Of a DNA stretch of 28,515 nt, positions 1-28,515 are shown piece after piece. The position numbers and the translations under genes were made by a program. The DNA lies in the IMG/VR virus record IMGVR_UViG_3300009157_000040, positions 1-28,515 of that record; one strand, given 5' to 3'. The notes below the pieces were generated by a model that saw only the letters and a list, made by a program, of their open reading frames with translations, was not told the DNA's origin and searched no databases. Positions within the stretch are counted from its first letter, which is position 1. Each line of letters starts with the position of its first letter. Source of the DNA: a virus.

Positions 1-24
1 AAGTCTGAACGGTGCCGTTTCCAT
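1..24 (-). CDS. Partial CDS, N-terminal fragment only (8 codons)
   Basis: An ATG at 24-22 overlaps the TAA stop of the radical SAM gene by one base, the same TAATG junction used repeatedly in this operon. The visible residues are METAPFRL, then the window ends. Too little remains to suggest a function. Position suggests it continues the HxD/radical SAM operon and may be translationally coupled to it. Confidence 0.4.
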
Positions 25-1217
25 TATCGTCTCACCTCTGCAATAGCTTGCACTCGAGTATCTGTGTGATCGCCGTGCGAATCCCCATGTGGGGAATCAG
101 CATGAGATATGCTCTGTTTCCCAGCACTTAGGAAAGCTCGTTCCCACTTCTCTCGGTCAGGATGCAATGACGTTGGAGTCTCCCCGAGTTCCAACATCAA
201 GTTCTCGTAGTGCTCAAAGATGGCCATGATGACGCCACAGTGTTCTGTCCTGTTGCGCCAATCACCATCGATTCCAGTGCCTGGACACTCGCCCTTACAC
301 ATGAGGAAGAAGCGGCACCCCTTGCAACCACCATACTTGTAGGGCGTGTTGTAGAGCGCATGTTGTCGCTCGATACCTGTAGTGTCGGACTTTGTCCAAT
401 CGACGCCCATCTTGTTCGTGCGATTGCAATTCGTCAGCTGTCCTTGGCCGTTAATGCCTTGAACTGCAGCGGTAGCTAACGAGTCACAGGCATGCCAAAC
501 ACAGTTCGTAGGCTCTCCAGAGCGCTTTAGGAGAGCCTTGTATTCCCTGAAGTTGTTAAACTTGAGGTGAGTGAACTGCCTCTCGAGGGACATGAGTTGC
601 TTCATACGTTCGATAAGGAGCGGCATATCGACGCGTAGTTTAGAAGCCTTGACCCCGTCAACCTCTAGATAATGCAAATTCACCCACCTCAACCCGAGCT
701 TGTCCAATCTGAGGAACCAGTCGCAGAGCATCTGGAACGATTCCTCGTCGCAGTTGCCCTTCCAAAGTGTGGTAATCAGAGAGACGGCGAGTCCCTCTTG
801 GTGGAGCTTCTCGATAGCATCCGTTGTTCTCTTAGTTGCCACGCGAGTTTCTTCCTGTGTTCCTGCTGCGCGCGCATCAGAGCATCTTTCCGGGCCATCG
901 CAAGAGATGCCGATATGCGTTCGATATCTCTTAAACAAATCAATGTGCGCCTCCGTAATGAGTGTAGCGTTAGTCTGGATACCAGAGCTACCGTCACGCT
1001 CAAAGCTGTACTTCAGTATCTGCTCGACGCGACTGAACGGAGCTAGAAGTGGTTCACCTCCGTGCAAAGAGAATGACCCATGCTTGTCCAGCTCGGCGCG
1101 CACCTTCTCCCAGTCCCATGGGACGTTGACGTTCTTCGCGTCACGCATGGGATTCTCGTAGCAATAGGTGCAACCAATGTTACATGCTACGCCGACTGGA
1201 TTGACCTCTACGCTCAT
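24..1217 (-). CDS. Radical SAM/SPASM enzyme with C-terminal HxD motifs
   Basis: 397 residues. The CX3CX2C cluster ligand of radical SAM enzymes is at C12, C16 and C19, followed by GGEP at 53-56, QTNATL at 81-86 and SCDGP at 105-109, as in anSME-like peptide and protein maturases. A SPASM domain follows: C239, C244, C264, the signature CX2CX5CX3C at C298/C301/C307/C311, and C327, which should bind auxiliary iron-sulfur clusters. The ATG at 1217 is chosen because it forms an ATGA overlap with the preceding gene and lies just ahead of the CX3CX2C motif; the open frame extends 60 residues further, but that extension overlaps the 85-residue gene and is Arg-rich shadow. The C-terminus (372-386) carries HAD, HGD, HGD and HTD, matching the repeat protein two genes upstream. 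By family it reductively cleaves SAM to start radical chemistry on a peptide or protein; the HxD protein as substrate is inference. Confidence 0.93.
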   Translation of the reverse strand: MSVEVNPVGVACNIGCTYCYENPMRDAKNVNVPWDWEKVRAELDKHGSFSLHGGEPLLAPFSRVEQILKYSFERDGSSGIQTNATLITEAHIDLFKRYRTHIGISCDGPERCSDARAAGTQEETRVATKRTTDAIEKLHQEGLAVSLITTLWKGNCDEESFQMLCDWFLRLDKLGLRWVNLHYLEVDGVKASKLRVDMPLLIERMKQLMSLERQFTHLKFNNFREYKALLKRSGEPTNCVWHACDSLATAAVQGINGQGQLTNCNRTNKMGVDWTKSDTTGIERQHALYNTPYKYGGCKGCRFFLMCKGECPGTGIDGDWRNRTEHCGVIMAIFEHYENLMLELGETPTSLHPDREKWERAFLSAGKQSISHADSPHGDSHGDHTDTRVQAIAEVRR

Positions 1218-1471
1218 GCTGTCAACCGGACGTTCGCGGTGCCGCCGTTGACTCGCAGGAATCCCGCCGCCACGTCGACGCCGGATTCCGAGAATGCCGC
1301 TCCGGTAGCAACGACGCTGTTCTTCGCGCCGGTCATGTCGAAGTTGTTGCTGATGTCGATAGAAGTTGCTGTTCCTGGAGTTACGAACAGTCGGCACTTC
1401 CGACTCGGCAGCGCGCGAACGACGTTATCCGCGATTGCGTGAGTGATTCCAATGCTGAGTGATGCAGGCAT
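1214..1471 (-). CDS. Small hypothetical protein between the HxD protein and radical SAM enzyme
   Basis: 85 residues, rich in Ala, Val, Thr, Ser and Gly with alternating hydrophobic residues, suggesting a small beta-rich fold. It has a single Cys (C27), no signal peptide and no membrane segment. It starts four bases after the HxD gene's stop, with GGAG a few bases upstream inside the end of that gene, and its stop overlaps the radical SAM start as ATGA. The three genes are therefore very likely co-translated. It could be a small virion decoration or fibre-tip protein, or an accessory to the modification. I do not recognise the family. It replaces the Arg-rich reading of this DNA in the radical SAM frame. 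Confidence 0.75.
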   Translation of the reverse strand: MPASLSIGITHAIADNVVRALPSRKCRLFVTPGTATSIDISNNFDMTGAKNSVVATGAAFSESGVDVAAGFLRVNGGTANVRLTA

Positions 1472-1474
1472 GTC

Positions 1475-2416
1475 CTACTCCACGAATTCTGGTTGAACGA
1501 TAGATGCTATGTCACCGTGGTCGTTGTGCCCTGTGTCAACATGGTCCACGTCGATGTGAGCCACGTCGTTGAATGGTGTATCACCATGACCATCCTTGTG
1601 ATCATTGTGACTTACGTCACTGTGTGCCACGTCCTTGTGAGCCGTGTCATCATGGTCGTTATCAGTATGATCAGAATGCGCTGTGTCTTGATGTGCCACA
1701 TCCTGATGCGCTACGTCACCGTGTGAATCCCCGTGCGCAGTGTCATTGTGAATGTCCTGATGTGGGAAGTCAGTATGGATAGGCGCGTAGTCGTTATGAT
1801 ACCGACCATCATAGTGGTCTGAGTATTGCGATACTTGATCACCGTGAGCATTGTCTCCATGCCCATCGAGGTGCGAAGTGTTCTGGTCGTTATGTGTATC
1901 AACGTGCGTAACGTCTGTATGACTATCCTTGTGCGCTGTATCGTTATGGTCGTTGTCCTGATGGTCAACGTGAGTAACGTCTTGATGAGCAACGTCCGTA
2001 TGAGTGTTATCAGTATGGTCCTGATGTGATGAGTCTGAGTGCGCTACGTCTGTATGAACTAAGTCACCGTGTCCGGTATCGCTGTGAGTCGCATCCGTGT
2101 GGTCAACGTGAGCCACATCCGTATGACCCTGTCGATGCCCTTTGTCAGATGCAAGCCAAGCGATTCGCTTCTGATTATCAACCCAAACACTACCAGCAAT
2201 ACCAGTCGTGGTCTTGATGAAAGTATTCTCGATGCGCCGCTCCTGACCACTTGAATCGATATAATGAAGATAGTCTCCTTCAATCCACAATGACCCAGGA
2301 ATGGCACTCGGCACATCTGTGACAAATGAACCAATATACCTCCACTCGCTACCGTCATCCGGAACGAAGTGGAGATAATCGCCTTCTATCCAAAGGCTAC
2401 CTGGGAGCTTAGCCAT
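1475..2416 (-). CDS. His-x-Asp repeat protein, probably fibre-associated
   Basis: 313 residues in two parts. Residues 1-92 contain three related modules, PGSLWIEGDYLH at 5-16 and 40-51 and a degenerate GSVWVDNQK near 75-83, each followed by a short beta-like stretch. Residues 98-302 hold about 42 HxD motifs, mostly in the pentad HxDxx with occasional direct HxDHxD pairs; the middle residue varies (T, V, S, G, Q, N, K, L, Y, I, D). There is no Cys anywhere, so Cys-based thioether links within it are excluded. His uses both CAC and CAT and Asp both GAC and GAT, pointing to selection on the protein rather than recent DNA expansion. It sits directly after fibre-like genes and before a radical SAM/SPASM enzyme. 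Metal binding, a pentad beta-helix, or modification at His or Asp are all possible; none is shown. Confidence 0.9.
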   Translation of the reverse strand: MAKLPGSLWIEGDYLHFVPDDGSEWRYIGSFVTDVPSAIPGSLWIEGDYLHYIDSSGQERRIENTFIKTTTGIAGSVWVDNQKRIAWLASDKGHRQGHTDVAHVDHTDATHSDTGHGDLVHTDVAHSDSSHQDHTDNTHTDVAHQDVTHVDHQDNDHNDTAHKDSHTDVTHVDTHNDQNTSHLDGHGDNAHGDQVSQYSDHYDGRYHNDYAPIHTDFPHQDIHNDTAHGDSHGDVAHQDVAHQDTAHSDHTDNDHDDTAHKDVAHSDVSHNDHKDGHGDTPFNDVAHIDVDHVDTGHNDHGDIASIVQPEFVE

Positions 2417-2880
2417 TAGCTCGTTGCGAACTTATCAGCACCAACAGGAATGACCATACCCGACCGCACGTAGATTGTTGCTGGTCGATTGGCATTGCTT
2501 CCAATCTTGTTGGCATTGTCTGCCACGAACGAGATGTCACCTGTCATCCCAAGAGCAGAGATGCCAGTGAGTGTTCCACCTGTGACGTTAATTCCATTCG
2601 CGTTCTGAATGGACATCGTCCCGAGGCCAAGATTCGTCCGGATACCAGCCGCAGTGGTCGCGCCAGTTCCACCACCGGCAATCGAGAGAACCTTGTCAAT
2701 CCACTGCGCACCATCCCACTCCTGAAAGACGTTGGTCGCGCGGAAGTAACGGATAGAGCCGACTGGTTGATTGGACGGCCCACCCGAGAACATCTGTGCC
2801 GAGTCGTTCAGGCGAGCGTCGACCTCCGCCACGAAGTCGGTGTAGAGACTCGCCAGCGTAGGCAGAGACCAATCAGCCAT
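2416..2880 (-). CDS. Tail-fibre-like protein with phage fibre repeat
   Basis: 154 residues. An N-terminal part (about 1-65) includes GSIRYFRATNVFQEWDGAQW, a type of stretch common in phage fibre and appendage proteins. It is followed by a Gly/Thr/Asn-rich segment with GGGTGATT near 89-96 and TNLGLG near 102-107, the classic collar of trimeric tail-fibre repeats. Thus it is probably a short fibre or fibre segment. Its start overlaps the stop of the upstream coiled-coil gene (TAATG) and its stop overlaps the HxD gene start the same way, tying the HxD protein to the fibre module. Family identity is inferred from motifs only. Confidence 0.8.
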   Translation of the reverse strand: MADWSLPTLASLYTDFVAEVDARLNDSAQMFSGGPSNQPVGSIRYFRATNVFQEWDGAQWIDKVLSIAGGGTGATTAAGIRTNLGLGTMSIQNANGINVTGGTLTGISALGMTGDISFVADNANKIGSNANRPATIYVRSGMVIPVGADKFATS

Positions 2881-3083
2881 TACTTGACCTCGCGCAGTGC
2901 TGCTGCAACCTCTCTCGGTTGCCCCTCAAGCTCGATAATGCGCTTCTTGAGTTCCTGATTTTCCAGCTGGACCTTGTTGAACTCCTCCGAGATTTGTTCA
3001 CACTGTGAACGAAGAAGTTCAAGTTCCAATGTCTTGTGGCCCAATAGTGTCAGGGCCTGAGTTACGTCGACGTTAAGCGGCAT
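2880..3083 (-). CDS. Small coiled-coil protein
   Basis: 67 residues. From about residue 12 to 55 it shows heptad-like spacing of Leu, Ile and Val with charged residues between, for example LELELLRSQ and KKRIIELEG, predicting one long coiled coil. It has one Cys and no other motif. GGAG lies six bases before the ATG. It lies between a 93-residue hypothetical gene and a fibre-like gene, so it may be a fibre connector or chaperone. A TGTTCA-N5-TGAACG palindrome (2995-3011) lies inside the coding sequence. Function unknown. Confidence 0.75.
   Translation of the reverse strand: MPLNVDVTQALTLLGHKTLELELLRSQCEQISEEFNKVQLENQELKKRIIELEGQPREVAAALREVK
2995..3011. repeat. TGTTCA-CACTG-TGAACG palindrome
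   Basis: Copy with one mismatch in the outer base, inside the small coiled-coil gene. It matches the ten-base core GTTCA-N5-TGAAC exactly. Confidence 0.6.
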
Positions 3084-3092
3084 CGAAGGCTC

Positions 3093-3374
3093 CTATCGGA
3101 CGAGCGCGTAGACGGCCTTGCGAACGGCAATGACAATCTGCTCGTCGCTCGACGAAGTGTCAATAGTCGGGTCGGCGGCGATGATCGGCCATGCGCGCTC
3201 GGAGTAGTGTGGGATGTTGTGGAGAATCTCCTGGGCAAGGAACTTTCGAGCTTGTCCCTCGTCCGTCTGAGTGTTCTCGTCCACAATCTTTCTGCAGACG
3301 GATGCGAGCGCGACTGTCACCTTACCCCTGAAGTTGGGGTCGTTGGTGAGTTCATGGGCGGACTGTAGTGACAT
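3093..3374 (-). CDS. Hypothetical phage protein
   Basis: 93 residues, apparently all-helical, with SAHELTNDPNFRGKVTVAL at the N-terminus and alternating charged and hydrophobic stretches after it. The ATG is preceded by AGGAGG at a four-base spacing, a strong ribosome site. Small helical proteins of this look are common next to fibre genes in phages, but I cannot name a family. No membrane segment, zinc motif or signal peptide is visible. Confidence 0.75.
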   Translation of the reverse strand: MSLQSAHELTNDPNFRGKVTVALASVCRKIVDENTQTDEGQARKFLAQEILHNIPHYSERAWPIIAADPTIDTSSSDEQIVIAVRKAVYALVR

Positions 3375-3382
3375 AGAACCTC

Positions 3383-4465
3383 CTAGTTCGAAATCTCGAA
3401 GAATCCTTCGATTCTGACATCAAACGCATTTGCTATGCTTGAAACAAAGGAGGCGGAGAAATCCTGTCGAAACAGAATCATGTCCGTAGCCTGAACGGTT
3501 ATGATGCCAGTCTCATAAACAGAACCCATCCTGAAGTGAACCGATCCGAGGCCGACTGTCGGACAACTGAATCCACCGGGAACTTTTATCTTAAGCTGTG
3601 TTCCCATGCCAGCACTGGTTGATGTGTTCAGCAATCGAATGCTGTAGAACAGAGTCTTTCCGATTATCATGTATCGGAATGAACTCATATCTCCTGCATC
3701 CACCGTCCACGTGCCAGCACTCGCTGTGAAGTCACCGGCGACATATGGATTCGCTACCCAATAGCCCATTGCAGTGGCACGAGTAGCCTCTACAATTGGG
3801 ACAGCAAAGGTAGCACCTGTGGAATTGATTACCAGACGATCAGTGCCGCCAGTCTTAAATCTGATAACTGCACCACTGATATTGACACCGCCAACGCCGT
3901 TCGAGGCGATGTTAAATCCGTCTGCAACAAAACCCGCTGTTGCAAAGGCAGCCGACGTTTGAATCAGAAAGGTGCGCTGGATACCTTGGTCATTCGCAAA
4001 CGTCAGGCCTGTGTAAGCACCTGCAGCGGCGTTTGGATTGGACATGTCCAGGAGGTTTGGACCGGCAACGTTGGAGTTCAGCCTGTGAACAGTAGTGCCA
4101 ACACCAGTAATAACCATACTGCCGCCGCGGGAGATGCTGAACACCTCGACCGGAGTGGCGTATGAGTCATCCAATCCACGAATCCTGAGGAATCCGTCAA
4201 CTGCACCAATCTCCCAATTCTTCGAGCCGACAGCTTGGTCAGTCTCGTTGAAACGCAACTTCGGCTCTACGCCTGAATAGATGTTCGCACCAGTCCAGAC
4301 GTTGTTACCATCACCTGATGGCATACCTGCAGGAAGCCTCGCGGGGTCGATGGTTCCCTGCGTGAGAATGCTCGCGTCCAGTGGGAGCGGGTTGAAGACG
4401 ACGCCATCAGTCGAGTATTCGAAGATGTGCGTGCCTTCGTTCCACTTCATCCAGCGAGTTGCCAT
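3383..4465 (-). CDS. Tail fibre or receptor-binding-like protein
   Basis: 360 residues. The N-terminus (about 1-50) contains RWMKWNEGTHIFEYSTDG, then LPAGMPSGDGNNVWTGANIYSG, typical of virion-anchoring segments leading into a fibre shaft. The middle is Gly/Ala/Thr/Asn-rich with repeated beta-strand-like stretches, including MSNPNAAAGAYTGLTFANDQ. The last 130 residues look like a compact beta-domain that could bind the host surface. The start overlaps the stop of the 497-residue tail protein (TAATG). A TGTTCA-type palindrome lies inside it at 4075-4091. The receptor-binding role is inferred from composition and position, so confidence in the exact function is moderate. Confidence 0.78.
   Translation of the reverse strand: MATRWMKWNEGTHIFEYSTDGVVFNPLPLDASILTQGTIDPARLPAGMPSGDGNNVWTGANIYSGVEPKLRFNETDQAVGSKNWEIGAVDGFLRIRGLDDSYATPVEVFSISRGGSMVITGVGTTVHRLNSNVAGPNLLDMSNPNAAAGAYTGLTFANDQGIQRTFLIQTSAAFATAGFVADGFNIASNGVGGVNISGAVIRFKTGGTDRLVINSTGATFAVPIVEATRATAMGYWVANPYVAGDFTASAGTWTVDAGDMSSFRYMIIGKTLFYSIRLLNTSTSAGMGTQLKIKVPGGFSCPTVGLGSVHFRMGSVYETGIITVQATDMILFRQDFSASFVSSIANAFDVRIEGFFEISN
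4075..4091. repeat. AGTTCA-GCCTG-TGAACA palindrome
   Basis: Copy with one outer mismatch, inside the fibre gene on the minus strand. The ten-base core is intact. Confidence 0.6.
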
Positions 4466-5958
4466 TAGACTATTCCTCGAGCTTTCCAGCTACAGACGCA
4501 AGTGACTCGTGATCCAATGCTGTCATAAACGAGCACCTTGAACTCTGTGGGGTTCGGCACGTCTATGAAGTCGTAGATAGCATTGAGCGGCTCTGGACTC
4601 TTTGTTGGAGTAACCGTTATCGAGTCGACGTCTTTGAAGTCCTTGTTGAACACGACCTGGGTTCCACCCACGTCGGTCGATAGCGCATTGACGAATCCCG
4701 AGTCAATCTCTTTCTTGACGTCAAGAGAAAGCGTCAAATCCGAGAAGACTGCTAGAGCCTTCGCATTACTCGACGTGAAATCAAACGTCAATCGAGCATA
4801 TCGAAAGCTCGTAATGAAAATCGACGCGCCGACTACTGGAGGCTCCCACGTGACGTTGTCGAGCGAAGTCTCCACTGAGCACACAACACTGACAACGCCT
4901 GCACTATTCAGCTGCTGTAGTAGCCAGCTGATGTTCATGATGACGTTGTTGAATATGGCTCCGTAGTCGATGGTCTCCCGATAGAGTGCATCGAGCGCAC
5001 CGGGCTGGATATAGAGTGGAAATCCAGCACCTACTTGGTCAGACGGCTGGTCCCAAGCGTCCTCGGTGAAGTGTGTGGTCCACGTGTCATCCTCATCAAT
5101 ACAGACAAGGAGTTTGCCGGTGTTAGCAGCAAACCAAACGTATTCTTCAGTGGCCCATCCTTGCGCATCCGTGTAGTCCCAACCAAGCGCAGGAGAACCA
5201 TAGATGAGAGCGTTTTCGTGGTATCCACCTAGAAGCGAGTGACGAATGTCCTCAAGCTCAAAATCGGGAGGCTGTCTGACATCAGCACTGGTCGTTGCTC
5301 TTGGACTACGATTTCCTGCAATGTCAACAGCCTCAACACCATACGTGAACGTGCCTGCTGCAGCCTCAAACCAGACGAAGAACTCGCCCGCGATGGAACC
5401 AATCAGGACGTTGTTTCGATAGACGTCGTAGTGATTGATTCTCCATGTCGAGTTCGGTCGATTGTAGCGCAGCAGGACGTTGTTGTCGATAACTTGTGCA
5501 TTGATCGAAGGCGTCGGAATAGACGGAATCGTTACGAGGACTGCAAGGAAAGCCGTCGAGTAGGCTCCCAGTCCATTCCGAGACCTGACCAGATACGTAT
5601 GATTACCCACCAGAATCGGGTCCAGTCGCACTTCTTGTTGCGGCGTCGCGGCCACGAAAAATGCAGTCTCCCAGACCGTTCCCTTGCGAACCTCGTAAGA
5701 CGCGGCATTCTGAGCACCTGACCAGAAAATCCTAAGGACCGACTTCTGAAGAATCTCATAACCGATAACCGTTGGCGACGTCGGAATCGCGCCTATCGTC
5801 CCAGACGTGTCCGTGATTTGCCGGACGATGGGGTCTACGGTTGCTTGCAGCTCACCAATCGTCTGGACGAAGGCAGTCAGTATCTGATACAGCTTGGGGT
5901 CTGTATGCTGATAGCCTTCAACCAGCGAGGCGAACGTGGTGATGCGAGTCGTAGACAT
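4465..5958 (-). CDS. Tail protein with fibronectin III-like modules
   Basis: 497 residues. Two FN3-like modules are visible: about 66-150 (SYEVRKGT, TYLVRSRNG) and about 153-235 (HYDVYRNNVLIGS, YGVEAVDIAGN), each with the Tyr and hydrophobic pattern of FN3 strands. Residues 340-430 include SVETSLDNVTWEPP and RYARLTFDF, resembling beta-sandwich domains in tail-tip proteins. The N-terminal 50 residues look helical (LYQILTAFVQTIGELQATV) and may dock to the nozzle. It overlaps the upstream nozzle-like gene and downstream fibre gene by one base each. A structural role at the tail tip or as fibre adaptor is likely; adhesion through FN3 modules is inference. Confidence 0.85.
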   Translation of the reverse strand: MSTTRITTFASLVEGYQHTDPKLYQILTAFVQTIGELQATVDPIVRQITDTSGTIGAIPTSPTVIGYEILQKSVLRIFWSGAQNAASYEVRKGTVWETAFFVAATPQQEVRLDPILVGNHTYLVRSRNGLGAYSTAFLAVLVTIPSIPTPSINAQVIDNNVLLRYNRPNSTWRINHYDVYRNNVLIGSIAGEFFVWFEAAAGTFTYGVEAVDIAGNRSPRATTSADVRQPPDFELEDIRHSLLGGYHENALIYGSPALGWDYTDAQGWATEEYVWFAANTGKLLVCIDEDDTWTTHFTEDAWDQPSDQVGAGFPLYIQPGALDALYRETIDYGAIFNNVIMNISWLLQQLNSAGVVSVVCSVETSLDNVTWEPPVVGASIFITSFRYARLTFDFTSSNAKALAVFSDLTLSLDVKKEIDSGFVNALSTDVGGTQVVFNKDFKDVDSITVTPTKSPEPLNAIYDFIDVPNPTEFKVLVYDSIGSRVTCVCSWKARGIV

Positions 5959-7832
5959 TACGTGTTAACTCGACCAACCCAGAGCATTGTAGCGTAGAGC
6001 TTCAGGCGAGTGAGCTTGAAGTAATCCGCCGCACCATTGGTGTGAATCTTCACAGACGCCCGCTCGTCTTGGAAGTTCAACATCCTCTCCAGCGTTCGAC
6101 CGGGCTGAGGGCTGAGACCCATACCGGCTGGCTGTGCAGAGCGCGCGCGATCGATTCCCGTTATCGTGATGTTGAGTGCTCCCTGGCCCTTCGCTCGAAT
6201 CTGCAGATGCCCGAACTGATAGATGACAGGGTCTGTGTCTGGCGAATCGGGAGGCAAGAGAGCAGTCTCGACGAAGCTCTCGATTGCGGTTCCAAAGTCA
6301 TCCAGCACACCCTCATCATAGGTATAGACGTTGTCGTCCATCGACCCGAAACGAAACTGTGTCCGCTTGCTGATCGAGTTCAAATCAACGACGATTGACG
6401 TGGCACGCTTGGGAAAGGTCCACGTGGTCCAGCGAATGTTGTCCGGGTCGATGCCGTCGTCTACATCGCCCACAAGAAGATGAGTAGGAGTGACAGCGCT
6501 ATCGAGAGGAACAGCACAGTAGATAAGTGCTTTAATCGGGTCATAGACGATTTCGACCTGATTGAGCGCCAGACGGTTGATACGACGCCAGATATCCGAG
6601 ATTTTCCTTGATAGTTCATTGTTGCTGAACGTCCCATTGAAGAGGTAGAGCCCAGACCTGTCGGCCGAGAAGAAGTTGTCCAGCGCTGCACCGTTCTGGT
6701 CTAGCACTTTCGCGATAGAATGGCACTCCGCTCCAATGCTAAGGTCAACGTTCGTGACCTCCCAGAAGGCTGGAGAATCTCCGATTTCGTTGGTGACGTA
6801 GGTCTTTCCGCCTCCCTTGAGTAGATAGTATTGGGAGCGGAACTCGACACAGTTCTTGACTCCTCCCGAGGCATCACCAGGAAAAGCAAGAACGAATCCT
6901 TCGGTCGCCGAGAACGATTCCGGTTGGCCAGGTTCCGAAAGATAGACCGCAGACTCATTGGTGTCCGTTCCCCACACAGCGAGACGACTCTTGTAGACAC
7001 CGATGCCCACGCCTGCAGGAATCTCAGTGAGCTGGTCGAGCAGATAGTCAACGCCAGCCTGAAGGTCAGCATCAAAGAAGTCGACAGTGAGAACCGTCGT
7101 TACGTTGTCTCCGATGCGTCCATTCGGGATAGAGAAGAATTCCTGGTTCTTGGCATCGCCTGCATAGTTCGTCGCGAGCTTCTTCGTCGCCAACAGAACG
7201 CGCGCGACGGTGCCGGCGGGGCCAATCGGGATGTTGCTAAGGTTGACTTTCTTTCCTCCCGGCGCATCGTAGAGCGTGAACGTCGCTGGTCCGGGCTGAG
7301 TTAAGAAGCCTGAAATCGTCTCGTATGAAACAGCAAAGAGATGCTTACCAATCTCCACGCTACCGACTTCCGTCGAGGTAGTCGCGATGATTGGTGAGCC
7401 AATGGGTGCAGCGCCAGCCGCAGGTCGAGCGACGCCGGAGCCTTCGTAGACATAGACCTTCTGGCCGGGTAGACCTTTGTTACTGTTGTGTGGCGTGATG
7501 TATGCTCTGTTATAAAGCGACACCATACCAAAGTCGGTCATGCCGGGAATGTTGAGGATTGGCACGGCTAGACTGGTTGAATCCCAGATGCGTCCGACGC
7601 TATCCAGAATGAGCAACCGATCAGCCTCGCCAATCCTCTTATAGGATGCTATCCGGTGAATATCGGAGACTACAAGATGCTCGACCGTTCCCTTCCTAGT
7701 CTCGACGCCATGCTCCGTGAAGACGACATTCAACGAGTCGAGGAAGTGGTCTTGTGGGCAGACATCATCCTCGCCCCGGTCAAACGTGCCCCGGAAGCTG
7801 TCGACGGTTATCGGGAGGTGGTCCTTTTGCAT
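5958..7832 (-). CDS. Tail nozzle / packaged-DNA stabilisation-like protein
   Basis: 624 residues, beta-rich throughout. The opening VDSFRGTFDRGEDDVCPQDH, then HGVETRKGTVE, is typical of the large beta-propeller proteins that follow the adaptor in short-tailed phages, in the position of P22 gp10 or the T7-type nozzle. Repeated hydrophobic strands such as LLILDSVGRIWD and GLYLFNG fit propeller blades. It begins one base after the stop of a 96-residue gene, close to a predicted adaptor gene, and is followed by FN3-containing tail genes. This supports a podovirus-like virion. Assignment rests on length, composition and gene order rather than a catalytic motif. Confidence 0.78.
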   Translation of the reverse strand: MQKDHLPITVDSFRGTFDRGEDDVCPQDHFLDSLNVVFTEHGVETRKGTVEHLVVSDIHRIASYKRIGEADRLLILDSVGRIWDSTSLAVPILNIPGMTDFGMVSLYNRAYITPHNSNKGLPGQKVYVYEGSGVARPAAGAAPIGSPIIATTSTEVGSVEIGKHLFAVSYETISGFLTQPGPATFTLYDAPGGKKVNLSNIPIGPAGTVARVLLATKKLATNYAGDAKNQEFFSIPNGRIGDNVTTVLTVDFFDADLQAGVDYLLDQLTEIPAGVGIGVYKSRLAVWGTDTNESAVYLSEPGQPESFSATEGFVLAFPGDASGGVKNCVEFRSQYYLLKGGGKTYVTNEIGDSPAFWEVTNVDLSIGAECHSIAKVLDQNGAALDNFFSADRSGLYLFNGTFSNNELSRKISDIWRRINRLALNQVEIVYDPIKALIYCAVPLDSAVTPTHLLVGDVDDGIDPDNIRWTTWTFPKRATSIVVDLNSISKRTQFRFGSMDDNVYTYDEGVLDDFGTAIESFVETALLPPDSPDTDPVIYQFGHLQIRAKGQGALNITITGIDRARSAQPAGMGLSPQPGRTLERMLNFQDERASVKIHTNGAADYFKLTRLKLYATMLWVGRVNT

Positions 7833-7833
7833 C

Positions 7834-8124
7834 TTAGACCGCCCCGATCAACGGATACCACTTTCCCTGTGACTTGCTGAACTGCAACTTCTGCGCGCGA
7901 TTGACAACCAGCACGACGGCAACCGCAATGTTGCCAGTCGCCACGAGGGTCGCCGCAGCCAGAGGAATCAGCGTGACCTCCTGGTTGGCGATGCCTCCCA
8001 CCTTCGGCGTGATGTTGGCGATGGCCGCTGTGCCGGTGACGACGAGAGTGTCCGCATCCGCAGCGATGGTGGCTGCCGACGCGACGACCCTCTCAGAACG
8101 CTTGCTGACAAATCCCTGAAACAT
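7834..8124 (-). CDS. Small Ala/Val-rich hypothetical virion protein
   Basis: 96 residues, dominated by Ala, Val, Thr and Ile in alternating patterns (TLVVTGTAAIANITP, VALVVNRAQKLQF-like strands), suggesting a compact beta fold that may oligomerise. It ends KWYPLIGAV. It has no Cys. It is sandwiched between the adaptor-like and nozzle-like genes. It could be a head decoration, tail-completion or small collar protein; I do not recognise a family. It resembles the 85-residue protein at 1214-1471 in size and composition, which may be only convergent. Confidence 0.7.
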   Translation of the reverse strand: MFQGFVSKRSERVVASAATIAADADTLVVTGTAAIANITPKVGGIANQEVTLIPLAAATLVATGNIAVAVVLVVNRAQKLQFSKSQGKWYPLIGAV

Positions 8125-8135
8125 CTGACTTCTCC

Positions 8136-8783
8136 TTAGTTAGGAACCCGATACCGAGTTCGCCGTCGCCGTGTCGGCAATCCTTGATTCTGTCGAATCG
8201 CCGTGACGATCAGCCTATCCAAGGCTCTACCTGTCTCCGAGTCGAGTTCGTCAGCCCGCGTCGGATTCTCACCGATGTAGCGCGCGCCCAATGCAGCAGT
8301 GCGCGCTGCGAGTGCTGACTTGCTATTCGTTATGCCGATAATGCTCGCAGCCCCGTTAAGAGCCGAAAGCGACTTGACATAACGAATCCTGAGCTCGCGG
8401 TCAGCCGTTGCACCGCGAAAGAAAATAGTCTCCTCACGCCAGACCCAGATGCGCAAGTGAGTCGTTGGAACTTCGTCAGGTTCCCAAGAACGCTCGTCCA
8501 GTTCAACGAATTGCTCCCGAGACCCCACTGTCCGCTCCGATAACGTGATGGGACGCAAAAGGTCTGCGGGGACGTTCAGCAGAACTTCTGTGTTCGCTGG
8601 GACGATTATCAGAGCGGACACGTCTACCGTGGTCTTCAGGCCGTGCAGATTGTAGTAATCCTGCAGCTCACGGTAAGCCTTGTTCAGGTAGGGGAGGAGA
8701 GCATCGAAGGTGTAGAACGTCCCCGGAAGGTCGTTCAGCAACCCTTGAGATTCCTCGACTACCTGCTGCGCGGTATCAGGCAT
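8136..8783 (-). CDS. Probable head-tail adaptor protein
   Basis: 215 residues. The N-terminal half is helical with DALLPYLNKAYRELQDYYN near 27-45, a pattern seen in portal-proximal adaptors of short-tailed phages, followed by a beta-rich middle (VLLNVPADLLRPI, LRIWVWREETIFFRG) and a helical, Arg-rich C-terminus ending RRRRTRYRVPN. It follows capsid genes and precedes the nozzle-like gene, the expected place for an adaptor that connects portal to tail. A 17-bp palindrome (8785-8801) fills the gap between it and the gene upstream. The GGGTG next to the start may act as a weak ribosome site. The role is inferred from order and fold pattern. Confidence 0.7.
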   Translation of the reverse strand: MPDTAQQVVEESQGLLNDLPGTFYTFDALLPYLNKAYRELQDYYNLHGLKTTVDVSALIIVPANTEVLLNVPADLLRPITLSERTVGSREQFVELDERSWEPDEVPTTHLRIWVWREETIFFRGATADRELRIRYVKSLSALNGAASIIGITNSKSALAARTAALGARYIGENPTRADELDSETGRALDRLIVTAIRQNQGLPTRRRRTRYRVPN

Positions 8784-8784
8784 T

Positions 8785-8801
8785 TGTTCACCCGCTGAAC
8801 T
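8785..8801. repeat. TGTTCA-CCCGC-TGAACT palindrome
   Basis: Copy with one outer mismatch. It fills the whole 18-base gap between the zinc-ribbon gene stop and the adaptor gene start, so it could affect expression of the adaptor onward. Confidence 0.65.
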
Positions 8802-9425
8802 TTAGGCTCTCGCGTAGGTCATTGCCTTGTGCCGTTCCTCATCGAGCACATACGAGCAATGAGAGCACACGATGGCCTTCGGATTCACCTTCTCGAAACA
8901 CGAGGGGCACTCGCTCATGGCCTGGACGATTTCGTTGTCCAGCAGCCACGGCCGTTCGAGCTTCAGCGCGTTGCAAGCGTAGCGCTGGATGTCCGAGATG
9001 GTCTTGTGCTGCCGGAACTTGTTCCAGTCGTCGTCGGCGAGCTTCACCAGATTCTGAAACCAGAGCTTCTGATGCTCGTTGGCTTCGATGAGCTCCTTGC
9101 CCAGTGACGCGACGGTGACGTGGCCGGGCACCCAGAAGAATCCCGGCTTGGCGTCAGGCATTACGACGCCATACTGAGCTTCCATCCAGTCGACCACGAT
9201 AGCCGCTGCGATGACGTCGGCTTCGACAGGGACGCGAATGACCGACCGTTCCGGGCCAGCCTGTCCACGACCCTCGCCGACGTAAATGTCGTTGATTCCC
9301 TTGCCCACGAGCAGAATCGACGGCTTGTCGAAACTTCCAGCCTCCAGGTAGAATTCGGACGGGAGGATGGGCTTCTGCTCTCGAATGGGGCACGGGACGA
9401 TTGAGATAAGCGTTGCCGATTCCAT
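8802..9425 (-). CDS. Hypothetical protein with C-terminal zinc ribbon
   Basis: 207 residues. Residues 1-120 look like a mixed alpha/beta domain (SILLVGKGINDIYVGEGRGQ, VDWMEAQYGVVMPDAKPGFFW). A zinc ribbon at the C-terminus is shown by CPSC and CSHC about 12 residues apart, near 174-191. The start overlaps the stop of the 177-residue gene as TAATG. It lies between capsid and adaptor genes. Possible roles include capsid or portal-vertex assembly, but no family is recognised. Confidence 0.8.
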   Translation of the reverse strand: MESATLISIVPCPIREQKPILPSEFYLEAGSFDKPSILLVGKGINDIYVGEGRGQAGPERSVIRVPVEADVIAAAIVVDWMEAQYGVVMPDAKPGFFWVPGHVTVASLGKELIEANEHQKLWFQNLVKLADDDWNKFRQHKTISDIQRYACNALKLERPWLLDNEIVQAMSECPSCFEKVNPKAIVCSHCSYVLDEERHKAMTYARA

Positions 9426-9958
9426 TAGTCTACTTTCCGCTTCGTCGAATCCATGAACACGGAGTCTTCGTAAGCAAAGAGGGGTGAACGCCCCACGTCG
9501 TGCAGAATATCGAGGAACTCTGCTACCTCTCGTTCTTCTTCCGCTGCAATTTCGTCCTCCATCTGCGTTCGCAGCGTTGCAGCATCTGGCGGTTCCTTGA
9601 TGCGCTTGATGAAGAACTCAATGACCCTCATGTTCAGGGGCAGATGAAAGCCACGCTTGTCCTTGAAAACGTAGAGCGGTTCGTAGGAGTACTCCTCCGT
9701 GAGTTCGGGATTACCGACTGCTGATTGAATCCGCTCTAAGATGAAACGGTCCTGATCGTTGGGATACTTCAAGACAGTTCGAACCTCAGTGACACAACGG
9801 AGGAATATCTTTCCGTAATAATCACTAAAGGTTCCAAGTCTCTTTTCCGTCTCTCCGGTCGACCAGATGACCCTGAAGTTGGGCTTGCCAGCAAACAGCG
9901 ATTCTCCCAGCTCTCGCGCCAGAAGGTCGTTCGCCTGCTTGAGAAGTTTCGTATCCAT
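9425..9958 (-). CDS. Hypothetical capsid-proximal protein
   Basis: 177 residues. The N-terminal third includes helical KLLKQANDLLARELGESLF and then strands (FRVIWSTGETEKRLG). The C-terminal third is acidic and helical (DEIAAEEEREVAEFLDILHDVG). It is the first gene after the capsid gene, separated by about 54 bases containing a hairpin (9974-9998). No Cys pairs or membrane segment are seen beyond a single Cys. A role in capsid maturation or connector assembly is possible from position only. Confidence 0.75.
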   Translation of the reverse strand: MDTKLLKQANDLLARELGESLFAGKPNFRVIWSTGETEKRLGTFSDYYGKIFLRCVTEVRTVLKYPNDQDRFILERIQSAVGNPELTEEYSYEPLYVFKDKRGFHLPLNMRVIEFFIKRIKEPPDAATLRTQMEDEIAAEEEREVAEFLDILHDVGRSPLFAYEDSVFMDSTKRKVD

Positions 9959-9973
9959 ATCGGTGCCTGATGA

Positions 9974-9998
9974 GGGCGAGCCTCCCGTTGACTCGCCC
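9974..9998 (-). terminator. Hairpin after the capsid gene
   Basis: A perfect 7-bp stem GGGCGAG/CTCGCCC with an 11-base loop lies between the capsid gene and the next gene. There is no T-run after it on the minus strand, so it is more likely a partial terminator, RNA-processing or stability element. Such an element could raise capsid mRNA relative to downstream genes; that effect is inference. Confidence 0.4.
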
Positions 9999-10012
9999 CC
10001 ACCCTACTCGGA

Positions 10013-11293
10013 CTAGTAGCCTGCTGGAACGGCCAGCTGGTCGATGTAGACGCAAGCCGCCGGGTTGTTGACGAACAGGTTGAAGCTCGCCACGATGTAA
10101 TACACCTGGCTTGCCGCAACGCCGCCCGATGCACCACGAATCTCGAAGACCTTCCGGCCGTCGACATCGTAGAACCCCGGTGACTTCATCTCGGCGCGGC
10201 CCCACACTTCCTTCACGATCATGTCGATTCGGGTCTTGTCCCACGAGTTCGACTTGCGGATGCCCACACCGGCCATCTGCATGTTGTCGTTGAAGTAGAC
10301 GTTGAGGCCTTCCTCCTTCGCCTGCTTGTTGATGATGGAGACCAGCTGGCCATACTCTTCGTATGCCTGCACCTGACAGGGGTGCATCCAGGCTTCCATC
10401 TTCATCACGCTGTCGAAGCCAACACGGTCGGACACCTTGTTGACTGCGAGACGAGGGAACGGAATCGCGAAGGCGGAGTTCGCCGCTGCGACACGGTTCG
10501 CCCTGATTTCGGGAATCAGGTTGCGGTCCATGCCGAGCCACGAGCCGACGCTCGCGTTGTTGTGGTGATACGGCACCCCGAGGAGGGATACCGGAGGCGT
10601 CGCGGTGAGGCCGGAGACGACAATCTTGTCTCCAATCACCGGCGTGGTGATGGCACCGTTGAAGCGCACGGTCTTGTTGGGACCGTCGTAATACTCCAGC
10701 GGCGCTTCACCACCAACCGTTCCAGCACCTACGAAGACGCGCCGAGTCGTCAGCGTGGCATCGTAGACGCTGTAGAAGTGCTTCTTCCGGAGCAGGCGCG
10801 CGCCGAACCCGTCACCCGTCGCGTTGAGGGTGAACGTGTCCTTGCCACCGGCGGTCGAGTAACCACCGATGGTCGCCATCGTGCCCGTGCCGTTCGTCAT
10901 GCACAGCGAATCCACCGCACGACGGAACTCCTTCATGGAGGTCGCCATCATGTGACGGAAGGTGTTGATGCGAGCCTTCCGCGCATCGTCGGTGGCCCAC
11001 TGGGCCTTGGTCTGCCATTCCACAGCGTGCTTCAGGTTCGTGGTTGAGACCAGAGCCTTGTCGAACTCCGGACCTTCACCGCGTCCCAGATCACCACCTG
11101 CGGGCTCGAAGTGCCCGAAGAGACCACCGGGTGAAATCTCCAGGGGGACCCGCATGTCCCGAGCTGAGACCTTGTCGACTGGCCTCTTCTCGATTTGCGA
11201 GTAGAAGGTGGCTTCCCGCTCGAACAGAACGGGGACCTTCTCCTGGACGTTTTCCAGCTCGGTGGCGTTGACCTGAAGTTCAGTCTGCGCCAT
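10013..11293 (-). CDS. Major capsid protein
   Basis: 426 residues, the right size for a HK97-fold capsid protein of a podovirus-like phage. The N-terminal arm (about 1-60) includes NVQEKVPVLFEREATFYSQI and RDMRVPLE, then PGGLFGHFEPAGGDLGRG. A spine-helix-like segment (INTFRHMMATSMKEFRRAVDSL) and a C-terminal part with KVFEIRGASGGVAASQVYYI are present. It follows an acidic scaffold-like gene by five bases and precedes connector genes. The protein assembles the icosahedral head. Evidence is length, composition and the canonical order portal, scaffold, capsid; no residue is uniquely diagnostic by eye. Confidence 0.88.
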   Translation of the reverse strand: MAQTELQVNATELENVQEKVPVLFEREATFYSQIEKRPVDKVSARDMRVPLEISPGGLFGHFEPAGGDLGRGEGPEFDKALVSTTNLKHAVEWQTKAQWATDDARKARINTFRHMMATSMKEFRRAVDSLCMTNGTGTMATIGGYSTAGGKDTFTLNATGDGFGARLLRKKHFYSVYDATLTTRRVFVGAGTVGGEAPLEYYDGPNKTVRFNGAITTPVIGDKIVVSGLTATPPVSLLGVPYHHNNASVGSWLGMDRNLIPEIRANRVAAANSAFAIPFPRLAVNKVSDRVGFDSVMKMEAWMHPCQVQAYEEYGQLVSIINKQAKEEGLNVYFNDNMQMAGVGIRKSNSWDKTRIDMIVKEVWGRAEMKSPGFYDVDGRKVFEIRGASGGVAASQVYYIVASFNLFVNNPAACVYIDQLAVPAGY

Positions 11294-11298
11294 GATTG

Positions 11299-12543
11299 TT
11301 ACTTCCTCGTCGTGACCTTCCCAGCGAGGATATCTTCGTCCGAGGTCTTCGACCAGTCGATGGTCCGGGGATTGATCCTCCCCATCCCACGCTGGCCAAC
11401 CGCTCCTCGACCGCCGCTCGGAATGTCACGCTTCTTCTTGTTGTTGGTTCCCGCGACCTTTTGGCCGAGGGCCTCCGCCACCATGCGATTTCGGATGCCG
11501 GGAAGGAGCTGCTTTGCACGCGAGAGGTGCGCGTTGAGAATCGCCTCTTTGTGCTCCTTCGTAAACCCGCCGACGGTTGCACGCCTCCACAGCTGGCGCA
11601 GTGTCTGGTTGAGTTGCTGATCCTCCCCCAACCGTTCGTCGAGCTCGGCCAACGACTCTTTCACGATGGCCTTACGCGAGAAGCCGTTCAGCTTGCCATC
11701 CGGGTCAGCGATGCCCCGGTCAGCAATCCTCTCCAAACGAGTGTAAGACTCGACGGCAAGTTCCTGATTGAAGCTGCCGTATCTCTCGTTGAAGTGCCGA
11801 CTCCGTTCCTCCCTGAGCTGGACCTCCGCAGGATGAGGTCCCGTTGATTGTGTCCTGGGCTCAGGTATCTTTGCTTCGCCAAACACATGCTTCGCGATGT
11901 GTCCAGCGGCATACATCAGATTCTTGTCGTTCAGACGCTTGCCATCGTTGTAGGTCAAGCGAATGAGGTCCTCCAGCACAGGCATCGTGGCCCGCACGTA
12001 GAGTTCCTTGCTCATCCTCTGCAATGTTGGTAGGAAGTTATCTACCAACATGGGAACGGACTGAGGCGAATTGGCCGCCAGCTCACGCAGCACCAGCGAC
12101 GGGTCACCCTGAACGAGGCTTGCTTCGATGATGTCGAAGTCGTCCGCCTTCTTCGATGCAGTGACGGCTTCCTCAACCGACGCGAAGGTTTCCGAGAACT
12201 TCTGTTCCCTGAAGAAGATGTCCTTCAGTCCCGGCACCTTCTTGAAGATTTCCGGGTCTGCCTTCTTCAGTTCCTGATACGTGGGCCGGCCTTCGACGGC
12301 GGGTTCGACTTTCTCTTTACCCTTATCGTCACCCGCCGCGCCTTGTTCAGGTTCGTCGTCGCCCTCTTCGTCGCCTTCTTCATCATCGTCGCCTTCGTCG
12401 TCGTCCTCATCTCCCTCATCGTCGACTTCACCATCATCGCCGGTATCGGGAGTTTCGGGCGTTTCGGAGTCACCGGTGCCCTGATCACCGGAATTGGCAG
12501 GGTCTCCGACATCACTCAGGATGTCCATATCTTCGTCGGGCAT
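11299..12543 (-). CDS. Scaffolding-like protein with very acidic N-terminus
   Basis: 414 residues. Residues about 25-80 are an extreme Asp/Glu/Gly tract, including DDEGDEDDDEGDDDEEGD. The rest is helical and charged (TFASVEEAVTASKKADDFDI, FLPTLQRMSKELYVRATM), as in scaffolds that co-assemble with capsid proteins and are expelled from the head. It lies between portal and capsid genes, the standard place for a scaffold. The Arg/Lys-rich C-terminus could be the capsid-binding end; this is inference from known scaffolds. A DNA-mimicking role for the acidic tract is possible but not supported by anything specific. Confidence 0.82.
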   Translation of the reverse strand: MPDEDMDILSDVGDPANSGDQGTGDSETPETPDTGDDGEVDDEGDEDDDEGDDDEEGDEEGDDEPEQGAAGDDKGKEKVEPAVEGRPTYQELKKADPEIFKKVPGLKDIFFREQKFSETFASVEEAVTASKKADDFDIIEASLVQGDPSLVLRELAANSPQSVPMLVDNFLPTLQRMSKELYVRATMPVLEDLIRLTYNDGKRLNDKNLMYAAGHIAKHVFGEAKIPEPRTQSTGPHPAEVQLREERSRHFNERYGSFNQELAVESYTRLERIADRGIADPDGKLNGFSRKAIVKESLAELDERLGEDQQLNQTLRQLWRRATVGGFTKEHKEAILNAHLSRAKQLLPGIRNRMVAEALGQKVAGTNNKKKRDIPSGGRGAVGQRGMGRINPRTIDWSKTSDEDILAGKVTTRK

Positions 12544-12552
12544 TTACGTCTC

Positions 12553-14919
12553 CTATGCGGCTTCGTTCGGTGCCGGGTTCTCGATCTCGCCTTCTTCACC
12601 AGGCTGCTCGGCAGCCATCTGTTGCTGTTGCATCATCTGCATCTGGATGATTGAGTTGTGCTCCATGTAGTGTGCGCGCACGTTCATCCATGCAGCAGGA
12701 TTGTTCTCCTTCGTGTCAATGCCGACGGGCGACTTCAGCCAAGAGAGGCAGATTTCAGCCTCAATCTCGTGCCGGTCCACGTCCTGGTCAATAGGAACTG
12801 ACGATTGGAACTGTTCCTGACCAGTCATTGGATCGAAACCCATCAACGTGGGCTGACCCTGAATGAGCTGGGCGATTTCGATCAGCTGCTTGTTGCGGTC
12901 GTCGTCGCCGGGGATGTAGAGGTCTTCCATCCCGATGAGTTCGGCAATGAAGCTCGTATTCTCCGGATGCATGAAAATCTGCCCAATCTGGGGGTCTTGC
13001 ATCTGGATGAGCTGGAGCAATACATCGCGCTTCTGAGCCCATGAGATAGGAAAGGCCTCACTGGTCTCAGGCTCAATCTCGCCGACTTTACCTTGAAGTT
13101 CCGCCTTACGAATCCATGTGTTGACAAAGCTCTGTCCCTGTTCCTTGACGAACTTCTCGTCTTGGGTCATGTTCTTTGCGAAGGACCGCACAGACTTGGA
13201 CATGACCTGCGCCCACCAGACCTTCAAGACCGTCCAGGTCCCACTCAGTCTCTGCAGTGCTTGCGCGCGCGACAGCTCGTATTCTCGTGCAGTTCCCGAA
13301 CCACCTTCTATCGCACCGCCATAAATGGTAGGAAACGTGCCGATAACAAACTGAGCCGCGCTATCCAGACGGTCAGCGAACATCTCCACTTCCTGAGACA
13401 GAGATGCAGCCTTGATGTCGTGGAAGCCGGAGGAGAGGTTTTGGCCTGAAGGAGCCTTCGCTTGATTAACCATGCCCGGTCTTGCTTCTGACTTCGCGTA
13501 GTTCTCGAAGTCAAGAACAGACGGGTCTGCGAATGTCTCTGGAATACCAAACTCGATGGTCTCCAGTGTGATGTTCGAAAGCTCATTCGTCATGTCCTGA
13601 ATGGGGACCAGAGATTGGCCCTCTGGTTCAGCATGAATGTGCTCGGAGAACGGAGACAACGTAGCCGTCCAGTGGTCGTCGAGCACATCCCCCAGAACTT
13701 CAACTACCAGGTCGTTGTTGACGATGACAACGTAGCAGCCTTCTGGATATTCCGTCTTGAGACGCTTGACGATTTCGTTCTTCGGGTCGCCCCAGTAATT
13801 GTATGCCCACGGGCGGAGCCACATTCTCGCAACGGTGCAGACGTTGTCTTGCCATTCGCCTGCGTATCTTCGATCATTACGCGCCCACCGTTCAATTTCG
13901 TCGGTGTCATAGCTCGCTTTGATGAGATGAGCGAACTCGGGATATGTGTCTTGAATCAGGCCAACAGGTTCCTCTGTTACGAAACGGAGGTATGGAGTTT
14001 CATCGAGCTTCGAAATGTAGTGCGGGACCTCCACGTGCATGGGGCCAAACACACGAAGAATCTCTCGAGACTTCGGCCGGTCATTGTAACCGACAATCGT
14101 ATCGAATGTTTCTTCCTGGTCTTGGAACTCAGGTGGAGCGACGACACCACAGTTCGGGCATTCCTGTGGCATCTGATTCGGTGGTGCAATGGGGTCGACT
14201 GCCGGTTCCTCGCCTGAAGGATTGCCACACGACGGGCAGAAGTAGCTGCGATTGACAAGACTCTCCTGACCAGGGATTGGCTCACGAAATGTGCCAAACT
14301 CCTTGCGAGTTTTGAGCTCGTTGTAGCAAAAGACCACGCCTGTATTGAAGAGCAAATACAGAGCTCTCAGAAAGAGGATTTCTGATTGGTTATGGCGTTG
14401 AATAAGTTCCGAAATCTTCGAGTAAGCCTTGGCTGTCTGGACGTCGCTGGCGTTATCCGCATCGTCAGGGAAGAATCTGACGTAAGGAATGCCCGCAGCA
14501 ATCGCCGAAATCCACGCCTGTCCGTGGGCTTTGTAGATATTGACAACCTTTGCGATAGCTTGAACATCGGTGTCAGCCTGTGGGTCCTCGAACGCGACGT
14601 TCGTGCGGTCCTGATAGTCACGATAATCGCGCGCGACGGCATCCCAGTAGATGTATTGCAGATTGTTCCAGTAACACTCCAACTTCTTCAGCCGCTTGAC
14701 ATAGGCTTCTCTGACGTTGCGCTCAGGTATGCAGAGAACATCCTTAATACGGAGGAGCGCATCCGTTACCTCTTTGGGGTAAATGTCCTCCGGGTTCACT
14801 TCCTCTTCTTCCGTGTCGACAATCTCATCCGGATTCTCGGGCAAAGGAGCCAGAGCACCAGGGTCGAGCAACTCCTCGGGAAGAAGCTCGGGGTCGACTT
14901 GGTCAGTGGGAGGATACAT
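12553..14919 (-). CDS. Portal protein, P22-like size, with embedded zinc ribbon
   Basis: 788 residues, typical of long portals of short-tailed phages. After an acidic N-terminus (1-50) come helical stem-like regions (YVKRLKKLECYWNNLQYIYW) and a wing. The segment PTIYGGAIEGGSGTAREYEL near 540-560 matches the conserved portal region before the crown. The C-terminus is Gln/Met/Glu-rich (IIQMQMMQQQQMAAE). A CPSCG...CPNCG pair (C228, C231, C254, C257) suggests an inserted zinc ribbon in the wing, uncommon in portals. The protein forms the dodecameric vertex for DNA packaging with the TerL encoded upstream. It follows a 109-residue protein and is followed by the scaffold. Confidence 0.9.
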   Translation of the reverse strand: MYPPTDQVDPELLPEELLDPGALAPLPENPDEIVDTEEEEVNPEDIYPKEVTDALLRIKDVLCIPERNVREAYVKRLKKLECYWNNLQYIYWDAVARDYRDYQDRTNVAFEDPQADTDVQAIAKVVNIYKAHGQAWISAIAAGIPYVRFFPDDADNASDVQTAKAYSKISELIQRHNQSEILFLRALYLLFNTGVVFCYNELKTRKEFGTFREPIPGQESLVNRSYFCPSCGNPSGEEPAVDPIAPPNQMPQECPNCGVVAPPEFQDQEETFDTIVGYNDRPKSREILRVFGPMHVEVPHYISKLDETPYLRFVTEEPVGLIQDTYPEFAHLIKASYDTDEIERWARNDRRYAGEWQDNVCTVARMWLRPWAYNYWGDPKNEIVKRLKTEYPEGCYVVIVNNDLVVEVLGDVLDDHWTATLSPFSEHIHAEPEGQSLVPIQDMTNELSNITLETIEFGIPETFADPSVLDFENYAKSEARPGMVNQAKAPSGQNLSSGFHDIKAASLSQEVEMFADRLDSAAQFVIGTFPTIYGGAIEGGSGTAREYELSRAQALQRLSGTWTVLKVWWAQVMSKSVRSFAKNMTQDEKFVKEQGQSFVNTWIRKAELQGKVGEIEPETSEAFPISWAQKRDVLLQLIQMQDPQIGQIFMHPENTSFIAELIGMEDLYIPGDDDRNKQLIEIAQLIQGQPTLMGFDPMTGQEQFQSSVPIDQDVDRHEIEAEICLSWLKSPVGIDTKENNPAAWMNVRAHYMEHNSIIQMQMMQQQQMAAEQPGEEGEIENPAPNEAA

Positions 14920-14933
14920 GTTATTTCACGTTC

Positions 14934-15263
14934 CTACGAAGGTTTCGGCACGTCTGCCTTTTCAGCAGCCTCGACTCGCCTCGCCCAGGCCGCCTTTTCT
15001 TGCTCTGCGGCTTCGCGAGCCGATGCAGTTTCGAGCGCCGCCTGCTTTCTCGACCAAGGAATCCGAGATTTCCGGATATTCCCTTCAAATCCGGGCTTGA
15101 TCGGTTGAGCAGGTGGAGGAGGCACCGTTTTCTCGTGTTCCCTGTCCAGAAGTCCTCGCAAATACTCGACTTCCTCGGTCAGGAGGATAATCGTATGCTT
15201 GTGAGCTTGGCACGATTCGCAAGTATACGTTCGCTCTCTGAACAAATCAGCGAAGAAGCCCAC
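14934..15263 (-). CDS. Small CxxC coiled-coil protein (GTG start)
   Basis: 109 residues from a GTG at 15263, chosen because GGAGG lies four bases upstream; this start overlaps the TerL end by 17 bases. The open frame extends further upstream to 15350 but overlaps TerL deeply and has no good ribosome site. The protein has a CESC pair at 15-18, a His-rich HKH, a leucine-rich helix (IILLTEEVEYLRGLLD) and a long charged helix at the C-terminus (AREAAEQEKAAWARRVEAAEK). It lies between TerL and portal. A packaging-accessory role is conceivable; no family is recognised. Confidence 0.7.
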   Translation of the reverse strand: MGFFADLFRERTYTCESCQAHKHTIILLTEEVEYLRGLLDREHEKTVPPPPAQPIKPGFEGNIRKSRIPWSRKQAALETASAREAAEQEKAAWARRVEAAEKADVPKPS

Positions 15264-16872
15264 GGAACCTCCGGTGACGTTGAACTGATGTAACGACCTT
15301 GTGCTTGGACTCGAGAACTTCCATCTGCCTGTGCAATCGAGTCCAATCACCCGTCTCTGTGAAGGTCGAAATCACTTTCCCGAGCTGCTGAATCCTCTGA
15401 TCACGACTCCAAACGAGGCGAATGTATTGGTCGACTTCCTTTATGAGGTAGCGACCACCATCGTAAGGGTCATCACCATCGAATTCCGCTACATCCTCGA
15501 CCACTTCACCATCTTTGTTGTCGTAAATGCAGATGGGTATGGTCTTGATGAACTCCTTGCACGTGTTAAAGACTTGCAACCTCGGCAGATTCGTCTCTAG
15601 CGGCTCCGGAATGAAGGCCTCCTGATATTTCTGGAAGGCCATTGCACCGTAGTTCCGATAGATGAACGCTGCCTTCTCCTCCGAGTAGCCCTCTTGAGGG
15701 ATATACTTGGGAGGCTTTGGTTCCCAACGTAGAAAACTATGCATCAGCATCTTGCCACCGAGACGGTCGTTGTCCGCCTGGATAGCACGAAAGCCCGAGG
15801 CCTTCGTAAATTGCTGTTCTATAGTTTCCTTGTCTCCTCGTTTGGCCCAGGCGGACGGGTCCAAGACGACAGAGTATATCTCGTGCCGCTCATTTTGCGA
15901 AAGTCGCGCGACGTCCGACCCCCATGTTTCGATATTCTGCTTAGCCTTCGCATACTCGCGGTAAAGAAAAACACGGGCGTCAGGAGATACAGCAGCCCAA
16001 CCAGCCCAAGTTTTAGCAGTGTAGCCCCAATCGATAGCGAGGATTCGTGGCCACCACTCCGGGACCTCGAACGGCTCGACAACATGACATGCGTGAGTCG
16101 GCTCTCCTCCTCGGCGGAAGTCCCTCCACTCTGCGAATACCTGACCGGAGAAGACATACCAGTCTCCGTCTTTCTTGGCTCGTCGTTCTGCCTCGGGAAG
16201 AATTTCGAGGCGCCAAGCGTATCCTGGGTCGGCTTCGTTGAGGTATGGGTTGTCATCGAGTTTCGCGGGAATGTAAATCCGCGTGGTTCGACTCGAGCGG
16301 TCGTGGATGATCTTGAATCCTTTTCGTGCGGGGTCAACGAATCGCTCTCGGACCCACACATGACCTTGATTCCCTGGATTACTAGCGGACCTAACGACGG
16401 GCGGAAGGTCCGGTTCGGACGATCGCACACGGCTGGTGACAAAGGAATAGACGAACCACTTGAACGATGTGAGCTCATCGAACGCGGCGTAGTGGTATTC
16501 GGTAGTGTCATGGCGCCGTGCGTGCTTTTCCTTTTCGAGATAACTTGCTCTGATGATTGCGCCTGAAGGCCACTTCCAAAAGTGCTTGGCTTCGTTGAAG
16601 ACAGCACCCGTCAATTTGTAGAAACGGTCCGCGCGAGGAATGATTGATTCCTCTAGCTGCGGGAACGTCTCGCGAAAGATAATCCCGTGAAACTTCGGAT
16701 GTAGATGCCAACCACGGAGTATGGGCAGCATGATGAGGAGTTCTGACTTGCCCCCACCTGCTGCCCCTCCGTAAAGCGCCTCGAATATGGAATCCGGAAT
16801 CTCGAGAAACTTCTTCTGCTTCTCGTGCGGCTTCCATATCCGAGTGAAGTTGTCGACGACCTGAATGCCCAC
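15247..16872 (-). CDS. terL: Terminase large subunit
   Basis: 541 residues from a GTG start. The ATPase has Walker A GGAAGGGKS at 35-43 and Walker B YAAFDE at 128-133 with D132 and catalytic E133, followed by SNPGN at 164-168, the coupling motif. The C-terminal RNase H-like nuclease starts with ILAIDWGY, giving metal-binding D281, with VVLDPSAW (D338) and an acidic GDDPYDGG segment near 470-480 as further ligands. It pumps and cuts DNA at the portal. The start is two bases from the stop of the 159-residue gene. All key catalytic residues appear intact, so the gene is probably functional. Confidence 0.97.
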   Translation of the reverse strand: MGIQVVDNFTRIWKPHEKQKKFLEIPDSIFEALYGGAAGGGKSELLIMLPILRGWHLHPKFHGIIFRETFPQLEESIIPRADRFYKLTGAVFNEAKHFWKWPSGAIIRASYLEKEKHARRHDTTEYHYAAFDELTSFKWFVYSFVTSRVRSSEPDLPPVVRSASNPGNQGHVWVRERFVDPARKGFKIIHDRSSRTTRIYIPAKLDDNPYLNEADPGYAWRLEILPEAERRAKKDGDWYVFSGQVFAEWRDFRRGGEPTHACHVVEPFEVPEWWPRILAIDWGYTAKTWAGWAAVSPDARVFLYREYAKAKQNIETWGSDVARLSQNERHEIYSVVLDPSAWAKRGDKETIEQQFTKASGFRAIQADNDRLGGKMLMHSFLRWEPKPPKYIPQEGYSEEKAAFIYRNYGAMAFQKYQEAFIPEPLETNLPRLQVFNTCKEFIKTIPICIYDNKDGEVVEDVAEFDGDDPYDGGRYLIKEVDQYIRLVWSRDQRIQQLGKVISTFTETGDWTRLHRQMEVLESKHKVVTSVQRHRRFRGLLR

Positions 16873-16873
16873 G

Positions 16874-17353
16874 TTAGAGCGTCAGGAGGTCGTCGGTCCT
16901 TGGCGTCAGGTCAGGCCGTCCCGAGGTTGCCACCGGAGATTCGACTTCCTCAGGAGGCAGCCCGGCCTGCTCACGAATCGCCGCCAGCTCGGCCGGGTCG
17001 GGCAAGGGCAGTGGGATGCCGAGCGCCTCGTGAATCTCGGACGGCACGACGTATCGATTGCCGTCGGAGAGCGTGTAGATGACGTCCTCGTGGAACGCCT
17101 TCTGGAGACCGTGCTTGTTCTCGACAGCGATGGGGCCACCGTAGCCGAGGACGAGGCGAGAGCTCACGACCGTGCACAGCTGCGTCGGGACTTCACCGAC
17201 CAGCGGGTTCGTGATGAGATGCCCCTCGGGGTCCTGGCCGACGAGTTCGAGCTCGCGACCAGAACGATCCTTGAGCAGCTGACCGACTGGCCCATCCAGC
17301 ACGCCGACTGCTGCGGCGTCCTTCACGTATTCCTTCTCTTTCTTGTTCGTCAT
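16874..17353 (-). CDS. Hypothetical protein upstream of terminase
   Basis: 159 residues, mixed alpha/beta, with a Lys/Glu-rich start (MTNKKEKEYVKDAAAVGVLD) and segments such as LELVGQDPEGHLITNPLVGE and NRYVVPSEIHEALGIPLPLP. The C-terminus is Pro/Glu-rich and disordered-looking. One Cys, no membrane segment. It sits between a Gly/Pro/Met-rich protein and TerL in the late operon. I cannot assign a function; a packaging or head-related role is suggested only by location. Confidence 0.75.
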   Translation of the reverse strand: MTNKKEKEYVKDAAAVGVLDGPVGQLLKDRSGRELELVGQDPEGHLITNPLVGEVPTQLCTVVSSRLVLGYGGPIAVENKHGLQKAFHEDVIYTLSDGNRYVVPSEIHEALGIPLPLPDPAELAAIREQAGLPPEEVESPVATSGRPDLTPRTDDLLTL

Positions 17354-17385
17354 TTCTGGCTCCTGAGCTGAGGTTGACGCCGTCG

Positions 17386-18081
17386 CTAGAACTGAGGCTG
17401 ACTGCCTCGCGCTGAGGCCAGCAACTGCTGGAGCCGGCCCATGTCAGGCATCTGCCGTCCCTGTGGCATTCCGCCCGGTGCTGGTGAGTTCGCCATTGGA
17501 GGCGCGCCGATGGAGTTCATCATCGGCTTCTGAGGCATCGCGCCCCGCATCTGTTGCATCCGGTCCATCGCCGCCGCTCGAGGGTCGGGGCCAGGCATCT
17601 GGGGCTTGTCGAAAACGCCCGCTGCACGTTGGACTTGCATCCGTTGTGCAATGTCGTTCATCCCGCCGCCCATCCCCATGTCGTCCATCTCTCCACCGGG
17701 GATTCCGCGAGGCACGCCGAACCCACCATCCATCATCGGAGGAGGCATCATCCCCGGACCTCCCGCCGGAGGCTGAGGACGAGCGAAGTTTCCTCCTCCA
17801 GGCATCATGGGAGGAACGATTCCGCCTCCACCGAAGGATGGCCGACCCATGCCGGGCATTCCTGGACGTGGCGCGGCGCTCGGCGGGAGCGGCATCGGAC
17901 CGCGAGATGGAGGAGCCCACGCCGGAGGAGCACCACCCGACATCCCCGGACCGGGCTGTTGAGCGAATCCGCCTCCCGCGCCGCCCGAGATCGGACCCTG
18001 CATCCGAGGAGCAGTGCTGCGCATGCCCATCGGCTTTGCCTTCTTCTTTGGTGCTGGACGAGCCGCTGGTGCAAGAGCCAT
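17386..18081 (-). CDS. Gly/Pro/Met-rich low-complexity protein
   Basis: 231 residues with repeated GGG, MPP, PGMP and GPGM-like segments and a basic N-terminus (RPAPKKKAKPMGMRS). It has essentially no predicted folded core until a short helical C-terminus (MGRLQQLLASARGS). Similar Pro/Gly/Met-rich proteins occur in phage packaging or head modules, but no domain is recognised. The frame is the real one: it is uninterrupted, starts with an ATG after a plausible ribosome site, and other-frame ORFs here are Arg-rich shadows. Function unknown; it may be a flexible internal or assembly protein. Confidence 0.7.
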   Translation of the reverse strand: MALAPAARPAPKKKAKPMGMRSTAPRMQGPISGGAGGGFAQQPGPGMSGGAPPAWAPPSRGPMPLPPSAAPRPGMPGMGRPSFGGGGIVPPMMPGGGNFARPQPPAGGPGMMPPPMMDGGFGVPRGIPGGEMDDMGMGGGMNDIAQRMQVQRAAGVFDKPQMPGPDPRAAAMDRMQQMRGAMPQKPMMNSIGAPPMANSPAPGGMPQGRQMPDMGRLQQLLASARGSQPQF

Positions 18082-18146
18082 GACTGTTCCTCGGATGCTG
18101 AGTTACCGAGCGCGTGCGACTTCGCTTCGTTGCTGCCCGAGATGGG

Positions 18147-18632
18147 CTAGCGCTTCTTCGGCTGCGCGACCTCGTCCTTGACCGGCACGAGGACCCAGCC
18201 GTAGACCGGAGTCCACTTCAGCTCGAACCTCTGACCCGGATCGGGCAGGGAGTTGTCGGGGCGCGCGCCACCGGAGGGCAGCGTGTTGTCCGGCTTGTCA
18301 CCGGGCTTGGATGGCGTGCCGGGAAGCGTGTTGTCGGGCCGCGGTCCCGATCCGGGCAACGTGTTGTCCACGACCGGCGGAAAGACGGGCAGGTGGACGG
18401 GGAATCCCGGCGGAGGCGTCGGCAGCGTGTTGTCGGGTCCGGGACCGTCGGGCGGCGTGACGGGCGGCCAGATGACGTCGGGCGGCGACGGGATGTGAAT
18501 GGGATGCGACGGATGCGCTCCGCCTCCCGGCAGTCCCTGGTCGGGGCGCGGCGGCGGACCACCGGGCAGGGTGTTGTCCGGGCGGCCTCGGAACTCCAGA
18601 ATCGTGATGAGTGCCAGCTTCGTTGTCGACAT
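18147..18632 (-). CDS. Pro-rich PDNTLP-repeat protein
   Basis: 161 residues. Repeats of the motif (R/K/G)PDNTLPG occur near residues 17-24, 66-71, 88-94, 98-105, 113-120 and 124-130, with a variant RPDQGLPG near 29-36. A leading segment (MSTTKLALITILEFRG) and a folded-looking tail (FELKWTPVYGWVLVPVKDE) bracket the repeats. From memory, PDNTLP-type repeats occur in other uncultured phages; I cannot confirm this here. GGAG precedes the ATG. It lies between a DUF6496-like gene and a low-complexity gene. Function unknown; the Pro-rich repeats suggest an extended spacer. Confidence 0.75.
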   Translation of the reverse strand: MSTTKLALITILEFRGRPDNTLPGGPPPRPDQGLPGGGAHPSHPIHIPSPPDVIWPPVTPPDGPGPDNTLPTPPPGFPVHLPVFPPVVDNTLPGSGPRPDNTLPGTPSKPGDKPDNTLPSGGARPDNSLPDPGQRFELKWTPVYGWVLVPVKDEVAQPKKR

Positions 18633-18641
18633 CGGTGACTC

Positions 18642-18794
18642 CTACTTTCGTTTGTTGGTTGACGACGGTTTACGAGTTTTGCGCGCCTTCTGGAGCGCTA
18701 TTGCGATTGCTTGCTTCTGTGGACGACCGTGATGCACCTCTGTCCGGATGTTCTGTGAGATTACTCTCTTGGACTGTCCGGACTTGAGTGGCAT
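18642..18794 (-). CDS. Small DUF6496-like basic protein
   Basis: 50 residues, starting [15 protein letters not shown] and continuing with the stretch [18 protein letters not shown], the pattern of the DUF6496 family of small phage and plasmid proteins. It ends in a basic tail ([12 protein letters not shown]). The ATG overlaps the TAA stop of the Tad2-like gene by one base (TAATG). It is too short to stand out in a length-filtered gene search but is well supported by its family-like sequence and coupling. It may bind nucleic acid through its Lys/Arg residues; the family's role is unknown to me. Confidence 0.75.
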
Positions 18795-19015
18795 TACGGA
18801 CTCACAAGCTGCCAATCGTCAGACAGCACATCTGTCTGAGACGCCAACCAAGGGACAAGGTCTCCCTGTGCTGTTGACATGTAGATGTATGGCAAGGACA
18901 TCTTGGAATGGGCGTCTGGAGTTTGCAGCTTGAGCCACATTCCCTTTCCGTTCCATCCCACTCGCTGGACACACTTTCCAGCCTTGAGATACCTGATTGC
19001 GTCTCCGAAATCCAT
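18794..19015 (-). CDS. tad2: Tad2-like DUF2829 protein, probable anti-Thoeris
   Basis: 73 residues matching the whole DUF2829 domain: [27 protein letters not shown] near 21-27, KMSLPYIYM at 38-46 and [18 protein letters not shown] at 51-68. DUF2829 proteins include Tad2, which sequesters the gcADPR signal made by Thoeris ThsB proteins so that the ThsA effector stays off. The start at 19015 is chosen because GGAGG lies five bases upstream; a longer open frame runs back over the cold-shock gene in the wrong frame and is not supported. It is in the late operon between a cold-shock protein and a DUF6496-like gene. Not every DUF2829 member has been shown to block Thoeris, so the activity is inference. 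Confidence 0.88.
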
Positions 19016-19091
19016 GTCGCCTCCGTTACTCGTTGACTTACACGAACGCTCCAGGATGACTGCCCAGAGTTCAGGCGTCATCTCCGTCAGT

Positions 19092-19376
19092 TCATCGAAC
19101 ACGACGGATTTCGATTGCTCGTGGCCCTTTCGGCGCCTCCAGGCAGAGGAACTCGACGCGGTCGCCGATTTCCAGGTCTGAGAACTCGACTCCCTGACTC
19201 TTTTGCAGAGCCGTGTAGTGGAAGAAGTAGTCCTGTCCATCGTTGCCAGCGATGAAGCCAAAACCCTCTTTGAGCTTGCGAACGACGCCCGTCTCGTGCG
19301 GTGCGCTGTCCCGCTGTGATTCGGTGCGCCGCGCAGCATCCGACCCTGACATCCTTGCTTCTTCTCCGTTACGCAT
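19092..19376 (-). CDS. Cold-shock domain protein
   Basis: 94 residues. An unusual Arg/Ser/Glu-rich extension (1-28) precedes a cold-shock domain with GVVRKLKEGFGFIAG (RNP1 around 38-42) and YFFHYTAL (RNP2 around 50-57), then VEFSDLEIGDRVEFLC and RAIEIRRVR. Such proteins bind single-stranded RNA or DNA and can act as RNA chaperones or antiterminators. It is the second gene of the late operon, about 75 bases upstream of the Tad2-like gene. The intervening stretch holds no confident gene. The Pro and Gly loops of the domain are intact. Confidence 0.9.
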   Translation of the reverse strand: MRNGEEARMSGSDAARRTESQRDSAPHETGVVRKLKEGFGFIAGNDGQDYFFHYTALQKSQGVEFSDLEIGDRVEFLCLEAPKGPRAIEIRRVR

Positions 19377-19388
19377 CCTTCGACTCCT

Positions 19389-20102
19389 TTACGTTCCCGT
19401 TCGTTCTTGCGGTTCGACTGCGGTTACTTCTGCTTCAGAGACTGCTCCCTCCAGATACTTCTGCGGGACACGTTCCTCTCCCACTGCGACCGTCTCGTAG
19501 TCAGATTCTTTCTTGACCTCGGGCCGATACATGTGGAAGTGGACGGTCTGATCGGCTGACATCTCCTTCGGGAGCATCTTCTCAGAAATGACAGCCAACT
19601 GTGCACCAACGGTTGCGAGCTCTCGGGCTTTTGCGATGCCCTTGATTTTGTCCTCGTCAAGACATTCAAGCACGGTGTTCAGACGCTTGAAAGCAAGGTC
19701 GCGAATCTTGGTCCGCTGACCCTCGATAATGCTGACGAGATTGTTGTTTGGTCGGTCGATGCTGGAGTGCGACTGAGTTCCGTGGTCGGTCATCAGCCTG
19801 ACATGGTCGTCGTTGACTCCGAACAGATTCCCTGCGTTCTTGTGTGAGGTCAGCTGGCCAACGATGACCGCATCTGCTGCCTCACGTTCAGTCAGGTGCC
19901 TCTGCCGAGGCTTGGCTGCTCGAAGTGCGCGTTCAACATGGTGCATGACCTCGGGGTCCAGCTCGATGGGATGGCTCGGTGCCTGGGGTTCGATGGGTGA
20001 CGGAGAATCGTCCCCATGAGGCTTGGAGTCTCGGTCAATGCGGTTCAGAATGTTGCTATGGGACCCGATACGAATCGAGGCCTCTTCTTCCGAAATCCAC
20101 AT
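19389..20102 (-). CDS. Putative small terminase or DNA-binding protein
   Basis: 237 residues. The segment VGQLTSHKNAGNLFGVNDDHV (about 79-99) resembles a helix-turn-helix, and KIRDLAFKRLNTVLECLDED with AKARELATVGAQLAV (about 130-170) resembles the oligomerisation core of small terminase subunits. The C-terminus is charged and flexible. It is the first gene of the late operon, directly downstream of a consensus promoter (20147-20175), and a GGGACCC motif (20057-20072) lies within its first codons. As small terminase it would select and bind phage DNA for TerL. A transcription regulator is an alternative, so I leave the gene symbol empty. Confidence 0.6.
   Translation of the reverse strand: MWISEEEASIRIGSHSNILNRIDRDSKPHGDDSPSPIEPQAPSHPIELDPEVMHHVERALRAAKPRQRHLTEREAADAVIVGQLTSHKNAGNLFGVNDDHVRLMTDHGTQSHSSIDRPNNNLVSIIEGQRTKIRDLAFKRLNTVLECLDEDKIKGIAKARELATVGAQLAVISEKMLPKEMSADQTVHFHMYRPEVKKESDYETVAVGEERVPQKYLEGAVSEAEVTAVEPQERTGT
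20057..20072. repeat. GGGACCC motif copy 1
   Basis: TATGGGACCCGATACG lies inside the first codons of the putative small terminase gene. Two other copies with the same ATGGGACCCG core occur at 20256-20271 and 20338-20353. The core is a near-perfect palindrome, so it may be an operator; the copy in the coding region may act as a roadblock or secondary site. Confidence 0.6.
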
Positions 20103-20146
20103 GCTTTTCGACTCCGATACTCGGATGCCACCGTCCGGCTTCGCTG

Positions 20147-20175
20147 ATTATAGCACACTCTGCGAAACTTGTCAA
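20147..20175 (-). promoter_or_regulatory. Consensus sigma70 promoter for the late operon
   Basis: On the minus strand TTGACA (20175-20170), a 17-base spacer and TATAAT (20152-20147) match consensus at both boxes, with TGC before the -10. Transcription would start near 20140, about 40 bases before the first gene. A TGTTCA-like half palindrome (20185-20201) abuts the -35, suggesting control by a dimeric regulator. Confidence 0.9.
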
Positions 20176-20184
20176 ATCGCCAAA

Positions 20185-20201
20185 AGTTCGCCTGATGAAC
20201 A
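20185..20201. promoter_or_regulatory. Imperfect TGTTCA-N5-TGAACA operator next to the promoter
   Basis: AGTTCG-CCTGA-TGAACA has one mismatch in the ten-base core of the recurrent palindrome. It is followed directly by another TGAACA half-site (20215-20220) preceded by a degenerate TGTTTGA. Together they lie immediately upstream of the -35 box of the late promoter, which fits an operator. Confidence 0.5.
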
Positions 20202-20255
20202 TTGTTTGAGCGAGTGAACATTTCTAGCAGTCCCGTATCGAAAAGGCATCTACAA

Positions 20256-20271
20256 TATGGGACCCGATATA
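20256..20271. repeat. GGGACCC motif copy 2
   Basis: TATGGGACCCGATATA follows directly after a TATAAT on the minus strand (20276-20271), so the motif would lie at the very start of a transcript. This arrangement is shared with copy 3 and suggests a repressor site at the initially transcribed region. Confidence 0.6.
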
Positions 20272-20300
20272 TTATAGAGCTATCGATCAAAATTGAGACA
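20271..20300 (-). promoter_or_regulatory. Possible weaker minus-strand promoter
   Basis: TATAAT at 20276-20271 (minus strand) has a poor -35 candidate TGTCTC at 20300-20295 with an 18-base spacer. The GGGACCC motif lies immediately downstream. It is weaker than the two flanking promoters and may not be used. Confidence 0.4.
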
Positions 20301-20337
20301 GAGAGTGGATTGTGGCTACCACCCCCCGGCGCTGGGT

Positions 20338-20353
20338 CATGGGACCCGCTGCG
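20338..20353. repeat. GGGACCC motif copy 3
   Basis: TCATGGGACCCGCTGC shares the ATGGGACCCG core. With the preceding GGGTC it also forms a small GGGTC-ATGG-GACCC hairpin. It lies just downstream of a minus-strand TATAAT (20361-20356), in the same relation as copy 2. Confidence 0.6.
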
Positions 20354-20355
20354 AC

Positions 20356-20385
20356 ATTATACCACACCTCTACCAGCCGTGTCAA
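20356..20385 (-). promoter_or_regulatory. Second near-consensus minus-strand promoter
   Basis: TTGACA (20385-20380), an 18-base spacer and TATAAT (20361-20356) on the minus strand, with TGG before the -10. It would drive a long leader into the late operon or a short regulatory RNA across 20103-20350. No coding region is apparent in that leader. Confidence 0.8.
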
Positions 20386-20461
20386 GCACAAAGCACTCTG
20401 CACAACAAAGCCCTCTATGATGTAAAAAACTTGGCTTGCCATACTTTGTATCATAAAGCAA

Positions 20462-20476
20462 GTGTAATGTTTACAC
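20462..20476. promoter_or_regulatory. GTGTAA-TGT-TTACAC palindrome
   Basis: A perfect 6-bp inverted repeat with a 3-base centre lies about 43 bases upstream of the -35 box of the early promoter. It is a plausible site for a dimeric activator or repressor. Confidence 0.45.
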
Positions 20477-20518
20477 ACTCGAGACCTCCACTTTGTTTGG
20501 TAAAGGGCAAAATAATAC

Positions 20519-20547
20519 TTGCACCGCGCGATCCCGTTTGCTATACT
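20519..20547 (+). promoter_or_regulatory. Early plus-strand promoter
   Basis: TTGCAC (20519-20524), a 17-base spacer and TATACT (20542-20547), with TGC before the -10 giving an extended -10. It would start near 20554 and lead into the 117-residue gene at 20626. Confidence 0.75.
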
Positions 20548-20625
20548 GTCTTTGTTGGTTGTTGGCGCGGGTTGCTGGCGACTAGCAGGGGCAAACAAGC
20601 CCATAGGTAAAGGATAGCACAGACC

Positions 20626-20979
20626 ATGAAGCAAATCAGCGTGACGCTCGACATCCCCGCCGGTGAAGGCAAGCCGGACTACAAGCACACCTACACGAAG
20701 GACAAGGCCGAGACGACGGCCGACGTGCAGGCCATCAGCAAGACCTGCGCTGATGCCGAGAAGAAGGAAACGCCCGGCGACTATCTGGTCAAGGCCTTCA
20801 ATTACGGCCACGACCTCCTGTTGCGCGCAGCCGAGCGCTCGAAGGGCTCGAAGCTGGTCCAGGGTCCGGACAAGGAAATCGCGAAGGCCGTCGCGATGCT
20901 TGTCGCCAACGGATTCGGGGAGGCCCAGGCTCGCGAGATGATCATCGCACAGCGCAAACTGACCGACAAGCCGGTCTAG
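20626..20979 (+). CDS. Hypothetical early protein
   Basis: 117 residues, soluble and mixed. The N-terminus (MKQISVTLDIPAGEGKPDY) looks beta-rich and the rest helical (DYLVKAFNYGHDLLLRAAER, KEIAKAVAMLVANGFGEAQA). One Cys, no membrane segment. It is the first plus-strand gene after the early promoter, with AAAGGA upstream, so it is probably expressed immediately after infection. The high-GC third positions support coding. Early location suggests host takeover or regulation, but I recognise no family. Confidence 0.8.
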   Translation: MKQISVTLDIPAGEGKPDYKHTYTKDKAETTADVQAISKTCADAEKKETPGDYLVKAFNYGHDLLLRAAERSKGSKLVQGPDKEIAKAVAMLVANGFGEAQAREMIIAQRKLTDKPV

Positions 20980-20993
20980 CGCCGCGCACCACG

Positions 20994-21018
20994 CGGGAGG
21001 GACTGAATATCCCTCCCG
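20994..21018 (+). terminator. GC-rich hairpin between early genes
   Basis: CGGGAGGGA (20994-21002) pairs perfectly with TCCCTCCCG (21010-21018) over a 7-base loop. There is no T-run, so it is more likely an attenuator or RNA-stability hairpin than a full terminator. A second CCTCCCGC stretch follows and could compete for pairing. Confidence 0.45.
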
Positions 21019-21078
21019 TCCCTCGCGGGATACCTCCCGCCTGATGATGGCCGATGGACGGCCGAAAGGGAAACCAAC

Positions 21079-21300
21079 ATGAAACAGGTAAAGAGATTTC
21101 TCGTGGTCCGAACTCCGGGCGGTGACGACGCCGCAGTGAACTACGAGGTGCCGCGCTTCGAGTGCATGGCCGACGTGGAGAGATTCTACGGCGTCGAGCA
21201 ATTGCTCCGAATCGTGCAGGACCACACCGAGAAACACGAACGCCAGTCGGCCCGCGCGCAAGCGATGTGGCAGATGCGCCAACAGATGGCGACCAAATGA
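21079..21300 (+). CDS. Hypothetical early protein
   Basis: 73 residues with a beta-rich first half (VKRFLVVRTPGGDD, VNYEVPRFECM) and a helical, Gln/Arg-rich second half (LLRIVQDHTEKHERQSARAQ). One Cys. It is followed with an ATGA overlap by a small membrane protein gene. Its start is preceded by AAAGGG. No family recognised. Confidence 0.75.
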   Translation: MKQVKRFLVVRTPGGDDAAVNYEVPRFECMADVERFYGVEQLLRIVQDHTEKHERQSARAQAMWQMRQQMATK

Positions 21301-21434
21301 CGACAGTCCTCGGCTTCGTCGGAACGATGGCTCTGGTCTTCACACTAGGCCCGATGCTGCCGGACCTGACACTGCCTCCCATCCTGATATTTTTCGCCTT
21401 CGCCTACATGGCGCTTCAAGAGAAAACCGAATAA
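21297..21434 (+). CDS. Small two-segment membrane protein
   Basis: 45 residues from the ATG at 21297, whose ATGA overlaps the previous stop. Two hydrophobic segments are visible, VLGFVGTMALVFTLGPML (about 4-21) and ILIFFAFAYMAL (about 29-40), with a short charged tail (QEKTE). It could be a holin-like or inner-membrane host-effector protein; its location in the early operon argues against a classical holin. A longer open frame starting upstream overlaps the 73-residue gene in the wrong frame and is rejected. Confidence 0.7.
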   Translation: MTTVLGFVGTMALVFTLGPMLPDLTLPPILIFFAFAYMALQEKTE

Positions 21435-21442
21435 ACCTCCCA

Positions 21443-21470
21443 GGCCCCCAGAACATCGGGGGCCTTTTTT
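21443..21470 (+). terminator. Rho-independent terminator
   Basis: GGCCCCC (21443-21449) and GGGGGCC (21458-21464) form a perfect 7-bp stem with an 8-base loop, followed by six Ts (21465-21470). It ends the first early operon, nine bases after its last gene. Confidence 0.93.
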
Positions 21471-21489
21471 CGTCCAGCTTCGCTGGCGA

Positions 21490-21518
21490 GGTTTATGAAT
21501 CATCGTGGTTTATGAATC
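21490..21518. repeat. 12-bp direct repeat pair
   Basis: GGTTTATGAATC occurs at 21490-21501 and 21507-21518, 17 bases apart. It lies between the terminator and a TGTTCA-type palindrome, in the region leading into the candidate origin. Function unknown; a protein-binding site is likely. Confidence 0.6.
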
Positions 21519-21530
21519 CTTGCAGTCTAA

Positions 21531-21547
21531 TGTTCAGCCCGTGAACA
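21531..21547. repeat. TGTTCA-GCCCG-TGAACA palindrome
   Basis: A perfect 6-bp inverted repeat with a five-base centre, one of three perfect copies (others at 23076 and 24208). It lies in the non-coding stretch upstream of the iterons. Confidence 0.75.
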
Positions 21548-21622
21548 ATATCAGATTCGATATCTGTTGGTCCCTCAGTCTACCCGCCGCGCCTGGCTCA
21601 GTGCCGCGCTGACACTAGGCCG

Positions 21623-21722
21623 TGAACATTTTGTGCGGCCCTGTGATCAATTTTCCCATCCCGCGTCGGCCTCCCGCCCGATCCCGCGCTCGAATTGATC
21701 AGAAGGCCGCACAATTTGTTCA
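21623..21722. repeat. Large inverted repeat, 30-bp arms
   Basis: The arm at 21623-21652 matches the reverse complement of 21693-21722 at 26 of 30 positions, with a 40-base GC-rich loop. The arms begin and end with TGAACA/TGTTCA half-sites. It lies just upstream of the left iteron array. It could extrude as a cruciform, act as an RNA structure, or form part of the origin. Confidence 0.85.
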
Positions 21723-21743
21723 TGCTCTCGACACCCGGAATCT

Positions 21744-21809
21744 CTGTGGTATCACTCTGGTATGTCTATGGTATCACTCTGGCATCACTCTGGTATCTCT
21801 CTGGTATCT
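21744..21809 (+). repeat. Left iteron array, six 11-bp units
   Basis: Six tandem units start exactly every 11 bases (21744, 21755, 21766, 21777, 21788, 21799), consensus CTCTGGTATCT. The 11-bp period is not a multiple of three, so it is not a coding repeat, and it is close to one DNA turn, so bound proteins would sit on one face. Confidence 0.93.
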
Positions 21810-22050
21810 TTTGATCCCGGAAGTCCAATATTATCAATAACTTACAGGGAGGCCCCCCTCTCCCTCACCCTCTAGGCTCGGGCTAAGGGTTGTCCGAACT
21901 TTATCGCGGTTTGGGGGCATGAGGCCCAATTTTTCACATCTCATGGATTTTTCATCTCATGTTCTATCTTATATCATTATATATAATAATATTACCCGGT
22001 AGATACGAAAAACAACATCGATGCCAACCCATGCCTCGGCACCTAAGAAT

Positions 22051-22069
22051 GGAGGGGGAGGGGAGGGGG
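22051..22069 (+). repeat. G-rich tract with G-quadruplex potential
   Basis: Runs of five, four and five Gs plus a leading GG are separated by single As. The mirror C-rich tract at 21853-21870 gives the same on the other strand, matching the inverted symmetry of the iterons. Confidence 0.6.
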
Positions 22070-22111
22070 TCTCGGCTAAGTCCATATGGGTCAATAACTT
22101 ACAGCCGATCG

Positions 22112-22177
22112 AGATACCAGACAGATACCAGGGAGATACCAGAGTCATACCAGACCAATACCAGACAGATACCAGAG
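22112..22177 (+). repeat. Right iteron array, six 11-bp units in reverse orientation
   Basis: ATACCAG begins exactly every 11 bases at 22114, 22125, 22136, 22147, 22158 and 22169; unit consensus AGATACCAGAS is the reverse complement of the left array. Three of six units are identical over AGATACCAG with A/G flank; others differ only in the outer two bases. Confidence 0.93.
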
Positions 22178-22224
22178 CAATCCGGGGCATTTTACCTCGA
22201 AATGCAATTTCACCTCTAAACCGC

Positions 22225-22253
22225 TTGCTAATATGGAAAAACCGTGGTATAAT
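22225..22253 (+). promoter_or_regulatory. Promoter of the second early operon
   Basis: TTGCTA (22225-22230), a 17-base spacer and TATAAT (22248-22253), with TGG before the -10. It lies about 50 bases right of the iterons and 60 bases before the first gene of the operon, so iteron occupancy could influence it. Confidence 0.75.
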
Positions 22254-22314
22254 GGTGGCATTGCGGCGGAGACTAGCCCGACGCAAACCTCGGAGAATGA
22301 AGAAAGGATAGTGA

Positions 22315-22506
22315 GTGACGAGAGGACGTAAGGCAGTTGAAGGAAAACCCAATTATGGACACCGGATGCTGAATGTCAACGACACAGCAGTCTGGGATTG
22401 GGCAATCAAGACAGCAAGAGCACGAGGTCTCAGCGTCAGCAAGTTTGTCGAGCAGTTGATGCGAGAGCAAATCGAGCGCGAGAAGCAAGCCAACACCTGG
22501 GAATAA
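22315..22506 (+). CDS. Possible ribbon-helix-helix DNA-binding protein
   Basis: 63 residues from a GTG with AAAGGA upstream. The pattern MLNVNDTAVWDWAIKTARAR then GLSVSKFVEQLMREQIERE fits a short strand followed by two helices, as in Arc/MetJ-type regulators that bind DNA as dimers. It is first in the operon beside the iterons, so it may be an autoregulator or iteron-binding protein; that is inference. The basic N-terminus (TRGRKAVEGKPN) could add DNA contacts. Confidence 0.65.
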   Translation: MTRGRKAVEGKPNYGHRMLNVNDTAVWDWAIKTARARGLSVSKFVEQLMREQIEREKQANTWE

Positions 22507-22526
22507 CCCCCAGAAGGAGACTAGCA

Positions 22527-22775
22527 GTGGTAAAGAAGCAGGCACCGTTGAAGCTCGGAAGCAAGACCAAGACCATCACGATCAAGAAGAAGCCGTCGAA
22601 GACCTACCCCAAGACTCCTCTCAATGCCTCGCTTGAGGCCGTCCGCAGGAGTGCCGACCATCTCGAAGGTATGGGATTCACCAGAGTCCACGCGCTCGAG
22701 ACCATCGCAGCCCAGCTGCACGAGAACCTTCTTGCGCTCAAGGACTTCCACGCCAAGAAGGGTGGTGTCAAGTGA
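22527..22775 (+). CDS. Basic hypothetical protein
   Basis: 82 residues from a GTG at 22527, preceded by AAGGAGA at a six-base spacing; a longer frame from 22398 overlaps the previous gene deeply and is rejected. The N-terminus (1-30) is Lys-rich (KLGSKTKTITIKKKPSKTYP), suggesting nucleic-acid contact, and the remainder is helical (SLEAVRRSADHLEGMGF, HALETIAAQLHENLLALKDF). The stop overlaps the next GTG. No family recognised. Confidence 0.75.
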   Translation: MVKKQAPLKLGSKTKTITIKKKPSKTYPKTPLNASLEAVRRSADHLEGMGFTRVHALETIAAQLHENLLALKDFHAKKGGVK

Positions 22776-23041
22776 AGCGCCTCGCAGATTTCAAGGTCAT
22801 CAAGGACAACCGCATCGTCAAGAGGTTCTGGGTCAGGCGTGGAGATGGCCGTCGGGTCATCCTCTCGCAGGGCAAGCGGGTTCCCAAGGACTTCCCTCTC
22901 TCCCTCGAAGAACGTCGAGCCTACGTGAAGGGTGGCTCGATCGGGTGCGCCGCGCTCATGCGTAAATCGACGCGCACCCATCTCAGCCTCCGGGAGATTG
23001 TGGACCTCATCAAGAGTGCTACGGGAACGGGTGGCCTCTGA
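22772..23041 (+). CDS. Basic hypothetical protein
   Basis: 89 residues from a GTG that overlaps the previous stop. Rich in Arg and Lys (FKVIKDNRIVKRFWVRRGDG) with beta-like first half and helical end (LSLREIVDLIKSATG). One Cys near residue 59. No family recognised; it may bind nucleic acid or a host protein. Confidence 0.75.
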   Translation: MKRLADFKVIKDNRIVKRFWVRRGDGRRVILSQGKRVPKDFPLSLEERRAYVKGGSIGCAALMRKSTRTHLSLREIVDLIKSATGTGGL

Positions 23042-23232
23042 TGTTCGCTGGACTTCTCATCATCCTGCTGAGCATTGTTCAGCCGATGAACATTCCAACC
23101 GTAGAATCGCCCCGCTTGGAGGAGTGGTGCTTCTGCATCGACCCGGCAACCGATAGTGAAGTTGAGCGATGTGGTGGTGGCCTGAGCTGGGCCATCGACC
23201 TCGAGGCAAAGCACCTTTTCCTTGGAGAGTAG
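23041..23232 (+). CDS. Small secreted or membrane-anchored protein
   Basis: 63 residues. MFAGLLIILLSIVQP is a signal-like or anchor-like hydrophobic start, but with no leading Lys or Arg. It is followed by a polar part with EEWCFCIDP and a further Cys in VERCGGG (three Cys in all). The ATG overlaps the previous stop by one base. A perfect TGTTCA palindrome (23076-23092) lies inside the gene. Role unknown. Confidence 0.65.
   Translation: MFAGLLIILLSIVQPMNIPTVESPRLEEWCFCIDPATDSEVERCGGGLSWAIDLEAKHLFLGE
23076..23092. repeat. TGTTCA-GCCGA-TGAACA palindrome
   Basis: Perfect copy of the 17-bp palindrome, inside a short early gene on the plus strand. The flanks ATT...ATT are also near-symmetrical. 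Confidence 0.75.
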
Positions 23233-23236
23233 TAAG

Positions 23237-23548
23237 ATGACACAGAAGGTCAAGATCAGCAATCCCAACTCAGTGCGTGGCATGATGGTCGCGGAGTTGG
23301 TTCAGCACCCGAAGCTCTATCACGTCGTGGCTCACAACGCCGAGTTCACTGAGTTCTACCACGTAGGCTCAGGCACCCTCCACCGCTTCTATGAGAAGCT
23401 CGGGCCGTGGCACAAGTGGAACCCACGCACTCGCCGCTACGAACCTCAGGTAGCACCGAATGTGTGGACCAAGGCTAATGAGCATCAGGCTGAGGGTCGC
23501 TTCGTTCGCTTCGAGGACCAAGGCAATGGTCGTTTGGAGCGCATCTAA
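23237..23548 (+). CDS. Hypothetical early protein
   Basis: 103 residues from ATG 23237 (GGAG about nine bases upstream); a TTG five codons earlier is the alternative start. Aromatic-rich, with MMVAELVQHPKLYHVVAHNA, FTEFYHVGSGTLHRFYEKLG and HKWNPRTRRYEPQ. His and Tyr are abundant but with no metal pattern I trust. The next gene overlaps its stop as TAATG. No family recognised. Confidence 0.75.
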   Translation: MTQKVKISNPNSVRGMMVAELVQHPKLYHVVAHNAEFTEFYHVGSGTLHRFYEKLGPWHKWNPRTRRYEPQVAPNVWTKANEHQAEGRFVRFEDQGNGRLERI

Positions 23549-23814
23549 TGATGCTCACGAGGAGTAATTCTCACGGCCTCACGTATTGCCTATTCGGTCA
23601 AGTGGACAACAGCACGAAGATTGTTCACAAAGGCAAGAGCATCACGGTGGCGCACCACATCGACAAGATGAACATGGCCTGGTTCCAGTGGACGATGGGT
23701 GGCAAGTTCATCCAAGAGGCTTTCGACTTCCTCACCCGCGATGAACGGGAGTTCCTCAAGACTGGCATCACGCCTGCAGAGTGGCAGGAGATATTTGCTG
23801 AGAGACCCTCTTAG
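23548..23814 (+). CDS. Hypothetical early protein
   Basis: 88 residues, mixed fold: TYCLFGQVDNSTKIVHKGKS then KMNMAWFQWTMGGKFIQEAF and a helical, acidic end (LTRDEREFLKTG, AEWQEIFAERP). The ATG is coupled to the previous stop. No membrane segment or zinc motif. Function unknown. Confidence 0.75.
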   Translation: MMLTRSNSHGLTYCLFGQVDNSTKIVHKGKSITVAHHIDKMNMAWFQWTMGGKFIQEAFDFLTRDEREFLKTGITPAEWQEIFAERPS

Positions 23815-23825
23815 CATCAAGCTCG

Positions 23826-23891
23826 ACTGGGCGAGCCTAAACAGCCGTTAAGCCCAGTGCGTTCTTCAGGTGTGCAAGTAAAGCCTGAAGA
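23826..23891 (+). other. Two hairpins in a leader before a strong ribosome site
   Basis: ACTGGGC (23826-23832) pairs with GCCCAGT (23852-23858), and TCTTCAGG (23863-23870) pairs with CCTGAAGA (23884-23891). Ten bases later, AAGGAGGTGATT (23899-23910) is an unusually complete match to the 16S tail. Possible RNA switch or stability element; no T-run is present. Confidence 0.5.
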
Positions 23892-23913
23892 GGTCGGAAA
23901 GGAGGTGATTAAG

Positions 23914-24171
23914 ATGACTGTTCAAGAGTTTGACGCATTGTGTCGCAAGGACTCGTTCAAGGCCGGAGCCATGTGGCCCAAGTGCAAGGCGTGCGGCCAC
24001 ATCGTGCAAGAGCATGACAATCGAGGTTGTGGAGCGCGCATGACGGGCCAGTGCCCCGAGTGCAGCACGCATGTCAACAACGCTCGATGCCGTTGCAAGG
24101 CATACGACGGGCCGCAGACGATCGAGGAGATGTTGGAGATGCACAATGCTCAAGTGTCCGAAGTGCGGTAA
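23914..24171 (+). CDS. Cys-rich zinc-binding protein
   Basis: 85 residues from ATG 23914, chosen because AAGGAGGTGATT lies just upstream; 19 residues earlier there is another start but without such a site. Cys pairs CKAC (near 27-30), GCGAR, CPEC (near 50-53) and CRCKAY (near 62-64) suggest two structural zinc sites. The C-terminus (IEEMLEMHNAQVSEVR) is helical. It is followed by a 27-residue Cys-rich ORF and lies in a cluster of zinc proteins. Likely a nucleic-acid or protein-binding early factor; no family recognised. Confidence 0.78.
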   Translation: MTVQEFDALCRKDSFKAGAMWPKCKACGHIVQEHDNRGCGARMTGQCPECSTHVNNARCRCKAYDGPQTIEEMLEMHNAQVSEVR

Positions 24172-24229
24172 GTATTTGCCGGTCTGCACATGCAAGCCGG
24201 TTAGGATTGTTCAGACGCTGAACAAATAG
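24146..24229 (+). CDS. Tiny Cys-rich ORF (27 residues)
   Basis: ATG at 24146, inside the end of the previous gene, gives MLKCPKCGKYLPVCTCKPV and ends RIVQTLNK. It carries CxxC and CxC, a minimal zinc-binding knuckle. It overlaps the previous stop and contains the TGTTCA palindrome. Upstream GGAGATGC is a usable ribosome site. It is short, so it may be noise, but the Cys pattern matches its neighbours. Confidence 0.45.
   Translation: MLKCPKCGKYLPVCTCKPVRIVQTLNK
24208..24224. repeat. TGTTCA-GACGC-TGAACA palindrome
   Basis: Perfect copy of the 17-bp palindrome, ending a few bases before the ribosome site (AGGAGGTG) of the next gene, so a bound protein could block transcription into it. Confidence 0.75.
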
Positions 24230-24240
24230 GAGGTGTGGTA

Positions 24241-25158
24241 ATGGCACAGAGGTTTTGCGAGATTTGTAACGACCCTCTCAGCCTCGATAGCACTGAGACC
24301 ATGTGTGAATCATGTCTCGAAGCCATCGAGGTCGAGGTTGGAATCATGTCGGATGCGATTAGCGCCGAGGAGAAGAAATGCGAGACACCTGCACAAAGTG
24401 TGGAGGCTTCCTCATCGAGCGCAACGCCCGACGAGACAAGCACCACGGACAAGAGCATGTCAGAGAACTCCGATGCTCCCGCTGTAACAAGCGATACGGC
24501 ATCCGAAAGCCTGGACTCTCCGACTCCGAGTTCAGAAGCTTCCCCGAGTCCGACCCCAACCGAGGAACGGGCAAAGAAGACTAATCCTTGCGAGGCCTGC
24601 GGGACTCTACAAGAGACGCTCAAGCCCTTCAAGCACCAGCACGTCAAGGAGCAGATGCTGTTGTGTGACTCGTGTCACGCGATGGAGACTGCACTCGTCA
24701 CGCACGCCGATGACCCAATGCAGGGCAAGGTTGTGCATCCTGACGAGGCAGCACGCGAAGAACTCATGACGATGGACGACACAGACCGTATCCTCTACAA
24801 CGAGGAGGTGATGCTCAGTGTCGAGTCTCCCATCGAGCAGGTCTACGCGCGCATCTCGATGCTCGAAGGTCGGCTCCAGAAGGCCAAGCTGCTCCTCAAG
24901 GCCAGCAAGACCACGCTGTTCATGCGCATCGAGCACATGAAGAAGGACGAACGCGAGGCCGAGTACAAACGGCTGAATGAGCGTGATTCTGTGCGGCGTC
25001 GAAGAACTGCTGCAACCTCGGCACCCGGTGAACCCAAGACCAAGCGGGCATCTGCACCACGCCGCACCAAGGCCGAGAGCTTCCGAGACCTCATGTCAGC
25101 TCAGGGCTTCCCGGCTGCTTGGATTGACGAACAGATCAAGAAGATGGGTCTCGAATAG
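24241..25158 (+). CDS. Zinc-finger protein with Ser/Thr/Pro linker and coiled coil
   Basis: 305 residues from the ATG at 24241 after AGGAGGTG (GTG at 24235 is the alternative). Parts: an N-terminal zinc finger (CEIC, CESC), a Ser/Thr/Pro/Glu linker of about 70 residues (about 50-115), a second zinc site CEAC...CDSC, an acidic middle, a helical segment (QVYARISMLEGRLQKAKLLL) and a basic C-terminus with RTKAESFRDLMSAQGFPAAW. The linker DNA also encodes a separate zinc-ribbon protein in another frame (24378-24584). It is either a scaffold for nucleic acid or a fusion of two zinc proteins; no family recognised. Confidence 0.72.
   Translation: MAQRFCEICNDPLSLDSTETMCESCLEAIEVEVGIMSDAISAEEKKCETPAQSVEASSSSATPDETSTTDKSMSENSDAPAVTSDTASESLDSPTPSSEASPSPTPTEERAKKTNPCEACGTLQETLKPFKHQHVKEQMLLCDSCHAMETALVTHADDPMQGKVVHPDEAAREELMTMDDTDRILYNEEVMLSVESPIEQVYARISMLEGRLQKAKLLLKASKTTLFMRIEHMKKDEREAEYKRLNERDSVRRRRTAATSAPGEPKTKRASAPRRTKAESFRDLMSAQGFPAAWIDEQIKKMGLE
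24378..24584 (+). CDS. Nested zinc-ribbon protein in a different frame
   Basis: 68 residues, ATG 24378 with GAGGAG five bases upstream. CTKCGGFLIERNARRDKHHG then LRCSRCNKRYGIRKPG forms a clear zinc ribbon with paired CxxC motifs, and the rest is Ser/Asp/Pro-rich. It lies wholly inside the Ser/Thr/Pro linker of the 305-residue gene, in another frame. My hand count gives about 69% G/C at third codon positions here against about 55% for the longer frame over the same bases, favouring this as true coding. Both products may be made (overprinting). Confidence 0.65.
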   Translation: MRDTCTKCGGFLIERNARRDKHHGQEHVRELRCSRCNKRYGIRKPGLSDSEFRSFPESDPNRGTGKED

Positions 25159-25160
25159 TC

Positions 25161-25394
25161 GTGAAGACGGAGGTCCATGAGCACGATTGGGTGGACATCG
25201 CGTTCGTTGCGAATGTGCCCACCGACAATGGTGATAGGCTTGGATACCACATCAAGGCTTGTCGTCAGTGTGGGTGGGCAGCTCCAGACCCAATGGAGAA
25301 CTATCTCATGTCGACTGACGACCACAAGTCGATGGTTGACCAAGAGCTGGAGTCGGTTGGTTTGAGGATGTGCTTCACGGGAGAAGAATCCTAA
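25161..25394 (+). CDS. Hypothetical protein with a CxxC pair
   Basis: 77 residues from a GTG at 25161, two bases after the previous stop; ribosome site weak. It contains HDWVDIAFVANVPTDNGD, then CRQCGWAAPDP and a helical acidic part (TDDHKSMVDQELESVGLR), plus one more Cys near the end. This looks like a small zinc-ribbon-like phage protein related in style to its neighbours. No named family. Confidence 0.7.
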   Translation: MKTEVHEHDWVDIAFVANVPTDNGDRLGYHIKACRQCGWAAPDPMENYLMSTDDHKSMVDQELESVGLRMCFTGEES

Positions 25395-25408
25395 AACCTC
25401 ATAGGCTA

Positions 25409-25438
25409 TTGACAACGGGAAAACGGCTATGCTATCAT
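25409..25438 (+). promoter_or_regulatory. Promoter of the SNF2-like gene
   Basis: TTGACA (25409-25414), an 18-base spacer and TATCAT (25433-25438), with TGC before the -10. It has its own operator-like palindrome (25421-25456) and lies 55 bases before the next start. Confidence 0.75.
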
Positions 25439-25456
25439 CACTTCAGGTAGCCGTTT
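25421..25456. promoter_or_regulatory. Operator-like inverted repeat spanning the -10 box
   Basis: AAACGGCTA (25421-25429) and TAGCCGTTT (25448-25456) are perfect 9-bp complements with an 18-base centre containing the -10 box. A dimeric repressor or RNA hairpin could shut off the SNF2-like gene. Confidence 0.65.
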
Positions 25457-25493
25457 ACCCACTCCCCAACAAGAAAGGCTGATTTGACATAGA

Positions 25494-27086
25494 ATGGCTA
25501 CGATACACAGAAAATGCGAGGAATGTGGCAAAGTCGCAAAGGTGCAAACCGAGATCAAGCTGGATTTCGGTCGATACACCATTTACGAGTGCGGCCACTC
25601 AGTCGTATTCAAGGGCATCGAGAACAACGAGGCTATCTACCTCAAGTCCAGAACTGGCAAGGAACTCTTTCCGTTCCAAGCCGACACAATCAAGTTCATG
25701 GAGGAGGCAGGTGGTGTCGTTCTTGTCGGTCACGAGATGGCGCTCGGCAAGACTGTGTGCGCCAGCGGATTCGTTTCACGGAATCGTGAAGACGCCCTTC
25801 CTTGCTTGACCCTTTGCAGGTCCAGCATCAAAGTCAACTGGCTGCGCGAGTTCTTGGACTGGTCGGGGTTGGTTTCCCAGATCATCGACAAGAGCATCGA
25901 GCGCCCTCACCTCGACATCTTCCCCATCACCGTCATGTCCATCGACATGTTCGCTCGTGTGTCTAACAAGACCATCACGAAGAATGGTGTCGCTGGAACT
26001 CCGAATCCTGAGTATTGGGGTGAGGACATTTGGAAGCAATACAAGACGGTCATCATCGACGAGTGCCAGAGCATCAAGAACCCCGACAGCCAGAGGTCAC
26101 AGGCCATCAAGAGGTGCTTCGCTGAAACGAAGTATCGCATCCCGATGAGCGGCACAGCTGTCAAGAACGCGGCGCACGAATATTTCCCGGTCTTGAACTG
26201 GCTGCGACCGGACATCTTCTCGTCATACGCTGGCTTCATCAACAACGAGACCATCGGACGGCGGCTCGCTAACCCGACTCGCTTTCATGACAAGACCAAG
26301 GACTTCATCATTCGCAAGACGAGGGCCGAGGTTCTTCCTGACCTCCCCAAGATCATGCGGACGTTCCGTCCAGTTCAGATGGACGATGAAGTTCTGATTC
26401 GGAAGTATCAGGAAACTGTCGACGAGTTCACCGCGTGGATGGACGAGAACGAGGATAAGATGTCGCCTGCGGGCTACACCAACCTCCTCGCGTTCTTCGC
26501 CAAGATGCGGAAGATTACAGGAGTCGCCAAGGTTCCTGCAGCAATCGACTACGTCGAGGAGTTCCTTCTGGACTGTGACCGCAAACTGGTCGTGTTCTTG
26601 CACCACAAGGACGTGGCTATGCTCCTGACCAATCGTCTCAACAAGACGATGAAGGAGATGGGGCGCGGCCCGGTCTTGAGCTTCCACTCGGGGCTGGACT
26701 CCACACAGCGCCAGATGGTCATTGACGACTTCTACAAGCCCGAGAATCGCATCATGATTGCCAGCACACTTGCTGCTGGTGAGGGCATCAATCTCCAGTG
26801 CTGCTCGGACTGCCTCATGCTGGAGCGTCAATGGAACCCGGCTAATGAGGAGCAGGCGGAAGCACGTTTCCCCCGTCCTGGACAGCTGGCCGATAAGATC
26901 AACGCAACCTACCTCTTCGCGCTCGGCACCATTGACGAGTTCCTTGGGGAGCTTGTTGAGGGCAAGCGGGTTGCGGTGAAGTCCACGCTCGACAACAGGG
27001 AGTTGAGCTGGGAGGAATCCTCACTGATGCGCGACCTCGCGGACGCCATCTGGAAGGCAGGCAACAAGCGGTGGAACTACAAATGA
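25494..27086 (+). CDS. SNF2-type DNA-dependent ATPase/helicase
   Basis: 530 residues. An N-terminal zinc-like part (C8, C11, C33) precedes two RecA-like domains. Motif I is GHEMALGKT (79-87), motif II IIDECQ (187-192), motif III SGTAVKN (219-225), motif V STLAAGEGINLQ (424-435) and motif VI QWNPANEEQAEARFPRPGQ (446-464). SNF2 enzymes usually read D-E-x-G-L-G-K-T, DEAH and QAxxRxxRxGQ; here motif I starts GHEMA, motif II is DECQ and the last arginine finger region reads ARFPRPGQ. It is a translocase that may remodel DNA-bound proteins or unwind forks. It has its own promoter and operator. ATPase lysine (K86) and motif II acids are intact, so activity is likely. Confidence 0.92.
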   Translation: MATIHRKCEECGKVAKVQTEIKLDFGRYTIYECGHSVVFKGIENNEAIYLKSRTGKELFPFQADTIKFMEEAGGVVLVGHEMALGKTVCASGFVSRNREDALPCLTLCRSSIKVNWLREFLDWSGLVSQIIDKSIERPHLDIFPITVMSIDMFARVSNKTITKNGVAGTPNPEYWGEDIWKQYKTVIIDECQSIKNPDSQRSQAIKRCFAETKYRIPMSGTAVKNAAHEYFPVLNWLRPDIFSSYAGFINNETIGRRLANPTRFHDKTKDFIIRKTRAEVLPDLPKIMRTFRPVQMDDEVLIRKYQETVDEFTAWMDENEDKMSPAGYTNLLAFFAKMRKITGVAKVPAAIDYVEEFLLDCDRKLVVFLHHKDVAMLLTNRLNKTMKEMGRGPVLSFHSGLDSTQRQMVIDDFYKPENRIMIASTLAAGEGINLQCCSDCLMLERQWNPANEEQAEARFPRPGQLADKINATYLFALGTIDEFLGELVEGKRVAVKSTLDNRELSWEESSLMRDLADAIWKAGNKRWNYK

Positions 27087-27265
27087 GCAAGAGGCTCTAC
27101 ACTGCTGGGCGTCTGCTGTCCCATTGGGGACTTGGAGGTATGCTGGCCTGTGGTGCAATGATGACGGGAGGGAAGGTCCACTCCGTCCTTGCGTTGTTCG
27201 TGATTGTATTCACAGTCGGTCAGACGATTGCTGGATTCAACAATCCCTACAGGAACAGCCAATGA
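27083..27265 (+). CDS. Small membrane protein
   Basis: 60 residues from ATG 27083, overlapping the SNF2-like stop as ATGA. Two hydrophobic stretches, WGLGGMLACGAMMTGG and VLALFVIVFTVGQTIAGF, suggest two membrane passes, with a basic N-terminus (SKRLYTAGR) and a polar tail. Role unknown; host-envelope targeting in early infection is possible. Confidence 0.7.
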   Translation: MSKRLYTAGRLLSHWGLGGMLACGAMMTGGKVHSVLALFVIVFTVGQTIAGFNNPYRNSQ

Positions 27266-27501
27266 GTCAAGCGGTCGTCAACGAACACCTTACCGCCATC
27301 ATGGCACGTAGCGGGTGCAACATCACCTACTACACAGTCAAGTGCCCGGTGTGCGGTAAGGATACCGACTTGATGCTTAGTCAAGGCCAGGACCTAAGCG
27401 ATAGGCTGGCCATTCATCTGGCCGAGCTACGTGAGTATCACGAGCCAGCACAGTGGCCGGAAGATAAGGAGGCGGACGGTGCCGATGACATTCTTCCCTA
27501 A
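27262..27501 (+). CDS. Small zinc-pair protein
   Basis: 79 residues from ATG 27262 with an ATGA overlap. Single Cys near 18, then VKCPVCGKDTDLML with one CxxC, helical LSDRLAIHLAELREYHEP and an acidic tail. A longer upstream frame overlaps the membrane protein and is rejected. Function unknown. Confidence 0.7.
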   Translation: MSQAVVNEHLTAIMARSGCNITYYTVKCPVCGKDTDLMLSQGQDLSDRLAIHLAELREYHEPAQWPEDKEADGADDILP

Positions 27502-27655
27502 CGGTGGGGCATGGTATGTCCAGACTGACAAGGGTATCTGGCGTGTAAAGGAGGGCGAGGGCAAGAGGTTTGCTCTCGTTGTCGAGCCTTTCCACAAGTT
27601 CAAGGAACCGAAGGAGGCGCACGGTGGCGGCAAGAAGAAGTCAACCCAGAATTAA
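27485..27655 (+). CDS. Small hypothetical protein
   Basis: 56 residues from ATG 27485, overlapping the previous gene by 17 bases; GGAGG lies about 14 bases upstream. MTFFPNGGAWYVQTDKGIWR and FALVVEPFHKFKEPKEA suggest a compact beta fold with a basic, Gly-rich tail (GGGKKKSTQN). No family. Confidence 0.65.
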   Translation: MTFFPNGGAWYVQTDKGIWRVKEGEGKRFALVVEPFHKFKEPKEAHGGGKKKSTQN

Positions 27656-27887
27656 GGGCGTCTGTCGGCTGTCGAAGCCGTCTGGACTCATCCCTGTCGT
27701 AGAACACGGCCTGCAGACAATCGCGCGCATCGAGAAGAAGTCTGTCTCGTGGGTGATTGCTGAGATTGTCTCGGCCTACTTCAATCTCGATTCAGCCACG
27801 GGCTTGCCAATCACGGAGCGGCTGGCTCGTGTCAATCTCATCGGCGCGACTCGTAAGCGTCGGAAGTCGAAGGCAAAGGTCAGGTAA
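27624..27887 (+). CDS. Possible ribbon-helix-helix regulator
   Basis: 87 residues from GTG 27624, with AAGGAGG seven bases before it; an upstream frame from 27570 is Ser/Arg shadow. The segment SGLIPVVEHGLQTIARIEKK then SVSWVIAEIVSAYF fits ribbon-helix-helix DNA-binding proteins. The N-terminus is basic and the C-terminus is very basic (GATRKRRKSKAKVR). It is a candidate binder of one of the operators in this window. Confidence 0.65.
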   Translation: MAARRSQPRIKGVCRLSKPSGLIPVVEHGLQTIARIEKKSVSWVIAEIVSAYFNLDSATGLPITERLARVNLIGATRKRRKSKAKVR

Positions 27888-28120
27888 TGGCCTGCTCTCG
27901 ATGCAAGCTACCGTATCCGCCGGAACTGACGACGGACATGCACGTCGTGGTCAATGGGCAGCGTGGATACATCCACGTCTGTGGCATCTGTGCTCTGGAC
28001 GTCAAGAACAACATCCACGGCACCCATGACACAGAGTTCAATGGTGAACAGGCCGAGATGATGCGACAGGATGCTATCGATTGGCGTCACCGGCATCCAA
28101 ACGCGGTGCCTCTCAAATGA
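27887..28120 (+). CDS. Small zinc-ribbon protein
   Basis: 77 residues, ATG overlapping the previous stop as TAATG. MACSRCKLPYPPEL and HVCGICALDVKNN give CxxC at both ends of a beta hairpin, a zinc-ribbon pattern. The C-terminal part is helical with HRHPNAVPLK. A GTTCA-N4-TGAAC variant lies inside it (near 28036-28049). Role unknown. Confidence 0.75.
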   Translation: MACSRCKLPYPPELTTDMHVVVNGQRGYIHVCGICALDVKNNIHGTHDTEFNGEQAEMMRQDAIDWRHRHPNAVPLK

Positions 28121-28365
28121 GTTGGCGCTTCGGGCCGTTCCACTTCGTCTACACGTCACGCGAGCAGAAGATTCGCGACACCATCAAGCACATGGTGGCC
28201 AAGTATGGCATCGTGCGAGCGCGTATGATGGTCAATGCTGAATACCAGGCGGCCATCGACCAGCTCGGAGGGGGCAGTCCTCAGGCTATCTGGTGGAACG
28301 ACGTGCGCTGGAATCTCAAGAGCTTGGTTCACTCGTTGAACTATGGGAGTAAGATAGGCCTATGA
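28117..28365 (+). CDS. Hypothetical protein
   Basis: 82 residues from ATG 28117 (ATGA overlap). Aromatic start MSWRFGPFHFVYTSREQKIR, helical IKHMVAKYGIVRARMMVNAE, then WWNDVRWNLKSLVHSLNYG. No Cys. The last codons contain the TGTTCA-type palindrome at 28326-28342. Function unknown. Confidence 0.7.
   Translation: MSWRFGPFHFVYTSREQKIRDTIKHMVAKYGIVRARMMVNAEYQAAIDQLGGGSPQAIWWNDVRWNLKSLVHSLNYGSKIGL
28326..28342. repeat. GGTTCA-CTCGT-TGAACT palindrome
   Basis: Copy with two outer mismatches and an intact ten-base core, inside the end of the 82-residue gene and about 20 bases before the next start. Confidence 0.55.
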
Positions 28366-28515
28366 ACGAGAAGCTCAAGGGATACGATGTCGAAACGTTC
28401 TTCGACTACCTCGACGAATACATCGACACTCGTATCGCCATGACCAGTCCAGACGCCGACGTTGAGGAATCAGTCGGCCACATGAACGTGCGGAAGTGCT
28501 TCAAAGACTTCATCA
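28362..28515 (+). CDS. Partial CDS at window end
   Basis: ATG 28362 overlaps the previous stop as ATGA; the frame stays open to the end (51 residues visible, acidic: YDVETFFDYLDEYID, then TSPDADVEESVGHM). Cut by the window. No function can be assigned. Confidence 0.7.
   Translation, partial: MNEKLKGYDVETFFDYLDEYIDTRIAMTSPDADVEESVGHMNVRKCFKDFI

Follow-up and report, generated by a model that had tools for sequence, protein, structure and literature searches.

Genes and features of the locus

The window, by which we mean the whole 28,515-base virus record that was analysed, encodes on its minus strand a protein rich in His-X-Asp (HxD) motifs, an 85-residue ORF and a radical SAM (rSAM) enzyme, downstream of tail genes (4465-5958 and 2416-2880; Table 1). 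A first-pass annotation had described three tightly coupled genes here, and all were present on that strand where it had placed them. The ATG of the rSAM gene at 1217 overlaps the stop of the 85-residue ORF, and the rSAM stop overlaps the ATG of a further gene, the partner gene. A longer rSAM ORF of 457 residues, starting at 1397, was rejected as a run-on; relatives start at the same methionine as the ATG at 1217. The truncated but conserved partner gene (positions 24-1) and an HxD tail on the enzyme itself are two features beyond those that had been listed at first pass.

Table 1. Positions of genes and features in the window, with the evidence for each.
Feature	Positions	Strand	Evidence
Tail protein (context)	4465..5958	minus	phrog_1727 'tail protein and host specificity', E 8e-13
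Tail-fibre-like protein directly upstream of HxD gene	2416..2880	minus	phrog_10316 tail fiber protein, E 2e-6, plus others
HxD-repeat protein, 313 aa, putative substrate	1475..2416	minus	homologues in IMG/VR and Thermus phages
N-terminal part, folded as three PGSLWIEGDYLHYID-like beta units and probably serving virion attachment	2129..2416	minus	AlphaFold2 pLDDT ~70-90 (residues 1-90); phrog_15005, E 8e-4
HxD region, residues 98-303, C-terminal	1508..2125	minus	42 HxD; pLDDT ~40; codon test; aromatic-X-[D/N] rule
85-aa protein, accessory	1214..1471	minus	orthologues in L002-L006; without family match
Radical SAM/SPASM enzyme, 397 aa, ATG at 1217	24..1217	minus	PF04055, E 3e-13; alignment of 30 homologues; AlphaFold2
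CX3CX2C SAM-cluster motif, enzyme residues 12-19	1161..1184	minus	sequence; three Cys invariant in homologue alignment
SPASM auxiliary-cluster region, C244 to C327 (CX2CX5CX3C at 298-311)	237..488	minus	sequence; Cys invariant
Enzyme HxD tail HADSPHGDSHGDHTD, residues 372-386	60..104	minus	conservation in 30 phage enzymes
Partner gene start, eight codons METAPFRL, cut by contig end	1..24	minus	L002 partner likewise begins METAPFRL

The HxD protein had been described as a Cys-free chain of 313 residues with about 42 HxD motifs. It indeed lacks cysteine, and 42 of its 45 histidines have Asp at +2, compared with a mean of 8.0 and a maximum of 17 motifs in 10,000 shuffles of the same composition. 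No HxS motif occurs in it, and no solved structure matched it by sequence. AlphaFold2 modeled N-terminal residues 1-90 with a pLDDT of ~70-90, while the HxD region (pLDDT ~40) had no readable fold. Disorder is predicted for the unmodified HxD chain; this agrees with crosslinks giving the region its shape, although low model confidence in a repeat is weak evidence in this respect. N-termini related to that of the window protein were found in 21 of the 39 substrates compared, and several N-terminal types had no detectable similarity to one another. The distance from the end of the HxD part to the C-terminus is at most 12 residues in nearly all cases; attached in this way to unrelated N-termini, the part behaves as a mobile end module. 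Phage substrates range from 208 to 1421 residues, with ~13 to 101 triplets in the C-terminal HxD part. A PHROG search of ten larger HxD proteins returned mostly unknown families, with weak tail-fibre matches for two. Gene order and homology of the N-terminal domain suggest that the HxD protein is likely a fibre- or tail-associated virion protein.

In the enzyme, the CX3CX2C motif of the radical SAM core (PF04055, E 3e-13) corresponds to C12, C16 and C19, and the SPASM cysteines (CX9-15GX4C, CX2CX5CX3C, C) to C244-X14-G259-X4-C264, C298-X2-C301-X5-C307-X3-C311 and C327. Both signatures had been called complete at first pass; we located every cysteine, and all are invariant in 30 diverged homologues with identities down to 27%, one of which (L016) has an insertion between the first two cysteines. 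The AlphaFold2 model, for which rows from the phages collection were left out of the input, has a pLDDT of 86.8. Its best match among solved structures is anSME (Z 28.7), closely followed by ChlB with bound leader (Z 27.9 over 322 residues, 18% identity), and sactipeptide enzymes and viperin rank behind these two. With Z-scores of ~28 over ~320 residues to both anSME and ChlB, the model has the fold of a SPASM maturase.

Among family models the enzyme matched peptide maturases best, including many that form cyclophanes (AmcB, DynA, YhhB, GrrM), in every case under the cut-off. Against the curated cyclophane families (AmcB, DynA, GrrM, YhhB, FxsB, XyeB), the window enzyme scored 35-83 bits where the cut-offs are 310-450. 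The scores were 68.5 bits against a cut-off of 349 for the anSME family TIGR03942, 29 against 370 for HxsB, and 47 against 180 for the viperin family NF038283. Since it falls far under every curated cut-off, the enzyme looks like its own family. All 30 homologues match cyclophane-forming as well as other peptide-maturase models.

The enzyme ends in an HxD tail of its own (HAD..PHGD..HGDHTD, residues 372-386), which is disordered in the AlphaFold2 model. Across 30 phage enzymes H377 is invariant and D379 is at least 90% conserved. Nearly every phage enzyme has the PHGD..HTD ending, and most cellular homologues lack the tail, which might be modified by the enzyme itself, serve in docking or signal assembly.

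Pairing of HxD proteins with the enzyme in phages and cells

The HxD protein and the enzyme recur jointly in IMG/VR contigs and in the cultured Thermus phages phiMa, Cumys and phiLo. In Cumys and phiMa, the rSAM enzyme is ~42% and the HxD protein ~38-41% identical to those of the window, and 8 bases separate the HxD gene from the enzyme gene that follows it; upstream of the pair in Cumys are genes whose annotations read baseplate and tail collar fibre protein. In phiLo there are three HxD proteins with as many as 101 HxD, and the enzyme is encoded 4.4 kb away on the other strand.

Viral contigs were scanned, without reference to the enzyme, with a DNA pattern of four HxD in step, which gave at least 120 stretches. 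The sample of HxD loci consists of the matches listed and is neither complete nor random. True HxD-rich proteins were set by numerical criteria, including a diversity criterion that removes low-complexity tandem repeats (e.g. HQDLR). These criteria were objective and not blind, most loci having first been glimpsed with a crude rSAM regular expression. As controls we used 49 records with chance or low-complexity HxD matches. Among the matches listed, an rSAM gene was present in the same record for 36 of 40 HxD-rich loci vs. 2 of 49 controls (Fisher p = 5e-18). The first-pass annotation would have counted HxD proteins mostly without the enzyme against its proposal, and the outcome was the opposite. 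When near-identical HxD proteins were merged, 30 of 31 groups among these matches had an enzyme-bearing member; the one group without (L100) is a 10-kb contig broken off inside the HxD ORF. About 30 of 42 enzyme genes, again among the matches listed, lie within 100 bp of an HxD gene, and for 41 of 42 the distance is no more than 2 kb. A short HxD protein with no detected rSAM gene is encoded on each of three contigs of 36-78 kb (L039, L068, L090), although a 105-kb relative has an rSAM gene beside other HxD genes. L016 at first looked like another exception, but it has a diverged rSAM gene that Pfam had missed and that overlaps the HxD gene.

A GTDB scan was run with a closer subset of the enzymes, the alignment of all 30 being too diverged for a genome scan, and yielded 72 cellular homologues from many phyla. 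An HxD-rich ORF lies nearby in 42 of these 72 loci and, by the criterion used, is absent from the other 30. Some cellular HxD proteins have only 69-155 residues, those of L171, L186 and L239 carry a Tat-type signal, and that of L179 uses many Tyr-X-Asp triplets. In a tree, the cellular enzymes all fall on one side of a branch; the rooting and the long-branch rows are unsure, so we propose no direction of transfer.

The partner gene is complete in relatives and is present in 70 of 72 cellular loci, sometimes apparently fused to the rSAM gene, and in most viral loci. At its C-terminal end the phage partner has a methyltransferase-like domain (DLGCGTG). In the Cumys paper the partner is annotated as DUF483, a name that a Pfam search of the Cumys protein did not confirm, with no match at E up to 0.01. 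As for the 85-residue protein, it gave no family match, and its gene, between the HxD and rSAM genes, is absent in most other loci. The coupling noted at first pass is real, while a core role is not borne out: the 85-residue protein occurs in the closest relatives only, and the third core gene is the conserved partner that follows the enzyme gene. A role as leader or recognition partner was considered for the 85-residue protein, and its absence from most loci led us to reject it as a core part.

A fourth component appears in part of the loci. Genes for aKG-HExxH peptide beta-hydroxylases (TIGR04267) are found in 31 of 72 cellular loci and in one phage (L064), where the gene sits between the HxD gene and the enzyme gene; all six of the cellular and phage examples tested score above the TIGR04267 cut-off. 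A ChlB-fused aKG-HExxH enzyme, the founder of this hydroxylase class, hydroxylates Asp and His of a peptide that already has a cyclophane (PMC12636437).

The aromatic-X-[D/N] pattern and a predicted crosslink

Over 43 phage HxD regions, His is followed by D/N at +2 in 96% of cases, Phe in 57%, Tyr in 33% and Trp in 30%, while any other residue has D/N at this position in 4-10%. The difference between Phe, Tyr or Trp and the other residues is significant at p = 7e-120, and at p = 1e-136 outside HxD triplets. HxN is abundant in some phages (L007, L009, L030, L144). In cellular substrates the rule is weak (p = 0.02 for the same comparison). Codons of the window and four relatives were compared, counting identical, synonymous and nonsynonymous pairs. 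These counts were 78, 78 and 4 for H, and 88, 70 and 3 for D, while the middle residue X (34, 34 and 93) and the linkers (75, 67 and 139) changed freely. The H and D codons change almost only synonymously, and two of the four nonsynonymous H changes lead to F; such a pattern is not that of a metal site.

Judged from sequence, the aromatic-X-[D/N] pattern is the Omega1-X2-X3 rule of three-residue cyclophane enzymes. These enzymes join an aromatic ring (His, Tyr, Phe or Trp) to the beta-carbon of the residue at i+2, with Asp and Asn among the partners, and link His at C2 or Tyr at C3 (PMC11002830). We infer that the HxD protein is modified, and we think it fairly probable that in every triplet of this tail-associated protein the enzyme forms a bond between His and the beta-carbon of Asp. 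Four findings point this way: the aromatic rule, the near-exclusive synonymous change of H and D codons, the structural proximity of the enzyme to anSME and ChlB, and the hydroxylases of homologous cellular cassettes. The module would then be a phage-encoded protein-maturation system. Its substrate would be a tail-associated protein in which a small folded N-terminal part is followed by ~42 aromatic-X-Asp triplets on a long chain that otherwise has no structure. After abstracting a hydrogen from X3 (Asp or Asn) at its beta-carbon, the SPASM enzyme would link this carbon with the Omega1 ring (usually that of His, at times that of Phe, Tyr or Trp), giving a three-residue cyclophane per triplet. 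The expected loss is ~2.016 Da per triplet, or up to ~85 Da for the HxD protein of the window. Such rings would stiffen the HxD chain, possibly in the service of stability or of receptor contact.

The closest parallels are the triceptide maturases (XncB, OscB/GrrM, YxdB, HaaB, YhhB). In those systems, too, a SPASM rSAM gene stands beside the substrate gene, and the substrate has an aromatic residue at i, His and Tyr being known in this place, and a beta-carbon residue (Asp/Asn) at i+2 (PMC11002830), like the neighbouring substrates here, with H, F, Y and W enriched before D/N at +2. However, the known systems use short precursor peptides, whereas here ~13-101 triplets lie on a tail-associated phage protein and the product is a prediction. 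At 208-1421 residues, phage substrates do not resemble leader/core precursors, and some cellular ones are 69-155 residues long. The window enzyme also differs from the triceptide maturases in its HxD tail and in scoring far under their curated cut-offs. ChlB shares the fold, and the fused enzyme ChlBH (rSAM joined to aKG-HExxH) has its counterpart in the hydroxylases of homologous cassettes; His and Asp hydroxylation by ChlBH depends on the cyclophane (PMC12636437). In contrast to ChlB, the hydroxylase here is usually a separate gene, found in one phage only, the identity is 18%, and the partner has no named ChlB counterpart. The His-Xaa-Ser (Hxs) systems likewise combine an rSAM gene with a protein of His-Xaa triplet repeats, but the third residue here is Asp or Asn rather than Ser, and the HxsB score is under the cut-off.

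Several points run against a cyclophane: the enzyme lies outside every named cyclophane family; the known enzymes of this type modify short precursor peptides rather than ~40 sites of a single structural protein; the aromatic rule is weak in cells; 30 of 72 cellular loci lack an HxD-rich ORF by the criterion used; and L039, L068 and L090 have an HxD protein with no detected rSAM gene. The HxD tail conserved among phage enzymes and the methyltransferase-like portion of the partner also find no explanation in cyclophane formation.

Other readings and wider occurrence

The first-pass annotation had left C-C links, epimerisation and other chemistry side by side. We favor a C-C cyclophane over epimerisation because of the aromatic-X-[D/N] rule, the absence of Cys and the aKG-HExxH hydroxylases in homologous cassettes. 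It is unlikely, although it deserves attention before the remaining alternatives, that the enzyme modifies HxD triplets by another chemistry, be it anSME-like oxidation or dehydrogenation at the Asp beta-carbon, epimerisation, or rSAM chemistry together with methylation by the partner. anSME is as close structurally as ChlB, the weak family scores span many chemistries, and the phage partner has its methyltransferase-like end. anSME shares the SPASM layout and oxidizes the beta-carbon of a protein side chain, but it targets one Ser or Cys of a sulfatase, and we found no sulfatase at this locus. If Asp alone were oxidized or epimerised, an aromatic residue two positions before Asp/Asn would not be expected to be needed, whereas a bond between the two residues fits this need.

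That the HxD chain is an unmodified metal-binding fibre, with the rSAM enzyme acting on another substrate, seems to us very unlikely. His and Asp are metal ligands, and HxH iron-binding motifs, also His-rich repeats, have been described in phage tail fibres and tail tips (PMC11705849). Those sites have His at both ends, whereas here the first His can give way to Phe, Tyr or Trp, of which Phe is unable to bind metal. A metal fibre would also leave the adjacent rSAM gene and the pairing (36 of 40 vs. 2 of 49 among the matches listed) without explanation.

The Thermus phages Cumys and phiMa have the same module, an HxD gene, an rSAM gene and the DUF483-annotated partner. It was reported in 2024 as an rSAM module with two unknown neighbours, for which DNA modification was suggested, and homologues of the rSAM and DUF483 genes adjoin deazapurine DNA-modification genes in some cyanobacteria (PMC11437467). 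The word 'histidine' is absent from the text of that paper, whose authors therefore probably did not take the repeats into account. As an explanation, DNA modification is the poorer fit, and we consider it highly improbable given the SPASM architecture, the anSME/ChlB fold and cellular cassettes with HxD proteins (42 of 72) and peptide beta-hydroxylases (31 of 72). Just as improbable is a docking or assembly code in which HxD motifs gather enzyme, partner and fibre while the real modification site lies elsewhere in the fibre, since the PHGD..HTD end of nearly every phage enzyme would suit such a code but forty copies, strict H/D selection and aromatic substitutions exceed the needs of docking, and cellular enzymes are mostly tail-less, yet many have HxD neighbours.

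Returning to cyclophane formation, a broader proposal seems to us evenly balanced. Diverse phages would carry tail-associated proteins with an outer chain of radical-made rings (His, Tyr, Phe or Trp to Asp or Asn), a structure imposed covalently on the virion. The same enzyme family, with its conserved partner and often a beta-hydroxylase, would produce HxD proteins across many bacterial phyla, and some of these proteins would apparently be exported by Tat.

This kind of enzyme is already known, as is the bond, if it is a cyclophane. Cyclophane-type chemistry has so far been described for small peptide natural products, and in the open-access literature searched we found no description of it in virus particles or on phage structural proteins, of so many sites per chain, of an enzyme HxD tail or of a constant partner. 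If correct, our proposal would carry this chemistry beyond small peptides to large viral proteins, each chain bearing dozens of rings, add covalent rings to the known features of phage tails, and suggest a function for the Thermus-phage module previously guessed to modify DNA. The enzymes appear to accept varied middle residues and four aromatic residues, and could therefore serve as protein-stapling catalysts. T. thermophilus HB8 is a host for phiMa, Cumys and phiLo, whose HxD proteins are predicted to lose a fixed mass at each of dozens of known sites.

Phage radical SAM enzymes and their C-terminal tail

The radical SAM (rSAM) enzymes of the phage loci end in a conserved PHGD..HTD, a copy of the motif of their putative substrate, the HxD protein rich in His-x-Asp triplets. 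At locus L065, the first of the two enzymes is 556 aa long and itself contains 15 Hx[DN]; in the second, no such tail is seen over the part that the locus covers. The enzyme of L016, adjoined by an HxD gene, is missed by Pfam because an insertion places the first two cysteines of its cluster motif more than three residues apart. In the phage locus L064, an HxD gene and an rSAM gene flank the hydroxylase gene.

Features of the rSAM loci and cellular HxD proteins
Feature	Location	Match
PHGD..HTD tail of rSAM enzyme	window:60-104; enzyme C-termini of L002-L168	
rSAM enzyme with insertion in cluster motif	L016:6582-7910	
Two rSAM genes in succession after one HxD gene	L065:10403-13316	
aKG-HExxH peptide beta-hydroxylase	L064:7636-8478	TIGR04267, 70.5 bits (cut-off 40)
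Cellular HxD proteins with Tat-type SRRxLL-like signal	L171:8752-9348; L186:8175-8504; L239:2079-3542	

Partner protein

An alignment of the partner proteins, the third component of the module, showed conserved GYPxCC and HxPCxxxC cysteines (e.g. L002:7194-8528). Many of the phage partners also have a methyltransferase-like domain at the C-terminus. Some other members are apparently fused to rSAM, and in L188 apparently to a DUF364 heavy-metal-chelation domain.

Phage and cellular HxD proteins

A collagen-like phage protein in L039, L068 and L090 carries 12-13 HxD, with no rSAM detected within these 36-78 kb contigs. It has a relative in L096, a 105-kb record, where rSAM adjoins other HxD genes. 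The Tat-type signal on three of the cellular HxD proteins (L171, L186 and L239) suggests that these may be modified in the cytoplasm and then exported folded. In Acidobacteriota and others, an rSAM or rSAM-partner fusion adjoins short HxD peptides of 69-155 aa (L200, L203, L208, L211, L183 and L185), which look like uncatalogued RiPP precursors.

Follow-up and report, generated by a model that had tools for sequence, protein, structure and literature searches.

Cyclophane-forming radical SAM (rSAM) enzymes join an aromatic ring at position i to a side-chain carbon at position i+2; in the account given in PMC11002830, the known rings are those of Trp, Phe, Tyr and His, and the known i+2 partners include Asp and Asn. 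The closest described systems are the three-residue cyclophane-forming rSAM enzymes (3-CyFEs) XncB, OscB, YxdB and HaaB, for which PMC11002830 gives the substrate rule of an aromatic residue at i and Asp/Asn at i+2, and ChlB, which is named a multiple cyclophane synthase in a title within the reference list of PMC12636437. The enzyme studied here shares with them the rSAM/SPASM fold (Z 28.3 against ChlB) and this substrate rule. The 3-CyFEs act on a short precursor, whereas the enzymes with a C-terminal HxD tail described below are predicted to act on arrays of about 17-78 motifs, carried by phage proteins or other large proteins. Besides, in these tailed enzymes His dominates the motif, the motif is also present in the enzyme, none of the family cut-offs is reached, and the cross-link is deduced from sequence.

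Three other systems invite comparison. Kolesnik 2024 reports an rSAM-DUF483 module in the Thermus phages Cumys and phiMa and suggests that it modifies DNA (PMC11437467). It contains the same enzyme family with a DUF483 gene; section 3.4 of that paper, where DNA modification is proposed, mentions neither the HxD array nor the tail. It turned out that the Cumys and phiMa enzymes have the same kind of tail, with an array gene adjoining, whose product in Cumys is Cumys_13. The iron-binding HxH tail fibres described for T4 gp37 and alterophage R22Y likewise repeat a short His motif in a phage tail protein, but the arrays here consist of HxD/HxN with aromatic replacements, are far denser, go with an rSAM enzyme and do not show the paired-His pattern. 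In His-Xaa-Ser (Hxs) systems, as their family names tell, an rSAM maturase stands beside a His-x-polar repeat protein. The present enzyme differs, with an HxsB profile score of 29.1 of 370 bits (below the cut-off), the motif HxD and a DUF483-like partner. Among the matches listed from titles and abstracts of the open-licence literature, none links cyclophane or rSAM cross-linking to tail proteins of phages.

The window, that is, the whole stretch of DNA analysed, is a virus record of 28,515 bases, with the structural and packaging genes on the minus strand. The features at its left end are as follows.

24..1217, minus strand: radical SAM/SPASM enzyme of 397 aa, with CxxxCxxC at C12, C16 and C19
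60..104, minus strand: C-terminal HxD tail of the rSAM enzyme, residues 372-386 (HADSPHGDSHGDHTD), inside the predicted-disordered segment 368-397
1214..1471, minus strand: small ORF of 85 aa between the array gene and the enzyme, with a 4-base overlap with the enzyme start
1475..2416, minus strand: HxD-repeat protein of 313 aa, with three N-terminal GSxW repeats followed by the array
1511..2125, minus strand: HxD array proper, the presumed enzyme substrate (coordinates derived from the translation)
2416..2880, minus strand: ORF adjoining the array gene on its 5' side; weak PHROG matches to tail fibres (best E 2e-6)

The tail-fibre matches of the last ORF indicate that the rSAM/array module sits among tail genes. 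The whole HxD-repeat protein contains 42 H-x-D/N motifs. Family searches gave no family for the small ORF at 1214..1471, and promoters and terminators around the module did not rise above chance. The DUF483-methyltransferase gene expected directly 3' of the rSAM gene is truncated by the left end of the window (1-24), while the sister contig L015 (loci are cited by L numbers) has it at L015:7194-8522 (443 aa).

The sequence-only reading had pointed to HAD, HGD, HGD and HTD at residues 372-386 of the rSAM enzyme, and this is borne out: the stretch reads HAD SP HGD S HGD HTD, with H372 at bases 102-104 and D386 at bases 60-62 of the gene at 24-1217 (minus strand), and the C-terminus of the protein reads SHADSPHGDSHGDHTDTRVQAIAEVRR. 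As background, 8 HxD motifs were counted in the 27 other window ORFs taken as proteins (6,849 aa; repeat gene and enzyme excluded). At this rate, the Poisson probability of at least four HxD in 31 aa is 7e-8, and when the letters of the tail are shuffled, only 5 of 100,000 permutations reach four HxD. Chance was ruled out as the source of the tail motifs by the Poisson estimate, by the shuffles, and by conservation in viral relatives and in enzymes found from array DNA.

When homologous enzymes were aligned, as had been proposed, the tail was present in every close homologue that was found (76-83% identity), not lost from them as expected of a chance scar. The IMG/VR phages supplied further rSAM relatives at 76-83% and 41-43% identity, and the Thermus phages Cumys, phiMa and phiLo have relatives at 41-45% identity, all three with the tail. 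In alignment A1 (11 enzymes, window included), H381, G382, D383, H384 and D386 are invariant in 11 of 11 rows, and the preceding linker is variable. Wider scans with A1 gave 65 viral and 68 genomic loci, to which the three Thermus phages and the window were then added; 125 distinct enzymes remained after removal of duplicates (L005-L012, found again as L013-L017, L036, L039 and L041), remote rSAM proteins (L075-L077), a broken frame (L040), enzymes with the C-terminus off the contig (L073 and L074) and six identical proteins (131 to 125). At least two HxD follow the SPASM region in 58 of the 125, namely 51 of 57 viral and 7 of 68 genomic enzymes. These 58 tails have 2-9 motifs, and HGDHxD is present in 36 of them. 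Among the ORFs listed for other genes with an HxD tail in these loci, one in L019 stands out.

As a control that is blind to the enzyme, we scanned for the codons of four HxD spaced two residues apart, which gave at least 120 stretches, 51 of those listed having a dense in-frame array. This rSAM family is found at 33 of these 51, and at 23 of the 30 listed that have 2.5 kb or more downstream; these 23 comprise 20 distinct enzymes, of which 9 were already in the main set. Among the matches listed, 13 new distinct enzymes have a complete C-terminus; 12 of them carry at least two HxD in the tail and the other carries one. On these comparisons, the tail is a real conserved part of the enzyme and not an accident. 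The 7 of 30 listed stretches without the enzyme are six monotonous tandem repeats (L167, L193, L210, L227, L254 and L261) and L194, a true short array of 13 motifs. Arrays of this short type (L194, L165, L216 and L222; 13-14 motifs) have no enzyme nearby, and among their four whole records (36-105 kb) the enzyme occurs in one, elsewhere in the record, beside its own arrays and with a short tail ending in HADHTD. In addition to the arrays adjoining its enzyme, the L222 record contains one of its own type.

The tail is written differently from the arrays. Gly fills the x position of HxD in 165 of 263 tail motifs (63%) versus 347 of 2,000 array motifs (17%), and Gly at x is commoner in the tail than in the own array in 49 of 54 loci. 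For the same 54 loci, HGDHxD accounts for 39 of 248 tail motifs versus 22 of 2,000 array motifs, which makes it about 14 times commoner in the tail. Phages with HxN-rich arrays (L036, L039, L041 and L043) keep HGD/HTD tails. The Gly bias, HGDHxD and the HxN-rich partners rejected the tail as an exact copy of its partner's repeats, and therefore the tail seems to be under selection of its own. As for the arrays themselves, Asn largely replaces Asp (HxN) in L036, L041, L043 and L057.

Whether the tail co-varies with the repeats next door, a check that the earlier reading had suggested, has a divided answer: its presence follows array length, with exceptions, but the repeat letters are not followed, as HxN-rich arrays go with HGD/HTD tails. 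Arrays were detected as at least 6 motifs in 120 aa, where the smallest (6-7 motifs) may be chance ORFs. The fetched flanks contain an array for 54 of 58 tailed enzymes (17-78 motifs, median 36) and for 34 of 67 tailless enzymes (median 14 motifs). In the viruses, all 47 tailed enzymes used have at least 21 motifs, and 5 of 6 tailless ones have at most 17. Two tailed enzymes, L062 and L072, have almost no upstream DNA, and L074, at the other end of L062's record, has a 21-motif array; tailed L071 has a 41-motif array far off within its 55-kb record, and no array was found in the 8-kb record of tailed L034. L089 and L097 hold arrays missed by the detection rule. Eight enzymes are tailless and nevertheless have an array of at least 18 motifs (L067, L079, L086, L088, L091, L098, L105 and L116). 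Judged by the 34 tailless enzymes with an array, the tail is not a general requirement.

Contrasts on the tree, for which the tail was scored as present or absent and in which many forks are open, gave r 0.44 between tail and array length (p 1e-6; 112 rows, left from 122 after rows without a known array were removed). The correlation is 0.62 for the 53 viral rows and 0.28 (p 0.03) for the 59 genomic rows, and 14 of 18 contrasts with a large tail change go in the expected direction. Array sizes were set by hand for the HID and Pseudoalteromonas precursors, L025, L089 and L097, and the tree leaves out L062, L072 and L143 (partial). An independent-pairs test of tail against long array yielded only two pairs on well supported branches.

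Array and enzyme genes can be non-adjacent, for example 5.8 kb apart on opposite strands in phiLo (L004), and they lie far apart in one record in L071/L267 and L222/L266. Besides, large proteins with HxD arrays (about 930-1,400 aa) were seen on the genomic contigs L079, L091, L094, L103, L110, L111, L119 and L139; these arrays are C-terminal where examined, near tailless or DUF483-fused enzymes.

To describe the array motif beyond His, we counted the residue at -2 of orphan Asp/Asn (those outside H-x-D/N motifs) in 84 distinct arrays. In this pooled set Tyr is enriched 4.3-fold, Phe 3.9-fold and Trp 5.2-fold, the next residue being Glu (1.3). Tyr, Phe or Trp stands at -2 of 214 of 705 orphan Asp/Asn, versus a background of 6.9%, and 300 shuffles give at most 81. 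The aromatic peak lies at -2 (30%; 15% at -1 and 14% at -4). Leaving out the three richest loci gives 153 of 597, and thinning the remaining set gives 120 of 455. L071, whose array lies outside that pooled set, has an aromatic residue at -2 of 23 of 33 orphan Asp/Asn. Enrichment at -2 in the tailless arrays extends to Glu (12, four loci) and Ser, and in the tails only 9 of 42 orphan Asp/Asn are preceded at -2 by Trp or Tyr. The window's own group of five arrays has F 7, Y 2 and W 1 of 65, where T, D, G, Q and P are equally common. By these counts, the motif rule is aromatic-x-Asp/Asn with His preferred, clearest in the pooled set and weak in the window's own group. As a rule of sequence only, it matches the i/i+2 signature of the cyclophane-forming rSAM enzymes. 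The divergent phage arrays of L063, L065, L069 and L267 (the L071 record) are especially rich in Tyr/Phe/Trp-x-Asp/Asn.

For the enzyme itself, 11 Cys (C12, C16, C19, C239, C244, C264, C298, C301, C307, C311 and C327) are invariant in the 75 rows of A3, which were picked from 105 unfused full-length enzymes with the most divergent viral enzymes excluded. The protein thus has the rSAM CxxxCxxC and the SPASM auxiliary cysteines that mark 3-CyFE/triceptide enzymes. The structure model has a mean pLDDT of 88.7, with residues 1-367 mostly at high confidence and the tail region 368-397 below 50, i.e. predicted disordered. The nearest solved folds are tied, ChlB (Z 28.3, rmsd 3.1, 322 aligned) and anSME (Z 28.0, rmsd 2.9, 315 aligned), and the two lead by sequence profile too. 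Since one is a cyclophane synthase and the other a sulfatase-maturing enzyme, the fold does not select the reaction. None of the best 25 NCBIfam models reaches its cut-off (AmcB 83.3 of 425 bits, DynA 75.7 of 450, GrrM/OscB 55 of 310), and the enzyme is therefore likened to a 3-CyFE and not assigned to any named family.

A DUF483-like gene is present in 121 of 125 enzyme loci, usually as the next gene 3' of the enzyme or as a fusion with it. Of the four loci without it, two (the window and L086) stop at the contig edge and two (L025 and L061) do not. Alignment A4 took in 56 of the 86 candidates, and Pfam DUF483 matches 34 of these 56 members at E 0.01 or better. A methyltransferase domain is frequent in the DUF483-like protein; in the window's sister L015 it is of class I and took up the fold-search matches. 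Its nearest relative is the plantazolicin methyltransferase by profile and by Foldseek (BpumL first), while VIA-align puts NodS first (Z 15.1).

A short peptide gene was found near 20 of 68 genomic enzymes, all tailless, by a filter that required HxD/N at the C-terminus (L092, L113, L117, L120, L123, L124, L126-L134, L136, L138, L140, L144 and L145). These ORFs have 76-107 aa by the first start codon and a core that is mostly HID (HLD in L130, HVD in L136), and the organisms include Bradyrhizobium, Sphingomonas, Tahibacter, Aquimarina, Dokdonia and Marinicella. In precursor loci that were checked, a RiPP C-methyltransferase lies near L092 and a YydG-like epimerase-type rSAM near L123. Apparently these loci are uncharacterised RiPP-like clusters, and nothing relevant to them was found in the literature among the matches listed. 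The partner of the window enzyme is a 313-aa tail-module protein. The precursor's one HID and the phage protein's dozens of HxD together make the best argument that the enzyme acts on HxD.

Our main reading, to which we give a probability of about one half, is that the enzyme cross-links the array motifs and that the disordered tail mimics the substrate and serves in docking or self-modification. The rSAM/SPASM maturase would join an aromatic ring (mostly His, sometimes Tyr, Phe or Trp) to the Asp/Asn side chain two residues on, and dozens of motifs would be cross-linked in the neighbouring array protein of the phage tail module, the product being a stiff, cross-linked rod. In relatives, the DUF483-like protein, often with a methyltransferase domain, would work with the enzyme. 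The tail would be a free disordered segment of the same motif class with its own form HGDHxD, a built-in substrate mimic that holds the enzyme on a long array of many sites by binding to either the active site or the array, and it may be cross-linked itself. The cross-link, the array as substrate and the role of the tail are what we infer from sequence and structure model. Docking or auto-modification, two of the roles first suggested for the tail, is its best reading, sequence favouring neither of the two; a segment that is substrate-like, free and tied to long arrays could keep the enzyme on a many-site substrate. More tentatively, and at somewhat less than an even chance, phages of multiple lineages would build a tail-module rod of dozens of C-C cross-links with a maturase whose own mini-substrate serves as docking handle and is perhaps cross-linked, and the bacterial kin would act on short HID peptides.

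The tail might instead be an autoinhibitory pseudosubstrate that occupies the active site until displaced by the array, or a self-modified bystander that is cross-linked a single time and has no part in docking. Its motif class is that of the substrate but its form is its own (Gly at x, HGDHxD), and it sits on a long flexible tether, both of which would suit such a role. This explanation alone, however, leaves the link of the tail with long arrays unaccounted for, and we think it unlikely, though together with the metal-binding segment it is one of the two main rivals.

Less probable still is a metal-binding His/Asp segment, which would hold Fe or another metal for the clusters or deliver it to an array that binds metal. 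Metal chaperones, with their His-rich tails, provide a likeness for this, and HGDHTD could plausibly chelate a metal. Metal ligands are not usually Phe or Trp, yet His is replaced by Tyr, Phe and Trp in the pooled arrays. As Phe and Trp would hardly replace metal ligands, the metal sharing between enzyme and substrate raised at the outset is weakened for the arrays, but not so for the tail. According to PMC11705849, HxH motifs bind iron in the T4 fibre, whereas H-x-H is rare here, H standing at +2 of 13 of 77 non-motif His in all arrays (5 of 35 in the tailed ones) versus 2,000 H-x-D/N motifs in the tailed arrays. Besides, binding alone needs no peptide-modifying rSAM, yet 23 of the 30 testable array stretches listed have one.

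It is quite improbable that the tail serves co-assembly with the array protein, the enzyme travelling in the virion: arrays are often C-terminal on several kinds of protein, as the tail is on the enzyme, but the tails have 2-9 motifs versus about 36 in the arrays.

The suggestion made for Cumys and phiMa, that the rSAM-DUF483 module modifies DNA (PMC11437467), would agree with the methyltransferase domain often found in the DUF483-like protein, and that paper places some relatives near deazapurine genes. We regard it as very unlikely, as HxD arrays or HID precursors accompany the enzyme, peptide or protein maturases make up most of its nearest profiles and folds, and the methyltransferase part is nearest to the plantazolicin methyltransferase (profile and Foldseek).

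The likeness of the tail DNA to the repeat gene had been counted correctly (17 of the first 20 bases, 17 of 21 in full), but it is uninformative, because both stretches encode HGDSHGD, and all their differences are synonymous changes at third positions. If HGDSHGD is coded twice independently with the phage codon usage, the two versions share on average 16.1 of 21 bases, and 42% of draws reach at least 17. The window tail matches its own array at 18 of 24 bases and the arrays of other phages at up to 20 of 24. Across 48 loci the own-array excess is 0.95 of 24 bases (p 3e-5), which may reflect shared codon usage. Gene conversion or fusion of a substrate repeat to the enzyme, which that likeness had brought up, was rejected on three grounds: the DNA identity lies at codon expectation, the window tail resembles arrays of other phages at least as closely as its own, and in 47 of 53 tailed loci the array gene lies directly upstream of the enzyme, the wrong end for a fusion giving a C-terminal tail. 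A chance recombination scar or conversion from the repeat gene, which could cite the 17 of 20 identical bases and the small own-array excess, is hardly credible for an identity expected from codons and for a tail kept across very divergent enzymes with a signature of its own.

If cross-linking of the array by a tailed maturase is true, virions would contain covalently stapled protein rods made by radical chemistry, and RiPP-type chemistry would work on a viral structural protein with the help of a self-substrate tail. We know of no virus in which radical-chemistry stapling stiffens a protein. The conserved tail would be a natural solution for a maturase working about 36 sites on one chain, and the enzyme may serve for stapling repeat proteins. 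Three Thermus phages carry the enzyme, the array and the DUF483-like gene, so the reading is directly testable.

Elsewhere in the window, an ORF at 18147-18632 (minus strand) contains a repeated PDNTLPG motif, and an SNF2-type helicase gene is located at 25494-27086 (plus strand).

Follow-up and report, generated by a model that had tools for sequence, protein, structure and literature searches.

Gene organization around the noncoding interval

The window, by which we mean the whole stretch of DNA analysed here, is a 28.5-kb virus contig (IMG/VR record IMGVR_UViG_3300009157_000040, positions 1 to 28,515). Minus-strand late genes, the large terminase among them (phrog_979, E = 3.5e-43), fill its left part, and plus-strand early genes, including one for a SNF2-type helicase, fill its right part. 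Positions 21435-22314, between an ORF ending at 21434 and an ORF starting at 22315, are noncoding and hold the module described below. The module is a divergence point from which late genes run leftward and early genes rightward, the two sets converging on the far side of the genome. In related genomes the early genes encode a UDG-PolA fusion, a PD-(D/E)XK nuclease, an AAA_24/Sak4-like protein and a DUF3987 primase/helicase-like protein, so that module-bearing genomes have a PolA-type polymerase with a UDG domain together with the DUF3987 protein. The DNA of the region matched no cultured relative, the portal protein was unmatched among 50,697 phage records, and the SNF2 matches in cultured phages are distant (<30%). 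A tyrosine integrase (PF00589) was absent from 36 relatives, the relatives showed neither an integrase nor a gene for a plasmid-type lifestyle, and the module-bearing viruses look like lytic phages.

Elsewhere in the window, positions 24-1397 (minus strand) encode a radical SAM protein (Pfam Radical_SAM, E = 3e-13) with a weak likeness, far under the NCBIfam cut-offs, to cyclophane-forming peptide maturases. The gene adjoins one for a 313-aa late protein of regular HxD-type repeats (1475-2416, minus strand), and the radical SAM protein carries similar HGD repeats at its own C-terminus. Both families recur in about nine relatives, and it is possible that the phage modifies its own HxD-repeat protein by means of the radical SAM protein. 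The neighbor of the putative small terminase gene codes for a cold-shock domain protein (19092-19376, minus strand; Pfam CSD, E = 6.6e-15), which is kept in the window's clade. One relative (G004; L080, 14339-15688) has, in its early genes, a ParB N-terminal domain fused to an N6/N4 DNA methyltransferase.

Two mirrored arrays flank an unstable core

The noncoding interval contains the following features.

21744-21809 (plus strand): left iteron array, six 11-bp units, CTGGTATCTCT, consensus CTGGTATCtCT
22112-22177 (minus strand): right iteron array, six 11-bp units, AGAGATACCAG, the reverse complement of the left unit (AGaGATACCAG on the plus strand)
21820-21844 (plus strand): left 25-bp imperfect dyad, GAAGTCCAATATTATCAATAACTTA, 10 bp inside the left array
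22077-22101 (plus strand): right 25-bp imperfect dyad, TAAGTCCATATGGGTCAATAACTTA, 10 bp inside the right array
21853-21872 (plus strand): C-rich tract between the left dyad and the core
22051-22069 (plus strand): G-rich tract between the core and the right dyad
21934-21993 (no strand): AT-rich core, a candidate DNA unwinding element; the window's least stable 60-mer (rank 1 of 475 blocks)
22225-22253 (plus strand): sigma70-like early promoter TTGCTA-N17-TATAAT, reading into the early genes
21623-21722 (no strand): 30-bp inverted repeat, TGATCAATT/AATTGATCA, left of the left array; arms 21623-21652 and 21693-21722, 87% complementary

The initial annotation of this DNA had described two mirror-image six-unit arrays with an 11-bp period about 300 bp apart, with C-rich and G-rich tracts and an AT-rich core between them, and every one of these elements is present. 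The steps between units are exactly 11 bp, and the arms, which lie 302 bp apart, are 79-84% complementary over 55-76 nt. The annotation had also listed a 14-bp direct repeat (TCAATAACTTACAG, at 21834-21847 and 22091-22104); the repeat exists and is the conserved part of the 25-bp imperfect dyad. We implemented a purpose-built detector that scores two periodic arrays whose units are reverse complements of each other. The window scores 132.7, compared with a mean of 46.2 (sd 1.8, max 50.7) for 40 block (local) shuffles of the whole window and 45 for phage lambda.

The architecture is conserved in related phages

Using the SNF2 protein as query, we recruited 79 loci from viral contigs and found paired arrays upstream of the SNF2 gene in most of the loci with long enough DNA. 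The module is carried by 41 related loci (from uncultivated phages of ~45-50 kb), with 5-6 units per arm in nearly all and an inter-arm distance of about 220-390 bp. The period is 11 bp in most of these loci and 10 bp in one clade, by which helical phase is kept. This list takes in a few weak cases (scores 52-57; the weakest accepted, G005, scores 52), and one further locus could not be evaluated since its contig (G009) ends inside an array. In near-complete contigs the module is the top-scoring place of the genome (52-137), and unrelated places reach at most ~51. When each arm was scored with a profile built from the opposite one, units 1-6 gave high values and the flanking positions fell to background; this held in 21 of the better genomes. 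There is one module site per genome, without partial copies at other promoters, and no run of three units was found elsewhere in the 11 genomes scanned. A larger, more distant phage (L114, a 62-kb contig) also has paired six-unit arrays at 11726-12140 (score 99), so the module extends beyond the 45-50 kb group. Altogether the layout is preserved in about fifty genomes while the repeat sequence varies from virus to virus.

The elements between the arrays are conserved to differing degrees. In 15 of 17 near-complete genomes the least stable 60-mer of the entire contig lies between the dyads, and in the other two this place ranks 10 and 6. The 25-bp dyad, TAAGTCCTTTRDDWTCAAYRACTTA-like, is positioned 8-25 bp inside the arrays in most relatives; 30 of the 41 loci have at least one copy between the arms and 16 have two. 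Dyad density between the arms is ~155 times that outside, an enrichment that is inflated by a profile built partly from these same sites, which does not affect the fixed spacing. C-runs left of the core occur in many relatives, not all, and G-runs right of the core in most; the 30-bp inverted repeat at 21623-21722 is confined to close relatives.

The dyad is also found apart from the arrays. Exact matches to its pattern number 32 in viral contigs, most of them without arrays, and only 2 among 85,000 bacterial genomes. In the many array-less viral contigs that carry the dyad (loci L114-L145), it often forms tandem pairs 40-250 bp apart. We considered whether the dyads are tyrosine-recombinase attachment sites and rejected this, as PF00589 is missing from the 36 relatives and was found in only 1 of 25 other dyad-bearing contigs.

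Repeat units differ between phages and match within each phage

The initial annotation had suggested a search for the 11-bp unit in related phages; the paired-array architecture is what persists (41 loci), and the unit sequence itself differs. The unit is CTGGTATCTCT in the window, TATTTCACGGA in G031, GTTGACAGAC in G022 and TTCTTCTAGTA in L061, and in each phage the two arms match. On the helicase tree the units differ even from one sister phage to the other, and the 10-bp period was acquired a single time. Units that change while the two arms still match point most naturally to a sequence-specific protein co-evolving with its sites. Complementarity between the arms is no better in register (0.667) than out of register (0.646; 21 genomes), which indicates selection on the unit as a site and not on a hairpin.

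A small protein gene is linked to the arrays

One gene, which in the window lies left of the left array, belongs to a family that accompanies the arrays.

20626-20979 (plus strand): array-linked small protein gene, 117 aa, beta-hairpin plus five helices; candidate array partner

The array-linked proteins fall into two related groups, which are joined by profile comparison (P = 2.1e-6, probability 89%) and are predicted to have the same order of elements, a beta-hairpin and then five helices (pLDDT 90.6 and 87.9). One group or the other was found in 41 of 41 array loci, in both orientations and at most 1.6 kb from the left array in 39; in the other two (G034 and G035) it is found 5-7 kb to the right instead. 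We also ran the test in reverse, recruiting contigs by the linked protein (single-protein queries) and not by the helicase and then scanning them for arrays. All 12 new contigs with enough downstream DNA carry arrays (scores 68-126); one truncated contig scores 62, and five others end too soon for scoring.

A fold search of the linked protein gave no significant match among solved or viral structures and no recognised DNA-binding fold. Among phages of the window's clade, differences in the protein show no obvious correspondence with the unit variant. Matching residues to units between CTGGTAT and CGGGTAT phages was too weak to name the binder: fully discriminating residues number 0 in the linked protein, 1 in the putative small terminase and 1 in the protein encoded at 24235-25158. 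We therefore regard the linked protein as a candidate partner of the arrays, not as an identified binder. A ribbon-helix-helix (RHH) protein encoded directly right of the module was also considered as array binder and set aside, having weak Pfam matches and being absent from most close array-bearing relatives. This RHH-like 63-aa ORF (22315-22506, plus strand) is common to the window and only one relative (G038); it could have been inserted recently or could act as a local autoregulator.

GC skew and contig ends

The minimum of the cumulative GC skew falls at most 5.6 kb from the module in 16 of 16 genomes. The initial annotation had put forward cumulative skew of the complete genome as a check on an origin; for the window, the minimum lies within the module, at 22043. 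In finer bins the skew at −2 to −1 kb, where rightward genes lie left of the arrays, follows the coding direction. The skew may therefore be transcriptional, being confounded with divergent transcription, and we do not treat it as decisive proof of an origin. The contigs end at places distributed around the genome, and the excess between the module and the helicase is only mild. This spread suggests circular permutation, and hence an internal origin.

A probable bidirectional origin

In our interpretation, to which we assign a probability of about 0.6, the module is an origin of bidirectional replication that belongs to the iteron type and is served by a phage-specific initiator. A bidirectional origin has to load one helicase on each strand, a need that would account for the arrays being doubled and mirrored. 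Each half would consist of six helically phased sites and a 25-bp dyad, the halves mirrored about the least stable DNA of the genome. A sequence-specific protein encoded by the phage may occupy all six phased sites from the same side of the helix, with the dyad bound by a second factor or by another domain. Two such opposed complexes could then strain and open the AT core, each helping to load one helicase, on opposite strands; six sites would suit a hexamer. Two forks would depart in opposite directions, possibly assisted by the nearby early promoter.

We count in favor of an origin the detector scores far above shuffles, the 41 loci, the sharp edges of the arrays, their phase, the core, the dyads, the divergence point, the skew minimum, the contig ends and the replication genes. 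Counted against it are the lack of an initiator of a known family, a linked protein without a DNA-binding fold or unit tracking, and a skew that is perhaps transcriptional. The initial annotation had raised a bidirectional origin from the symmetry of this interval, and had named the lack of a skew change and of conserved arrays in relatives among the outcomes that would speak against it; neither outcome was observed. The 41 conserved loci, the skew minimum at 22043 and the core that is least stable in 15 of 17 genomes strengthen that suggestion on the side of architecture, and origin activity is what we would predict from it.

A more specific version is tentative, and we would put the odds against it: that the module represents a previously undescribed class of bidirectional phage origin, in which two opposed six-site complexes of a new-fold initiator, the array-linked protein, load one replicative helicase each and the private site code is rapidly replaced. 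If the origin is private in this way, close relatives, satellites and host factors could not use it. If the origin reading is right, the module offers a clean natural system for opposed helicase-loading complexes specified by DNA, with an exactly mirrored 6 + 6 design that has long been kept even as the twelve sites of each phage changed in concert. Initiator-site co-evolution would then become directly testable by site swaps between sister phages, origins of uncultivated phages could be located from sequence alone, and the array-linked protein would represent a novel type of DNA-binding or initiator protein.

Other explanations of the module

The serious rivals to an origin are a regulatory loop and a packaging site. 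In the first, which we consider rather unlikely, the arrays are operators and a phage regulator loops the arms together, controlling the early promoter and the divergent late genes, with the AT core as upstream-element DNA. The module does sit between divergent gene sets and adjoins a small protein gene, and most relatives have a near-consensus rightward sigma70 promoter at most ~150 bp from the right array, near or overlapping it. Depending on the relative, the promoter is nevertheless found between the two arrays, overlapping the right one or beyond it, so there is no fixed operator geometry; each genome has the arrays at a single place, and its other promoters lack even partial copies; and an operator needs neither mirror symmetry nor the stability minimum of a whole genome. 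The initial annotation had offered a looped regulatory complex beside the origin, and the single locus per genome and the variable promoter position weigh against a simple operator.

In the second rival, a pac-type site whose phased repeats are wrapped by a ring of the terminase small subunit while the core is cut, the neighboring genes are suggestive: the large terminase lies 4.9 kb left of the left array, and the putative small terminase (19389-20102; conserved and HTH-containing, by our own reading with no family match) lies 1.6 kb left of it. Contig ends all round the genome are consistent with headful packaging. Yet phages of the 10-bp period such as G022 and G014 have arrays although, again by our reading, their putative small terminase lacks the HTH part, and two mirrored arms with a melting core fit an origin better. 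We did not take the contig ends to indicate a pac site at the arrays, because breaks occur genome-wide with merely a mild excess from the module to the helicase. Packaging is, in our judgment, an unlikely function of the module.

A partition or centromere-like site resembling parC, bound by an RHH protein, is very unlikely. ParR of R1 requires at least two 11-bp repeats and ParR of pB171 binds 10-bp repeats (PMC9426499), and the window has the weak RHH-like ORF just right of the module. Against this, most close array-bearing relatives lack that ORF, the arms are inverted and not direct, and the phages look lytic, no integrase or plasmid-type lifestyle gene having been seen. An RNA or single-strand hairpin, to which the 79-84% complementarity of the arms might point, can be rejected almost outright, as the register comparison traces this complementarity to unit identity and not to base pairing, and the module has no match in Rfam.

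Comparison with known systems

The hallmark of an iteron origin is a set of phased iterons beside an A+T-rich region (PMC5043065). The module has helically phased tandem repeats, the phase being read from the sequence, and adjacent AT-rich, easily melted DNA. The origin of lambda, a phage of ~48 kb, likewise places tandem initiator sites next to AT-rich DNA, with nearby transcription and mainly bidirectional replication (PMC5043065), and Stx phages have six iterons (PMC7466680). Lambda differs in that its four 18-bp iterons form a single array inside gene O (from its annotation), whereas here two mirrored arrays of 10-11 bp units are noncoding, and the O family (PF04492) has no match in the genomes examined. 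Iteron plasmid origins of the RepA/Rep_3 type share direct repeats in helical phase and an A+T-rich region (PMC5043065). They usually have one array and a Rep_3 initiator, in contrast to the two inverted arrays of half-length units here, and Rep_3 has zero matches in 19 records, with control genomes matching. As for a DnaA-dependent, oriC-like origin, no phage-coded homologue of the DnaA C-terminal (DNA-binding) domain was found in the genomes examined, and neither was a homologue of DnaB.

The parC sites of ParMRC systems (R1, pB171) resemble the arrays in their 10-11 bp helically phased repeats, whose sequence varies between systems (PMC9426499). In parC the repeats are direct in both clusters, unlike the inverted arms here, and an RHH adaptor gene is present in the window and one relative and absent from the other relatives checked. 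The ten repeats of R1 parC reportedly flank a promoter. A ParM search gave no StbA_N match, the control being likewise silent.

The initial annotation knew of no matching phage origin, and our search of the open-access literature likewise found none. The origins bound by SV40 T antigen and papillomavirus E1 have mirror-symmetric initiator sites around an AT tract, at which two opposed hexamers are loaded; compared with the module, their sites are far fewer and non-phased, and their initiators are eukaryotic SF3 proteins. The module would work like an iteron origin, but the features tested place it outside the lambda-O, Rep_3 and ParMRC families.
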